This document shows positions 1-64,000 of a DNA stretch of 64,000 bases, in pieces. This DNA comes from Pseudomonas sp. JM0905a. Lineage in GTDB: Bacteria > Pseudomonadota > Gammaproteobacteria > Pseudomonadales > Pseudomonadaceae. Under the pieces are notes generated by a model, which saw nothing but the letters and a program-made list of their open reading frames with translations, searched no databases and was not told where the DNA came from. The stretch spans positions 310,001 to 374,000 of the forward strand of contig NZ_JACXBU010000005.1 of assembly GCF_014700075.1 (NCBI RefSeq), in the 5' to 3' direction. The first letter of the stretch is position 1. Each line of letters opens with the position of its first letter. The translations under genes were made by a program, and so were the position numbers.

Positions 1-162
1 GACATGCTCAAGCAGCTCAAGCCGAAGCTGGACAAGGCTGTCGAAGAAGTCCTGAAGCAAGGCAGCTATGACCTGGTGCTGGAGCGTGGTGCTGTGGTTG
101 ACGTCAAGCCGCAGTACGACATCACCCGCCAAGTCATCGAGCGCATGAACCAGCAGCGCTGA
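1..162 (+). CDS. skp: Periplasmic chaperone Skp/OmpH, C-terminal end (5' partial)
   Basis: The window opens inside an open frame that runs to a TGA at 160-162 and encodes the last 53 residues. The lysine- and glutamate-rich helix followed by a short strand-like tail ([20 protein letters not shown]) fits the end of Skp/OmpH, the trimeric periplasmic chaperone that carries unfolded outer-membrane proteins to the BAM complex. Position supports this: in gamma-proteobacteria skp lies directly before lpxD, and here the two genes overlap in TGATG. The N-terminus and signal peptide lie outside the window. Confidence 0.85.
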
Positions 163-1223
163 TGATGGCGGCCCCGGTCTTCACCCTCGGCCAACTGGCC
201 GAACGTCTCGGCGCCACCCTGCGTGGCTCCGAGGACAAGGTTATCAGCGGCCTGGCCACCTTGCAGGAGGCCGGCCCTGGCCAGCTCACCTTCCTGGCCA
301 ACCCGCAATATCGCAAGTTCCTCGCCGATACCAAGGCCGCAGCGGTTCTGCTTACCGCAGCCGACGCCGAAGGCTTTGCTGGCGATGCCCTGGTCGTGGC
401 CAATCCCTACCTGGCCTATGCCGAGCTTTCCCACCTGTTCGATCCCAAGCCCAAGGTGCAACCGGGTATTCATCCGACCGCCGTGGTCGCGGCCGATGCC
501 AAGGTCGATCCGAGCGCCAGCGTTGGCGCCTACGTGGTGATCGACTCCGGCGCGCAGATCGGCGCCGGCGTGACCTTGAGTGCCCACTGCGTGGTTGGCG
601 CCCGCACGGTCATCGGTGAAGGCGGCTGGCTGGCCCCGCGTGTGACCCTCTATCACGATGTGAAGATCGGCAAGCGCGTGGTGATCCAGTCTGGCGCCGT
701 GATCGGCGGCGAGGGCTTCGGCTTTGCCAACGAGAAGGGTGTCTGGCAGAAGATCGCGCAGATCGGTGGCGTGACCCTGGGTGACGATGTTGAGGTCGGC
801 GCCAACACCACCATCGACCGTGGCGCCCTCTCCGATACCCTGATCGGCAATGGCGTGAAGCTGGATAACCAGATCATGATCGCGCACAACGTGCAGGTCG
901 GTGACAACACCGCCATGGCCGGCTGCGTCGGTATTTCCGGCAGCACCAAGATCGGCCGCAACTGCATGATCGCAGGCGGCGTGGGCATGGTTGGCCACAT
1001 CGAAGTGTGCGACAACGTATTCGTCACCGGCATGACCATGGTGACGCGCAATATCACCGAGCCGGGAGCCTATTCCTCCGGTACCGCTATGCAGACCGCG
1101 GCGGATTGGAAGAAGAGTGCTGCCCGGATTCGCCAGTTGGACGACATGGCGCGTCGTCTGCAGCAACTGGAAAAACGCCTGGCGGCAGTGACCCCGGGCG
1201 GGGATGCTTCATCAGAAGCGTGA
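162..1223 (+). CDS. lpxD: UDP-3-O-(3-hydroxyacyl)glucosamine N-acyltransferase LpxD
   Basis: Third step of lipid A synthesis: transfers a hydroxyacyl chain from ACP to the 2-amino group of UDP-3-O-acyl-glucosamine in the cytoplasm. The 353 aa comprise an N-terminal uridine-binding domain (about 1-110), a left-handed beta-helix of hexapeptide repeats (about 110-310) with the catalytic His in an IAHNV motif near residue 240, and a C-terminal amphipathic helix ([16 protein letters not shown]). Two ATGs in a row (162 and 165) follow the skp stop. The start overlaps the skp TGA, so translational coupling is likely. No strong Shine-Dalgarno is visible. Confidence 0.97.
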
Positions 1224-1271
1224 TTCACGCAGCGCCGTGCGTCCCCAATCCTCTGAAAAGGCTCCAGGAAC

Positions 1272-1712
1272 ATGATGGACATCAACGAGATTCGCGAATA
1301 TCTGCCGCACCGCTACCCTTTCCTTCTGGTGGATCGGGTGGTGGAACTGGATGTTGAAGGCAAGCGCATTCGCGCCTACAAGAATGTCAGCATCAACGAG
1401 CCCTTCTTCAACGGCCACTTCCCGCAGCACCCGATCATGCCTGGCGTGCTGATCATCGAAGCCATGGCTCAGGCGGCCGGCATCCTCGGCTTCAAGATGC
1501 TCGACGTGAAGCCCGCCGACGGCACCCTCTATTATTTCGTGGGCTCCGACAAGCTGCGCTTCCGCCAGCCGGTGCTGCCGGGTGATCAACTGATCCTCGA
1601 TGCGAAGTTCGTCAGCGTCAAACGCGGTATCTGGAAGTTCGACTGCCACGCCAGCGTCGATGGCAAGGAAGTCTGCTCGGCAGAGATCATCTGTGCGGAA
1701 CGCAAGCTATGA
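1272..1712 (+). CDS. fabZ: 3-hydroxyacyl-[ACP] dehydratase FabZ
   Basis: Dehydrates beta-hydroxyacyl-ACP in the elongation cycle of type II fatty acid synthesis, competing with LpxA/LpxD for hydroxyacyl-ACP. The 146 aa hot-dog fold has catalytic His49 in [13 protein letters not shown] and Glu63 in [14 protein letters not shown] lies just upstream of two consecutive ATGs (1272, 1275); the second has the better spacing, and the first matches the usual family length. It sits between lpxD and lpxA as in most gamma-proteobacteria. Its stop overlaps the lpxA start by 4 bases, indicating coupled translation. Confidence 0.97.
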
Positions 1713-2485
1713 GTTTGATTGACCCTCGCGCCATTATCGATCCGACAGCCCGGCTGGCGGATGGAGTTCAGGTCGGCCCCTGGTCGATCATTGGACCTGA
1801 TGTGGAAATTGGCGAGGGGACCGTGGTCGGACCTCATGTGGTCATCAAGGGACCGACCCGCATCGGCAAGCACAACCGCATCTACCAGTTTTCTTCGGTG
1901 GGCGAAGACACGCCTGACCTGAAGTACAAGGGTGAACCCACCCGCCTGGTGATCGGTGACCACAATGTGATCCGCGAAGGCGTGACCATCCACCGTGGCA
2001 CTGTGCAAGACCGCTCTGAAACCACCATTGGCGACCACAATCTGCTGATGGCCTATGTGCATGTCGGCCATGACAGTGTCATCGCCAACAATTGCATTCT
2101 GGTGAACAACACCGCACTGGCTGGCCACGTGCATGTGGACGACTGGGCGATCCTCTCCGGCTATACCCTGGTCCACCAGTTCTGCCGTATCGGTGCCCAC
2201 AGCTTTTCCGGCATGGGAACCGCCATCGGCAAGGACGTACCGGCTTACGTCACCGTATTCGGCAACCCGGCCGAGGCCCGCAGCATGAACTTCGAGGGCA
2301 TGCGCCGTCGCGGTTTCAGTGCGGAGGCCATCGCGGCCCTGCGTCGTGCCTACAAGGTAGTCTATCGCCAGGGGCTGACCGTGGAGCAGGCGCTGGCCGA
2401 GCTGGCCGAATCCGCTGCCCAGTTCCCGGAAGTTGCCGTTTTCCGCGACTCTATCCAGTCCTCGACCCGCGGCATCACCCGCTGA
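1709..2485 (+). CDS. lpxA: UDP-N-acetylglucosamine O-acyltransferase LpxA
   Basis: First step of lipid A synthesis: acylates the 3-OH of UDP-GlcNAc from hydroxyacyl-ACP. The 258 aa match the family length. Hexapeptide repeats ([21 protein letters not shown] and similar) form the beta-helix in the first about 190 residues. The catalytic base is His121 in YVHVGHDS. The C-terminal helical domain includes [11 protein letters not shown]. The ATG overlaps the fabZ stop in ATGA. lpxB begins 5 bases after the stop. Confidence 0.97.
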
Positions 2486-2489
2486 GACC

Positions 2490-3623
2490 ATGAATCGTCC
2501 TTTGCGCATCGCGCTGGTTGCCGGCGAGGCGTCCGGCGATATCCTCGGCTCTACCCTGATGCAGGCGCTCAAGGCGCGCCATCCCGATGTCCAGTTCATC
2601 GGCGTTGGCGGCCCGCGCATGCAGGCTGAAGGGCTGGAGTCCTATTTCCCGATGGAACGCCTGTCGGTCATGGGCCTGGTGGAGGTGCTTGGTCGCCTTC
2701 CAGAGCTGCTGCGTCGGCGCAAGCGGCTGATCCAGACCCTGATCGACGAGCGCCCTGACGTCTTCATCGGCATCGACGCACCGGACTTCAACCTCGGGGT
2801 CGAACTCAAGTTGCGCCGGGCCGGGATCAAGACCGTGCACTACGTCAGCCCGTCGGTCTGGGCCTGGCGGCAGAAGCGTGTGCTGAAGATCCGTGAAGGC
2901 TGCGACCTGATGCTCACGCTCTTCCCCTTCGAGGCGCGCTTCTATGAAGAGCACGGCGTACCGGTGCGCTTCGTCGGCCATCCACTGGCCGATGCCATTC
3001 CGCTGGAAGCGGATCGCGCGGCAGCGCGTGGGCTGCTCGACCTGCCCGAAGACTCCCCCGTGGTAGCGCTGCTGCCCGGAAGCCGGGGCGGCGAAGTCGG
3101 CAAGCTCGGGGCATTGTTCCTCGATGCCGCCGAGCGCCTGCGCTCGATCCGGCCCGGCATCCGTTTCGTCCTGCCTTGCGCAAGCCCGGAGCGGCGTGAA
3201 CAGGTCGAGGCGATGGTGGCTGGCCGTGACCTACCCCTGAAACTGCTGGATGGGCGCTCCCATGAGGCCCTGGCAGCCTGCGACGCGGTGCTGATCGCTT
3301 CCGGCACCGCCACGCTGGAAGCGCTCCTTTACAAGCGTCCGATGGTGGTCGCCTACAAGGTGGCGCCGCTCACGTACCGAATCCTCAAGCGTCTGGTGAA
3401 GAGCCCCTACGTCTCCCTGCCGAACCTGTTGGCCCAGCGCCTGCTCGTGCCCGAGTTGTTGCAGGATGCCGCGACGCCGGAGGCCCTGGCACAGACCGTT
3501 TCGCCGCTGCTGGATGACGGCGAGGTGCAGACCCACGGCTTCGATGTCATTCACCGCTCCCTGCGCCAGGACGCGTCGCGGCAGGCGGCTGACGCCATCC
3601 TGCAACTGATTGGAGTGTCCTGA
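2490..3623 (+). CDS. lpxB: Lipid-A-disaccharide synthase LpxB
   Basis: Condenses UDP-diacyl-glucosamine with lipid X to form the lipid A disaccharide at the inner membrane. The 377 aa (GT19 family) start [20 protein letters not shown], with the family-typical GEASGD motif near the N-terminus. LPGSRGGEV and a later [20 protein letters not shown] segment form the nucleotide-sugar site. An in-frame ATG further upstream (2433) lies inside lpxA. The start at 2490 is preferred because it begins the conserved N-terminus. The stop overlaps the rnhB ATG (TGATG). Confidence 0.96.
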
Positions 3624-4225
3624 TGCAACTCGGTCTGGATTTCAGCCTGGTGGAAGAACTGGTGGCCGGTGTCGACGAAGTCGGCCGCGGCCCGCTCTGT
3701 GGTCCGGTGGTGACGGCTGCAGTGATTCTCGATCCGGCGCGGCCGATCCTCGGTCTGAACGATTCGAAGAAGCTTTCCGAAGCGCGTCGTGATGCGCTGT
3801 TCGACGAAATTCGCGAGAAGGCCCTTGCCTGGTGCATCGCCCGCGCCGAGGTGGAAGAGATCGACCAACTGAACATCCTGCACGCCACCATGCTGGCGAT
3901 GCAGCGTGCGGTGGAAGGGCTCAGCGTGACGCCGAAGCTGGCGCTCATCGACGGCAACCGCTGCCCCAAGCTCAAGGTGCCCAGCGCTCCGGTGGTCAAG
4001 GGCGATAGCCAGGTACCGGCCATCGCCGCGGCTTCCATCCTGGCCAAGGTCAGCCGCGATCGGGAAATGGCCGAGCTGGATGCGACCTACCCCGGTTATG
4101 GCATCGCCGGGCACAAGGGTTATCCCACCGCTGTCCACCTGGAGGCCCTGCGCCGTCTGGGGCCGACCCCCATTCACCGCCGCTCCTTCGGCCCGGTCAG
4201 GGAGCTGATCGAAGGCAGTCGCTGA
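3623..4225 (+). CDS. rnhB: Ribonuclease HII
   Basis: Cleaves the RNA strand of RNA-DNA hybrids and starts removal of misincorporated ribonucleotides. The 200 aa carry the RNase HII signature [17 protein letters not shown] with acidic residues Asp18 and Glu19. The third active-site acid is Asp110 (LALIDGN), and the fourth is likely the Asp in SRDREM. The C-terminal GHKGYPT...HRRSFGP motif is typical. It is the last gene of the overlapping lpx cluster; a 106-base gap to dnaE follows. Confidence 0.96.
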
Positions 4226-4280
4226 GGCCCTGTGTCGCTCCTGTCCGCGACCTTGCCCCAAGCCTGTAGCTTTGTCCGAG

Positions 4281-4300
4281 GGCCCGGTACAATCCGGGCC
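4281..4300 (+). promoter_or_regulatory. Hairpin with embedded -10-like TACAAT before dnaE
   Basis: GGCCCGG and CCGGGCC form a 7-bp stem around TACAAT. The loop itself is a good -10 hexamer, while the 3' side runs into TTGTCGTTTT, so the element could be a dnaE promoter, a weak terminator of the lpx-rnhB unit, or both. No convincing -35 at standard spacing is visible. Confidence 0.35.
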
Positions 4301-4331
4301 TTGTCGTTTTCGCGTTTTGCATAGGACTTCC

Positions 4332-7300
4332 ATGACCGCTTCCTTCGTCCATCTGCGTCTGCATTCCGAATACTCCCTGGTAGACGGCCTGGTGCGGGTC
4401 AAGCCGCTGGTCAAGGCCGTGGCGGGAGCGGGCATGCCGGCGGTGGCGATCACCGACCAGAGCAACATGTGCTCGCTGGTGAAGTTCTACAAGGCCGCCA
4501 TGGGTGGCGGCATCAAGCCCATCTGCGGCGCCGATATCTGGCTCGACAGCCCTGTCGAGGACGGCCCCCTCAGCCGCATGACCCTCCTGGTGATGAATGC
4601 CAAGGGCTATCGCAACCTCACCGAACTGGTTTCCCGTGGCTGGTCCGAAGGTCAGAGCAACGGCCTGGTGATCATCCAGCGCGACTGGGTGAAGGAGGCC
4701 GCCGAAGGCCTGATCGCCCTGTCTGGCGCCAAGGAAGGGGAGATCGGCATGGCCCTGCTCAACGGTGACCAGGCCGGCGCCGAAGCCCTGTTGGCCGAGT
4801 GGCAGTCCGTGTTCCCCGACCGTTTCTACCTGGAGCTTCAGCGTACCGCGCGGGTCAACGACGAGGAGCACGTGCATGCGGCCGTCGCCCTGGCCGATCG
4901 TTGCGGCGCACCACTGGTGGCCACCAACGACGTGCGCTTCATCAAGCCCGACGACTTCGAGGCACACGAAACGCGCGTGTGCATCGGGGAGGGCCGGGTC
5001 CTGGATGACCCTCGTCGCCCGCGCAACTTCTCCGATCAGCAGTACCTCAAGTCCCCAGCGGAGATGGCCGAGCTGTTCGCCGACATCCCCGAGGCCCTGG
5101 AAAACACCGTCGAGATCGCCAAGCGCTGCAACATCGAGGTCCAACTGGGCAAGCACTTCCTGCCCGACTTCCCCACGCCCAACGGCATGAGCATCGACGA
5201 CTACCTGCGTCATGCCTCCTTCGAAGGGCTGGAAGAGCGCCTGGCCGTGCTCTTGCCGAAGGACTCCACGCCTGACTACGAAGAGAAGCGGCAGGTCTAC
5301 ATCGACCGCCTGGAATTCGAACTGGGCACCATCATCCAGATGGGCTTCCCCGGCTACTTCCTGATCGTTGCGGACTTCATCCAGTGGGCCAAGAACAATG
5401 GCGTGCCGGTAGGGCCGGGCCGTGGCTCGGGTGCCGGATCGCTGGTGGCCTACGTGCTGAAGATCACCGACCTCGACCCGCTGGCCTATGACCTGCTGTT
5501 CGAGCGATTCCTCAACCCCGAACGCGTTTCCATGCCTGACTTCGACGTCGACTTCTGCATGGACGGCCGCGACCGGGTGATCGACTACGTGGCCGACAAG
5601 TACGGGCGCAATGCGGTGAGCCAGATCATCACCTTCGGCTCCATGGCAGCCAAGGCGGTGGTGCGCGACGTGGCCCGGGTGCAGGGCAAGTCCTATGGCC
5701 TGGCCGATCGCCTGTCGAAGATGATCCCTTTCGAAGTCGGCATGACCCTGGAGGCGGCCTACAACCAGGAAGAGGTGCTGCGCGACTTCCTCAAGACCGA
5801 CGAGGAAGCCCAGGAAATCTGGGACATGGCCCTGAAACTGGAAGGCATCACCCGCGGTACCGGCAAGCACGCCGGTGGCGTGGTGATCGCACCGACCAAG
5901 CTGACCGACTTCTCGCCGATTGCCTGTGACGAAGAGGGCGCCGGCCTGGTGACCCAGTTCGACAAGGACGACGTGGAGGCCGCTGGCCTGGTGAAGTTCG
6001 ACTTCCTCGGCCTGCGTACCCTGACGATCATCAAGTGGGCCATGGAGATGATCAACCGCGAGCAGGAGAAGCTGGGCAAGCCCCTGGTCGATATCGATCG
6101 CATCCCCCTGGATGACAAGAAAACCTACGACATGCTGCAGAAGGCGGAGACCACCGCGGTCTTCCAGCTCGAATCCCGCGGCATGAAGGAATTGATCAAG
6201 AAGCTCAAGCCGGACTGCCTGGAAGACATGATCGCTCTGGTGGCGCTGTTCCGCCCGGGCCCGCTGCAGTCGGGCATGGTGGACGACTTCATCAACCGCA
6301 AGCACGGTCGCGCGGAGCTTTCCTACCCGCACCCGGATTACCAGTACGCAGGCCTCGAGCCCGTGCTCAAGCCCACCTACGGCATCATCCTGTATCAGGA
6401 ACAGGTGATGCAGATCGCCCAGGTGATGGCGGGCTACACCCTCGGCGGCGCCGACATGCTGCGTCGCGCCATGGGTAAGAAGAAGCCCGAGGAAATGGCC
6501 AAGCAGCGGGGCGGCTTCATCGAAGGTTGCTCCAACAACGGCATCGACCCCAACCTCTCGGGCAACATCTTCGACCTGGTGGAAAAGTTCGCCGGTTACG
6601 GCTTCAACAAATCCCACTCGGCCGCCTACGGCTGGGTTTCCTACCAGACCGCCTGGCTCAAGGCGCACTTCCCGGCGCCCTTCATGGCCGCGGTACTCAC
6701 CGCGGATATGCACAACACCGACAAGGTGGTGACGCTGATCGAAGAATGCCGGCACATGAAGCTGCGCATCGTCGCGCCGGACGTGAACAACTCCGAGTAC
6801 CGCTTCACCGTCGACGATGACGGCCAGATCGTCTACGGCCTGGGCGCCATCAAGGGCGTGGGTGAAGGGCCGGTGGAAGCCATCACCGAGTGCCGTGCCG
6901 AAGGCGGACCCTTCAAGGACCTGTTCGACTTCTGCAACCGCGTCGACCTCAAGCGCATCAACAAGCGCACCCTGGAAGCCCTGATTCGTTGCGGTGCGCT
7001 GGATCGCCTCGGTCCGTTCTTCAGCAACGAGCCCAAGGCCTACCAGGCGGGTATCGACACCAACCGCGCGGTGCTGCTGGCCGCCATGGAAGAAGCCATC
7101 CAGGCCGCAGAGCAGACTGCTCGCAGCCATGACAGCGGCCATATGGACCTCTTCGGCGGCCTGTTCGCCGAGCCGGAGGCGGATGTCTACGCCAATCACC
7201 GCCGGGCCAAGGAAATGTCCCTCAAGGAGCGCCTGAAGGGTGAGAAGGACACCTTGGGCCTGTACCTCACCGGCCACCCGATCGACGAATACGAGGGCGA

Positions 7301-7856
7301 GGTCCGTCGCTTCGCCCGCCAGCGCATCGTCGAGCTGAAGCCGGCGCGGGACACCCAGATCATCGCCGGCCTGATCGTCAACCTGCGGGTGATGAAGAAC
7401 AAGAAGGGCGACAAGATGGGCTTCATTACCCTCGACGACCGTTCCGGCCGTATCGAAGCCTCGCTCTTCGCCGATGCCTTCAACGCTGCCAGCGGCCTGC
7501 TGCAGACCGACGCCATGGTGGTGGTGGAAGGGGAGGTGAGCCACGACGACTTCTCCGGTGGCCTGCGCCTGCGCGCCAAGCGCGTGCTGAGCCTGGAGGA
7601 AGCCCGCACCGGCCTGGCGGAAAGCCTTCGCATGAAGGTCGATTTCAGCGCCCTGCAAGGCGATCGCCTGCGCTGGCTGGCGGAGCTGTGCGGCCGCCAT
7701 CGCGGCTCCTGCCCGCTGACCCTGGACTACAGCGGCAATGACGCGAAGGCCCTGCTGCAGTTCGGCGATAACTGGCGAATCGCACCGGCCGACGCTTTGA
7801 TTCAGGCATTGCGTGACCAGTTCGGGCGCGACAACGTCTTCCTGCACTACCGCTGA
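4332..7856 (+). CDS. dnaE: DNA polymerase III alpha subunit
   Basis: Catalytic subunit of the replicative polymerase. The 1174 aa match proteobacterial DnaE (about 1160-1175). The N-terminal PHP domain (LHSEYSLVDG) is followed by the polymerase core with the catalytic aspartates of PDFDVDF near residues 402-407. The C-terminal third holds the helix-hairpin-helix region and an OB-fold (IIAGLIVNLRVMKNKKGDKMGFITLDD). The conserved beginning MTASFVHLRLHSEYSL and an AGGA 6 bases before the ATG fix the start at 4332 rather than at an upstream in-frame ATG. accA follows after 127 bases. Confidence 0.97.
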   Translation: MTASFVHLRLHSEYSLVDGLVRVKPLVKAVAGAGMPAVAITDQSNMCSLVKFYKAAMGGGIKPICGADIWLDSPVEDGPLSRMTLLVMNAKGYRNLTELVSRGWSEGQSNGLVIIQRDWVKEAAEGLIALSGAKEGEIGMALLNGDQAGAEALLAEWQSVFPDRFYLELQRTARVNDEEHVHAAVALADRCGAPLVATNDVRFIKPDDFEAHETRVCIGEGRVLDDPRRPRNFSDQQYLKSPAEMAELFADIPEALENTVEIAKRCNIEVQLGKHFLPDFPTPNGMSIDDYLRHASFEGLEERLAVLLPKDSTPDYEEKRQVYIDRLEFELGTIIQMGFPGYFLIVADFIQWAKNNGVPVGPGRGSGAGSLVAYVLKITDLDPLAYDLLFERFLNPERVSMPDFDVDFCMDGRDRVIDYVADKYGRNAVSQIITFGSMAAKAVVRDVARVQGKSYGLADRLSKMIPFEVGMTLEAAYNQEEVLRDFLKTDEEAQEIWDMALKLEGITRGTGKHAGGVVIAPTKLTDFSPIACDEEGAGLVTQFDKDDVEAAGLVKFDFLGLRTLTIIKWAMEMINREQEKLGKPLVDIDRIPLDDKKTYDMLQKAETTAVFQLESRGMKELIKKLKPDCLEDMIALVALFRPGPLQSGMVDDFINRKHGRAELSYPHPDYQYAGLEPVLKPTYGIILYQEQVMQIAQVMAGYTLGGADMLRRAMGKKKPEEMAKQRGGFIEGCSNNGIDPNLSGNIFDLVEKFAGYGFNKSHSAAYGWVSYQTAWLKAHFPAPFMAAVLTADMHNTDKVVTLIEECRHMKLRIVAPDVNNSEYRFTVDDDGQIVYGLGAIKGVGEGPVEAITECRAEGGPFKDLFDFCNRVDLKRINKRTLEALIRCGALDRLGPFFSNEPKAYQAGIDTNRAVLLAAMEEAIQAAEQTARSHDSGHMDLFGGLFAEPEADVYANHRRAKEMSLKERLKGEKDTLGLYLTGHPIDEYEGEVRRFARQRIVELKPARDTQIIAGLIVNLRVMKNKKGDKMGFITLDDRSGRIEASLFADAFNAASGLLQTDAMVVVEGEVSHDDFSGGLRLRAKRVLSLEEARTGLAESLRMKVDFSALQGDRLRWLAELCGRHRGSCPLTLDYSGNDAKALLQFGDNWRIAPADALIQALRDQFGRDNVFLHYR

Positions 7857-7983
7857 TGCGAGCGTGATGGCACGCCCGCAACGGCCCGATTTCGATTTGA
7901 TCTCGACCCGAACGCGCCCGATCCCTTAAGGTAGGGCGCCAAATGGAACCAGCCGCCTGGCCCCAAGCGCACGACGGAAGCCT

Positions 7984-8934
7984 ATGAACCCGAACTTTCT
8001 GGATTTCGAACAGCCCATCGCCGATCTGCAAGCCAAGATCGAGGAGCTGCGTCTGGTCGGTAACGACAACGCCCTGAACATCACTGACGAGATCTCTCGC
8101 CTGCAGGAAAAGAGCAGCGCGCTCACCGAGAGCATCTTCGGCAACCTGTCCAGCTGGCAGATTGCCCAACTGGCACGCCACCCGCGCCGGCCCTACACCC
8201 TCGATTACATCGAGCACATCTTCACCGAGTTCGACGAACTGCACGGTGACCGTCACTTCTCCGATGACGCGGCCATCGTCGGCGGCATTGCCCGTCTGAA
8301 CGATCAGCCGGTCATGGTCATCGGTCACCAGAAGGGCCGTGACGTACGCGAAAAGGTTCGCCGCAACTTCGGCATGCCGCGCCCCGAGGGTTATCGCAAG
8401 GCCTGCCGCCTGATGGAAATGGCCGAACGCTTCAAGATGCCGATCCTCACCTTCATCGATACCCCCGGTGCCTACCCGGGCATCGACGCCGAGGAGCGCG
8501 GCCAGAGCGAGGCCATCGCCTGGAACCTGCGTGTCATGGCTCGCCTGAAGACCCCGATTATCGCCACCGTGATCGGTGAAGGCGGTTCCGGCGGCGCCCT
8601 GGCCATTGGTGTTTGCGACCGCCTGAACATGCTGCAGTACTCCACCTACTCGGTGATTTCGCCGGAAGGCTGCGCCTCGATCCTGTGGAAAACCGCCGAG
8701 AAGGCACCGGATGCTGCTGAAGCCATGGGCATCACCGCCGAGCGTCTGAAAGGCCTGGGTATCGTCGACAAAGTGATCGCCGAGCCCCTGGGTGGCGCCC
8801 ATCGCGATCCGGCCGCTGCCGCCGAGTCGATCCGCAACGAGCTCTCCGAGCAGCTGAAGACCCTGCAGAAGCTCAACAACGAGGATCTGCTGGCGCGTCG
8901 TTACGACCGTCTGATGAGCTACGGCGTAGCCTGA
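7984..8934 (+). CDS. accA: Acetyl-CoA carboxylase carboxyltransferase subunit alpha
   Basis: With AccD forms the carboxyltransferase that moves CO2 from biotinyl-AccB to acetyl-CoA, giving malonyl-CoA for fatty acid synthesis. The 316 aa begin with a short coiled segment ([16 protein letters not shown]) followed by the crotonase-like fold. Glycine-rich oxyanion motifs [13 protein letters not shown] and [19 protein letters not shown] are clear. The dnaE-accA-tilS order is usual in gamma-proteobacteria. A strong terminator follows 20 bases after the stop. Confidence 0.97.
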
Positions 8935-8954
8935 CCCCACCAGAAGCTGTAAAG

Positions 8955-8994
8955 ATCGGGCCCCGGCTTTATGCTTGGGGCCCGATTTTTTTTT
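8955..8994 (+). terminator. Rho-independent terminator after accA
   Basis: ATCGGGCCCC (8955-8964) pairs perfectly with GGGGCCCGAT (8977-8986) across a 12-base loop, and a run of eight T follows. It ends the accA transcript 20 bases after its stop and just before the tilS start. Confidence 0.9.
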
Positions 8995-9004
8995 GAGCCG
9001 CACC

Positions 9005-10321
9005 ATGTCCCTCGAGTCCCGCCTTCTGACCGCTCTGGCTCCCTGGCGCCATGCGCCGGCCTGGCACGTCGCCTACTCCGGCGGGCTCGACTCCAGCGTG
9101 TTGCTTCATCTTCTGGTGCGTCTCGCCCGTCGCGAAGTCCTGCCACCGATTTCCGCCACCCACATCCATCATGGCTTGCAGCCTGCTGCTGACGCCTGGC
9201 CTCTGCATTGTCAGCGGGTCTGCGACGAACTGGGCGTGCCACTCAAGGTGGTGCGGGTAAAGGTCGACTCCGGACCCAGTCTGGAAAGGGCCGCCCGGGA
9301 GGCTCGGTACGCCGCCTTCAGTCGTCGGTTGGGAGCGGGCGACGTGCTGCTGAGCGCCCAGCATCGTGACGACCAGGCGGAAACACTGCTCTTCCGCCTG
9401 TTGCGCGGGGCGGGCGTGCGCGGCCTGGCGGGCATGCCGGAGAGCCGCGCTCTGGGGGCGGGCGTCCTGGTCAGGCCATTCCTGCAGTTTTCTCGCTCTG
9501 AGCTGGAGACCTTTGCCCGCGCCGAAGGCCTTGCCTGGGTGGAAGATCCGAGCAATGCCGACACGTCGCTCGCTCGAAACTTTCTCCGTCACGACGTCTT
9601 CCCGGTGTTGCAGGAGCGCTGGCCCAAGGCGGTAGAAAGCCTCGCGCGTAGCGCCGAGCACATGGCCGAGGCGGATAGCCTGCTGGGCGAGCTGGCACGG
9701 GCCGATCTCGACCAGGCGTCGGGCGTCAGCGAATTTCCCTGGCTGACCCTGCCGTCCCTGGAGCTGCAATCGCTCGCGTCCCTCTCGCCGGCCCGGCAGC
9801 GCAATGCACTGCGCTTCTGGCTGGCACCGCTGACCTCACTGCCCGACAGCGACCACTGGGCTGGGTGGGAAGATCTGCGGGACGCGGCGGTCGATGCGAG
9901 GCCGGTCTGGCGTCTGGCCGGTGGCGTGTTGCAGCGCGCCGACGGACGGTTGTGGTGGTTGTCCGGCGACTGGCTCGCCGCACCGGCTTCGAATCTCACC
10001 TGGCTCGACGTTAGTCAGCCGCTTGAACTGCCCGGCAATGGCTGGTTGGAAATCGAGGGGACGCCACCTGCCGGAATGCTCGAAGTCCGCTACCGCCAGG
10101 GCGGCGAGGTGATTACCGTCGCAGGGAGGGGGCGTCGTGATCTCAAGCGGCTGCTCAATGAATCCCGCGTGCCGGCTTTTGTCCGCGGCCGATTGCCGCT
10201 GCTGCTGGTGGACGGTGATCTGCAGGGCATCGCCAATCTTCCCGGCCTGGATGGTCCACCTGCGGGCAACTGGCGGCTACGTTGGACGCCACCGACGAAT
10301 GACCAAGGTTTGAGCTGGTAG
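9005..10321 (+). CDS. tilS: tRNA(Ile)-lysidine synthetase TilS
   Basis: Attaches lysine to C34 of tRNA-Ile(CAU), changing both codon and amino-acid specificity. The 438 aa carry the N-type ATP pyrophosphatase loop SGGLDSS at residues 25-31, then HIHHGL and the HRDDQAETLLFRLLRG motif. TilS substrate-binding and C-terminal domains end in GRGRRDLKRLLNESRVPAFVRGRLPLL. The start MSLESRLLTAL lies right after the accA terminator, so the gene needs its own promoter or read-through. Confidence 0.95.
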   Translation: MSLESRLLTALAPWRHAPAWHVAYSGGLDSSVLLHLLVRLARREVLPPISATHIHHGLQPAADAWPLHCQRVCDELGVPLKVVRVKVDSGPSLERAAREARYAAFSRRLGAGDVLLSAQHRDDQAETLLFRLLRGAGVRGLAGMPESRALGAGVLVRPFLQFSRSELETFARAEGLAWVEDPSNADTSLARNFLRHDVFPVLQERWPKAVESLARSAEHMAEADSLLGELARADLDQASGVSEFPWLTLPSLELQSLASLSPARQRNALRFWLAPLTSLPDSDHWAGWEDLRDAAVDARPVWRLAGGVLQRADGRLWWLSGDWLAAPASNLTWLDVSQPLELPGNGWLEIEGTPPAGMLEVRYRQGGEVITVAGRGRRDLKRLLNESRVPAFVRGRLPLLLVDGDLQGIANLPGLDGPPAGNWRLRWTPPTNDQGLSW

Positions 10322-10360
10322 GGTCTTTCCGGTAGACTACGCTCCCGTCTTACATAGCTT

Positions 10361-12974
<2,614 letters not shown>

Positions 12975-13012
12975 ACCGGCCGATCTCCGGTAAAGTGCCG
13001 CGTGGGCTCAAA

Positions 13013-13028
13013 CTGACCGATCGGTCAG
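13013..13028. promoter_or_regulatory. 16-bp perfect palindrome upstream of eno
   Basis: CTGACCGATCGGTCAG is a perfect inverted repeat with no spacer in the 144-base kdsA-eno gap. The core resembles operators of TetR-family repressors. It lies just downstream of a -10-like TAAAGT (12991-12996), where a repressor would block initiation; it could also be a 5'-leader hairpin. No regulator is encoded nearby. Confidence 0.4.
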
Positions 13029-13085
13029 GACATTCGCCGGGTCAGCCGACCCCGAGGCCCGGTGAATCGCCTCACTTTCTGCTGA

Positions 13086-14408
<1,323 letters not shown>

Positions 14409-14426
14409 GAGACTGGCTACGATCGG

Positions 14427-14590
14427 CTGCGCGTTGGAATAACTGCGTTGAGAATGGCTTCGGAAAGCCGCTTGCGGCTAACGTGCTTCAGCACGGCCCG
14501 GAGGGCGAGCGAAGTGAGTACTGCTCATTTACAGCTCGTAAACTCCGCGTCCTCAGCCATTCTCGCCTTGTTCCTCTCTAGCTCGCTCGA
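14427..14590. repeat. Long intergenic hairpin repeat, copy 1
   Basis: The element begins CTGCGCGTTGGAATAACTGC. TGAGAATGGCT (14449-14459) pairs with AGCCATTCTCG (14555-14565), giving a hairpin about 117 bases long. Inside, TTTAC-N5-GTAAA (14528-14542) makes a small stem, and short hairpins such as AGCCGC/GCGGCT are nested. It sits in the eno-ftsB gap and encodes no protein. Related elements follow directly and at 59806. I do not know a published name for it. Confidence 0.6.
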
Positions 14591-14610
14591 TCGTGAGCAA
14601 GTCTCAGCGG

Positions 14611-14690
14611 TGCCATGTTGAAATCAGGCGCTGAATGCATCTTTACTTCATGTAAACTTCGCAGCCACACCTGATTTCTCCTGGCCGGTC
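14611..14690. repeat. Long intergenic hairpin repeat, copy 2 (degenerate)
   Basis: Same architecture as copy 1 in a shorter form. GAAATCAGG (14620-14628) pairs with CCTGATTTC (14670-14678). TTTAC-N5-GTAAA recurs at 14642-14656, followed by a similar ACTTCGC tract. The outer stem differs in sequence from copy 1 while pairing is kept. Confidence 0.5.
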
Positions 14691-14733
14691 GTCTCCCGCC
14701 GCACGGCAGCGACGTAATCCGTTCAGGAATGGT

Positions 14734-14759
14734 AAAAGGGCAGCGCAAGCTGCCCTTTT
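14734..14759 (+). terminator. Terminator-like hairpin before ftsB
   Basis: AAAAGGGCAGC (14734-14744) pairs perfectly with GCTGCCCTTTT (14749-14759), loop GCAA. The T-rich end suits a terminator for eno on the plus strand. It lies 22 bases before the ftsB ATG, so ftsB would need a start site within the last few bases, or read-through. Confidence 0.75.
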
Positions 14760-14781
14760 CGCATGGATACTCCCTGGCAAA

Positions 14782-15066
14782 ATGACTCGCCCTAACACTT
14801 ACTGGTTGTTCGTTGTCCTCATCCTGCTGCTGGCTGGCCTGCAGTATCGACTGTGGGTGGGCGACGGCAGCCTGGCGCAAGTCCAGGACCTGCAACGGCA
14901 GATCGCCGAGCAGCAAGGCGAGAACGAGCGCCTGCTGGAGCGCAACCGTATCCTCGAAGCGGAAGTGATGGAGCTGAAAAAGGGTATGGAGACTGTCGAG
15001 GAGCGTGCCCGTCACGAACTGGGCATGGTCAAGGAAGGCGAAACCCTCTACCAGATTGCCGAATGA
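14782..15066 (+). CDS. ftsB: Cell division protein FtsB
   Basis: Small bitopic membrane protein of the FtsQLB divisome complex. The 94 aa consist of a short cytoplasmic N-terminus, one transmembrane helix (YWLFVVLILLLAGLQYRLW, about 7-25) and a periplasmic coiled coil rich in Q, E, R and L (VQDLQRQIAEQQGENERLLE onward), ending ARHELGMVKEGETLYQI, a typical FtsB C-terminus. The stop overlaps the ispD ATG (ATGA), as in most gamma-proteobacteria. Confidence 0.95.
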   Translation: MTRPNTYWLFVVLILLLAGLQYRLWVGDGSLAQVQDLQRQIAEQQGENERLLERNRILEAEVMELKKGMETVEERARHELGMVKEGETLYQIAE

Positions 15067-15748
15067 ACCAGGCCGATACTCCCTTCTTCTGGGCGGTAAT
15101 CCCCGCCGCCGGCGTCGGTGCCCGCATGCGCGCCGACCGTCCCAAGCAGTACCTGGAACTTGCCGGACGCACCATTCTCGAGCACAGCCTCGATTGTTTC
15201 CTCGACCATCCGCAGCTCAAGGGGCTGGTGATCAGCCTTTCAGTGGATGATCCCTACTGGCCGGCGCTGCCCTGTGCCAGTGACGAGCGCATCATCCGCG
15301 CTGACGGCGGCAAGGAGCGTGCGGATTCGGTACTCAGCGCCCTGTTGCGACTGGCCGAAAACGGTGCCCGCGCACACGACTGGGTGCTGGTGCATGATGC
15401 GGCCCGGCCGAACCTGTCGCGTTTCGATCTCGACCTGTTGCTTGCTGAATTGGCCGATGACCCGGTGGGCGGCCTGCTCGCCGTTCCCGCACGGGATACC
15501 TTGAAGCGTGCTGGCGCAGATGGGCGAGTGGCGGAAACCGTCGATCGCAGCCTGATCTGGCAGGCCTACACGCCGCAGATGTTCCGCTTCGGCGCATTGC
15601 ATCGTGCGTTGGCCGATGCCCTGGTAGCCGGCGTCGCGATCACCGACGAAGCCTCCGCCATGGAATGGGCCGGCAATGCACCCAAGCTGGTGGAAGGCCG
15701 CGCCGACAACCTCAAGATCACTCGCCCTGAAGACCTCGACTGGTTGCG

Positions 15749-15773
<25 letters not shown>
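15063..15773 (+). CDS. ispD: 2-C-methyl-D-erythritol 4-phosphate cytidylyltransferase IspD
   Basis: MEP pathway: couples CTP with methylerythritol phosphate. The 236 aa carry the nucleotidyltransferase signature VIPAAGVGARMRADRPKQYL near the N-terminus, VHDAARPNLS, and a C-terminal DNLKITRPEDL. The start overlaps the ftsB stop. ispF, which acts two steps later, lies 3 kb downstream, with the formaldehyde genes interposed. The last 25 bases overlap the 3' end of the opposing LysR gene. Confidence 0.95.
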
Positions 15774-17879
<2,106 letters not shown>

Positions 17880-17940
17880 TCTGGCTGCCTGTCCGGTACC
17901 GCTTCGTGCGGTGCCGGGCCGGCTCAGGGGAGATTGCTCC

Positions 17941-18786
17941 ATGACCCTCGAAATCGTATCCAGCAACAAGAGCTTCGGCGGTTGGCACAAGCGTTACCGT
18001 CATCGCTCCACCAGCCTGAACTGCGACATGGTGTTCGCTGTGTACCTGCCTCCCCAGGCGGAGCAGGGCGTGAAGCTGCCGGTGCTCTACTGGCTGTCGG
18101 GGCTGACCTGCACCGACGAGAACTTCATGCAGAAAGCTGGTGCGCAGCGCCTGGCGGCAGAGCTCGGACTGATCATCGTCGCTCCGGACACCAGCCCCCG
18201 CGGCGCTGAAGTACCCGGCGACCCGGATAATGCCTGGGACTTCGGCCTGGGCGCGGGCTTCTACCTGAACGCCACCCAGGAGCCTTACGCGCGCCACTAC
18301 CGCATGCATGACTACGTGGTGCACGAGCTGCCGGCGCTGATCGAGGCCAACTTCCCGGTGTCCGGGAAGCGCGGCATCAGCGGCCACTCCATGGGCGGCC
18401 ACGGCGCATTGGTGTGCGCCCTGCGCAACCCGGGGCGTTATCAGTCGCTGTCGGCATTCGCGCCGATCAGCAACCCGATGGCTTGTCCCTGGGGCGAAAA
18501 GGCCTTCAGCCGTTACCTGGGTGACGACCGCGCCCGTTGGCGTGAATGGGATGCCAGCGCGCTGCTTGCCGAGGCCACTGAACGCTTGCCGATTCTGGTG
18601 GATCAGGGCGACCGCGATGACTTCCTCGCGACCCAGCTCAAACCCGAGGTGCTGCAAGCGGCTGCCAAGGCGGCGGGGCATTCGTTGATCCTGCGCCTGC
18701 AGCCGGGCTACGACCACAGCTACTACTTCATCGCCAGTTTCATCGGCGATCACCTGAAGCATCACGCCGAGGCCCTGAAGGGCTAA
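17941..18786 (+). CDS. fghA: S-formylglutathione hydrolase
   Basis: Hydrolyses S-formylglutathione to formate and glutathione, the second step of glutathione-dependent formaldehyde removal. The 281-aa alpha/beta hydrolase has nucleophile Ser150 in GHSMGG and the family motifs [11 protein letters not shown] and [10 protein letters not shown] (catalytic His). AGGGGAG lies 7 bases before the ATG. An ATG 30 bases earlier was set aside because it falls before the ribosome-binding site. Confidence 0.96.
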
Positions 18787-18791
18787 AGCGG

Positions 18792-18829
18792 GTAGAATCA
18801 CGCCCTGACTTTTCAGGGCGTTCTTCTTT
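18792..18829 (+). promoter_or_regulatory. -10-like box and hairpin directly before ispF
   Basis: TAGAAT (18792-18797) looks like a -10 box. CGCCCTGA (18801-18808) pairs with TCAGGGCG (18813-18820), followed by TTCTTCTTT, which touches the ispF ATG. The hairpin could terminate fghA. If TAGAAT is a promoter, the ispF leader would be about 25 bases, made of this hairpin, with no Shine-Dalgarno. Confidence 0.5.
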
Positions 18830-19303
18830 ATGCGAATTGGCCACGGCTACGACGTACACCGCTTCGGCGAAGGCGATTTCATCACCTTGGGCGGCGTGCG
18901 CATTCCCCACAAATTCGGACTTGTTGCCCATTCCGATGGCGACGTGCTGCTGCATGCGCTGTCCGATGCATTGCTGGGCGCCGCTGCGCTGGGCGACATC
19001 GGCAAGCACTTCCCGGATACCGATCCGCAGTTCAAGGGCGCCGACAGCCGCGCCCTGCTGCGCCATGTGGTGTCCCTGGTGAAGGCCAAGGGCTGGAAAG
19101 TCGGTAACGTCGACGGAACCATAGTGGCCCAGGCGCCGAAGATGGCGCCGCATATCGAGGCCATGCGCGCGAATATCGCTGCCGATCTGGAGGTCGAGCT
19201 GGATCAGGTCAACGTCAAGGCCACCACCACCGAGAAGCTCGGCTTCACGGGGCGCGAGGAGGGCATCGCCGTACATGCGGTTGCCTTGCTGCTGCCGGTA
19301 TGA
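18830..19303 (+). CDS. ispF: 2-C-methyl-D-erythritol 2,4-cyclodiphosphate synthase IspF
   Basis: MEP pathway: forms the cyclic diphosphate with release of CMP. The 157 aa match the family. Zinc ligands Asp8, His10 (GYDVHRF) and His42 (LLHALSDAL) are present, as is the HSDGDVLLH motif. The C-terminal [14 protein letters not shown] is typical. No Shine-Dalgarno is visible before the ATG. The stop overlaps the truD start by 4 bases. Confidence 0.96.
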
Positions 19304-20358
19304 ACGAACTCGAACTGCTGGGCCCGCGAGCCCATGGCGAACCCCTCGGACAAGCGCAACTTAAAGCCGTGGCTGAGGACTTCCAGGTCGACGAGGTGCT
19401 GGATATCCCGCTGGAAGGCGAGGGTGAACACCTCTGGCTCTGGGTGGAAAAGCGCGAGCTGAACACCGAGGAAGCGGCACGGCGCATTGCCCGTGCTGCC
19501 GGCGTGCCATTGAAAGTGGTCAGCTACGCCGGGCTCAAGGACCGCCAGGCGCTGACCCGCCAGTGGTTCAGTCTGCACTTGCCGGGGAAAGCCGATCCGG
19601 ACCTATCCGCTGCCGAGAATCCCGGCCTGCGGATCCTCAAGAGCGTCCGCCACAAGCGTAAGCTGCAACGTGGTGCCCATTCCGCCAACGGTTTCACCCT
19701 GCGCCTGACCCGCTTGGTCGCTGACCGGGAAGCGCTGGAGGCACGTCTGAAGCGGCTGGCCGAGGCCGGGGTACCCAACTACTTCGGCCTACAGCGCTTC
19801 GGTCATGGCGGCGGCAACGTGGTCGACGCCCGCAACTTCGCCGAACGCAAGGAGCTGCCGGTACAGCGCAATGTGCGTTCGCGCCTGCTTTCCGCTGGGC
19901 GCAGCTTTGTCTTCAACCGGGTGCTGGCCGAGCGTATCGCCGCCGGAACCTGGAACCAGGCACAGGTCGGTGATCTTCTCGCCTTCACCGACAGCCGCAG
20001 CTTTTTCATGGCGGGTGAGACCGAGTGCAATGACCCGCGTCTCGCTCTGCTCGACCTGCACCCGACCGGTCCGCTCTGGGGCGAAGGAGATTCACCCGCC
20101 CAGGGACAGGCCCAAGTGCTGGAAGCGGCGGTAGCCGCCGGCGAGAAGGCACTTTGCCACTGGCTGGCCGAAGCGCGAATGGCGCACGAACGGCGCATTC
20201 TGCGCCTCCCCATCGGCGGTCTGACGTGGCATTATCCCGAGCCTGACGTTCTGCAACTGGAATTCGTCCTGCCGGCTGGATGCTTCGCCACCGCAGTGGT
20301 GCGTGAGCTCGTCGATCTGCTGCCGGCGGGGCAGACGGAAAACCCATGCGCATTCTGA
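19300..20358 (+). CDS. truD: tRNA pseudouridine(13) synthase TruD
   Basis: Makes pseudouridine 13 in tRNA-Glu. The 352 aa have catalytic Asp81 in [15 protein letters not shown] and the TruD-specific insertion, with [16 protein letters not shown] and a C-terminal [16 protein letters not shown]. It overlaps ispF (ATGA) and surE (13 bases), so ispF-truD-surE-pcm are likely translated as a coupled set. Confidence 0.95.
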
Positions 20359-21095
20359 TTTCCAACGACGACGGGGTGAACGCACCCGGTCTCGCCGCTC
20401 TGCATGGTGCGCTCAAGGATTACGCCGAATGCGTGGTCATCGCACCGGACCAGGACAAGAGTGGTGCCAGCAGTTCCCTGACCCTGGACCGCCCGCTTCA
20501 CCCCAGTACGCTGGAGAACGGATTCATCAGCCTCAACGGCACGCCGACCGATTGCGTCCATCTCGGACTCAACGGCCTGCTCGATGAGCTGCCGGATATG
20601 GTGGTGTCGGGCATCAATCTCGGCGCCAACCTGGGTGACGACGTGCTCTATTCGGGCACCGTAGCCGCCGCATTGGAAGGGCGCTTCCTCGGCTTGCCGG
20701 CATTCGCCTTTTCGCTGTTGTCGCGCCAGGCGGACAACCTGCCCGCTGCTGCCTACATCGCATACCGCCTGGTGGCTGCCCATGATCGGCTCGACCTGCC
20801 GCCGCGCACCGTGCTCAACGTGAACATTCCCAATCTTCCGCTGGAGCGCATCCGGGGAATCCAGCTGACCCGTCTCGGCCATCGCGCGCGCGCGGCAGCC
20901 CCGGTAAAGGTGGTCAATCCGCGGGGCAAGGAGGGATACTGGATTTCCGCGGCCGGTGACGCCGAAGACGGCGGCCCGGGCACGGATTTCCATGCGGTGA
21001 TGCAGGGCTATGTGTCCATCTCGCCCCTGCAGCTCGATCGGACTTTCAACGAGGCCTTCCAGGGTCTCGATAGCTGGTTGGAGGGCCTGCTCTGA
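20346..21095 (+). CDS. surE: 5'/3'-nucleotidase SurE
   Basis: Metal-dependent nucleoside monophosphate phosphatase linked to stationary-phase survival. The 249 aa begin [15 protein letters not shown] with the metal-binding Asp8-Asp9 pair. [12 protein letters not shown] and [24 protein letters not shown] are the conserved active-site loops. The start lies inside the end of truD, and the stop overlaps the pcm ATG (TGATG). surE-pcm-nlpD-rpoS is a conserved gamma-proteobacterial order. Confidence 0.96.
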
Positions 21096-21772
21096 TGTCC
21101 CGGGAACAGGACGACCTGATGCGCCGCGGGATTGGCATGACCTCCCAGCGCACCCGTGAGCGCCTTATCCAGCGTCTGTACGAGGAAGGGCTGTCCAACG
21201 CCCGCGTGCTCGAAACCATTCGCCGGACACCGCGTCACCTGTTCGTCGATGAGGCACTCGCCCATCGCGCCTACGAAGACACCGCACTGCCGATCGGGCA
21301 CAACCAGACCATCTCCCAGCCCTACATGGTTGCGCGGATGACCGAGCTGCTGCTCGCGGCCGGGCCGCTGGACAAGGTGTTGGAAATCGGCACCGGCTCG
21401 GGCTACCAGACCGCTATCCTGGCGCAGCTGGTCGAGCGGGTGTTTTCCGTGGAGCGCATCCAGGTCCTGCAGGACAAGGCGAAGGAGCGGCTGGCGGTAC
21501 TCAACCTGCGCAACGTGGTGTTCCGCTGGGGCGACGGTTGGGAAGGCTGGCCGGCGCTGGCTCCCTATAACGGCATCATCGTCACGGCGGCAGCTGCGGA
21601 TGTACCCCAGGCACTGCTGGAGCAACTGGCACCGGGTGGGCGCCTGGTGATTCCGGTAGGCGCTGGCGATGTCCAGCAACTGATGCTGATCATCCGCGAA
21701 GAGCAGGGTTTCACCCGCCACGTACTCGATGCGGTGCGATTCGTTCCTTTGCTGAGCGGGCCACTGGCCTGA
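21095..21772 (+). CDS. pcm: Protein-L-isoaspartate O-methyltransferase
   Basis: Methylates isoaspartyl residues with S-adenosylmethionine to repair aged proteins. 225 aa. The SAM-binding motif [18 protein letters not shown] is central, preceded by the conserved [15 protein letters not shown]. The end VRFVPLL is family-typical. The ATG overlapping the surE stop gives a slightly long N-terminus; the Met nine residues in is a possible alternative. Confidence 0.96.
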
Positions 21773-21921
21773 GTCGCAAACAGGGAACCCACATCGCGGG
21801 CAACTATCTGATGCACCGCCAAGCCGTCCGCCTGCTGTACTTTGTGCGGTAGGCGGCTGGCTCGTCCGGATATTTCCGGCACAATAAATAACACCTAGGA
21901 ATGTTGGGAAAGGGGACAAGA

Positions 21922-22803
21922 GTGAGCCTGATGGCCATTCGGCAGTGGATTCGCATGGGGAATGGGCTCACCTGGTTGCCCGCGGTCGCCGCTGGCATCC
22001 TGCTGGCCGGCTGTTCCAGCACCCAGAAAGACGGTGTAAACGTGGTCGACCGCAATCACCCTGGATCGACCTCTGCGCCGCAACGGCAACCCGTCACCAG
22101 CGGCCAGTACCGCGTTCAACGTGGCGATACGCTCTATTCCATCGCATTTCGTTTCGGTTGGGACTGGAAAGCCCTCGCCGCACGCAACGGCATCCCCGCC
22201 CCCTACGTGATTCGCCCAGGTCAGATCATCCGTTTCGATGGACAGCCGGGCCAGGCGCGCCCGACTGCGGTTGCCACCGCCCCTGTGGTGACCAATCCAA
22301 GGACTGGAAGCAGCACTTCGACACGTCCGCCTGTGCAGGCCCAGCAACCGGCCATCCGCCCTCAAACGCCGGCGCCGCAACCGGTGGTAACTGCGCCAGT
22401 AACTCCGTCGAACACGTCTACTACGCGCTCTGCAGCCGGTTGGGTGTGGCCCGCAAACGGCGCTCTGATCGGGCGTTTTTCGTCAAACGGCAGTTTGAAT
22501 AAAGGGATTGATATCGCTGGGGAATTAGGCCAGCCTGTCTTGGCTGCGTCAGACGGATCAGTTGTTTATGCCGGAAGTGGATTACGGGGCTACGGCGAAC
22601 TGGTCATCATCAAACACAGCGATACCTACGTAAGCGCCTATGGTCATAACCGCAGGTTGCTGGTGCGGGAGGGACAGCAGGTCAAGGTCGGGCAGACAAT
22701 TGCCGAGATGGGCTCAACGGGGACTGACCGGGTGAAGCTTCATTTTGAAATTCGCCGTCAAGGTAAACCTGTAGATCCGCTGCAATACCTGCCACGTCGT
22801 TGA
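21922..22803 (+). CDS. nlpD: Divisome-associated lipoprotein NlpD (LysM-LytM)
   Basis: Activator of an amidase (AmiC in E. coli) during cell separation. From a GTG at 21922 (AGGGG 7 bases upstream) it is 293 aa. A lipobox LLAG-C puts the lipidated Cys at 31. A LysM domain follows (YRVQRGDTLYSIAFRF), then a Pro/Thr/Gln-rich linker and a C-terminal M23/LytM domain. Zinc ligands are degenerate: the usual first His is Asn in LNKGIDIA and the HxH motif is reduced to KLHF, so it should be non-catalytic, as known for NlpD. The rpoS promoter of pseudomonads lies inside the 3' half. Confidence 0.93.
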   Translation: MSLMAIRQWIRMGNGLTWLPAVAAGILLAGCSSTQKDGVNVVDRNHPGSTSAPQRQPVTSGQYRVQRGDTLYSIAFRFGWDWKALAARNGIPAPYVIRPGQIIRFDGQPGQARPTAVATAPVVTNPRTGSSTSTRPPVQAQQPAIRPQTPAPQPVVTAPVTPSNTSTTRSAAGWVWPANGALIGRFSSNGSLNKGIDIAGELGQPVLAASDGSVVYAGSGLRGYGELVIIKHSDTYVSAYGHNRRLLVREGQQVKVGQTIAEMGSTGTDRVKLHFEIRRQGKPVDPLQYLPRR

Positions 22804-22909
22804 TCTGTTTTCAGCCCGTTCCACCACGTGGTAAGGACGGGCTCAGGCGGCGCCAGGGATATAAGGCTTCGCCGGGGCTTGTTGTCGAACTCAGCAAGGG
22901 ACAACAACA

Positions 22910-23914
22910 ATGGCACTCAATAAAGAAGCGCCGGAGTTTGACGTCGATGACGAACTGCTCATTCTTGAGCCAGGCGTCATTTTGGATGAAGCGTTGAGCG
23001 AGGAGAACGACGCGCCTCTGCCCACCGCGAAATCCCGGCATTCGAGCTCACCCAAGCAGCACAAGTACATCGACTACAGTCGTGCACTCGACGCGACCCA
23101 GCTTTACCTCAACGAAATCGGCTTTTCCCCCCTGCTAACCCCGGAAGAAGAAGTGCATTTCGCGCGCCTTGCGCAGCGTGGTGATCCTGCCGGGCGCAAG
23201 CGCATGATCGAAAGCAACCTCCGCCTTGTGGTGAAGATCGCGCGACGCTACGTCAATCGCGGCCTGTCGCTGCTCGACCTGATCGAAGAGGGCAACCTCG
23301 GCTTGATCCGCGCGGTTGAAAAGTTCGATCCAGAACGGGGTTTCCGATTCTCTACCTACGCGACCTGGTGGATCCGTCAGACCATTGAACGGGCCATCAT
23401 GAACCAGACCCGGACCATCCGCCTGCCGATCCATGTGGTCAAGGAACTCAACGTCTACCTGCGGGCTGCACGTGAGTTGACCCACAAGCTGGATCACGAG
23501 CCCTCGCCTGAAGAAATCGCCAACCTGCTGGAAAAACCGGTGGACGAGGTCAAGCGCATGCTCGGTCTCAACGAACGAGTGACTTCGGTGGATGTGTCCC
23601 TCGGCCCGGACTCCGACAAGACCCTGTTGGACACCCTGACCGACGATCGTCCCACCGACCCGTGCGAGCTCTTGCAGGATGACGATCTCTCGCAAAGCAT
23701 CGATCAGTGGCTGTCCGAACTGACCGACAAGCAACGTGAGGTTGTGGTGCGCCGTTTTGGTCTGCGTGGCCACGAGAGCTGCACACTTGAGGAAGTTGGC
23801 CAGGAGATCGGCCTGACTCGCGAGCGAGTGCGGCAGATCCAGGTCGAAGCGCTGAAGCGTCTCCGGGAAATCCTGGAGAAGAATGGCCTGTCCAGTGATG
23901 CGCTGTTCCAGTAG
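22910..23914 (+). CDS. rpoS: RNA polymerase sigma factor RpoS
   Basis: Sigma-38, the stationary-phase and general stress sigma factor. The 334 aa contain region 1.2 ([20 protein letters not shown]), region 2 with the -10 recognition helix ([20 protein letters not shown]), region 3 ([19 protein letters not shown]) and region 4.2 ([20 protein letters not shown]). AAGGGA precedes the ATG. It is 106 bases from nlpD and is followed by a perfect terminator. The RsmZ gene lies just downstream, so two global regulators are neighbours. Confidence 0.98.
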
Positions 23915-23929
23915 CGTTTGAAAGATTCG

Positions 23930-23957
23930 AAAAAGCCCGGCCTTGGCCGGGCTTTTT
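23930..23957 (+). terminator. Terminator of rpoS
   Basis: AAAAAGCCCGGCC (23930-23942) and GGCCGGGCTTTTT (23945-23957) form a perfect 13-bp stem with a two-base centre, 16 bases after the rpoS stop. Confidence 0.92.
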
Positions 23958-24087
23958 CATTGTGGCTTCCGGAATTTCACCGGGCGCATATGTCGGCCTT
24001 CACGATATCGCTTGCGAACCTGAAGTATCAATGCAGACGAGGACGCCTCGAGCACGGATCATTCGCGTCCATTTTTTAGCATTGCCT

Positions 24088-24105
24088 TGTAAGTCATTGC
24101 TTACA
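24088..24105. promoter_or_regulatory. GacA box upstream of rsmZ
   Basis: TGTAAG-N6-CTTACA is an exact match to the palindromic upstream activating sequence bound by phosphorylated GacA at Gac-controlled small-RNA genes. It lies about 175-195 bases before the predicted rsmZ start, the usual distance. The DNA between box and promoter is strikingly AT-rich (about 24140-24215). Confidence 0.9.
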
Positions 24106-24280
24106 CGCTATGTACGTGATCTGAGGAAGTTGCTGCTCGCCATTGGAGAGTTTAATGTTGAGATTATTTTTAAGTTATTGATATTAAAGATCTTTATTTT
24201 AGACGTTATGGCGTTTTCAGGCGTCGAGACGCTGTTTCGCCAACTTGATCCGTCCTCGTGGATCGCTAATATCACCCTTG

Positions 24281-24411
24281 CGTACAGGATGTATGCGGGT
24301 TGATAAGGATATCTACCAAGGACATCGCTGGATGCGATTCATCAGGATGATGAGCAAGGACTACAGGGAATATGGACAAAAGAGTGGGCGGGTATCCCCC
24401 GCCCCTTTTTT
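24281..24411 (+). ncRNA. rsmZ: Regulatory small RNA RsmZ
   Basis: Sequesters the RNA-binding repressor RsmA/CsrA. About 131 nt. A -10 box TAATAT is at 24267-24272. The transcript carries at least six GGA motifs, several in hairpin loops: GATA-AGGA-TATC (24303-24314), ATCGC-TGGAT-GCGAT and TCATC-AGGAT-GATGA. It ends in a terminator GGGCGGG / CCCGCCC (24386-24392 / 24398-24404) plus a T run. The position between rpoS and fdxA is the one known for P. aeruginosa rsmZ. The 5' end is estimated from the -10 box. Confidence 0.9.
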
Positions 24412-24426
24412 CGTCCGCAGGAAAGC

Positions 24427-24453
24427 AAAAGGCCCGCAGGTGCGGGCCTTTTT
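24427..24453 (-). terminator. Terminator of fdxA (possibly bidirectional)
   Basis: AAAAGGCCCGCA (24427-24438) pairs perfectly with TGCGGGCCTTTT (24441-24452). A and T runs on both sides let it work for fdxA on the minus strand, 22 bases after its stop, and as a back-up to the rsmZ terminator on the plus strand. Confidence 0.88.
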
Positions 24454-24474
24454 GCGTTCGGACGCTGAGCGGGA

Positions 24475-24798
24475 TCAGCGCTCCAGATGTTCCAGCTTGC
24501 CTTTGACGCCGTCCCATTCTTCGGCGTCGGCCAGGGCGTCCTTCTTCTCGGTGATGTTCGGCCAGACTTCGGCCAGATCACGGTTCAGCTCGATGAACTC
24601 CTGCATGTCCTCAGGCACTTCATCCTCGGAGAAGATGGCTTGCGCCGGGCATTCTGGCTCGCACAGTGCGCAGTCGATGCACTCATCCGGGTGAATGACC
24701 AGGAAGTTCGGGCCTTCGTAGAAGCAGTCCACCGGACAGACTTCCACACAGTCGGTGTATTTGCATTTGATGCAGTTGTCGGTGACGACGAAGGTCAT
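24475..24798 (-). CDS. fdxA: Ferredoxin FdxA (7Fe-8S type)
   Basis: Small electron carrier with one [3Fe-4S] and one [4Fe-4S] cluster, Azotobacter FdI type. 107 aa. Cysteines 9, 17, 21, 40, 43, 46 and 50 lie in [17 protein letters not shown] and [12 protein letters not shown], as expected for this class. The C-terminal extension ([18 protein letters not shown]) is typical of the long proteobacterial form. The start MTFVVTDNC is used; an upstream in-frame start would add six basic residues not conserved in the family. Confidence 0.95.
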
Positions 24799-24938
24799 TT
24801 CTATTCTTCTCCTCAAGCGGCGGCTCGGAAGCCTTCTATGTCCGGCTTCTCGGCTCTGGAACTCACGGCGCCGGGCAGGCTGAATCCCGGGTGTCTTCCA
24901 GAGCGCGCGGGATTCTAGCAGCTTGTGCGGGTCAGGGG

Positions 24939-27512
24939 TTAGAGGCGTGACGTCAGTGTATACAACAGCTCCAGTGCCTGCCTCGGGGTCAGGTCATCCG
25001 GTTTGACCTTCGCCAGATCGTCCAGCACCGGGTGCGGAAGGCTGGCGAAGAGGTCGCTCTGCATGGGCGAACTCGGTTGTCCGGGGCTCTGGCGTGGGGC
25101 TTCATGGGGCAGGCTGGTGGTTTCCAGGCGCGCCAAGTGCTCGCGGGCACGCTGGATTACGCCACCTGGCACCCCCGCCAGCTGCGCCACCGCCAGACCG
25201 TAGCTCTGGCTGGCTGGACCCGGCAAAACGTGGTGCAGGAACACGATTCGCTCGTTGTGCTCGGTCGCGTTCAGGTGGACGTTGGCGACCACGGGCTCGC
25301 TTTCCGGCAGAACCGTCAGCTCGAAGTAGTGGGTAGCGAACAGGGTAAAGGCGCGCAGGCGGGCCAGGTGCTCTGCCGCAGCCCAGGCCAGTGACAGGCC
25401 GTCGAAGGTACTGGTACCGCGCCCCACCTCGTCCATCAGCACCAGGCTGCTGGCACTGGCGTTATGCAGGATGTTGGCGGTCTCGCTCATTTCCACCATG
25501 AAGGTCGAGCGGCCGCCGGCCAGGTCGTCGCTGGAGCCGATGCGGGTGAAGATGCGGTCCACCAGCGACAGATCGCAGCCGGCCGCCGGTACGAAGCAAC
25601 CAATGTGGGCCAGCAGCACGATGAGTGCGGTCTGGCGCATGTAGGTCGACTTACCGCCCATGTTCGGGCCGGTAATGATCAGCATGCGAGTGGCGTCGTC
25701 CAAGTTCAGATCGTTAGCCACGAAGGGCGTGTCCAGCACCTGTTCCACCACCGGGTGGCGGCCCTGGTTGATGCGCATGCAAGGTTCGTCGACAAAGCGC
25801 GGGCGGTTCAGGTCAAGGTTCAGCGCGCGTTCGGCGAAGTTGCTCAATACGTCCAGTTCGGCGAGGGCGGCAGCGGTGTCCTGCAGCGGCGCCAGCTGCT
25901 CGATTAGCAGTTCGAGCAGCTCGTCGTAGAGCATCTTTTCCCGCGCCAGGGCGCGGCTCTTGGCGGACAGCGCCTTGTCTTCGAAAGCTTTCAGCTCTGG
26001 TGTGATGAAGCGTTCGGCACCTTTCAGGGTCTGGCGACGGATGTAGTCCGCCGGCGCCTGCTCGGCCTGCACGCGGGGCAGTTCGATGTAGTAGCCGTGG
26101 ATGCGGTTGTAGCCGACCTTGAGGTTAGGCAGGCCGGTACGGGCCTTTTCCCGGGTCTCCAGATCCATCAGGTATTGGCCGGCGTTCTCGCTGAGCGCCT
26201 GTAGCTCATCCAATTCTGCGTCGTAGCCGGTCTTGATCACGCCGCCGTCGCGGATCACCGCTGGCGGGTTGTCGATGATGGCGCGCGCCAGCAGGTCGGC
26301 CAGCTCCGGATAGGTACGAATGCCGCCTGCCAAGTCCTGCAGGTGGGGCACATCCAGTTCGGTCATCGCGCCTTGCAGTTGCGGCAGGGCGGCCAAGGCG
26401 TCACGCAGACGGGCGAGATCGCGCGGACGGGCGTTGCGCAGGCCGATGCGGGCGAGGATGCGCTCGACGTCGCCGATTTCCTTCAGTTGCGGTTGCAGGC
26501 CTTCGAAGCGATAGCGATCCAGCAGGCAGTCGATGGCGTCCTGGCGGGCCTCGAGTACGGCACGGTCACGCAGCGGGCGGTTCAGCCAGCGGCTGAGCAG
26601 GCGGCTGCCCATGGCGGTCTGGCAGCGGTCAATCACCGATTGCAGGGTGTTGTCGCGCCCGCCGGACAGGTTCACGTCCAGTTCCAGGTTCCGGCGGCTG
26701 GCGGCGTCGAGGATGACGGTGTCGTCGATACGCTCGTGGCGCAGGCTGCGCAGGTGGGGCAGGGCGGTGCGCTGGGTTTCCTTGGCGTAGGCGAGCAGGC
26801 AGCCGGCGGAGCCGATGGCCAGAGTCAGGGTTTCGCAGCCGAAGCCTTTGAGGTCCTGAACGCCAAATTGCTGGCAGAGGCTCTTCTTCGCCGAGTCGCG
26901 ATCGAAATCCCAGGGCGCGCGACGGCGTACGCCACGACGTTTCTCTGCAGGCAGGCCCTGGGGCCAGTCGTCGGGGATCAGCAGTTCGGCTGGATTGAGA
27001 CGTTCCAGCTCGGCCAGCAGGTTTTCCCAGCCCTTGATCTCCTGCACGCTGAATCGGCCGCTGGTGATGTCCAGCACTGCCAGGCCGAACAGGCGTTCGT
27101 CACCCAGCACCGCTGCCAGCAGGTTGTCCCGGCGCTCGTCCAGCAGGGCTTCGTCGCTGACGGTACCGGGCGTGATGATGCGGACGACCTGCCGCTCTAC
27201 CGGCCCTTTGCTGGTGGCCGGATCACCGATCTGCTCGCAGATCACGATGGATTCGCCGAGCTTTATCAGCTTGGCCAGGTAGCCTTCCACTGCATGGAAG
27301 GGGATGCCTGCCATGGGAATCGACTTGCCCGCCGACTGGCCGCGCGCGGTCAGAGTGATGTCGAGGAGCTTGGCGGCCTTCTTGGCGTCCTCGTAGAAGA
27401 TCTCGTAGAAGTCGCCCATGCGATAGAACATCAGCTGGTCCGGGTGCTGATTCTTCAGCTTCCAGTACTGCTGCATCATGGGTGTGTGTTCGCTGAGATC
27501 GCTCTGACTCAT
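24939..27512 (-). CDS. mutS: DNA mismatch repair protein MutS
   Basis: Recognises mismatches and recruits MutL. The 857 aa match Pseudomonas MutS. The mismatch-reading Phe-x-Glu is in [11 protein letters not shown] near the N-terminus. Connector, lever and clamp domains follow, then the ATPase with Walker [12 protein letters not shown], Walker [17 protein letters not shown] and the trans-acting FATHYFEL. The start [18 protein letters not shown] at 27512 is chosen from family length; 80 more residues could be read upstream but overlap pncC and are not MutS-like. Divergent from pncC. Confidence 0.97.
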
Positions 27513-27582
27513 TGGCTGGCCTTGCATGCAAAAGGCGCTAGTGTACGGTATCCCGTTGGCCCGCTTTAACCCCGGAGTGCAC

Positions 27583-28095
27583 ATGTCCGTTACCGAAGAT
27601 GAACTGACTTCGCTGGCCGCCCGGCTGGGCGAGGAACTGAAGGCGCGTGGCGAGTCGGTTTGCACTGCCGAGTCCTGTACCGGCGGCGGCATTGCCGAGG
27701 CGATCACCCGCATTCCCGGCAGTTCGGCCTGGTTTGAGGCGGGTTTCGTCACCTACTCGAATGAACAGAAAACCGCGCAACTGGCGGTGCCGGCCGAGCT
27801 GTTCCCGCAGGTGGGGGCGGTCAGCCGTGAAGTGGTCGAGGCGATGGTGCGAGGTGCCCAGTTGCATAGCGGGGCGCGTTTCGCCGTGGCAGTCAGTGGC
27901 GTCGCCGGGCCTGATGGCGGCTCCCCGGAGAAGCCTGTCGGCACGGTCTGGCTGGCCTGGGGCAATGGGAAGGAAGTGGAGGCCGTGCGCCGCCAGTTCC
28001 CGGGCGATCGCCTGTCCGTGCGCCGGCAGACGGTGGTGGAAGCGCTCCAGGGATTGATCCGACTAGCTGCAGGAGAAAAAGCCGTCCAGGGGTAG
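27583..28095 (+). CDS. pncC: Nicotinamide-nucleotide amidohydrolase PncC (CinA C-terminal type)
   Basis: Deamidates nicotinamide mononucleotide to nicotinate mononucleotide in NAD recycling. The 170 aa comprise only the CinA C-terminal domain, with signature [18 protein letters not shown] and [24 protein letters not shown] precedes the ATG at 27583. It lies directly upstream of recA, as cinA does in many bacteria, but carries no LexA box of its own. Confidence 0.92.
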
Positions 28096-28122
28096 GCGAG
28101 CGACTTGCCCTATGGAATAATA

Positions 28123-28138
28123 CTGTCTACTTATACAG
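28123..28138. promoter_or_regulatory. LexA (SOS) box of recA
   Basis: CTGT-N8-ACAG (CTGTCTACTTATACAG) is a perfect match to the gamma-proteobacterial LexA operator, 45 bases before the recA ATG and overlapping its likely -10 region (TACTTATAC). Confidence 0.95.
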
Positions 28139-28182
28139 TTGTTGGTGGCCGCCAGGCCCTCTTGAGTTTAGTGAGGACTTCA

Positions 28183-29229
28183 ATGGACGAGAACAAGAAG
28201 CGCGCCTTGGCTGCTGCCCTGGGCCAGATCGAGAAGCAGTTCGGCAAAGGCGCGGTCATGCGCATGGGCGACCACGATCGTCAGGCCATTCCGGCTATTT
28301 CCACCGGTTCTCTGGGCCTGGATATCGCGCTGGGTATTGGCGGTCTGCCGAAGGGCCGTATCGTAGAAATCTACGGTCCAGAATCCTCCGGTAAAACCAC
28401 TCTGACCCTCTCCGTCATCGCTGAAGCCCAGAAAATGGGTGCTACCTGTGCCTTCGTCGACGCCGAACATGCCCTGGACCCGGACTACGCTGGCAAGCTC
28501 GGTGTGAATGTCGACGACCTGCTGGTTTCCCAACCGGATACCGGTGAACAGGCTCTGGAAATCACCGACATGCTGGTGCGCTCCAACGCCGTTGACGTGA
28601 TCATCGTCGACTCCGTGGCCGCCCTGGTACCCAAGGCCGAAATCGAAGGCGAGATGGGGGACTCCCACGTCGGTCTGCAGGCGCGCCTGATGTCCCAGGC
28701 ACTGCGCAAGATCACCGGTAACATCAAGAACGCCAACTGCCTGGTCATCTTCATCAACCAGATCCGTATGAAGATCGGTGTGATGTTCGGCAACCCGGAA
28801 ACCACCACCGGCGGTAACGCCCTGAAGTTTTACGCTTCCGTACGACTTGACATCCGCCGTACCGGCGCGGTGAAGGAAGGCGAGGAAGTCGTGGGCAGCG
28901 AAACCCGCGTCAAGGTGGTGAAGAACAAGGTGGCCCCGCCCTTCCGCCAGGCCGAATTCCAGATCATGTACGGCAAGGGCATCTACCGCACTGGCGAGAT
29001 CATCGACCTGGGCGTGCAGCTGGGCCTGGTCGAGAAATCCGGCGCCTGGTACAGCTACCAGGGCAACAAGATCGGTCAAGGTAAGGCGAATGCCGCCAAG
29101 TACCTGGAAGACAACCCAGAAGTTGGCAGCGCCATCGAGAAGATCATCCGCGAGAAGCTGCTGGTCGACTCTTCTGCCAACAACAAGTCGGCTGCCACTG
29201 CTGACGACCTGGCCGACGTAGACCTCTGA
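28183..29229 (+). CDS. recA: Recombinase RecA
   Basis: DNA strand-exchange ATPase and LexA co-protease. The 348 aa include Walker A GPESSGKT (65-72), MAW-region loops L1 and L2 ([38 protein letters not shown]), Walker [12 protein letters not shown], and an acidic C-terminal tail. GAGG precedes the start [13 protein letters not shown]. Controlled by the LexA box just upstream. recX follows 7 bases after the stop and is probably co-transcribed. Confidence 0.98.
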
Positions 29230-29236
29230 TCCTCCC

Positions 29237-29698
29237 ATGCCCGTCGTGCTCGACAGCCCCGCCGCCGTGCGGCGGGCCGCCATGGACCTGTTGGCGCAGC
29301 GCGAACACGGGCGAGTCGAGCTGACGCGCAAGCTGCGTCAGCGCGGCGCTCCTCCCGAGTTGATCGACAGTGCCCTCGACCGTCTAACGGAAGAGGGCCT
29401 GCTCTCCGAATCCCGCTATCTCGAAAGCTTCATTGCCAGCCGCGCCCGTGGTGGCTATGGGCCGCAGCGTATCCGTGAAGAACTGGCCCAGCGTGGCTTG
29501 CCGCGAGGTGATATCGACCAGGCCCTGCGCGAGGCCGATATCGACTGGGGCGAGCAGTTGCGCGAGGTTTGGCGTCGCAAATTCAATCGCCAACCTCAGG
29601 ACGCCCGCGAGCGCGCTCAGCAGGGCCGATTCCTTGCCTACCGTGGCTATTCTATGGAGATGATCAACCGTCTCCTGCGCGGTAATCTCGACGACTGA
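29237..29698 (+). CDS. recX: RecA regulator RecX
   Basis: Binds RecA filaments and limits their growth and ATPase activity. The 153 aa are built of three-helix RecX repeats, with the conserved [19 protein letters not shown] and [16 protein letters not shown]. The C-terminus reads [18 protein letters not shown]. It lies 7 bases after recA, so it shares SOS control. The downstream gene is convergent. Confidence 0.95.
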
Positions 29699-29719
29699 AT
29701 AATCACACGTGCAGCCTTG

Positions 29720-29743
29720 AGCCATGCGTGGATGCGCATGGCT
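29720..29743. terminator. Hairpin between recX and the LOG-family gene
   Basis: AGCCATGCG (29720-29728) pairs perfectly with CGCATGGCT (29735-29743), loop TGGATG, in the gap between two convergent genes. There is no clear T run in either direction, so termination is inferred from position. Confidence 0.45.
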
Positions 29744-29776
29744 GGTAGTTGGATGGGGCTGCGTTCGTCTGACGGA

Positions 29777-30856
29777 TCAGGCCTTTCCGGCCCAGTGTTG
29801 CGGCAGGTTGATGAAGTCTATGAGTTCGCGCAGGCGTCCGTGGTCACGACCATTGAAGCGGAACGCCAGGCGGATCAGCTCGCTGAACTCCGGTTCGTCT
29901 TTCTCCGACTCCACATAGGCTTGCTGGCAGAAATCGCCTTCCAGGCAGAGGTCGGCGAACTGCTCCTGAACCTGCCCCAGGGCTTTCTCGCTGAGGGAGT
30001 GATTCATGCGAATCACGAAGCTGTTCTTCAACCAACGGCTGGAGTGGTAGTTGCGATAGAACTGGGCGATCTCGGCGGCCGCCTCGTCGGCATTGCGCAC
30101 CAGGCGCATCAGGTTCATGTCACTGGGCAGGATGTAGCGGTTGCGCTCCAGCTGTTCGTGGAGGAAGCCAATGGCGTCTTCCCAGTAGCTGCCGTCAGGT
30201 TCGTCCAGCAACACCACCGGCACTACCGGGCTCTTGCCGGTCTGGATCAGGGTCAGCACTTCCAGCGCCTCGTCCAGGGTGCCGAAGCCACCTGGGCAGA
30301 GCACCAGCGCATCGGCTTCTTTCACGAAGAACAGCTTGCGCACGAAGAAGAAGTGGAACGACAGCAAGTGCTCGGTGCCACTCACCGTTGTATTGGCGTG
30401 CTGTTCGAAGGGCAGGGTGATGTTCAGGCCAAGGCTGTTCTCCAGCCCGGCGCCATCGTGCGCTGCAGCCATGATGCCGCCACCGGCGCCGGTGATCACC
30501 ATCAGATCGCGCTTGGCGAGCTCCGCCCCCAACTGGCGGGCCAGGGTATAGATCGGGTGACCTTCGGGGGTGCGGGCCGAACCGAATACCGTGACTTTAC
30601 GGCGCCGCTTGAACTGCTCCAGCACACTGAAGGCGTGCTCCATCTCGCGCAGGGTCTGCAGCATGATCTTGGCGTCCCAGCGATTGCGGTCGGCCTGGGC
30701 CATGCGCACCACAGTGATCAGCATCTCGCGATAGAGCGCGAGGTTGGGGCTTCCACTTGGAACGGTGAGGTTGATCAGCTCGTCGACCTTCTGGGTCAGG
30801 TCGATTCCACTGGTCTGGAAATGCCGGGAGAGATAGTCGTCCGGATCATAGGGCAT
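29777..30856 (-). CDS. LOG-family protein (TIGR00730-like), possible nucleotide 5'-monophosphate phosphoribohydrolase
   Basis: 359 aa from the ATG at 30856, with AAGGAG 6 bases upstream. The Rossmann-like LOG fold runs from about 90 to 270, with VFGSARTPEGHP, VITGAGGGIMAAAHDGA and the signature PGGFGTLDEALEVLT, whose Arg/Glu-type site in LOG enzymes cleaves the N-glycosidic bond of AMP-type nucleotides. Long N- and C-terminal extensions set it apart from the short cytokinin-activating LOGs (about 190 aa). The substrate is unknown. It is conserved beside recA-recX in pseudomonads as far as I recall. Confidence 0.8.
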   Translation of the reverse strand: MPYDPDDYLSRHFQTSGIDLTQKVDELINLTVPSGSPNLALYREMLITVVRMAQADRNRWDAKIMLQTLREMEHAFSVLEQFKRRRKVTVFGSARTPEGHPIYTLARQLGAELAKRDLMVITGAGGGIMAAAHDGAGLENSLGLNITLPFEQHANTTVSGTEHLLSFHFFFVRKLFFVKEADALVLCPGGFGTLDEALEVLTLIQTGKSPVVPVVLLDEPDGSYWEDAIGFLHEQLERNRYILPSDMNLMRLVRNADEAAAEIAQFYRNYHSSRWLKNSFVIRMNHSLSEKALGQVQEQFADLCLEGDFCQQAYVESEKDEPEFSELIRLAFRFNGRDHGRLRELIDFINLPQHWAGKA

Positions 30857-31059
30857 GGCGTTCTCCTTGCTCATCAACATCGCTGAGCAGCACTACGGGC
30901 CGAGTCCGGAATCCGGGCGACCCGGTCGAGCCGCTCGATTACAGCTTGCGGCAGAGGCCGGATCTTTTCCAGTACGCCGCAGCCTGAATGAACCGAAGCG
31001 AGGTGTCCGGATTATGGCGAAGTGAGCGTAGGCCCAGGACTCCAGGGGGAAAGGAGAGA

Positions 31060-31086
31060 GCGGCGCTCCCCGGGCAGGAGCGCCGC
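31060..31086 (-). terminator. Hairpin after the PA3611-like gene
   Basis: GCGGCGCTCC (31060-31069) and GGAGCGCCGC (31077-31086) form a perfect 10-bp stem 8 bases beyond the minus-strand stop at 31095. The following minus-strand sequence is pyrimidine-rich (CTCTCTCCTTTCCCCC) rather than a clean T run. Confidence 0.6.
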
Positions 31087-31094
31087 GAAGGCGA

Positions 31095-31508
31095 TCAGTT
31101 GGTCTTGGCCTTGAGGCCGCAATCCTGGGCAGTGAAGCGCTCGGACGTCACCGGGCGATTGGTCTTGTACTCGCTGAACTCGTAGCGCAGGCCGGCGCCA
31201 CGTGCCAGCAGTTGGCGGTAGCCAGTATTGCGGCAGACGCTGGCTCCCAGTTGTGCGCGAACGGCATCGGGGTTGGCGCGCATCTGCGCCGCATGGGACT
31301 CGCGCACGCTGAGGTGATTCACCAGCTCGTTTCCTTCCACCGTGTAGCCCTGGTCAAGAATGTCCTCGTTGATTGCGCGGGGCGTGCCTGCGCTGCTCTC
31401 CTTGGCGACTTTCTCGAGCATCTTGCCGAGCTCGTAGTCCTTGAGCGATGCGGCCTGAGCGAAGAAGGGCAGGGTCGCGCAGACGGCGATGGCGGTGAGG
31501 CGCAGCAT
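31095..31508 (-). CDS. Exported protein of the PA3611 family
   Basis: 137 aa with a signal peptide (LTAIAVCATLPFFAQA, likely cleaved before ASLKD) and a mature domain with two cysteines (ASVCRNTGY, AQDCGLK) that could form a disulfide. AGGAG precedes the ATG. Similarity and position (near recA/recX and the LOG protein) suggest the family of P. aeruginosa PA3611, described as a quorum-sensing-regulated virulence factor. The molecular function is unknown, and I rely on memory for the family. Confidence 0.7.
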   Translation of the reverse strand: MLRLTAIAVCATLPFFAQAASLKDYELGKMLEKVAKESSAGTPRAINEDILDQGYTVEGNELVNHLSVRESHAAQMRANPDAVRAQLGASVCRNTGYRQLLARGAGLRYEFSEYKTNRPVTSERFTAQDCGLKAKTN

Positions 31509-31699
31509 GTGTATCTCCTAACAAAAAGTAGCTGTTTGACCAGCGCGGCAATTGTGCGTTCGCAGGGAGCGCTTGTCGCGTGAAAAATCAGCGCACGGCG
31601 ACTCTGGTAGAATTGCGCGATCCTTCTTGTCATCCCGATTCCGCCTGCTGCCATTCGGCCCGCGCAGGGCGGTCAGCCGCTGTACTGGAACCCGTTTCG

Positions 31700-32410
31700 A
31701 TGAGTCACGCCGTCTTCCGCCTGCGCGCCGAATGCCTCGCGCGCAGCACCCGTCCCTTCGTCGCCCGTGGATCGCGTGCACCGCGCTGCCCGGAGTGCCG
31801 GGTCGCCTTCGACTACTGCTTCTGTGCCTGGCGGCCCAAGGTGGCGGTGCGTTCCGGCGTGTGCCTGATGATGTACTACTCCGAGCCGATGAAGCCGAGC
31901 AACACCGGCTGGCTGATCGCGGACCTCGTGCCGGATACCTGGGCGTTCGGCTGGTCGCGTACCGAGGTGGACGAGACGCTGCTCGCTTTGCTGGAAGACC
32001 CGCAGTGGCAGCCTTATCTGGTGTTCCCCGGTGAGTACTCGGCGCCTGAGCGCGTGGTGGATAGCGTCGAGGTGGCGGAGGGCAAGCGGCCACTGTTCAT
32101 CCTGCTCGATGCCACCTGGACCGAAGCGCGCAAGATGTTCCGCAAGAGCCCCTACCTGGACCGCTTTCCGGTACTCAGCCTGACGCCCGAGCAGATTTCC
32201 CGCTATCAGCTGCGTCGCAGGAAGAATGAAGAGCACCTGTGCACGGCGGAAGTCGGCGCGCTGTGCCTGGAGCTGGCGGGTGACGAGGAGGCCGGCGGCG
32301 CGCTGAACGCCTACCTGGATGTATTCACCGAACGCTACCTGGGTGCCAAGCGGGCCCTGCCTCTGGACGAGGCGAGCCCGGCGCACCAGGCGCTCAGCAG
32401 CTATCTCTGA
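31700..32410 (+). CDS. tapT: DTW-domain tRNA-uridine aminocarboxypropyltransferase
   Basis: Transfers the 3-amino-3-carboxypropyl group of SAM to a tRNA uridine (acp3U, position 47 in E. coli). 236 aa. N-terminal cysteines C..CPEC...CFC suggest a zinc site. The domain-naming DxTW motif occurs as LLDATWTEARKM, followed by SRYQLRRRKNEEHLCTAE, a conserved basic segment. The start MSHAVFRLRAECLARSTRPF is chosen over upstream in-frame codons that fall in the promoter region (TAGAAT at 31608). The stop abuts that of the convergent EamA gene. Confidence 0.85.
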   Translation: MSHAVFRLRAECLARSTRPFVARGSRAPRCPECRVAFDYCFCAWRPKVAVRSGVCLMMYYSEPMKPSNTGWLIADLVPDTWAFGWSRTEVDETLLALLEDPQWQPYLVFPGEYSAPERVVDSVEVAEGKRPLFILLDATWTEARKMFRKSPYLDRFPVLSLTPEQISRYQLRRRKNEEHLCTAEVGALCLELAGDEEAGGALNAYLDVFTERYLGAKRALPLDEASPAHQALSSYL

Positions 32411-33316
32411 TCAGGCTTCGGCCCTGGCTGGTGCCGCCTGCGGCTCGTGCTTCTGTGGCCAGAGCTGCGCTACCAGCATGCCCGCGAACATCAGGGCGCA
32501 GCCCATGTAACCACGCGCGTGCAGGGACTCATCCAGCAGCAGCGCGCCGGCGATGGCGGCGAACACCGCTTCCAGCGAGAGGATGATGGCGGCGTGGGAG
32601 GCGATGGCGTGACGCTGCGCCACCACTTGCAGGGTGTAGCCGATGGCGACGGCAATGACGCCACCGTAGAGGATGGCCGGACCTGCCTGGATGATGGCGT
32701 CGACCCTGATTTCCTCGAACACGACCGCCAGCACCAGGCTGACCACCGCGCAAACCGCGAACTGCAGGATGGACAGGCGGATCGGGTCATAGCGGCTGGC
32801 GAAGTACCCCACCAGCAGCACGTGTACGCCCCAGACGCAGGCGCCGGCCAGTTGCAGCCAGTCGCCGGACGCGACGTGGAAGCCTTCACCCACGCTGAGC
32901 AGGAACATGCCCACCACCGCCAGGCAGGCGCCGAGCCAGGTGCCTGTACCGGTGCGATGGCCGAGGAAGAGGCCGAGCAGCGGCACTATGATGACGTACA
33001 GGCCGGTGATGAAGCCGGAGTTGGTGACGGTGGTGAACAGCAGGCCCACCTGCTGCAGGTTGATTCCCAACGACAGGGCCAGGCCCATGAGCAGCCCGCC
33101 CAGCAGCATGCCGCGGTTCAGTGGCTGCTTCACTGCCGGTTTGGGCAGGATCAGCAACAGCGGCAGGAGGATGAGGGCGCCAAGGCTGAAGCGCAGGCCC
33201 GTATAGAGGAAGGGGCCGACAGCGTCCATGCCCAGCCGCTGGGCGACGAAGGCCGCGCCCCAGATGGCGGCGGTGATCAGCATCAGGATATCGGCGCGCA
33301 GAGCTTGGCTTCGCAT
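32411..33316 (-). CDS. EamA/DMT-family permease
   Basis: 301 aa with ten predicted transmembrane helices in two EamA repeats (LITAAIWGAAFVAQRLGMD...; LQLAGACVWGVHVLLVGYF...). The family exports small metabolites or amino acids; the substrate cannot be told from sequence. The C-terminal tail is cytoplasmic (PQKHEPQAAPARAEA). The ATG at 33316 begins MRSQALRADILML. Two alternative short hairpins (33317-33343) sit directly before it. It diverges from erdR. Confidence 0.85.
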   Translation of the reverse strand: MRSQALRADILMLITAAIWGAAFVAQRLGMDAVGPFLYTGLRFSLGALILLPLLLILPKPAVKQPLNRGMLLGGLLMGLALSLGINLQQVGLLFTTVTNSGFITGLYVIIVPLLGLFLGHRTGTGTWLGACLAVVGMFLLSVGEGFHVASGDWLQLAGACVWGVHVLLVGYFASRYDPIRLSILQFAVCAVVSLVLAVVFEEIRVDAIIQAGPAILYGGVIAVAIGYTLQVVAQRHAIASHAAIILSLEAVFAAIAGALLLDESLHARGYMGCALMFAGMLVAQLWPQKHEPQAAPARAEA

Positions 33317-33348
33317 GGCTTTTCTCGGCGGGAAAAGCCGAGAACTTT

Positions 33349-33411
33349 GCCGTAAAGCGTTCGACTTGACCACCCCGTCCCGGCTCGGCATGCTGGGCGC
33401 CGCTTTACGGC
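33349..33411. promoter_or_regulatory. 11-bp inverted repeat in the EamA-erdR gap
   Basis: GCCGTAAAGCG (33349-33359) and CGCTTTACGGC (33401-33411) form an exact inverted repeat 41 bases apart, centred between the divergent EamA and erdR genes. It could be paired operator sites or a large hairpin; no known motif was recognised. Confidence 0.35.
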
Positions 33412-33518
33412 CTGCCCGTATCAAGCTTCGGGCCTGGCCAGCGTATCCCGTCGTGCCGAAATGCCTTTCCACACCCCCGGAGAGGCGTGTCTGGGCCCAT
33501 TACAAAAAGGACATGCCC

Positions 33519-34169
33519 ATGGCCTCATACGAAATCCTCATCGCCGATGACCACCCGCTGTTCCGCAGTGCCCTGCAGCAAGCCCTGACCCTGGGGCTCG
33601 GGCCTGATGTGCGGCTAGTGGAAGCGGCGAGCATCGCCGAGCTCGAGACCCGCCTGGCCGAGCGTGCCGACTGGGATCTGGTCCTGCTCGACCTGAACAT
33701 GCCCGGCGCCTACGGCTTTTCCGGCCTGGTGCTGCTGCGCGGTCAGTATCCGCAGATCCCGGTGGTGATGATCTCTGCCCAGGAAGAAGCCTCGGTCGTC
33801 GCTCGTTCCCGTGAGTTCGGTGCCAGCGGCTTCATTCCCAAGTCCAGCCCGCTGGAAGTCATCCAGAATGCCGTACGCGCGGTGCTCGATGGCGATGCCT
33901 GGTGGCCGCCGCAGCTTCAGGAAGCCCAGGCCCTGTCCGATGAAGCCAAGGCCGCCAGCGAGGGCCTCGCCAGCCTGACTCCCCAACAGTTCCGCGTGCT
34001 GACCATGGTCTGCGAGGGCCTGCTGAACAAGCAGATCGCCTTCGAACTGCATGTATCGGAAGCCACGGTGAAGGCCCACGTGACCGCCATCTTCCGCAAG
34101 CTCAATGTGCGTACCCGCACCCAGGCCGCGCTGCTGCTGCAACAGATGGAATCGATTCCGTCGTCCTGA
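33519..34169 (+). CDS. erdR: LuxR/NarL-type response regulator, ErdR-like
   Basis: 216 aa. Receiver domain with acidic pair Asp10-Asp11 and phospho-acceptor Asp58 (LLDLNMPG), then a C-terminal LuxR HTH (LTPQQFRVLTMVCEGLLNKQ). An AAAAAGG Shine-Dalgarno fits the ATG at 33519, not the one at 33513. Length, sequence and the neighbour dgkA match P. aeruginosa ErdR (PA3604), a regulator in the ethanol-oxidation and acetate-related cascade. No sensor kinase is adjacent. Confidence 0.82.
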   Translation: MASYEILIADDHPLFRSALQQALTLGLGPDVRLVEAASIAELETRLAERADWDLVLLDLNMPGAYGFSGLVLLRGQYPQIPVVMISAQEEASVVARSREFGASGFIPKSSPLEVIQNAVRAVLDGDAWWPPQLQEAQALSDEAKAASEGLASLTPQQFRVLTMVCEGLLNKQIAFELHVSEATVKAHVTAIFRKLNVRTRTQAALLLQQMESIPSS

Positions 34170-34241
34170 CGCCGGGTCTTTCACGCAAATTTGAAGCGCG
34201 TTGCGTTAGGCTGCGCGCTCCTCTTAACAGCCCTTTCTCCT

Positions 34242-34607
34242 ATGTCGCCATTCAAAGGCCAGACCGGCCTCAAACGCATTCTCAACGCCGCTGGCTATTC
34301 CCTTGACGGGTTGCGTGCCGCCTTCACTGGCGAAGCCGCCTTCCGCCAGTTGGTGCTGCTCAACGTGGTCCTGATCCCGCTTTCGTTCTTCCTCGATGTC
34401 AGCCGCGGCGAGCGCGCGCTGATGATCGGCGTCTGCTTGCTGGCGCTGATCGTCGAGCTGCTGAACTCGGCGGTGGAAGCGGCCATCGACCGCATTTCTC
34501 TCGAACGCCATCCGCTGTCGAAGAACGCCAAGGACATGGGCAGCGCCGCGCAATTCACTGCGCTGACCCTGATCACCGCGGTCTGGGCGACCATTCTCCT
34601 GGGCTGA
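34242..34607 (+). CDS. dgkA: Diacylglycerol kinase DgkA
   Basis: Integral-membrane kinase that recycles diacylglycerol to phosphatidic acid. 121 aa with three transmembrane helices and the catalytic signature VELLNSAVEAAIDRIS. The N-terminal amphipathic segment GQTGLKRILNAAGYSLDGLR is typical. The ATG at 34242 is used; an earlier in-frame codon would add a non-family leader. Its end lies 3 bases from the stop of the convergent finR. Confidence 0.95.
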   Translation: MSPFKGQTGLKRILNAAGYSLDGLRAAFTGEAAFRQLVLLNVVLIPLSFFLDVSRGERALMIGVCLLALIVELLNSAVEAAIDRISLERHPLSKNAKDMGSAAQFTALTLITAVWATILLG

Positions 34608-34610
34608 TGT

Positions 34611-35537
34611 TCAGGCAATCGGCGGCAGCACGATCTCGTCACTGCGCGTCACCCCGGCGGTCAGTGCCCGGCACTGATCGAGGAATTCGCGCATGGCTGC
34701 CGTCTGGTACTTCTGCCGGTGCCAGATGAAATAGAACTGCCGGCGCAGGTCGATGCCCGGAGTTTCCACCGGCACCAGACTGCCGCGACGGAAGGCGTCG
34801 CGCAGTGCCAACCGCGAGATACAGCTGATGCCGAGGCCCGATTCCACCGCGCGCTTGATCGCTTCGGTGTGCTCCAGTTCCAGGCGGACGTTCAGTTGGG
34901 TCGGGTGGTGGCGCATAGCCTGATCGAAGGTCAGGCGGGTGCCGGAGCCTTTTTCCCGGAGAATCCATGCTTCGCGGCTCAGCTCCGCCAGGCTCGCCTG
35001 ACCCTTGGCAGCCAGCGGGTGCTGCGGTGCACAGAACACCACCAGCTCATCCTCCACCCAGGGCAGTACTTCGATATCCGGGTGCTGGCAGTCGCCTTCG
35101 ATTAGACCCAGATCAAGTTCGTAGAGGGCGATCTGCTGGACGATATTCGCCGTGTTCTGCACATGTAGGCTCACTTGGCATTCCGGGTGGCGCTGCATGA
35201 AGGAGCCGATCAGCAGAGTGGCCAGGTAGTTGCCCACCGTGAGGGTGGCGCCAACGTCGAGGGAGCCGAAGCCTGTCTTGCCATTGAGCAGGTCCTCGAT
35301 CTCGCGGGCCTGGTCCAGCAGGGCCACTGCCTGAGGCAGCAACTGGCGGCCCAAGGCGTTGAGGCTGAGGCGCTTGCCGGCACGGTCGAACAGCTGGCAG
35401 CCCGACTGCCGCTCCAGTTCCGTTACGGAAGTGCTGGCGGCCGACTGCGACAGGGCAAGCTGCTGGGCCGCGCGGGAAACGCTCTCCTGCTGGGCGACGG
35501 CGACGAATACCTGGAGCTGACGGAGAGTAAATCGCAT
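34611..35537 (-). CDS. finR: LysR-family regulator FinR
   Basis: 308 aa: N-terminal HTH (MRFTLRQLQVFVAVAQQESV) and a C-terminal effector domain. It diverges from fpr, the arrangement in which FinR activates fprA under superoxide and other stress in P. putida and P. aeruginosa. The start codon touches the candidate operator and has no Shine-Dalgarno, so binding could also affect its own expression. It is convergent with dgkA with a 3-base gap. Confidence 0.85.
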   Translation of the reverse strand: MRFTLRQLQVFVAVAQQESVSRAAQQLALSQSAASTSVTELERQSGCQLFDRAGKRLSLNALGRQLLPQAVALLDQAREIEDLLNGKTGFGSLDVGATLTVGNYLATLLIGSFMQRHPECQVSLHVQNTANIVQQIALYELDLGLIEGDCQHPDIEVLPWVEDELVVFCAPQHPLAAKGQASLAELSREAWILREKGSGTRLTFDQAMRHHPTQLNVRLELEHTEAIKRAVESGLGISCISRLALRDAFRRGSLVPVETPGIDLRRQFYFIWHRQKYQTAAMREFLDQCRALTAGVTRSDEIVLPPIA

Positions 35538-35568
35538 ATCTATATAACCGATAACCTATATCTTGATA
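35537..35568. promoter_or_regulatory. Candidate FinR operator
   Basis: TATC-N9-GATA (35537-35553) is followed by a second TATC-TT-GATA (35559-35568). The first has LysR-like spacing. The AT-rich block begins at the first base of finR and lies about 100 bases before fpr, fitting control of both divergent genes. Confidence 0.5.
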
Positions 35569-35665
35569 ATCCAGTTAACAGATATTGTGGTGGTCATTAC
35601 AATGTCGCGCAATTGCGCCTCTTCCTGAGCGGCGCTGGCGACTTCAAATTTTCGGAGCCCCGTAA

Positions 35666-36445
35666 ATGAGCAACATGAACTCGGAGCGCATTCTCAGCGT
35701 TCATCACTGGAACGACACGCTGTTCAGCTTCAAGTGCACCCGTGATCCGGGCCTGCGCTTCGAGAACGGCCAGTTCGTCATGATCGGCCTGCAACAGGCC
35801 AGCGGTCGTCCGCTGATGCGCGCCTATTCCATCGCCAGCCCGAACTGGGAAGAGCACCTGGAGTTCTTCAGCATCAAGGTGCCGGATGGTCCGCTGACCT
35901 CCCAGCTGCAGCACCTGAAGGAAGGCGACGAGATCATCATCAGCAAGAAGCCCACCGGCACGCTGGTGCTCGACGACCTGAACCCGGGCAAGCACCTGTA
36001 CCTGCTGAGCACCGGCACCGGCCTCGCGCCCTTCATGAGTGTGATCCAGGACCCGGAAACCTACGAGCGCTTCGAGAAGGTGATCCTGGTCCACGGCGTG
36101 CGCTACGTGAACGAAGTCGCCTACCGCGAGTTCATCACCGAGCATCTGCCGCAGAACGAGTTCTTCGGCGAAGCCGTCAAGGACAAGCTGATTTACTACC
36201 CCACCGTGACTCGCGAGCCGTTCGAGAACCAGGGCCGCCTGACCGACCTGATGCGCAGTGGCAAGCTGTTCGAAGACATCGGCCTGCCGCCGATCAACCC
36301 GCAGGACGACCGCGCCATGATCTGCGGCAGCCCGAGCATGCTCGACGAGACCAGCGAGGTCCTCGACAGCTTCGGCCTGAAGATCTCCCCGCGCATGCGT
36401 GAGCCGGGCGACTACCTGATCGAGCGCGCCTTCGTCGAGAAGTAA
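35666..36445 (+). CDS. fpr: Ferredoxin/flavodoxin-NADP+ reductase
   Basis: FAD enzyme moving electrons between NADPH and ferredoxin or flavodoxin, active in oxidative-stress and iron metabolism. The 259 aa are almost identical in layout to P. aeruginosa Fpr. FAD-binding RAYSIAS is at 52-58. The NADPH loop STGTGLAPFMS begins near 115, and MICGSPSM is near the end. The C-terminus ERAFVEK is the short type typical of subclass I bacterial FPRs. A palindromic terminator follows. Confidence 0.96.
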   Translation: MSNMNSERILSVHHWNDTLFSFKCTRDPGLRFENGQFVMIGLQQASGRPLMRAYSIASPNWEEHLEFFSIKVPDGPLTSQLQHLKEGDEIIISKKPTGTLVLDDLNPGKHLYLLSTGTGLAPFMSVIQDPETYERFEKVILVHGVRYVNEVAYREFITEHLPQNEFFGEAVKDKLIYYPTVTREPFENQGRLTDLMRSGKLFEDIGLPPINPQDDRAMICGSPSMLDETSEVLDSFGLKISPRMREPGDYLIERAFVEK

Positions 36446-36462
36446 CGTCAGCGTTACAAGGC

Positions 36463-36486
36463 AAAGCCCGCCAATTGGCGGGCTTT
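36463..36486. terminator. Bidirectional terminator between fpr and VOC gene
   Basis: AAAGCCCGCCAA (36463-36474) and TTGGCGGGCTTT (36475-36486) form a 24-base perfect palindrome, 17 bases after fpr and 14 bases beyond the convergent minus-strand gene. Confidence 0.85.
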
Positions 36487-36500
36487 GTCGTTTCCGGGGA

Positions 36501-36914
36501 TCAGACCGGGGAGCTGAAACGCTGTCCGGAGATGGCCGGGTGGTAGATCGGCTGGATCTTGTTCCCGGCCGGGTCCAGCACATGGAAACTGTGGGCGCCG
36601 TCGCCATGGGCGAAGGGGCGGTCGAGCATGGTCACGCCCTTGGCTTTGAGGTACTGGTACCAGGCTTCCAGCTCTTCCAGGCTGTCCACCACGAAGCCGT
36701 AATGGTCCACCGCCTGCAGGCCGCTGGCGGATGCGAAGGCGCGGCCGAGGGACAGATTGTCATTACCGCAGGTGAGGTAGACGAGGTCCTCGTTCGCGCG
36801 ATTGAGGACTTCCATGCCCAGCACGTCCACGTAGAAGCGTTCGCACTCCTCCAGATTGGGTACGACGATGGCGATATGGCGCAGGCCGTTGAGGCGACTC
36901 GGGCGAGTGGGCAT
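36501..36914 (-). CDS. VOC-superfamily (glyoxalase/dioxygenase-like) protein
   Basis: 137 aa with paired beta-alpha-beta-beta-beta modules: LRHIAIVVPNLEECERFYVD carries the first likely metal-binding His, VDHYGFVVDSLEELEAWY the second, and HSFHVLDPAGNKIQ the usual C-terminal edge. It is probably a metal-dependent lyase or extradiol dioxygenase. The substrate is unknown. It diverges from a small ABM-type monooxygenase across a 60-base gap with a GntR-like palindrome, suggesting a shared catabolic role. Confidence 0.8.
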   Translation of the reverse strand: MPTRPSRLNGLRHIAIVVPNLEECERFYVDVLGMEVLNRANEDLVYLTCGNDNLSLGRAFASASGLQAVDHYGFVVDSLEELEAWYQYLKAKGVTMLDRPFAHGDGAHSFHVLDPAGNKIQPIYHPAISGQRFSSPV

Positions 36915-36930
36915 TTCTTTGACTCCATTT

Positions 36931-36940
36931 TTGTATACAA
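36931..36940. promoter_or_regulatory. TTGTATACAA palindrome, candidate GntR-type operator
   Basis: A perfect 10-bp palindrome sits in the 60-base AT-rich gap between the divergent VOC and ABM genes. TTGTATACAA-like sequences are common operators of FadR-subfamily GntR repressors. No GntR gene is in the window. Confidence 0.45.
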
Positions 36941-36974
36941 TTTTATGGAAATATAAGACAAAACGGAGTTAAAC

Positions 36975-37277
36975 GTGTACTGCCTTCTTCTCAAGACCCG
37001 CCTGCGCCCCGGTAGCCTGGACGCTTTCATGGACGCCATGCGCGTCAACGCCGCCGCTTCAGTGCGCGACGAACCCGGTTGCCTGGTGTTCGATGTGCTG
37101 CAGGATCGCAGCGATCCCGATCTGGTCTGGCTCTATGAGGTCTACACCGACGAAGCCGCCTTCGAGGCGCACATGCGGACTCCGCACTTCCTCGCCAGCC
37201 GCCCCCTGGTAGACCCGCTGATCCTCGAGCAGGATTGCATCGAGGCAGACTCTCTGGTGCTCAACCCGTCCCGCTGA
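36975..37277 (+). CDS. Antibiotic biosynthesis monooxygenase (ABM) domain protein
   Basis: 100 aa, single ferredoxin-like ABM domain: YCLLLKTRLRPGSLDAFMDA at the N-terminus, EPGCLVFDVLQDRSDPDLVW and EVYTDEAAFEAHMRTPHF, the conserved signature. Such proteins are cofactor-free quinol or similar monooxygenases, or LsrG-like isomerases. Start GTG at 36975 with CGGAG 6 bases upstream. Pairs with the divergent VOC gene. The exact reaction is unknown. Confidence 0.82.
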   Translation: MYCLLLKTRLRPGSLDAFMDAMRVNAAASVRDEPGCLVFDVLQDRSDPDLVWLYEVYTDEAAFEAHMRTPHFLASRPLVDPLILEQDCIEADSLVLNPSR

Positions 37278-37322
37278 CCAGCGGCTGTGGGAGATTCCAT
37301 GTCACTCAGCCGCAGCGGACCC

Positions 37323-37422
37323 GTAGGTTGGTCCGAGCTGGCGAGGCCCAACGTGGTCAGGAACAGGCACTGCAGCGTTGGGTTTCGCTGTGCTCTAGCG
37401 GAACGCTGCCCACAACAACCTG
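37323..37422. repeat. GTAGGTTGG...CAACCTG intergenic repeat, copy A
   Basis: Starts GTAGGTTGGTCCGAGC and ends AACAACCTG. An inner GGCCCAACG is mirrored by CGTTGGGTT. The same type occurs after relA at 63617-63684. It fills most of the gap between the ABM gene and trmO. This copy has a longer, degraded middle. Confidence 0.65.
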
Positions 37423-37438
37423 TGAAAGACTCCTCAAC

Positions 37439-38131
37439 TCAGCCCCTTGCAATCTCCAGCACGCGAATCCGCCCCGGTTCGGGGTAATGCCAGCGCACGT
37501 CCACGTCCCACAGGCGGGCGCCGTAGCGGCGTTCGGGCTCGGGCTTCTGGTAGGCCGGACGCGGGTCCTGGGCCAGGCACTGCTCCACCAGTTCGGCCAG
37601 GGGTTCGCCCAGGCGCTGGCCGTGTTCGCGGGCCTGGAGGAGGGCGCTTGGCTCCCATTCCACTGGAATGAGTTCCGGCGCCGCGTCGGCGATGGCGTTC
37701 AGCGCGCCTTCCTGACGGTCGGCGTAGGGCACGTAGGGTTTGATATCCACGACCGGTGTGCCGTCCAGCAGGTCGATGCCGGAGAGCCAGAGCCGACCTG
37801 CTTCGACTTTCTCCAGTTTCACCACCGACTGGCCAATGCCGTTGGGGCGGTGGGTGGAGCGGCTGGCGAAGACGCCAATGGACTGGTTGCCGCCCAGGCG
37901 CGGCGGGCGCACCTTCAGCCGCGGCTTTTCTTCCAGGGCCTGGTGGAACAGGAACAGCAGCCAGACATGGCTGACCTGTTCCAGTCCGGCGACGGCATCT
38001 CCGGTATCGAATGGCGGCACCAGCTCCAGCACGCCACGGGCGGCGGGCGCCAGGTGCGGCTGGCGGGGAATGGCGAATTTTTCCTTGAAGCAGGAGCGGA
38101 TATAACCGACCGGGGAAATGCTGTGCTGCAT
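37439..38131 (-). CDS. trmO: tRNA (N6-threonylcarbamoyladenosine(37)-N6)-methyltransferase TrmO
   Basis: Methylates t6A37 to m6t6A37 in tRNA-Thr. 230 aa. The N-terminal TsaA/TrmO beta-barrel contains the SAM-binding signature RSTHRPNGIGQSVVKL and LLDGTPVVDIKPYVPYAD. The C-terminal domain ends RVLEIARG. The start MQHSISPVGYIRSCFKEKFA is canonical. A small exported protein is encoded one base upstream, so the two are probably co-transcribed. Confidence 0.93.
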   Translation of the reverse strand: MQHSISPVGYIRSCFKEKFAIPRQPHLAPAARGVLELVPPFDTGDAVAGLEQVSHVWLLFLFHQALEEKPRLKVRPPRLGGNQSIGVFASRSTHRPNGIGQSVVKLEKVEAGRLWLSGIDLLDGTPVVDIKPYVPYADRQEGALNAIADAAPELIPVEWEPSALLQAREHGQRLGEPLAELVEQCLAQDPRPAYQKPEPERRYGARLWDVDVRWHYPEPGRIRVLEIARG

Positions 38132-38132
38132 G

Positions 38133-38318
38133 TCAGTAGGGCACGCGGCAGCCAGCGTCGCGGAAGGGCCCGCCCAGGCGCTGCCAGCCTTCGCCGGGCG
38201 TGGTCTGGGCGCAGGTCAGCGCGCCATCCAGCTTGCTCTGCCAGATGAAGAAGGGCGCCGGCGCAGCGAAGCTCGGGGCGACAAGGGTGAGCAGAAGAGT
38301 GAGGAGGGCGAGGCGCAT
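38133..38318 (-). CDS. Small exported protein of unknown function, upstream of trmO
   Basis: 61 aa. A clear signal peptide (MRLALLTLLLTLVAPSFAA) leaves a mature peptide of about 42 residues beginning APAPFFIWQSKLDG, with two cysteines (LTCAQTT, DAGCRVPY) and Trp/Gly-rich GEGWQRLGGPFRDAGC. One disulfide in the periplasm is likely. I recall similar short genes beside trmO in other pseudomonads but no function. It is probably too well built (signal, spacing, codon use) to be spurious. Confidence 0.7.
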   Translation of the reverse strand: MRLALLTLLLTLVAPSFAAPAPFFIWQSKLDGALTCAQTTPGEGWQRLGGPFRDAGCRVPY

Positions 38319-38382
38319 GGGGTATTTCCGCTGAGGTGCGCGGCTACCCTAGCGCCGCGCCGGGCGCCGCGCAATAGACCGG

Positions 38383-39153
38383 TTACAGGTGGAAACCGCC
38401 GTCGATGGGGATCACGTTACCGGTCATGTAAGCCCCCGCCGTGCTGGCGAGGCTGATGGCCAGCGCAGCCATTTCCTCGCCCCGGCCCCAGCGCTTCATC
38501 GGGATCAGCGCCGTATCGCGGGCCATGGCGTCGGGGTCATTGGCGATGAAGCGGGTCATCTTGCTGGGGAAGCGGCCGGGGGCGATCACGTTGACATTGA
38601 TGTGCTCGGCCACCAGTTCCCGCGCCAGCATCCTTGAGAGCTGGTGCAGCGCTGCCTTGCTCGGCCCGTACGCGTAGGCCTCTTCGCCATGGGAGGTGAT
38701 CCCGGCGACCGAGCCGATGTTGATTACCCGCGCCGGGCTGGCTTCGCTACCGGCCTTGCGCAGCAGCGGCAGCAGTTGCTGGATGCAGCTGAACACCGAG
38801 GTGACGTTGAGCTGCATGACCTTTTCCCAGCCCTTCACCGGATAGCTTTCCAGCGGGGCGCCCCAGGTGGTGCCGGCATTGTTCACCAGGATATCCAGCT
38901 GTTCGATGCGCTGCGCCAGCACATCGGCCAGCGCCCTGGCGCCTTCTTCGCTGGAGAGGTCCGCGGCAAGGCCATGGCATTCGCCAAAGGCGGAGAGCTC
39001 GGCCGCGGTTTCGTGGCACGCCTCGGAATCACGGGCGCAGATGAAAACGCGCGCGCCGGCTTCGAGGAGGCCCTGGGCGATCATCCGACCGATTCCACGT
39101 GTACCACCGGTGACCAGGGCGGTGCGGCCCTGAAGGCTGAAATAAGGATGCAT
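38383..39153 (-). CDS. rhlG: RhlG, NADPH-dependent beta-ketoacyl reductase (SDR family)
   Basis: 256 aa, closely resembling P. aeruginosa RhlG from MHPYFSLQGRTALVTGGTRG to NVIPIDGGFHL. The cofactor motif TGGTRGIG is at 15-22, NNAG follows, then the catalytic Ser (INIGSVAG) and YxxxK (YGPSK). RhlG reduces beta-ketoacyl substrates and was linked to rhamnolipid/PHA precursor supply; its essential role in rhamnolipids is disputed. rhlAB are not in the window. Confidence 0.9.
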   Translation of the reverse strand: MHPYFSLQGRTALVTGGTRGIGRMIAQGLLEAGARVFICARDSEACHETAAELSAFGECHGLAADLSSEEGARALADVLAQRIEQLDILVNNAGTTWGAPLESYPVKGWEKVMQLNVTSVFSCIQQLLPLLRKAGSEASPARVINIGSVAGITSHGEEAYAYGPSKAALHQLSRMLARELVAEHINVNVIAPGRFPSKMTRFIANDPDAMARDTALIPMKRWGRGEEMAALAISLASTAGAYMTGNVIPIDGGFHL

Positions 39154-39248
39154 GGCGAACCTCGCGACTGTGCCTGGAAAGGCCCATACCCTAGCCCCGG
39201 TGTGGCCGGGGCGGGGGCATTATCGAGGCGCGGAATGCATGGGCATTG

Positions 39249-39890
39249 TCAGGCGGGGGCAGCCTGGACGGCGGCCAGCTCGGCGTCTTTGGCCAGGGCA
39301 CGGGTGTAGGCAGGGCGTTCGATGAAGCGGGCGATGTACGCCTTGATTTCCGGCACTTCCGGGATCAGCCCGAACTGGGTTGTCCAGTTCAGCGCGCTGC
39401 CCCAGAGCACGTCGGCGGCGGTGAACTGTTCGCCGAGCAGCCAGGGCCCTTGCTTGAGCTGGCCAACCAGGGTCTTCATCACGCTGTCGAAATCGCCGTA
39501 GGGTGAGCGCGCTTCCGGAATCGGCTCGCGATTCTGCACCCGGTCCACCACGGCCGGTTCGAAGCAGGAACCGTAGAACACCATCCACCGCAGGTAGGGG
39601 CCGCGCAACGGGTCGCCCAGGGGCGGTGCCAGTTTGGCCTCGGGGTAGAGATCGGCGAGGTAGAGGTAGACCGATACCTGCTCGGTGACCACCGCGTCGC
39701 CGTGGGTGATGGTGGGGACCTTGCCCATGGGGTTGATGGCGAGGAACTCGGGTTTGCGCTGCTCGCCGAGCTTCATGTTCATCACATGCAGCTTGAAGTC
39801 CGCGCCGAGCTCTTCCAGCAGCGTCAGGGCGCCGGTGGAGCGGGTGTAGGGGCAGTGGTAGAGGGTTACCTGGCGGTTCTGGTCGGTCAT
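39249..39890 (-). CDS. Glutathione S-transferase family protein
   Basis: 213 aa. The N-terminal thioredoxin-like domain has YHCPYTRSTGALTLLEELG (likely Ser/Cys glutathione site), then the cis-Pro segment MGKVPTI and VTEQVSVYLYLADLYPEA. The alpha-helical C-terminal domain carries LLGEQFTAADVLWGSALNW, the folding-module motif. The substrate is unknown. Single-gene unit between rhlG and the DCC protein, on the same strand. Confidence 0.9.
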   Translation of the reverse strand: MTDQNRQVTLYHCPYTRSTGALTLLEELGADFKLHVMNMKLGEQRKPEFLAINPMGKVPTITHGDAVVTEQVSVYLYLADLYPEAKLAPPLGDPLRGPYLRWMVFYGSCFEPAVVDRVQNREPIPEARSPYGDFDSVMKTLVGQLKQGPWLLGEQFTAADVLWGSALNWTTQFGLIPEVPEIKAYIARFIERPAYTRALAKDAELAAVQAAPA

Positions 39891-39939
39891 TGTTGTGATT
39901 CCGCTTGGGACATGGATGCTGCGAGTCTAGACGCAGCCT

Positions 39940-40290
39940 CTAGAGCCTGCCGTCCCGCCTCAAGCGGCGCAGAACCCAGCGGCGGTAGACCAGTGACAGG
40001 AGAGGTCTTATCAGTGGCAGCCCGATTAGCCAGGCCATCGGAGCCATCCTGGGGACCCGCGCAAGCAGGAGGATGTAGGCGTCCAGTTCGCGATGGATTT
40101 GGCCGGCTTCGTCCTGGACGTGGAGTTCGGTCAGGGCGAGGTAGGGGTCGATGCCCAGGGCGCGCAACTCGTCGTCACGGCCGGTGATGTCGATCCAATC
40201 CACACCGTCGGCAGCGCGGGGGAGGGATTCGTACCAGCGGCGGTCGGCGATGCAGCGCGGACAGGCGCCGTCGTAGAAGACCTTGAGCAT
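39940..40290 (-). CDS. DCC-family (DUF393) thiol-disulfide oxidoreductase-like protein
   Basis: 116 aa. The family-naming start FYDGACPRC gives a redox CxxC at 10-13. The conserved ALTELHVQDEAGQIHRELDA and a C-terminal hydrophobic stretch followed by Arg-rich YRRWVLRRLRRDGRL are typical. A role in thiol-disulfide exchange is predicted from fold only. In P. aeruginosa the corresponding gene lies next to rimO, as here. Confidence 0.85.
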   Translation of the reverse strand: MLKVFYDGACPRCIADRRWYESLPRAADGVDWIDITGRDDELRALGIDPYLALTELHVQDEAGQIHRELDAYILLLARVPRMAPMAWLIGLPLIRPLLSLVYRRWVLRRLRRDGRL

Positions 40291-40307
40291 GGTGGGGCTC
40301 TGTTGTG

Positions 40308-40338
40308 ATGGGTATCGCTGCGCTCAACCACATCCTAC
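40308..40338. repeat. Half copy of the GTAGGATG...CGATACCCATC repeat
   Basis: On the minus strand it reads GTAGGATGTGGTTGAGCGCA followed by GCGATACCCATC, a form very common between genes in pseudomonads and Azotobacter. It lies between the DCC gene and rimO. No second arm is present. Confidence 0.6.
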
Positions 40339-40369
40339 GACTAAGCGGTCGCATGAGTTTGCCCAAAAG

Positions 40370-40394
40370 AAAAAAGCCCCGCATCAGCGGGGCT
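40370..40394 (-). terminator. Terminator of rimO
   Basis: AGCCCCGC (40375-40382) pairs with GCGGGGCT (40387-40394), loop ATCA. On the minus strand the stem is followed by a T run, 20 bases after the rimO stop. Confidence 0.88.
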
Positions 40395-40413
40395 CTTCCA
40401 TTCAACTATCGGC

Positions 40414-41736
40414 TCAGACCAGCTCGGCCCACATGTCGTATTCGTCGGCATCGACGATGCGCACGCGCACTTTGTCGCCCGGCTTCACACTGGTGGACTC
40501 GATGAACACGCTGCCGTCGATTTCCGGCGCGTCCGCCCAGGAACGGGCCACGGCGCCTTCGTCGTCCACTTCGTCGATCAGCACGTCCATCTCGCGGCCG
40601 ATCTTCAGTTGCAGGCGGGCGGTGGAGATGGCCTGCTGGTGGGCCATGAAACGCTCCCAGCGGTCCTGTTTCACGTCGTCCGGCACCAGCTCCAGGCCCA
40701 GGTCGTTGGCCGGGGCGCCTTCCACCGGGGAGTACTGGAAGCAGCCAACGCGGTCGAGCTGGGCTTCGGTCAGCCAGTCCAGCAGGTACTGGAAGTCTTC
40801 CTCGGTCTCGCCGGGGAAACCGACGATGAAGGTGGAACGGATGGTCAGGTCCGGGCAGATCTCGCGCCATTTCTTGATGCGGGCCAGGGTCTTGTCCTCG
40901 AAGGCCGGGCGCTTCATTGACTTGAGCACCTTCGGGCTGGCGTGCTGGAAGGGGATGTCCAGGTAGGGCAGAAGCTTGCCTTCGGCCATCAGCGGGATCA
41001 CGTCGTCCACGTTGGGGTACGGGTAGACGTAGTGCAGGCGCACCCACACGCCCATGGCGGAGAGGGCCTCGCACAGTTCCAGCATGCGGGTCTTCACCGG
41101 CTGGCCGTTCCAGAAGTCCAGCTTGTACTTGAGGTCGACGCCGTAGGCGCTGGTGTCCTGGGAGATCACCAGCAGCTCCTTGACGCCGGCCTTGACCAGG
41201 CGCTCGGCTTCGGAGAGCACGTCGCCCACCGGGCGGCTGACCAGCTTGCCGCGCATGGAGGGGATGATGCAGAAGCTGCAGCTGTGGTTGCAGCCTTCGG
41301 AAATCTTCAGGTAGGCGTAGTGACGCGGGGTCAGCTTGATGCCTTGCGGCGGAACCAGGTCGACGAAGGGGTCGTGGTCGGCCTTGGGAGGAATCACTTC
41401 GTGAACGGCGTTCACCACCTGCTCGTACTGCTGCGGGCCGGTCACGGCCAGCACGCTAGGGTGTACGTCGCGGATGGAGTCTTCGGAAACGCCCATGCAG
41501 CCGGTAACGATCACCTTGCCGTTCTCGGCGATGGCTTCACCGATGGCGTCCAGGGACTCGGCCTTGGCGCTGTCGATGAAACCGCAGGTGTTGACCACGA
41601 CCACGTCGGCATCCTGGTAGGTCGGTACGATTTCGTAGCCTTCCATGCGCAGCTGGGTAAGGATGCGTTCGGAGTCGACGGTGGCCTTCGGGCAACCCAG
41701 GCTGACGAATCCGACTTTGGGGGTGGCGGTGGACAT
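40414..41736 (-). CDS. rimO: Ribosomal protein uS12 methylthiotransferase RimO
   Basis: Radical-SAM enzyme that methylthiolates Asp88/89 of ribosomal protein S12. 440 aa. The auxiliary [4Fe-4S] cysteines are Cys15, Cys51 and Cys80 in the N-terminal domain. The radical-SAM cluster is Cys149, Cys153 and Cys156 (GCNHSCSFC). A C-terminal TRAM domain ([20 protein letters not shown]) binds the substrate. It diverges from kup across a 208-base gap. Confidence 0.96.
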
Positions 41737-41944
41737 TGCGGCTAACCTCGATGGGCGCTCGGGAGGGCGCCTCTGATCAAAAAGTGCGCAATTCTAGCGG
41801 CAGGCGTCAGCCATTTCCACCCTCATCTGTTGTCATTTCGCAGCTAGCCTGTAGGAAGCTGGCGGAGCAGACGCAGGATGCTTCTCGTTGCCAGGAAGGC
41901 CTATCAGACGATGCGCACCAACAGTCATCAGCAGGAAGGTTCAG

Positions 41945-43849
41945 ATGAGTGAAAGCATCACGCAATCCGCCGAACAGCACGCCGGGCACGCCGGTTCCGG
42001 GCTCGGTCTTCTGGTAGCCGCCGCCGGGGTGGTCTACGGCGATATCGGCACTAGCCCGCTGTACACCCTGAAGGAGGTCTTCTCCCCCCAGTACGGCGTC
42101 CAGGTCAACCATGACGGGGTGCTGGGGGTGTTGTCGCTGATCTTCTGGTCGCTGATCTGGGTGGTGTCGATCAAATACATGCTGTTCGTGTTGCGTGCCG
42201 ACAACGAAGGCGAAGGCGGCGCCATGGCGCTGACCGCCCTGGCTCAGCGTGCCTCCAGGTCTTTTCCGAAGCTGAAGGCAACGGTGCTGTTGCTGGGACT
42301 TTTCGGCACCGCACTGTTCTACGGCGACAGCATGATCACCCCGGCGATTTCGGTGCTCTCTGCCATTGAAGGCCTGGACCTGGCGTTCGATGGCATCAGC
42401 CACTGGGTGGTGCCGTTGTCGCTGATCGTGCTGGTGGGGCTGTTCCTGATCCAGAAGCACGGTACGGCGCGCATCGGCATTCTCTTCGGGCCGATCATGG
42501 TGCTCTGGTTCAGCGTGCTCGGTGCCCTGGGGATTTACGGCATCGTCCAGCAGCCGGAGGTGCTGAAGGCGATGAACCCCTGGTGGTGCGTGCACTTCTT
42601 CATCACCCATCCGACCGTGGGCGTGGTCATCCTCGGGGCGGTGGTGCTGGCCCTGACCGGTGCCGAGGCGCTCTATGCCGACATGGGCCACTTCGGCCGC
42701 AAACCCATCGCCCGCGCCTGGTTCTTCCTGGTGCTGCCGGGGCTGGTGTTGAACTACTTCGGCCAGGGCGCGGCCATCCTCGCCGACCCCGCTGCCGCGC
42801 GTAACCCCTTCTATCTGCTGTCGCCGGGCTGGGCGTTGCTACCCATGGTGCTGCTGGCCACCCTGGCCACCGTGATCGCGTCCCAGGCGGTGATTTCCGG
42901 CGCCTTCTCCCTGACTCACCAGGCCATGCAACTTGGCTATATCCCGCGCATGTTCGTGCAGCACACCTCCCAGCAGGAACAGGGGCAGATCTACATCGGT
43001 GCGGTGAACTGGGCGCTGATGGTGGGCGTGGTGCTGCTGGTATTGGGATTCGAGTCGTCCGGCGCGCTGGCGTCGGCCTATGGGGTGGCGGTGACCGGCA
43101 CCATGCTGATCACCACCTTGCTGGTGTCGGTGGTCATGCTGCTGCTGTGGAAAACCCCCTGGTGGCTGGCGGTGCCGGTGCTGCTGGGGTTTCTCTTCGT
43201 CGATAGCCTGTTCTTCACCGCCAACGTGCCGAAGATCTTCCAGGGTGGTGCCTTCCCGGTGGTGGCCGGCACGGCGCTGTTCGTCCTGATGACCACCTGG
43301 AAGCGCGGCAAGCAGATAGTGGTGGATCGCCTGGATGAAACGGCGCTGCCGCTGCCGCTGTTCATTGGCAGCATCCGTTCGCAGCCGCCCCATCGGGTGC
43401 AGGGCACGGCCGTATTCCTCACCGCCCGCACTGACGCCGTGCCCCATGCCCTCTTGCACAACCTGTTGCATAACCAGGTGCTGCACGAGCAGGTGGTGCT
43501 GCTGACGGTGGTAAGTGAAGACACGCCACGGGTGGCGGCGGAACGGCGCTTCGAGGTGGATGCCTACGGGGATGGATTCTTCCGGGTGATCCTGCACTTC
43601 GGCTTCATCGAGGAGCCTGACGTGCCGGCAGCGCTGAAGCTCTGCCACCTCAATGAACTGGATTTCAGCCCGATGAGCACGACCTATTTCCTTAGCCGCG
43701 AGACGGTGATCCCCACCAAACGCATTGGCATGGCGCGCTGGCGTGAGGCGCTGTTCGCCTTCCTGCTGAAGAACGCCAACAGCAATCTGAAATACTTCAA
43801 CCTGCCGCTGAACCGGGTGATCGAGCTGGGTACGCAGGTGGAGATTTAG
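41945..43849 (+). CDS. kup: Low-affinity potassium uptake protein Kup
   Basis: K+/H+ symporter of the inner membrane. The 634 aa match the family. The signature [21 protein letters not shown] opens the first of about 12 transmembrane helices, followed by [14 protein letters not shown] and [20 protein letters not shown] cytoplasmic C-terminal domain follows residue about 450. GGAAGG precedes the ATG at 41945. The 3' gap holds a 26-base palindrome. rimO/kup/cyt b561/hydrolase/mprF is the same block as in P. aeruginosa. Confidence 0.96.
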
Positions 43850-43865
43850 GGGGGAGCGTACTGAC

Positions 43866-43891
43866 AGGGCGCGCCGCGCGCGGCGCGCCCT
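43866..43891. terminator. 26-base perfect GC-rich palindrome between kup and cytochrome b561
   Basis: AGGGCGCGCCGCG and CGCGGCGCGCCCT make a perfect palindrome between convergent genes. No T run follows on either strand, so it is a transcription barrier only by position. Confidence 0.6.
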
Positions 43892-43906
43892 AAGGGGAAG
43901 CGGGTA

Positions 43907-44455
43907 TCAGCTCTTGCCTGGCAACATCCGCACCAGGGTGTTGTCGCGGCTCACGTAGTGGTGGAACAGCGCTGCCACAGCGTGCAGGCCGATCAGCCAG
44001 TAGCCGGCGGTGCCCGCCAGTTCGTGGAGTTCCTTGATTTCACCGGCCAACTCCTTGTTCGGGCCGATAATCCCAGGCAGTTCCAGGCCGAAGAAGGGAA
44101 CGGTCTTGCCAGCGGCGCTGAGGATGAGCCAGCCGGCCAGGGGCGTGCCGATCATCAGGGCGTAGAGCGCCAGGTGCATGAGCTTGGAGACAGCGTTCTG
44201 CCAGCTCGCCGGGGCGGGCTGGATGGCCGGGGTGGGGGAGATCATGCGGCCGACCAGGCGCAGCCAGACCAGGAAGAACACTGCCATGCCGAGCATGAAA
44301 TGCCATTGCTTGAGCAGGTCGCGGGTTTCGCTGCCTTTGGGAAAGTTGCCCTTGAGTTCGATGCAGGCGTACACGGCTGCGATCAGTACCAGCATCAGCC
44401 AGTGCAGGGCGATGGACAGGCTCCCATAGCGGGAAGGCGCGTTCTTGAGACTCAT
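43907..44455 (-). CDS. Cytochrome b561 family protein
   Basis: 182 aa, four transmembrane helices with paired His ligands (IALHWLMLV, QWHFMLGMAV, LMHLALYALMIG, LIGLHAVAALFHH) for two b-type haems; family of E. coli CybB, a superoxide:quinone oxidoreductase. The ATG at 44455 with AGAGG upstream is preferred over an adjacent GTG. In P. aeruginosa the homologue (PA0918) sits between kup and the aminoacyl-PG hydrolase, as here. Confidence 0.88.
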   Translation of the reverse strand: MSLKNAPSRYGSLSIALHWLMLVLIAAVYACIELKGNFPKGSETRDLLKQWHFMLGMAVFFLVWLRLVGRMISPTPAIQPAPASWQNAVSKLMHLALYALMIGTPLAGWLILSAAGKTVPFFGLELPGIIGPNKELAGEIKELHELAGTAGYWLIGLHAVAALFHHYVSRDNTLVRMLPGKS

Positions 44456-44533
44456 CACGGTACCTCTTTCTCGTCTTATGGCGAAACGGTCGAGCAGGAT
44501 AACGGCGTTCCCTTAAGCGAATCTGAACCTGGA

Positions 44534-45811
44534 TCAATCCTTTGCAACGGACTCCTGGCGTTTCGCAACCGCTGCCAGCAGTTTCTCCGCCAATGCCGGG
44601 TAATTCTCGTCGTAATGGTGTCCGCCCGGCAGTTCGAGGTTTTCCCCGACGGTGCCCGGTTGGGTGCAGCCGCTTTCGTTGACCTCTTCCTTGCCGAACA
44701 CGCAAAGCACCTTGCTTGCCGGCAGCTTCGCCAGTTCCGGACCGGTAGCGGCTTCCTGGCCGGCCTTGCCGAGCCAGCCCTGTACCTCGATCTCGAAGCT
44801 TCCACTGCGGGCGAGCGCCAGCAGGAGAACGGCGTCCACCTGATCCTGGTCGGCCTTGGGCAGCCGGTTGTAGAACGCGGGCAGCACGTCTGCACCAAAG
44901 GAGTAGCCCGCCAGTACGAAGCGCTTGGCACCCCACTTTTCGCGGTATTCCTTCATCAGCCGGCTGAGGTCGGCGGCGCCCTGTTCGGGGCTCTTGTGCT
45001 GCCAGAAGTAGCGAAGTGCGTCGATGCCCACCACTGGGTAGTCACGCTTGGCCATCTCGTCGGCCACCGCGCGGTCCAGATCGCGCCAGCCACCATCGCC
45101 GGAATAGAACAGGGTGACGGTCCCGGTGGGCCGGGTGGCGGGCACTTCCACCACCGGCAGCGGCTCGCCCTGGCCCTGCAGCAGGCTTTGCAGGCGTTGC
45201 TGCAGCAGTTGCGTGAGGCTGGTGTCGTAATCGCTGATCAGGGTTTCGGCATTGTGCTGATTGCGCGCGAAAGCGGCGCTGGGTGCGTCCGGATTGTCGT
45301 TCCAGGCGGCCAGCCAATGGCCGTGAGGCGCTTTTTGCGGCAGGGCCTCGGCGCAGTCCGGGGTGTCCAGGCTGAAGTCGATGGACAGGGCCTGGGCGTT
45401 GTCGTTGCCTTGCCCGGCCAGCCAGCGCCAGGCGAAAGAGGCCCCTGCGCCGATACCCGCCACCAGTGTCGGCTCGCCGTCCAGGGTTTCGCGGCCCTGC
45501 TGCAGGCGGTGTTGTTGCGCCGCGCAGTCCGCGGCCGGCAGGTCCAGCTGCAGAAGGCGTGCATTGCTGCTACGCGCCAGGGCCAGGAGGTCGGTGTCGG
45601 CCAGGCGCTGGTCGGCGCTGGCTATCAGCAGCACCCTGTGCTGGACCGCGCCAGCGGGGTTGGCGAGAGTCATGGGGCTGCCGTCAGAGGTCTTCAGGTG
45701 GTCCAACGTTGCTTGGGGCGTGGGACGGCTCCAGAACAGCAGGATCGCGCCCACCAGCAGGACGATCAGGATCAGCAGCAGGTGTCGCCAGTTGCGTTTT
45801 AGCATGTGCAC
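44534..45811 (-). CDS. AcvB/VirJ-family periplasmic hydrolase, predicted aminoacyl-phosphatidylglycerol hydrolase
   Basis: 425 aa. An N-terminal membrane anchor or signal (HLLLILIVLLVGAILLFW, about 10-27) is followed by two alpha/beta-hydrolase-like regions. The C-terminal VirJ domain begins TVTLFYSGDGGWRDLDRAVA and has nucleophile motif GYSFG and a late His in GGHHYDE. It is encoded 1 base after mprF. The P. aeruginosa counterpart PA0919 removes alanine from alanyl-PG in the periplasm, so this pair would set and reset membrane charge. Function inferred from family and position. Confidence 0.85.
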   Translation of the reverse strand: MHMLKRNWRHLLLILIVLLVGAILLFWSRPTPQATLDHLKTSDGSPMTLANPAGAVQHRVLLIASADQRLADTDLLALARSSNARLLQLDLPAADCAAQQHRLQQGRETLDGEPTLVAGIGAGASFAWRWLAGQGNDNAQALSIDFSLDTPDCAEALPQKAPHGHWLAAWNDNPDAPSAAFARNQHNAETLISDYDTSLTQLLQQRLQSLLQGQGEPLPVVEVPATRPTGTVTLFYSGDGGWRDLDRAVADEMAKRDYPVVGIDALRYFWQHKSPEQGAADLSRLMKEYREKWGAKRFVLAGYSFGADVLPAFYNRLPKADQDQVDAVLLLALARSGSFEIEVQGWLGKAGQEAATGPELAKLPASKVLCVFGKEEVNESGCTQPGTVGENLELPGGHHYDENYPALAEKLLAAVAKRQESVAKD

Positions 45812-45812
45812 C

Positions 45813-48458
45813 TCAGCGTTTGACCAGGCCGGTGAAGCCGCCAGCGATCAGCGCGGCGGTGTCGGCCAGCGCCACTAGCGGGTCTAGGCCGGCGGGCACG
45901 GCCATGTAGCGCGGCTCCCACTCGGGCTGGAATTTCTCCTTGAAGCGGCGCAGTCCCTGGAAGTTATAGAACTGCTCGCCGCGGCGGAACACCAGCGCGC
46001 CGAGGCGCTGGGTCAAGGGGGCGCCACGACGGGGCTGGAGGCCGGCGAGCGGCACCATGCCCAGGCTGAAGCGGGCATGGCCGCGTTCCTTGTAGTGCAG
46101 CAGCAGGCTGAGCATCAGGAACTCCATGGTCAGCTTCGGTGCGTGAGGATGCACGCGCATCAGGTCGATGCTGGACAGCGTGTTGCCTTCGGTTTCCAGC
46201 AGGTTGGCGAAGGCCACCGGTTTGCCCTCGAACTGGATGGTGGCGATGCGGAAATGCTTCAGGTAGTCCGGGTCGAAGCGGCCGAGGGAGAAGCCTTTCT
46301 CCCGTGCCTGCTTGCCCTGCATCCAGGCGTCGGAAATGGTCTGCAACTGCTCCAGGGGCGCGGTTCCGACTTCATAGATCTGCAGGCTGAGTCCGTCGCG
46401 CTGGCCACGGCTCAAGGTGTAGCGCAGGTCCTTCATGGCCTTGTTCTTGGCGTCGAGGTCGAAGCGGGGTAGGTCGACCCGCGCTTCCTCGCCGAGTTTC
46501 AGGGCGGACAGGCCGATGTCCATGTAATAGGGCAGGTTCTCCGCACGTACCTGGTAGAACACCGGCCGGGCGTGGTGATGGTCGCAGAGGTCACGGAATT
46601 GCCAGATCAGCTCGGCGCGGCGGTGGGACGGACCGATGGGGTCGAACAGCGCCACCAGGCTGCGGCCACGGCGGGCATACATGAGGAAGGCGTCGCCCTG
46701 GGGATGGAAGAGCAGGGCCTTGTCGCCGGTCAGCACCAGGCCGCCATCGGGCTGGTCTGAGCTGCGGATCACCTCGGCGGCGCGCTGCAACTCTTCATCG
46801 GTCGGCTCGTGGATGGTGGGCGGTACCGGGCGCAGCAGCCAGGCCAGGGCGATACCGGCCAGCAGCAGGCCGCTGGCCAGGGAGGCGCGCAGGGCGCGCG
46901 GCGCGTCGCCGTCCACCGCGAATTGCCACCAGAGTTCATGGTCGTAGGGCACGTCCTGGAAGGCGAAGAACATCAGCCAGAGTGCCGCGATCAGTACGCA
47001 GGCGCTGGCTGCCAGGTTGATCGGCGAGAAGGGCATCTCCAGCAGGCGGCTGGGGCGGTAGAACGCCGCACGGAATATCGCCAGCAGCACGGCGGTCATG
47101 CTCAGCAGGCTGGCTTCTTCCCAGTCGAAGCCCTTGAGCAGGGACAGGCCGGCGCCGCTAAGCAGCAGCACCACGGTCAGCGCCCAGGCTGCCGACAGGC
47201 GATGGCGCAATCCGTGGGCCAGCAGCAGGCAGAGCACCCCGACCAGGCTGGCGGCCAGGTGCGAGGCGTCTATCAGGCGATGGGGGATCAGGAAACTCAG
47301 GTGCTCCAGGCGGGTGTCCACCGCCGGGGTGACGCCGGAGAACAGCAGCACCACACCGGACAGGAACACCAGCAGCGACAGCACCGGCGCGGCCAGGCCG
47401 GAGGCGGCGCGCAATGCCTGGCGACCGGCGGGGAACAGGCGTTGCGCCTCATTGGCCAGCAACAGCAGGCAGGCCAGCACCAGTGGCAGGCCAACGTAGA
47501 TAAGGCGGTAGAGCAGTAGGGCGGCCGCCAGGGGGGCCGCGCCCAACTGGCCGGCAAAGGCCGCCAGCAGGACGGCCTCGAACACGCCTACCCCGCCCGG
47601 AACGTGGCTGAGTACGCCAGCGGCCAGGGCCAGCATGTAGACCAGCAGGAAGGCGCCAAGCGGCGGCGCGTCAGGCAGCAGTACGTAGAGCACGCAGGCG
47701 GCGGCGCAGACATCCACCACTGTGATCAGCAGTTGCAGCGCCGACAGGCGCAGGCCGGGCAGGCGCACGCTGCGGTTGCCCAGGCGGATATCGATGCAGC
47801 CGGGCACCGGCGGCTCGGGAGCGCGCTGGCGCGAGATCCAGAAGACCAGTGCCACACCGGCCAGCAGCACGCCCAGGGCGATGACGACCACCAGGCTTTC
47901 CGGCAGGCCCAGGGCGACCGAGGCTGCGGCCGGGGCACTCAGGGCCGCCAACGCCGCCAGCGGCGGAAGCGCCGAGCCCAGGGCGAGGCTGGCGAACAGG
48001 GTGATGCGGGCGATGTCGCCGGCGCCGAGATTGTCGCGTCCGTACAAGCGGAAACGCACGGAGCCGCCGGTGAGCATCGACAGGCCGACGGCGTTGCCCA
48101 CGCCCGACGCGCAGAAGCTGCCCAGCGCCATGCGCTGCAAGGGCAGGTGCACACCGGCGAAGCGACAGCCGGACCATTCGTAGCCGACGTAGGCGATGAA
48201 GCTGACAGCGGTGGCGCCCAGGGCCAGTAGCAGGCTGGTGCCGGGTACATCGGCAATGGCGGAGCGCAGTGCGTCCGGGTCGAGTTCCCGCAGTAGGTGC
48301 CAGCACGCCAGCAGGCCGAGGATGAACACCAGCAGGGTGAAAGCAATGACGATCCACTGCCGGTAGGCTGTGAGGCTGTCGAGCCAGCGGATCTGGGCCG
48401 ATTCTTCGTTGAGTTGGCCGTTGGCCGGCTTTTCCACTGGCGGGGTGTTGGCGCGCAT
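45813..48458 (-). CDS. mprF: Aminoacyl-phosphatidylglycerol synthase/flippase MprF
   Basis: 881 aa. The N-terminal half is a multi-helix flippase domain (about residues 20-520). The soluble C-terminal domain of the DUF2156/GNAT-like class transfers an amino acid from aminoacyl-tRNA to phosphatidylglycerol (FYQVRAENLPYYMDIGLSAL and SIDLMRVHPHAPKLTMEFLM). In P. aeruginosa the product is alanyl-PG, conferring resistance to cationic peptides and some antibiotics; the amino acid here cannot be told from sequence. ATG at 48458 with AGAGG 6 bases upstream. Co-transcribed with the hydrolase gene. Confidence 0.92.
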   Translation of the reverse strand: MRANTPPVEKPANGQLNEESAQIRWLDSLTAYRQWIVIAFTLLVFILGLLACWHLLRELDPDALRSAIADVPGTSLLLALGATAVSFIAYVGYEWSGCRFAGVHLPLQRMALGSFCASGVGNAVGLSMLTGGSVRFRLYGRDNLGAGDIARITLFASLALGSALPPLAALAALSAPAAASVALGLPESLVVVIALGVLLAGVALVFWISRQRAPEPPVPGCIDIRLGNRSVRLPGLRLSALQLLITVVDVCAAACVLYVLLPDAPPLGAFLLVYMLALAAGVLSHVPGGVGVFEAVLLAAFAGQLGAAPLAAALLLYRLIYVGLPLVLACLLLLANEAQRLFPAGRQALRAASGLAAPVLSLLVFLSGVVLLFSGVTPAVDTRLEHLSFLIPHRLIDASHLAASLVGVLCLLLAHGLRHRLSAAWALTVVLLLSGAGLSLLKGFDWEEASLLSMTAVLLAIFRAAFYRPSRLLEMPFSPINLAASACVLIAALWLMFFAFQDVPYDHELWWQFAVDGDAPRALRASLASGLLLAGIALAWLLRPVPPTIHEPTDEELQRAAEVIRSSDQPDGGLVLTGDKALLFHPQGDAFLMYARRGRSLVALFDPIGPSHRRAELIWQFRDLCDHHHARPVFYQVRAENLPYYMDIGLSALKLGEEARVDLPRFDLDAKNKAMKDLRYTLSRGQRDGLSLQIYEVGTAPLEQLQTISDAWMQGKQAREKGFSLGRFDPDYLKHFRIATIQFEGKPVAFANLLETEGNTLSSIDLMRVHPHAPKLTMEFLMLSLLLHYKERGHARFSLGMVPLAGLQPRRGAPLTQRLGALVFRRGEQFYNFQGLRRFKEKFQPEWEPRYMAVPAGLDPLVALADTAALIAGGFTGLVKR

Positions 48459-48673
48459 CGAGCACCTCTGGGCAATGTGCGCCACTGAGTGTGGGCGCCG
48501 ACAGCAAGTTCCAAGTGTCTGGCAGAACTTTTTCTTCGCCGGCCTTTCGATGGTCTAGCGCGCAAAACGGCCGGGTGCACCGGCAAGTCTAGGCGAGCAG
48601 AGAGTCCCGCCGCCGTGGGAAGTCGGGGAGCGTCGGGGGAGGGGCGGCAATTTGCCGCGCGACGGCTCGCCGG

Positions 48674-51079
48674 TCAGTGCCAGACCGAGCGGGTCTCCCA
48701 GTCGCGGAACTGTTCGGCAGGAATCGGCTGACTGATCTTGTAGCCCTGGGCTATGTCGCAGCCATATTGGCCGAGCTGGTTGAAGGTCAACTGGTCCTCC
48801 ACCCCTTCGGCCACCACCGTCAGGTCCAGGTTGTGGGCCAGTTCGATGATGGAGCGGACGATCTTCGCCGACCCCGCGTTGGTGGTCATGCCGCTGACGA
48901 AGGACTGGTCGATCTTCAGCGAGTCCACCGGCAGCCGTTGCAGGTATGCGAGGGACGAATAGCCGGTGCCGAAGTCGTCGATGGTCAGGTGAGCATCCAG
49001 GTCCTTGAGTGCCGACAGGGTCTGCTGCGAGGCCACCGGATCTTCCATCAGCGCGCTTTCGGTCAGTTCGAACTCGATCCAGTGGGGTTTGGCGCCCCAG
49101 GTGGCGAAGGAACCCCGGATGCGCTCCAGCAGTCGCGGGTCGCGCAGGTCGTGGGCGGAGAGGTTGACCGAGATGGGGCGTTCATCCCCTTCTTCATGCC
49201 AGGCGTAGCGCTGGCCCAGCGCGGTATCCAGCACCCAGAGTGTTAGCGGGGTAATGAGGCCGGTGTTCTCGGCCAGGCGCACGAATTCGTCGGGCGGCAG
49301 CATGCCGTGCTGGGGATGGCGCCAGCGCACCAGGGCCTCGGTGCCGCACACGCGGTTGCTGGCGATTTCTACCTTGGGCTGGTAGTAGAGCAGCAGTTCG
49401 TTGCGGTCGATGGCGCGGCGCAGGTCGCCCATCAGTGTCAGGTGCTGGGCGCATTCCTGGTCGAGGCCGCCCTGGAACACCGCGAAGCCGGCATTGGAGC
49501 GCTTGGCCTGTTCCATTGCACTGCCGGAGCGGCGGATCAGCGCTTCCGGCGCCGTGCCGTGGCCTGGATAGAGGGCGATGCCGATGCTGGCCCGCGCCTC
49601 CAGATAGAGGCCGGAGAGTTCAACCGGGTCGTAGAGCGCCATGAGGATCTGCTTGGCCAGCTGCGAGGCATGCTCGGCGCCGCCGTTGGGCATGAGCACG
49701 GCGAATTCGCATTCGCCCATTCGCGCCACCGTGCGTTCCGCCCCCACGGCCTGCGTCAGGCGGGAGGCGATTTCGATCTGCAGGCGGTCGCCTTCGCGAT
49801 AGCCGAGGGTTTCGTTGATTTCCTGGTTGCGGGCGATCTCCAGGTGCAGCAGGCCGAAGGGGCGGCGCTCCTGGCGGGCATTGGCGATCGCGGTATCGAG
49901 CAGTTCGCGCAGGCGCACACGGTTGGGCAGGCCGGTCAGGGCGTCCTCATAGGCCATGCGGCGGATGGTCGACTCGGCTTCCATGGCACGGGCTCGGGTG
50001 CGCAGGGTGGAAATGCCGAAGCCCAGGTCATGGGCCGTGGCCAGCAGCAGTTCAACTTCCTTCTCGTCGAATGCATCGGCGCGCTCGGCCATGATCACCA
50101 GCATGCCGATGAGCGTGTCTTCCACCTGGAGGGGCAGGGCCAACGCCGACGCGAAGCCATATTCACGGGCTTCGTCATGGAGCGCGGCTTCCGGGTTGTT
50201 GAGCAGGTCACGCAGTACCAGCGGGTCGCCCGCCTGCAAGGCGGTTTCCAGCTGGCCATGGAAACTGCCGTCATGGCCGCCTGCACCCCACCCCTGGCAG
50301 ATGCCATTGGCCGCGTTGCAGGCCATCACCTTGTATGGGCGCACCGGGTCATCTTGGCGGTAGTCGACCCAGGCCTGGCGATAGCCGCATTCACCCACCA
50401 GGACCCGGCAGATTTCCGTCAGCAGCGGTGTTTCGCTGGTGGCATGGATCACTGCATGGTTGACCGCCACCCGGGTGGCCAGGGCGCGGTTGAGGGCTTC
50501 CACCTGCTGCTCGGCCTGCCGGCGTCGGGCCTTGATGCGCAGGGCCTGGAGGCCGAAGGCCATGTCGTCGGCGGCTTCACTGAGCAGTGCCAGTTCTCGT
50601 TCACCGAAGGCATCGGGCTCCTTGGCGCAGATGGCCAGGGCGCCGAAGATCTCGCCGTCTACCCGCAGGGGTAGGGACAGGACCGAAGCAATGCCGTGGG
50701 TAATGGCGCTCTCCCGCCAGGGGCTGAGCCTGGAGTCTGTGAGGATATTGCGCGTGATGGTCGGGACACCGGTGCGGATGGCGGTACCGGTAGTGCCTCG
50801 CCCGCGTTCGCGATCGGCCCAGGTGATGTTGAGCGAATCGACATACGCCTTGTCGAGTCCAACGTGAGCCAGGGGCGTCACCGACTGCGCTTCGTCATGT
50901 TCGGCGCGTCCCACCCAGGCCATGCGATAGCCGCCTTCCTCCACCACCACCCGGCAGATTTCCTTGAACAGAAAGCACGGGTCTTCGGCGCGCAGCAGGG
51001 CTCGATTGCATCCGCTCAGCGTACGCAACGCGCGGTTCAGGTATTCGACTTCCTCACTGGAGGCGCAGTAACCGGACAT
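48674..51079 (-). CDS. GAF-GAF-GGDEF(degenerate)-EAL protein, predicted c-di-GMP phosphodiesterase
   Basis: 801 aa, no membrane segment. Two GAF sensor domains (about 30-180 and 210-360) are joined by a coil, then GGDEF (about 375-540) and EAL (about 555-795). The GGDEF signature reads GECEF at 455-459, so cyclase activity is unlikely. The EAL domain keeps Glu581 (EALVRW), the Asn of SVNLS, the Glu of FELTES, DDFGTGYSS, LKID, AEGVE and AQGY, the full metal and catalytic set. Probably a phosphodiesterase with signal input through GAF. GGAGG precedes the ATG at 51079. Confidence 0.88.
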   Translation of the reverse strand: MSGYCASSEEVEYLNRALRTLSGCNRALLRAEDPCFLFKEICRVVVEEGGYRMAWVGRAEHDEAQSVTPLAHVGLDKAYVDSLNITWADRERGRGTTGTAIRTGVPTITRNILTDSRLSPWRESAITHGIASVLSLPLRVDGEIFGALAICAKEPDAFGERELALLSEAADDMAFGLQALRIKARRRQAEQQVEALNRALATRVAVNHAVIHATSETPLLTEICRVLVGECGYRQAWVDYRQDDPVRPYKVMACNAANGICQGWGAGGHDGSFHGQLETALQAGDPLVLRDLLNNPEAALHDEAREYGFASALALPLQVEDTLIGMLVIMAERADAFDEKEVELLLATAHDLGFGISTLRTRARAMEAESTIRRMAYEDALTGLPNRVRLRELLDTAIANARQERRPFGLLHLEIARNQEINETLGYREGDRLQIEIASRLTQAVGAERTVARMGECEFAVLMPNGGAEHASQLAKQILMALYDPVELSGLYLEARASIGIALYPGHGTAPEALIRRSGSAMEQAKRSNAGFAVFQGGLDQECAQHLTLMGDLRRAIDRNELLLYYQPKVEIASNRVCGTEALVRWRHPQHGMLPPDEFVRLAENTGLITPLTLWVLDTALGQRYAWHEEGDERPISVNLSAHDLRDPRLLERIRGSFATWGAKPHWIEFELTESALMEDPVASQQTLSALKDLDAHLTIDDFGTGYSSLAYLQRLPVDSLKIDQSFVSGMTTNAGSAKIVRSIIELAHNLDLTVVAEGVEDQLTFNQLGQYGCDIAQGYKISQPIPAEQFRDWETRSVWH

Positions 51080-51191
51080 GGCGAACCTCCACCAGGTGGA
51101 CAGGTGCGCTTCAAGTATAGAAGTCGGGTCTTTTCCGGATGGGGGACTGACGAGCAGCCTTGACGGACGGAGGAGGAGGGACGCGGAAACG

Positions 51192-51221
51192 AAAAAGGCC
51201 ACTCCGAAGAGTGGCCTTTTT
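51192..51221 (-). terminator. Terminator after tRNA-fMet copy 1
   Basis: AAAAAGGCCACTC (51192-51204) pairs perfectly with GAGTGGCCTTTTT (51209-51221), loop CGAA, 7 bases beyond the tRNA 3' end on the minus strand. Confidence 0.9.
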
Positions 51222-51227
51222 GGAAAC

Positions 51228-51304
<77 letters not shown>

Positions 51305-51383
51305 GCGGCAATTCTACAGTTCTGCGGAGGGCTGTCAAACGATTTCTTTCATTTAAATCAAATACTTATTTCGACCCAAACGA

Positions 51384-51411
51384 AAAAGGCCACTCCGAAG
51401 AGTGGCCTTTT
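51384..51411 (-). terminator. Terminator after tRNA-fMet copy 2
   Basis: AAAAGGCCACTC (51384-51395) pairs perfectly with GAGTGGCCTTTT (51400-51411), loop CGAA. It separates the two tRNAs, so each is probably made from its own promoter or by processing with partial read-through. Confidence 0.88.
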
Positions 51412-51418
51412 GGAAAAC

Positions 51419-51495
<77 letters not shown>

Positions 51496-51682
51496 GCGGC
51501 AATTCTACAGTTCTACGAGGGGCTGTCAAACGATTTCGCAGAAAAATTCTTTTTCCCTCAAATATTTAGCAAGCGAGTGAGGTGAAGGGGCGCTGCCCGT
51601 ACGTGCGCTAGAGCGGCTGGAGGGAGCCCAGGCTGCGGTATCATCGCCTGCTACCCGAACCGCCCGCGCACCACCGACCACC

Positions 51683-52738
51683 ATGCCGCAACGAAAGATC
51701 ATCCACATTGACTGCGACTGCTTCTACGCCGCCATCGAGATGCGCGACGACCCGTCGCTGGCGGGTAAACCCCTGGCGGTTGGCGGCTCGCCGGACAAGC
51801 GTGGGGTCGTGGCGACCTGCAACTACGACGCCCGTGCCTACGGTGTGCGTTCGGCGATGCCGATGCGGACGGCGGTCAAACTTTGTCCGGACCTGACCAT
51901 CGTCCGGCCGCGCATGGATGTGTATAAGGCGGTGTCGCGGCAGATCCATCAGATATTCCGCGACTACACCGAGATCATCGAGCCGCTGTCGCTGGACGAG
52001 GCCTACCTGGACGTATCCGACAGCCCGCATTTCAACGGCAGCGCCACGCGCATCGCGCAGGAGATTCGCCGACGCGTCGCCTCCGAGCTGCATATCACGG
52101 TGTCTGCCGGAGTGGCGCCGAACAAGTTCATCGCCAAGATCGCCAGCGACTGGCGCAAGCCGGACGGAATGTTCGTGGTCACGCCGGACCAGGTGGATGA
52201 ATTCGTCGCCGCATTGCCGGTGAGCAAGCTGCACGGCGTGGGCAAGGTGACGGCGGAGAAGATGGCGCGCCTCGGCATACGCACCTGCGCCGACCTGCGT
52301 GACTGGAACAAGCTGGCGCTGGCACGGGAGTTCGGCAGTTTCGGTGATCGACTCTATAACCTGGCCCGTGGCCAGGATGACCGCATCGTGCAGGTGGACA
52401 GCCGGCGGCAGTCCATCAGCGTGGAAAACACCTACGATCAGGACCTGCCCAATCTGGATGCCTGCCTGGAACAGCTGCCGGCGCTGCTGGATGAGCTGCT
52501 CGGGCGCATTGCACGGCTGGACAGCAGCTACAAGCCGGACAAGCCCTTCGTGAAGCTGAAGTTCCACGACTTCACCCAGACCACCCTGGAACAGGCCGGT
52601 GCCCGCCGTGACCTGGACAGTTACCGGCAATTGCTCAGCTCGGCATTCGCTCGTGGCGACAAGCCGGTGCGGTTGATCGGGGTGGGGGTGCGTTTGCAGG
52701 ACCTGCGGGGCGCAGTCGAGCAGCTCAACCTTTTCTAA
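51683..52738 (+). CDS. dinB: DNA polymerase IV
   Basis: Y-family translesion polymerase. 351 aa. The N-terminus IIHIDCDCFYAAIEMRDDP supplies the first catalytic Asp, and SLDEAYLDVS the Asp-Glu pair. A C-terminal little-finger domain ends in the clamp-binding peptide QLNLF. No LexA box (CTGT-N8-ACAG) is visible in the upstream gap, although dinB is SOS-regulated in related species. A -10-like TATCAT lies at 51637 and no Shine-Dalgarno is evident. Confidence 0.95.
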   Translation: MPQRKIIHIDCDCFYAAIEMRDDPSLAGKPLAVGGSPDKRGVVATCNYDARAYGVRSAMPMRTAVKLCPDLTIVRPRMDVYKAVSRQIHQIFRDYTEIIEPLSLDEAYLDVSDSPHFNGSATRIAQEIRRRVASELHITVSAGVAPNKFIAKIASDWRKPDGMFVVTPDQVDEFVAALPVSKLHGVGKVTAEKMARLGIRTCADLRDWNKLALAREFGSFGDRLYNLARGQDDRIVQVDSRRQSISVENTYDQDLPNLDACLEQLPALLDELLGRIARLDSSYKPDKPFVKLKFHDFTQTTLEQAGARRDLDSYRQLLSSAFARGDKPVRLIGVGVRLQDLRGAVEQLNLF

Positions 52739-52757
52739 GGCACTGCCTGCTTTTTTC

Positions 52758-52855
52758 TGTAGGGGCGAATTCATTCGCCAAGGGCAGCAATGCTGCCCCA
52801 TGCGACTTCTGGGGGCAGACCTGCGGTCTGCTTGGCGAATGAATTCGCCCCTACA
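52758..52855. repeat. 98-base intergenic palindromic element after dinB
   Basis: Outer arms of 25 bases (52758-52782 and 52831-52855, beginning TGTAGGGGCGAATTCATTCG) are perfect inverted repeats. Between them are two small hairpins, GGCAGC/GCTGCC and GCAGACC/GGTCTGC. This is the TGTAGGGGCGAATTCATTCG type of repeat widespread between pseudomonad genes. It may also end dinB and the convergent gene. Confidence 0.85.
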
Positions 52856-52879
52856 AGAGAGGGGATCGACGCGGCGAGC

Positions 52880-53287
52880 TCAACCTTCCACCGGCCACAG
52901 CCGGATCGGCTTGCCCTCGGCCGGCCATAGTCGGAGCTGGTCGATGGGGGAGATGTCCCAGTGCTGCACCTTGCCCAGGGCGTCGAGGAAGCGCTGTTCC
53001 TGTTCCATCAGCGCGGGCGCACACATCTTGCGCGTGCTGCCGGCAGTGCCGAAGGTCACCTTGTCGCCTTCCATCGTGTAGGAGGCGAACCAGTGGTTGC
53101 AGCCGGCGTTGCCATAGGCGCGGTTGTCATCGCCCAGGGTGATGGTCAGGTGACTGTTATCGATCAGCGGGCGCTCGCCGATCCATTCCACCTGGTAGGT
53201 CGTGCCGGTTTCCAGTTGCGGACGATCGCTGGCGCAGCCGGTGATGGCGGCGGCCATAACGGCCAGCAGCAGGGCGTTCCGGGTCAT
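52880..53287 (-). CDS. META-domain lipoprotein (HslJ-like)
   Basis: 135 aa with a lipoprotein signal (NALLLAVMAAAITGC, lipidated Cys18). A META domain follows: TYQVEWIGERPLIDNSHLTI, AYGNAGCNHWFASYTMEGD with the hallmark GCN, and RKMCAPALMEQEQRFLDALG. HslJ-type proteins are tied to novobiocin tolerance and surface functions without a known mechanism. The ATG overlaps the stop of the upstream gene (ATGA), so the pair is translationally coupled. Confidence 0.85.
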   Translation of the reverse strand: MTRNALLLAVMAAAITGCASDRPQLETGTTYQVEWIGERPLIDNSHLTITLGDDNRAYGNAGCNHWFASYTMEGDKVTFGTAGSTRKMCAPALMEQEQRFLDALGKVQHWDISPIDQLRLWPAEGKPIRLWPVEG

Positions 53288-53724
53288 TGGGTGTCCTCCT
53301 GACGACAGTTCGGGCAGTAGTGCTTGCCTGCGTGGTTGCGCCAGCCCAGTTCCGCGATGCGCGCTTCGGCGGCCGGTGCCTGGGCCTGTTTGCCGAGGCC
53401 GCTGTCGACGGCGAATTCGAAGTCCAGGCGCTTGCCGCAGGCATCGCAGTCCACGTGCCAGTTGTGGATAGCGAGTTCCTTGAAGGCCGGGCCCTTGGCC
53501 ACCGCCAGCCACTGGCCGGGCGGGTTGATCAGGTGGCGCACCTTGTCCACGGTGAGACGCATGCTGAGGTCGCGGCTGCCCTTGAGGGTCACCAGCAGGG
53601 TGTCGCCGGTCTGAATCGAGCCGCCGGTGCCCGTGACCTGGTAGAGGCCCGGGGAGAGGGCGCGGCATTCGTTCAGGGTGTGGGCGGGGTTGAGCAGGTT
53701 GTAGCGAAAATCGTGTTCGGCCAT
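53284..53724 (-). CDS. Uncharacterised protein with C-terminal zinc-ribbon-like cysteines
   Basis: 146 aa; I do not recognise a named family. The N-terminal part (about 1-85) looks like a small beta-rich domain (GLYQVTGTGGSIQTGDTLLV). The C-terminal part has CDACGKRLDFEF and HYCPNCRQ, two CxxC pairs able to bind one zinc. GGAGG lies 5 bases before the ATG at 53724. No signal peptide, so probably cytoplasmic, unlike its coupled lipoprotein partner. Confidence 0.75.
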   Translation of the reverse strand: MAEHDFRYNLLNPAHTLNECRALSPGLYQVTGTGGSIQTGDTLLVTLKGSRDLSMRLTVDKVRHLINPPGQWLAVAKGPAFKELAIHNWHVDCDACGKRLDFEFAVDSGLGKQAQAPAAEARIAELGWRNHAGKHYCPNCRQEDTQ

Positions 53725-53759
53725 AGGTCCTCCGGCTAGGGCACGCATCCTAACATGGC

Positions 53760-54743
53760 CTAGGCGTCCACCTGATTGCACGGCCGCCCGGCGGCCCAGG
53801 CGCTGATGTTGTCCAGGGTGGTGCGGGCGATGGCGGCCAGGGCCTCGCGGGTGAGGAAGGCCTGGTGGGCGGTGATGATCACGTTGGGGAAGGTCAGTAG
53901 CCGTGCGAGTACGTCGTCCTGTAGCGGCAGGTCGGAGCGATCCTCGAAGAACAGGTTGGCTTCTTCTTCATAGACATCCAGGCCCAGGTAGCCGAGCTGG
54001 CCGGATTTGAGTGCGTCGATCAGCGCTGGCGTATCCACCAGCGCGCCACGCCCGGTGTTGATCAGCATGGAACCGGGCTTCATTCGCTCCAGGCTCTGGG
54101 TATTGATCAGATGGCGGGTGGCTTCGTTGAGCGGGCAGTGCAGGCTGATGATGTCGCTGTCGGCCAGCAGTTCCGGCAGGTCGACATAGACCGCGCCCAG
54201 CGCTTCGACACTGGGATTACGCTGTGGGTCGAAGGCCAGCAGGCCACAGCCGAAGCCGGCCATGATGCGGGCGAAGGTCGCGCCGATCTGTCCGGTACCA
54301 ACTACGCCCACGGTCTTGCCGACCAGGTCGAAACCGGTGAGGCCGTGGAGGGTGAAGTCGCCTTCGCGGGTGCGGTTGTAGGCGCGGTGCAGGCGGCGGT
54401 TCAGGGCCAGGATCAGGGCCGCCGCGTGTTCGGCCACCGCGTGAGGCGAGTAGGCCGGAACCCGCACGACGGTCAGGTCCAGGCGCTTGGCGGCTGCCAG
54501 GTCCACATGGTTGTAGCCGGCCGAACGCAGGGCGATCAAACGGGTTCCGCCGTTGGCCAGACGCTCTAGCACCGGGGCGGACAGGTCGTCATTGATGAAG
54601 GCGCAAACCACGTCGAAGCCATTGGCCAGGGCGGTGGTATCGAGGGTCAGGCGTGCCTGCTGGAAGTGCAGCTCGAAGGTGGGACTGGCGCCGAGGAAGC
54701 TCTCGCGGTCATAGGCCTGGCTGCTGAACAGAATGGTGCGCAT
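53760..54743 (-). CDS. ldhA: D-lactate dehydrogenase (fermentative, LdhA type)
   Basis: Reduces pyruvate to D-lactate with NADH. 327 aa of the D-2-hydroxyacid dehydrogenase family. VGTGQIGATFARIM is the NAD motif. Catalytic Arg is in LRSAGYNHVDL, Glu in YEEEANLFFED, and His in ITAHQAFLT. AAGGAG precedes the ATG at 54743. In P. aeruginosa ldhA supports anaerobic pyruvate fermentation and lies next to gacS, as here. Confidence 0.93.
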   Translation of the reverse strand: MRTILFSSQAYDRESFLGASPTFELHFQQARLTLDTTALANGFDVVCAFINDDLSAPVLERLANGGTRLIALRSAGYNHVDLAAAKRLDLTVVRVPAYSPHAVAEHAAALILALNRRLHRAYNRTREGDFTLHGLTGFDLVGKTVGVVGTGQIGATFARIMAGFGCGLLAFDPQRNPSVEALGAVYVDLPELLADSDIISLHCPLNEATRHLINTQSLERMKPGSMLINTGRGALVDTPALIDALKSGQLGYLGLDVYEEEANLFFEDRSDLPLQDDVLARLLTFPNVIITAHQAFLTREALAAIARTTLDNISAWAAGRPCNQVDA

Positions 54744-54803
54744 GGATTCTCCTTGGTTGTTCAGCAGCATAGCTGGCGTCTGGCCACTTCACGTTGTCCC
54801 GGA

Positions 54804-57566
<2,763 letters not shown>

Positions 57567-57705
57567 GCCCGTCCTCCCCATGGGTTTTCCGCGCAGTGTA
57601 GCGGCTCATTGGATGGGAATCTTGCGGCAGCCTCGTCGAAATTCGTACTCGACAATCCTTTTCATTTGCCGCTGATTTCCATGCTGGCCACTTCCCAGGC
57701 CCCCC

Positions 57706-57889
57706 GTGCGCATCCCTGCCGTCGAGGACGTAGTTGGCTGTCCATCTGCATGAGTACCTTCAGGACGGCGATTTTGACGTCGCGCTGCGCCAGCAGGGCG
57801 AAGAAGGACTGGGGCTGCTCCGTGAGGAAGGCTTCGATCGGATTCTCATGGACATCCTGCAGCCCTGGCAGCTCGGCTGGGGGGCCTGA
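57706..57889 (+). pseudogene. Decayed response-regulator gene (pirR-like relic)
   Basis: A GTG at 57706 starts RIPAVED, a worn version of the receiver beginning RILxVEDD. After GAC (57727-57729) the frame is lost, and the next frame (57734-57889) reads LAVHLHEYLQDGDFDVALRQ, then QGEEGLGLLREEGFDRILMD and ILQPWQLGWGA before TGA, which follows a receiver through its phospho-Asp (LMDIL). The HTH half is missing. Frameshift and truncation mark a pseudogene. In P. aeruginosa pirR lies here, divergent from gacS. The remaining bases between gacS and piuC show no other feature. Confidence 0.7.
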
Positions 57890-57923
57890 CTCGCGTCCGG
57901 GCTTTGTACAGGAGGTGCGTTGG

Positions 57924-58604
57924 TTACACCTCGGCCCAGCGCCGCAGCAGGTTGTGGTAATTGCCGGTCAGCCGGACCAGAGCAGGGTGGTCCGGTACGT
58001 CACGAGCCAGGCTCTGGATCGCCTGATCCATGTCGAACAGCAGGGCGCGCTGGCTGTCTTCGCGGATCATGCTCTGGATCCAGAAGAAGGACGCCAGGCG
58101 AGCGCCCCGGGTGACCGGTTCCACCTGGTGGAGGCTGCTGGCGGGATAGACCACCAGGTCGCCGGCGGCCAGCTTCACGCGGTGTTCGCCGTAGGTGTCC
58201 TGGATCACCAGGTCGCCACCGTCGTACGACTCCGGTTCGCTGAAGAACAGGGTGGCGGAGACATCGGTGCGCACCTGCTCGGGGCTGCCCTTGATCGCAC
58301 GCACAGCATTGTCGATGTGGTAACCGAACGCGCCGCCACCGCTGTAGCGGTTGAACAGGGGCGGGTAGACCTTGTTCGGCAGTACTGCGGAGATGAACAG
58401 CGGGTTGTTCCACAGGCGTTGCAGCATGGCGGCACTGATTTCGCGGGCCAGTGGGTCGCCTTCCGCCAGTTGCTGGTTGTTCTTGGTCTTGGCCGACTGA
58501 TAGCCGGCGGTGACCTTGCCGTCCTGCCATTCGGCCTGCTCCAGTGCTTCGCGGATTCGCGCTGCCTCTTCCGTCGTGAAGATTCCGGGGATGTGCAGGA
58601 GCAT
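57924..58604 (-). CDS. piuC: Fe(II)/2-oxoglutarate-dependent dioxygenase PiuC
   Basis: 226-aa PKHD-type hydroxylase. The iron-binding facial triad is His96, Asp98 (GYHIDNA) and His159 ([10 protein letters not shown]), with 2-oxoglutarate-binding Arg169 (GARLASF). Family members lie beside TonB-dependent iron or xenosiderophore receptors (PiuA, PirA, Fiu) and are Fur-repressed. Here no receptor remains nearby, but a Fur-like site lies upstream. Its 3' end faces the response-regulator relic 35 bases away. Confidence 0.9.
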
Positions 58605-58637
58605 GGCGGTCTACCGGGGTTGGGTGGAGTGGAGGCG

Positions 58638-58657
58638 AATAGTATTTATTTCCATTA
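58638..58657 (-). promoter_or_regulatory. Candidate Fur box upstream of piuC
   Basis: On the minus strand TTAATGGAAATAAATACTAT is an AT-rich partial match to the Fur consensus (7-1-7 form of GATAATGATAATCATTATC), about 35-55 bases before the piuC ATG. Regulation by iron is expected for the family; the site itself is only a moderate match. Confidence 0.5.
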
Positions 58658-58763
58658 ACGCTGTACATCGGCAACGGTTGGGCGGGCTCGTCGGAATCGC
58701 TGGTGGCTTCATTCCTATCCGCAGGATTCGGAGCTTCCCAGGGCCGGTTGGTGCGCAGGTGGC

Positions 58764-58781
58764 GCGGAAATGCATTTCCGC
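58764..58781. repeat. 18-bp perfect palindrome, REP-like fragment
   Basis: GCGGAAATGCATTTCCGC is a perfect palindrome followed by TACA, resembling the inner or outer arm of the TGTAG-type intergenic repeats found elsewhere in the window. It lies in the divergent piuC-cysM gap, upstream of a -10-like TATCAT at 58849. Confidence 0.5.
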
Positions 58782-58888
58782 TACATCGTTATAGCTGCAC
58801 GCCATAAGCCGAAACGCTCGCGCCATATGGTGTTGCGCGGTTTGCCGCTATCATATGCACCCCCTGCGTCTGGATTGCGAAACCCGCC

Positions 58889-59797
58889 ATGACTCTGCAG
58901 TACCCCACAATTGCCGATTGCATCGGCCACACCCCGCTGGTGCGTTTGCAGCGCCTGGCTGGCGAAACCAGCAACACCCTCCTGGTCAAGCTCGAAGGCA
59001 ACAACCCCGCCGGTTCGGTCAAGGATCGCCCGGCGCTGTCGATGATCACTCGCGCCGAACTGCGCGGTGACATCCAGCCCGGTGACACCCTGATCGAGGC
59101 CACTTCCGGCAACACCGGCATCGCCCTGGCCATGGCTGCGGCCATCAAGGGTTACAAGATGATGCTGATCATGCCGGACAACATGAGCGCCGAGCGCAAG
59201 GCCGCCATGACCGCCTATGGCGCCGAGCTGATCCTGGTCAGCCGCGAAGAGGGTATGGAAGGCGCTCGTGATCTCGCCGAAAGCCTGCAGCGCGGCGGCC
59301 GTGGCAAGGTGCTGGACCAGTTCGCCAACGGCGACAACCCCGAAGCCCACTACGTCGGCACCGGCCCGGAAATCTGGCAGCAGACCCAGGGCACCATCAC
59401 CCATTTCGTCAGTTCCATGGGTACCACCGGCACCATCATGGGTGTATCGCGCTACCTCAAGGAGCAGAACCCGGCGATCCAGATCGTCGGCCTGCAACCG
59501 CAGGAAGGTTCGGCCATTCCCGGTATCCGCCGCTGGCCCCAGGAATACCTGCCGAAGATCTACCAGGCCGAGCGCGTCGATCGCGTGGTCGACATGGCCC
59601 AGATCGAAGCCGAGGAAACCATGCGCCGCCTGGCCCGCGAAGAAGGCATCTTCTGCGGCGTTTCCTCCGGTGGTGCGGTCGCAGCCATGCTGCGCTTGTC
59701 CCGTGAAGTGGAAAACGCCGTGATGGTCGCGATCATCTGCGACCGTGGCGACCGTTATCTCTCCACTGGCATCTACGAAGACCCTGAACGGCTGTGA
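58889..59797 (+). CDS. cysM: Cysteine synthase B
   Basis: PLP-dependent synthesis of cysteine from O-acetylserine and sulfide or thiosulfate. 302 aa. The PLP lysine is Lys45 in NPAGSVKDRPAL. TSGNTGIALA is the substrate loop, and GTTGTIMGVSRYL binds the PLP phosphate. The CysM-type features EGMEGARD and RRWPQEYLP separate it from CysK. The order gacS-...-cysM-rlmD-relA-mazG matches P. aeruginosa. Confidence 0.95.
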   Translation: MTLQYPTIADCIGHTPLVRLQRLAGETSNTLLVKLEGNNPAGSVKDRPALSMITRAELRGDIQPGDTLIEATSGNTGIALAMAAAIKGYKMMLIMPDNMSAERKAAMTAYGAELILVSREEGMEGARDLAESLQRGGRGKVLDQFANGDNPEAHYVGTGPEIWQQTQGTITHFVSSMGTTGTIMGVSRYLKEQNPAIQIVGLQPQEGSAIPGIRRWPQEYLPKIYQAERVDRVVDMAQIEAEETMRRLAREEGIFCGVSSGGAVAAMLRLSREVENAVMVAIICDRGDRYLSTGIYEDPERL

Positions 59798-59805
59798 AGA
59801 TATCT

Positions 59806-59930
59806 ACTGCGCGTTCCGATAGCTGCGTTGGGCGGTGTTCGCTCCTTGCCTATCCAAACGATATGTCTCGTCGCTGCGCTCCGTCCGCCTTGCTCTCGGG
59901 CCGCTCGTCACGATCTCTTCAGAGCGTTCA
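59806..59930. repeat. Long intergenic hairpin repeat, copy 3
   Basis: Begins CTGCGCGTTCCGATAGCTGC, the same frame as the element at 14427 (CTGCGCGTT-NNNATAN-CTGCGTTG). GGGCGGTG and a later CCGTCCGCC provide a different, imperfect outer stem, with CTCGTCGCTGCGCTCCG between. It reaches to within a few bases of the rlmD ATG, so it forms the rlmD leader. Confidence 0.5.
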
Positions 59931-59932
59931 CC

Positions 59933-61285
59933 ATGTCCCGGCGTAATACAGGCCTGCGCTTCCAGCCCAGCGGCGGAGCGCGGACTTCGCAAGTTCCCGT
60001 GGGCAAGAAGCAGCGGCTGGTCATCGAGCGCCTTTCCAACGACGGACGCGGCATCGCTTTCATCGAAGGACGCACCTGGTTCGTGGCCGGTGCCCTGCCG
60101 CAGGAAGAGGTGGAAGCTCGTGTGCTCGCTGCCCGCAGCCAGGTGGTGGAAGCCCGTGCCGAGCGCGTGCTGAGTGCCAGCCCGATACGCCTGGTGCCGC
60201 CTTGCGCCCATGCCGGCCAATGCGGCGGCTGCACCCTGCAGCACCTGCCCCATGCCGAGCAGCTTGCCCTGAAACAGCGCACCCTGGCCGAACAGCTCGC
60301 GCGCGTCGCCGACCTCCAGCCGCAGGAATGGGTGACCCCACTTGTGGGGACCGATTTCGGTTATCGGCGCCGTGCCCGTATCGCCGTGCGCTGGGACGTC
60401 AAGGCGCGCCAGCTGGAAGTGGGATTTCGCGCGGCCTCCAGTCAGGCGATAGTCGGGATCAAGGATTGCCAGGTGCTGGTACAGCCCTTGCAACCGCTGA
60501 TGCGCGCACTGCCCGAGCTGCTCAAGGGCCTGGACAAGCCCCAGGCGATCGGACATGTGGAATTGTTCCATGGCACCGCTTCGGCGTTGCTGCTGCGTCA
60601 TACCCAGCCCCTGGGCGAGGCCGACCTGCAGCGCCTGCGCGAGTTCTGCGCAGAGCACCAGGCGCAGCTCTGGCTGCATGGCGAAGGCGAGCCCCATCCG
60701 GATCAGCCGGATGCGCGCCTCGGCTATCGGCTGGAGCCGTGGAGTCTGGAGCTTGAATATCGCCCCGGCGACTTCGTTCAGGTGAATGAGGCGGTCAACG
60801 AGGCGATGGTGGCGCAGGCGCTAGACTGGATGAAACCGCAGCCGGGCGAGCGTGTGCTGGATCTGTTCTGTGGGCTCGGCAACTTCGCCCTGCCGCTGGC
60901 GCGCCAGGTGCGCGAGGTGGTGGCGGTGGAAGGCGTCGAGGCCATGGTGCAACGAGCGCGCGGCAATGCCGCCGCCAATGGCTTGGATAATGTGCACTTC
61001 TTCCAGGCCGACCTGTCGAACCCCTTGGCCGATGCGCCCTGGGCCCGGCAGGGCTTCGATGCCGTGCTGCTCGATCCGCCGCGTGACGGCGCATTCGAAG
61101 CCGTTCGGCAGATTGCTGCAACCGGTGCAAAACGAGTGGTCTATGTATCCTGCAACCCGGCGACCCTGGCGCGTGACAGTGCCGAACTGGTCAAGCAGGG
61201 ATACCAGCTGAAGAAGGCCGGGATTCTCGACATGTTTCCTCAGACGGCCCATGTCGAGGCCATGGCGTTATTCGAGGCGGGCTAG
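59933..61285 (+). CDS. rlmD: 23S rRNA (uracil(1939)-C5)-methyltransferase RlmD
   Basis: 450 aa. N-terminal TRAM domain ([19 protein letters not shown]), then a [4Fe-4S] cluster motif [10 protein letters not shown]. The C-terminal SAM methyltransferase has [22 protein letters not shown] and nucleophile Cys407 in [10 protein letters not shown]. The start [15 protein letters not shown] at 59933 is used; codons upstream in frame belong to the repeat element. relA follows after 83 bases. Confidence 0.95.
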
Positions 61286-61368
61286 GAAGCCCGCGTAATC
61301 CGACCGGCACGACAGAGGCTGGCGACAATTCGACGTGAGGGGTTCACGTCGTAGGGAAGGTAGGCAAG

Positions 61369-63615
61369 ATGGTACAGGTGAGAGCGCAACAGCCGGTCAA
61401 CACGGACGGCAGCATCAACCTCGAGGCGTGGCTGGACCATGTCATCAGCCTCGACCCGGTGCTCGATCGCGCAGTACTCAAAGAGGCTTGCGAGTTCGCC
61501 CGCGACGCCGAGCAACAGGCCATCGCTGCGAAGAACAGCTGGGCCGAGGGTAATTCCAGTTTCCAGACGGGTCTCGAAATCGCCGAGATCCTCGCGGACC
61601 TGAAGTTGGATCAGGAATCCCTGGTGGCTGCGGTGATCTACCGTGGCGTGCGCGAGGGCAAGATCCAGCTGCAAGCCGTGCAGCAGCGCTTCGGCGCGGT
61701 CGTTGCCAGGCTGATCGAAGGCGTGCTGCGCATGGCCGCCATCAGCGCCAGCCTCAATCCCCGCCACTCCATGGTTCTCGGCACCCAGGCGCAGGTGGAG
61801 AACCTGCGCAAGATGCTGGTGGCCATGGTCGATGACGTGCGCGTCGCCCTGATCAAGCTGGCCGAGCGTACCTGCGCCATCCGTGAAGTGAAGAACGCCG
61901 ACGAGGAGAAGCGCCACCGCGTTGCTCGCGAGGTGTTCGACATCTACGCGCCGCTCGCCCACCGCCTCGGTATCGGCCATATCAAATGGGAGCTGGAGGA
62001 CTTGTCCTTCCGCTACCTGGAACCGGACCAGTACAAGCAGATCGCCAAGCTGCTCCACGAGCGCCGCCTCGACCGCGAGCAGTACATCGCCGACGTGATG
62101 AAACAGCTGCGCGAGGAACTGGCCGCCACCGGCATCAAGGCAGACATCAGCGGCCGCGCCAAGCACATCTATTCCATCTGGCGGAAGATGCAGCGCAAGG
62201 GCCTGCAGTTCAGCCAGATCTATGACGTGCGTGCGGTACGGGTGCTGGTACCCGAGTTGCGCGATTGCTACACCGCGCTGGGTATCGTGCACACCCTCTG
62301 GCGGCACATTCCCAAGGAATTCGACGACTACATCGCCAACCCCAAGGAGAACGGCTACCGCTCCCTGCACACGGCGGTGATCGGTCCGGACGGCAAGGTG
62401 CTGGAGGTGCAGATCCGCACCCACGCCATGCACGAGGAAGCCGAGCTCGGAGTCTGCGCCCACTGGCGTTACAAGGGCACCGACGTCAAGTCGAGCTCCG
62501 ACCACTACGAAGAAAAGATCGCCTGGCTGCGCCAGGTGCTCGAATGGCACGAGGAACTGGGCGATATTGGCGGCCTGGCCGAGCAGCTACGGGTGGATAT
62601 CGAGCCCGACCGGGTCTACGTCTTCACCCCCGATGGCCACGCCATCGACCTGCCCAAGGGTGCCACGCCGTTGGATTTTGCCTATCGTGTGCACACCGAG
62701 ATCGGCCACAACTGCCGGGGCGCCAAGGTCAACGGCCGCATTGTGCCGCTGAACTACGGGCTGCAGACCGGCGAGCAGGTGGAGATCATCACCGGCAAGC
62801 AGGGCGCGCCCAGCCGCGACTGGCTCAACCCGAACCTGGGCTACATCACCACCTCCCGGGCGCGGGCGAAGATCGTCCACTGGTTCAAGCTGCAGGCCCG
62901 CGACCAGAACGTCGCCGCCGGCAAGGCCATGCTCGAGCGCGAACTGTCGCGCCTGGCGTTGCCGCCGGTGGACTTCGAGAAGCTGGCCGAGAAGTGCAAC
63001 CTGCGCACAGCCGAGGACATGCACGCGGCCCTGGGTGCCGGCGACCTGCGCCTGGCCCACGTGGTCAACTGCGCCCAGGCGCTGGTGGAGCCGGAACGTG
63101 GCCACAGCGAACAACTGGAGCTGATCCCGCGCAAGGCCTCCCATCACAAGCCGGGCAAGCGCGGCGACGTGCAGATCCAGGGCGTGGGCAACCTGCTCAC
63201 GCAGATGGCCGGCTGCTGCCAACCGCTGCCGGGGGACCCCATCGTGGGTTACATCACCCTCGGCCGCGGCGTCAGCATCCACCGCCAGGACTGCCCTTCG
63301 GCGCTGCAATTGGCCGGTCGCGAGCCGGAGCGGATGATCCAGGTCAGCTGGGGTCCGGTACCGGTGCAGACCTATCCGGTGGACATCATCATCCGCGCCT
63401 ACGACCGTTCCGGCCTGCTGCGTGACGTCTCCCAGGTACTGCTCAACGAGCGCATCAACGTGCTGGCGGTTAATACCCGCTCGAACAAGGAAGACAACAC
63501 CGCCGCCATGCTGCTGACCATCGAGATTCCGGGGCTGGATGCGCTGGGCCGGTTGCTGGCGCGTATCTCCCAGTTGCCGAATATCATCGAAGCCCGCCGC
63601 AACCGGGCTGCCTGA
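61369..63615 (+). CDS. relA: GTP pyrophosphokinase RelA
   Basis: Ribosome-associated (p)ppGpp synthetase of the stringent response. 748 aa. The N-terminal pseudo-hydrolase domain lacks the HD motif. The synthetase contains YSIWRKMQRKG, the EFDD signature at 317-320 that marks monofunctional RelA, and NGYRSLHTAV. TGS (DRVYVFTPDGHAIDLPKGAT), a helical region with the conserved CC pair (MAGCCQPLPGD) and ACT (RAYDRSGLLRDVSQ) follow. GGAAGG lies upstream of the ATG. Confidence 0.97.
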   Translation: MVQVRAQQPVNTDGSINLEAWLDHVISLDPVLDRAVLKEACEFARDAEQQAIAAKNSWAEGNSSFQTGLEIAEILADLKLDQESLVAAVIYRGVREGKIQLQAVQQRFGAVVARLIEGVLRMAAISASLNPRHSMVLGTQAQVENLRKMLVAMVDDVRVALIKLAERTCAIREVKNADEEKRHRVAREVFDIYAPLAHRLGIGHIKWELEDLSFRYLEPDQYKQIAKLLHERRLDREQYIADVMKQLREELAATGIKADISGRAKHIYSIWRKMQRKGLQFSQIYDVRAVRVLVPELRDCYTALGIVHTLWRHIPKEFDDYIANPKENGYRSLHTAVIGPDGKVLEVQIRTHAMHEEAELGVCAHWRYKGTDVKSSSDHYEEKIAWLRQVLEWHEELGDIGGLAEQLRVDIEPDRVYVFTPDGHAIDLPKGATPLDFAYRVHTEIGHNCRGAKVNGRIVPLNYGLQTGEQVEIITGKQGAPSRDWLNPNLGYITTSRARAKIVHWFKLQARDQNVAAGKAMLERELSRLALPPVDFEKLAEKCNLRTAEDMHAALGAGDLRLAHVVNCAQALVEPERGHSEQLELIPRKASHHKPGKRGDVQIQGVGNLLTQMAGCCQPLPGDPIVGYITLGRGVSIHRQDCPSALQLAGREPERMIQVSWGPVPVQTYPVDIIIRAYDRSGLLRDVSQVLLNERINVLAVNTRSNKEDNTAAMLLTIEIPGLDALGRLLARISQLPNIIEARRNRAA

Positions 63616-63616
63616 T

Positions 63617-63684
63617 GTAGGTTGGTCCGAGCCTGCGAGGCCCAACGTCCATGTTGGGCCTCGCTCCGCTCTGCACCAACCTGC
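63617..63684. repeat. GTAGGTTGG...CCAACCTGC intergenic repeat, copy B
   Basis: A compact 68-base hairpin: GTAGGTTGGT pairs with ACCAACCTGC, and GGCCCAACG with TGTTGGGCC inside, beginning 2 bases after the relA stop. Related to the element at 37323-37422. It may act as the relA transcript end. Confidence 0.75.
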
Positions 63685-63708
63685 GGATGATCCCTACAGG
63701 ATTCCGTC

Positions 63709-64000
63709 ATGTACCAACTCAATGACCTGCTACACCTGATGGCCCGGTTGCGCGATCCGCAGTACGGCTGCCCCTGGGATCTGAAGCAGGACTACGCCAG
63801 TATCGTTCCGCACACGATCGAGGAAGCCTACGAGGTGGCTGATGCCATCGAGCGTGGCGACTTCGACCATCTGCCCGGTGAGCTCGGCGACCTGCTGTTC
63901 CAGGTGGTGTATTACAGCCAGCTGGCGAAGGAGGAGGGGCGCTTCGAGTTCGCCGGCGTGGTGGATGCCATCACTCGCAAGCTGGTCCGCCGCCATCCCC
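63709..64000 (+). CDS. mazG: Nucleoside triphosphate pyrophosphohydrolase MazG (3' partial)
   Basis: The first 97 residues are in the window. MYQLNDLLHLMARLRDPQYG and GCPWDLKQDYASI match the all-alpha NTP pyrophosphatase N-terminus. The metal-binding acids appear as IEEAYEVADAI and ELGDLLFQVVYYSQ (EExxE...ExxD layout). MazG cleaves (d)NTPs and lowers (p)ppGpp signalling in some bacteria. It follows relA, as in P. aeruginosa and E. coli. The reading frame continues past the window end. Confidence 0.93.
   Translation, partial: MYQLNDLLHLMARLRDPQYGCPWDLKQDYASIVPHTIEEAYEVADAIERGDFDHLPGELGDLLFQVVYYSQLAKEEGRFEFAGVVDAITRKLVRRHP

What the first reader, a model, noticed from the sequence alone, without database searches (positions are those of the whole stretch)
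57706..57889. Frameshifted response-regulator relic between gacS and piuC
Seen: two adjacent frames together spell a receiver domain from RIPAVED through GFDRILMDILQPW, with a frame break after 57729 and loss of the DNA-binding half. Known: P. aeruginosa carries pirR-pirS-pirA between gacS and cysM (from memory). Inference: this lineage lost a two-component-regulated TonB siderophore-receptor locus, leaving this scar and a possibly orphaned piuC. The fragment records a change in iron-uptake strategy.
Basis: partly seen in the sequence, partly recalled or inferred. Interest (0 to 1): 0.6.

Follow-up and report, generated by a model that had tools for sequence, protein, structure and literature searches.

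The report
Remnant of deleted iron-uptake regulator pirR
The fragment is the dead front quarter of pirR, a gene that switches on uptake of iron bound to catechols; this bacterium and its two nearest relatives lost the whole pir locus, but kept one intact neighbour, piuC, which is now the only copy of that gene in the genome.

Summary
Window 57681-57865 is a pseudogene fragment holding codons 1-63 of an OmpR-type response regulator, broken by two frame breaks and orthologous to pirR. Eight of 18 genomes of the same genus carry intact pirR-pirS at exactly this place (gacS-cysM); the two nearest relatives carry the same truncated fragment. The window genome has no PirR, PirS, PirA or PiuE ortholog.

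Two corrections. (1) In this genus a piu module (piuE-piuC, divergent from a piuA/piuD-type receptor) sat inside the same interval. (2) piuC is not a decaying orphan: it is the genome's only piuC, is under purifying selection (dN/dS 0.06-0.10) and keeps a Fur-box-like site. A PiuA/Fiu-family receptor survives on another contig, at a locus whose own piuC paralog is gone. Every genome of the genus keeps at least one of the two piuC copies; 17 of 18 keep exactly one. I infer that this PiuC serves the remote receptor in trans; that is untested.

The scar itself is ordinary. The recurrent loss here (about seven losses of pirR in 18 genomes) and the alternative retention of piuC are the new parts.

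The parts
57681..57865 (+). pirR relic: codons 1-63 (half of the receiver domain), with two frame breaks (in the C-run near 57700 and near 57730)
   Evidence: 66% identity to PirR of G005 over codons 20-63; colinear with G015/G003 remnants and with intact pirR of G005/G006/G007/G016
57866..57923 (.). Deletion-junction sequence between the relic and the piuC stop; in relatives piuE starts directly after the piuC stop
   Evidence: no piuE start in G000, G015 or G003; piuE start present within a few bases in G007, G005, G011, G012 and G006
57651..57669 (+). Fur-box-like site upstream of the relic (13 of 19 matches to consensus), at the same place upstream of intact pirR in relatives
   Evidence: only 5 of about 64,000 window 19-mers score 13 or more; relatives score 9-13
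57924..58604 (-). piuC, intact Fe(II)/2-oxoglutarate dioxygenase (PKHD type), only copy in the genome
   Evidence: PF13640, PF18331 above cutoff; single copy; solved PiuC, E 7e-113; dN/dS 0.06-0.10; HxD...H: H96, D98, H159
58641..58659 (-). Fur-box-like site upstream of piuC (12 of 19 matches), with an overlapping 11 of 19 site 6 bases away
   Evidence: 12-13 of 19 sites upstream of piuC in all nine other genomes examined
54804..57581 (-). gacS, left flank of the locus
58889..59797 (+). cysM, right flank of the locus

Best explanation
The fragment is the decaying 5' end of pirR. An ancestor of the window's clade carried, between gacS and cysM, pirR-pirS (with or without pirA and a PepSY-type gene) followed by piuE-piuC and a divergent piuA/piuD-type receptor gene. 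In the common ancestor of G000, G015 and G003 a deletion ran from pirR codon ~63 to just behind the piuC stop, and the receptor gene between piuC and cysM was removed separately. The stump then decayed independently: frame breaks in G000, a stop codon in G003. piuC was kept, most likely because the second piuC, in the speC-side locus, had also been lost. The surviving PiuC, still preceded by a Fur-box-like site, most likely works with the PiuA/Fiu-family receptor encoded on contig C11. Shown: homology, synteny, clade-specific truncation, genome-wide absence of PirR/PirS/PirA/PiuE, purifying selection on piuC and its single copy. Inferred: order of deletions, Fur control, and PiuC serving the remote receptor (my probability for that last step about 0.45; the confidence below is for the relic and locus-loss part).
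For: Intact pirR at this place in 8 of 18 congeners and in P. insulae; shared truncation at codon 63 in the monophyletic trio G000, G015, G003 (bootstrap 100); no PirR/PirS/PirA/PiuE ortholog in the genome; relic differs between G015 and G003 by 6/8/11 changes at former codon positions 1/2/3 against 5/4/19 between intact G005 and G007 copies; stop in G003 and frame breaks in G000; piuC dN/dS 0.06-0.10; exactly one PiuC in 17 of 18 genomes and never none; in G003 the speC-side locus keeps its first receptor and the next gene but lacks piuC between them; literature: the PiuC homolog CciO is strictly required for its receptor CciT (PMC12004947), and PirR controls both pirA and piuA in P. aeruginosa (PMC9426570).
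Against: The extent of the deletion is uncertain: sister-clade member G007 has no pirA, so the clade's last intact locus may already have lacked it. The lack of any double loss of piuC is only moderately unlikely under independent losses (P 0.05, or 0.012 conditioned on copy counts), and 36 of 119 family genomes have no PiuC at all, so PiuC is not universally needed. No expression or functional data.
Confidence: 0.9

Rival explanations
1. The stump is not dead: a truncated receiver of about 50-70 residues is still made and acts as a small decoy or phosphate sink.
For: G015 keeps an open frame of about 70 codons with the phospho-acceptor aspartate region; ORF 57734-57889 exists in the window.
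Against: Two frame breaks in G000 and an in-frame stop in G003; the substitution pattern is close to neutral; only half of a receiver fold remains; no PirS is left to phosphorylate it.
Confidence: 0.04
2. piuC is a passenger on its way out, not a functional survivor.
For: Its usual partners piuE and the adjacent receptor are gone in this clade.
Against: dN/dS 0.06-0.10 within and around the clade, intact metal ligands, conserved promoter-proximal Fur-like site, sole copy.
Confidence: 0.1
3. The interval never held pirR in this lineage; the fragment is a stray piece of another OmpR-type regulator.
For: Pfam alone only gives a weak Response_reg match.
Against: Same position, orientation and distance from gacS as intact pirR; alignable upstream region with the Fur-like site; 66% identity to PirR; shared by two sister genomes.
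Confidence: 0.02

Closest known systems
pirR-pirS-pirA locus of Pseudomonas aeruginosa (catechol-responsive two-component system and TonB receptor)
   Same: Same gene at the same place next to gacS (P. aeruginosa position from memory); the relatives' receptor best matches solved PirA 5fp2; Fur-box-like site upstream of pirR as reported for P. aeruginosa (PMC9426570)
   Different: In the window only codons 1-63 survive, broken; pirS and pirA are gone; in this genus a piu module lies in the same interval, whereas in P. aeruginosa the piu locus is not linked to a two-component system (PMC9426570)
piuA-piuC / fiu-ybiX / cciT-cciO receptor-dioxygenase pairs
   Same: piuC is intact and close to solved P. 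aeruginosa PiuC; a PiuA/Fiu-family receptor exists in the genome
   Different: Receptor and dioxygenase are not neighbours here: they sit on different contigs and derive from two different ancestral loci
pirR frameshift alleles of clinical P. aeruginosa
   Same: Loss of pirR by frame breaks, reported in a poly(dC) tract (PMC10546814)
   Different: Here an older, clade-level deletion of most of the locus, not a recent point event

Membership tests
pirR ortholog (pseudogene) | Homology to the PirR receiver domain | tested here: met
   66% identity over 44 codons, E 4e-13
pirR ortholog (pseudogene) | Position next to gacS, same orientation as intact pirR of relatives | tested here: met
Functional OmpR-type response regulator | Complete receiver plus winged-helix DNA-binding domain in one open frame | tested here: not met
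   Two frame breaks, codons after ~63 absent
PirRS-PirA locus | Cognate kinase PirS and receptor PirA present | tested here: not met
   No match in G000 at E 1e-60
PiuC (PKHD-type Fe(II)/2OG dioxygenase) | 2OG-FeII_Oxy and PKHD_C domains, HxD...H ligands | tested here: met
PiuC (PKHD-type Fe(II)/2OG dioxygenase) | Functional partnership with a TonB receptor | not testable with these tools
   A receptor exists at L048:6469-8673 but partnership needs genetics

The most novel reading that the evidence does not exclude
In this genus two diverged piuC paralogs, one in the gacS-cysM pir/piu locus and one in the speC-side receptor locus, are interchangeable, and each lineage is constrained to keep one; the window's PiuC therefore serves, in trans, a receptor from the other locus, while the catechol-sensing PirRS and PirA have been lost several times independently (about seven by parsimony).
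Probability: 0.45. Interest if true: 0.5.

Novelty: new member of a known kind. Interest (0 to 1): 0.37.

Why it matters
PirA and PiuA are main entry routes for plant catechols and siderophore-antibiotic conjugates in P. aeruginosa, and PirR controls both (PMC9426570). A genus in which the locus has been lost repeatedly is a natural experiment on when that route is dispensable, and the alternative retention of one piuC makes the open question of what PiuC does for its receptor testable with natural unlinked pairs. The physical joining of pir and piu in this genus also fits the reported regulatory cross-talk between the two loci in P. aeruginosa.

Tried and rejected
Naming the window organism: the genome-contig scan leaves it out; the nearest named relative is Pseudomonas sp. 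BN411 (G015, L065). A literature search for PiuC with 2-oxoglutarate gave nothing, and none for Metapseudomonas with TonB receptors; that genus name is only a guess and is not claimed. I looked for a leftover of the piuA/piuD-type receptor between piuC and cysM: none in G000, although G012 keeps a 45-codon scrap. The idea that the relic is a conserved small protein was rejected on lesions and substitution pattern. The deletion endpoints could not be assigned to a direct repeat because the ancestral sequence is unknown.

Full report
What is there. Between gacS (54804-57581, minus strand) and cysM (58889-59797, plus strand) the window holds one intact gene, piuC (57924-58604, minus strand), and beside it, on the plus strand, broken coding sequence. 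Pfam alone recognises this only weakly as Response_reg (E 0.0024, or 0.0011 with the two pieces read together), which is expected for a 50-residue fragment.

Identity. I compared the gacS-cysM interval in all 18 genomes of the window's genus held. In G005 the interval runs gacS, pirR (237 aa), pirS (450 aa), a TonB receptor (755 aa), further genes including a PepSY protein, a piuE-like TPR gene, piuC, cysM. The fragment aligns with that pirR at 66% over codons 20-63 (E 4e-13), and in G015 and G003 the same place aligns with codons 1-63 without a break (E 2e-21, 5e-22). A nucleotide alignment places all three on intact pirR of G005, G006, G007 and G016 from the start codon (window 57681) to about codon 63, with the upstream region also alignable. 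The receptor of G005 is PirA-type: its best solved match is PirA 5fp2 (E 1e-276).

State of the locus across the genus. Full set with pirR, pirS, pirA, PepSY, piuE, piuC and a piuA/piuD-type receptor: G006, G008 and G009 (in G009 the pirA and PepSY matches are split into two pieces). pirR, pirS, piuE, piuC and the receptor without pirA: G007, G017, and, outside the genus, Pseudomonas insulae (L066). pirR, pirS, pirA, PepSY, piuE, piuC without the second receptor: G005. pirR, pirS, pirA and PepSY only: G016; the same plus piuE: G004. Stump of pirR plus piuC: G000 (window), G015, G003. piuE and piuC with scraps of pirS and of the receptor: G012. An 18-codon scrap of pirR with piuE and piuC: G011. 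piuE only: G010, G002. Nothing: G013, G014, G001. The second receptor matches solved structures 5nec (E 5e-296) and 5fok, which I recall as P. aeruginosa PiuD and PiuA.

Number of losses. A tree from gacS, cysM, rlmD and relA (5358 aligned bases) puts G000, G015 and G003 together (100) with G007+G012 as sister (91; that pair 100). Parsimony allowing only losses needs seven losses of pirR. Some deep nodes are weak, but the pairs G012/G007 and G014/G016, each with one intact and one lost pirR, stand at 100, so several losses are independent. In other genera of the family pirR lies within 15 kb of cysM, on the same strand and upstream of it, for example in all 12 genomes sampled of genus g9 (coordinates), which supports an old presence of pirR here. 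I did not check for gacS on the other side in those.

The stump is dead. G003 has an in-frame stop, G000 two frame breaks; only G015 is open. Between the G015 and G003 stumps the changes at former codon positions 1, 2, 3 are 6, 8, 11, against 5, 4, 19 between intact pirR of G005 and G007; with 63 codons this is indicative only. G000 has no pirR, pirS, pirA or piuE ortholog elsewhere, and no receptor of the wider PirA/PfeA kind at E 1e-60. A Fur-box-like site (13 of 19) remains upstream of the stump at 57651-57669.

piuC is alive. It has both PiuC domains, matches solved PiuC (E 7e-113), keeps H96, D98 and H159, and shows dN/dS 0.06-0.10 in and around the clade. It is the only PiuC in the genome. 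A 12 of 19 Fur-like site lies upstream (58641-58659) and similar sites recur upstream of piuC in relatives.

Why piuC was kept. A second piuC paralog, 58-62% identical, occurs in a different locus: prfC, speC, receptor A1, piuC-A, an FMN-dehydrogenase-like gene, receptor A2, PepSY (gene names for prfC, speC and the dehydrogenase by recognition, not tested). Receptor A2 is of the PiuA/Fiu family (5fok E 1e-153) and is present in all 15 genomes in which I fetched this locus, including the window genome (G000 contig C11; L048:6469-8673). Every genome of the genus has a PiuC at one locus or the other; only G006 has both. G003 keeps receptor A1 and the next gene but lacks piuC-A between them. A Fisher test of the two copies gives P 2.5e-4 but ignores relatedness; simulating independent irreversible losses on the tree gives no double-absent genome in 5% of runs, or 1.2% when copy counts are held near those observed. 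Alternative retention is therefore suggested, not proven. In the wider family 83 of 119 genomes have a PiuC, nearly always one, and 36 have none.

Mechanism. In Caulobacter the receptor CciT strictly needs the dioxygenase CciO, a PiuC homolog (PMC12004947). In P. aeruginosa PirR, under the kinase PirS responding to plant catechols, activates both pirA and piuA, and the piu locus is not linked to a two-component system (PMC9426570). From this I infer that the window's clade has lost catechol sensing and the PirA route, and runs a receptor-dioxygenase pair assembled from two loci: receptor A2 and the gacS-side PiuC. The deletion ran from pirR codon ~63 to just behind the piuC stop, because piuE starts directly after the piuC stop in relatives and is absent here. 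Its length cannot be fixed, since the ancestor may have resembled G007 (without pirA) or G005.

Placement. The stump is a pseudogene of a known regulator, so the kind is known. What I did not find in the papers searched is the presence of the piu module inside the pir locus in this genus, the repeated loss there, and the alternative retention of piuC. pirR frameshifts are known in clinical P. aeruginosa, in a poly(dC) tract (PMC10546814); the loss here is larger and shared by a clade.

Noticed in passing
L066:6421-16439 (Pseudomonas insulae): Outside the genus the same joined order gacS, pirR, pirS, piuE, piuC, divergent piuA/piuD-type receptor, cysM occurs, so pirRS and piu may have been linked before the genus arose.
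   Followed up: partly
L063:4560-9323 and L064:6495-11264 (G008, G017): A second regulator-kinase-receptor set, about 50-58% identical to PirR-PirS-PirA, in G008, G009 and G017; probably the PfeR-PfeS-PfeA type. The window genome has none.
   Followed up: partly
L050:6391-9850 (G003): Absence of piuC between receptor A1 and the FMN-dehydrogenase-like gene, leaving about 150 bases, while relatives have piuC there.
   Followed up: partly
window 55173-58658, plus strand: A 1161-codon open frame runs antisense to gacS, across the pirR stump and antisense to piuC; likely a by-product of high G+C codon bias.
   Followed up: no
window 52757-52855 and L048:11546-11571, 15307-15405: A sequence of about 25 bases recurs, also as an inverted pair, at several places in this genome and its relatives; looks like a dispersed palindromic repeat.
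   Followed up: partly
L038 (G009), interval turned so that gacS is at the left: 3299-9012: The pirA and PepSY matches are each split into two frames in G009 while intact in its near twin G008: the locus may be decaying there now, or the assembly has errors.
   Followed up: no
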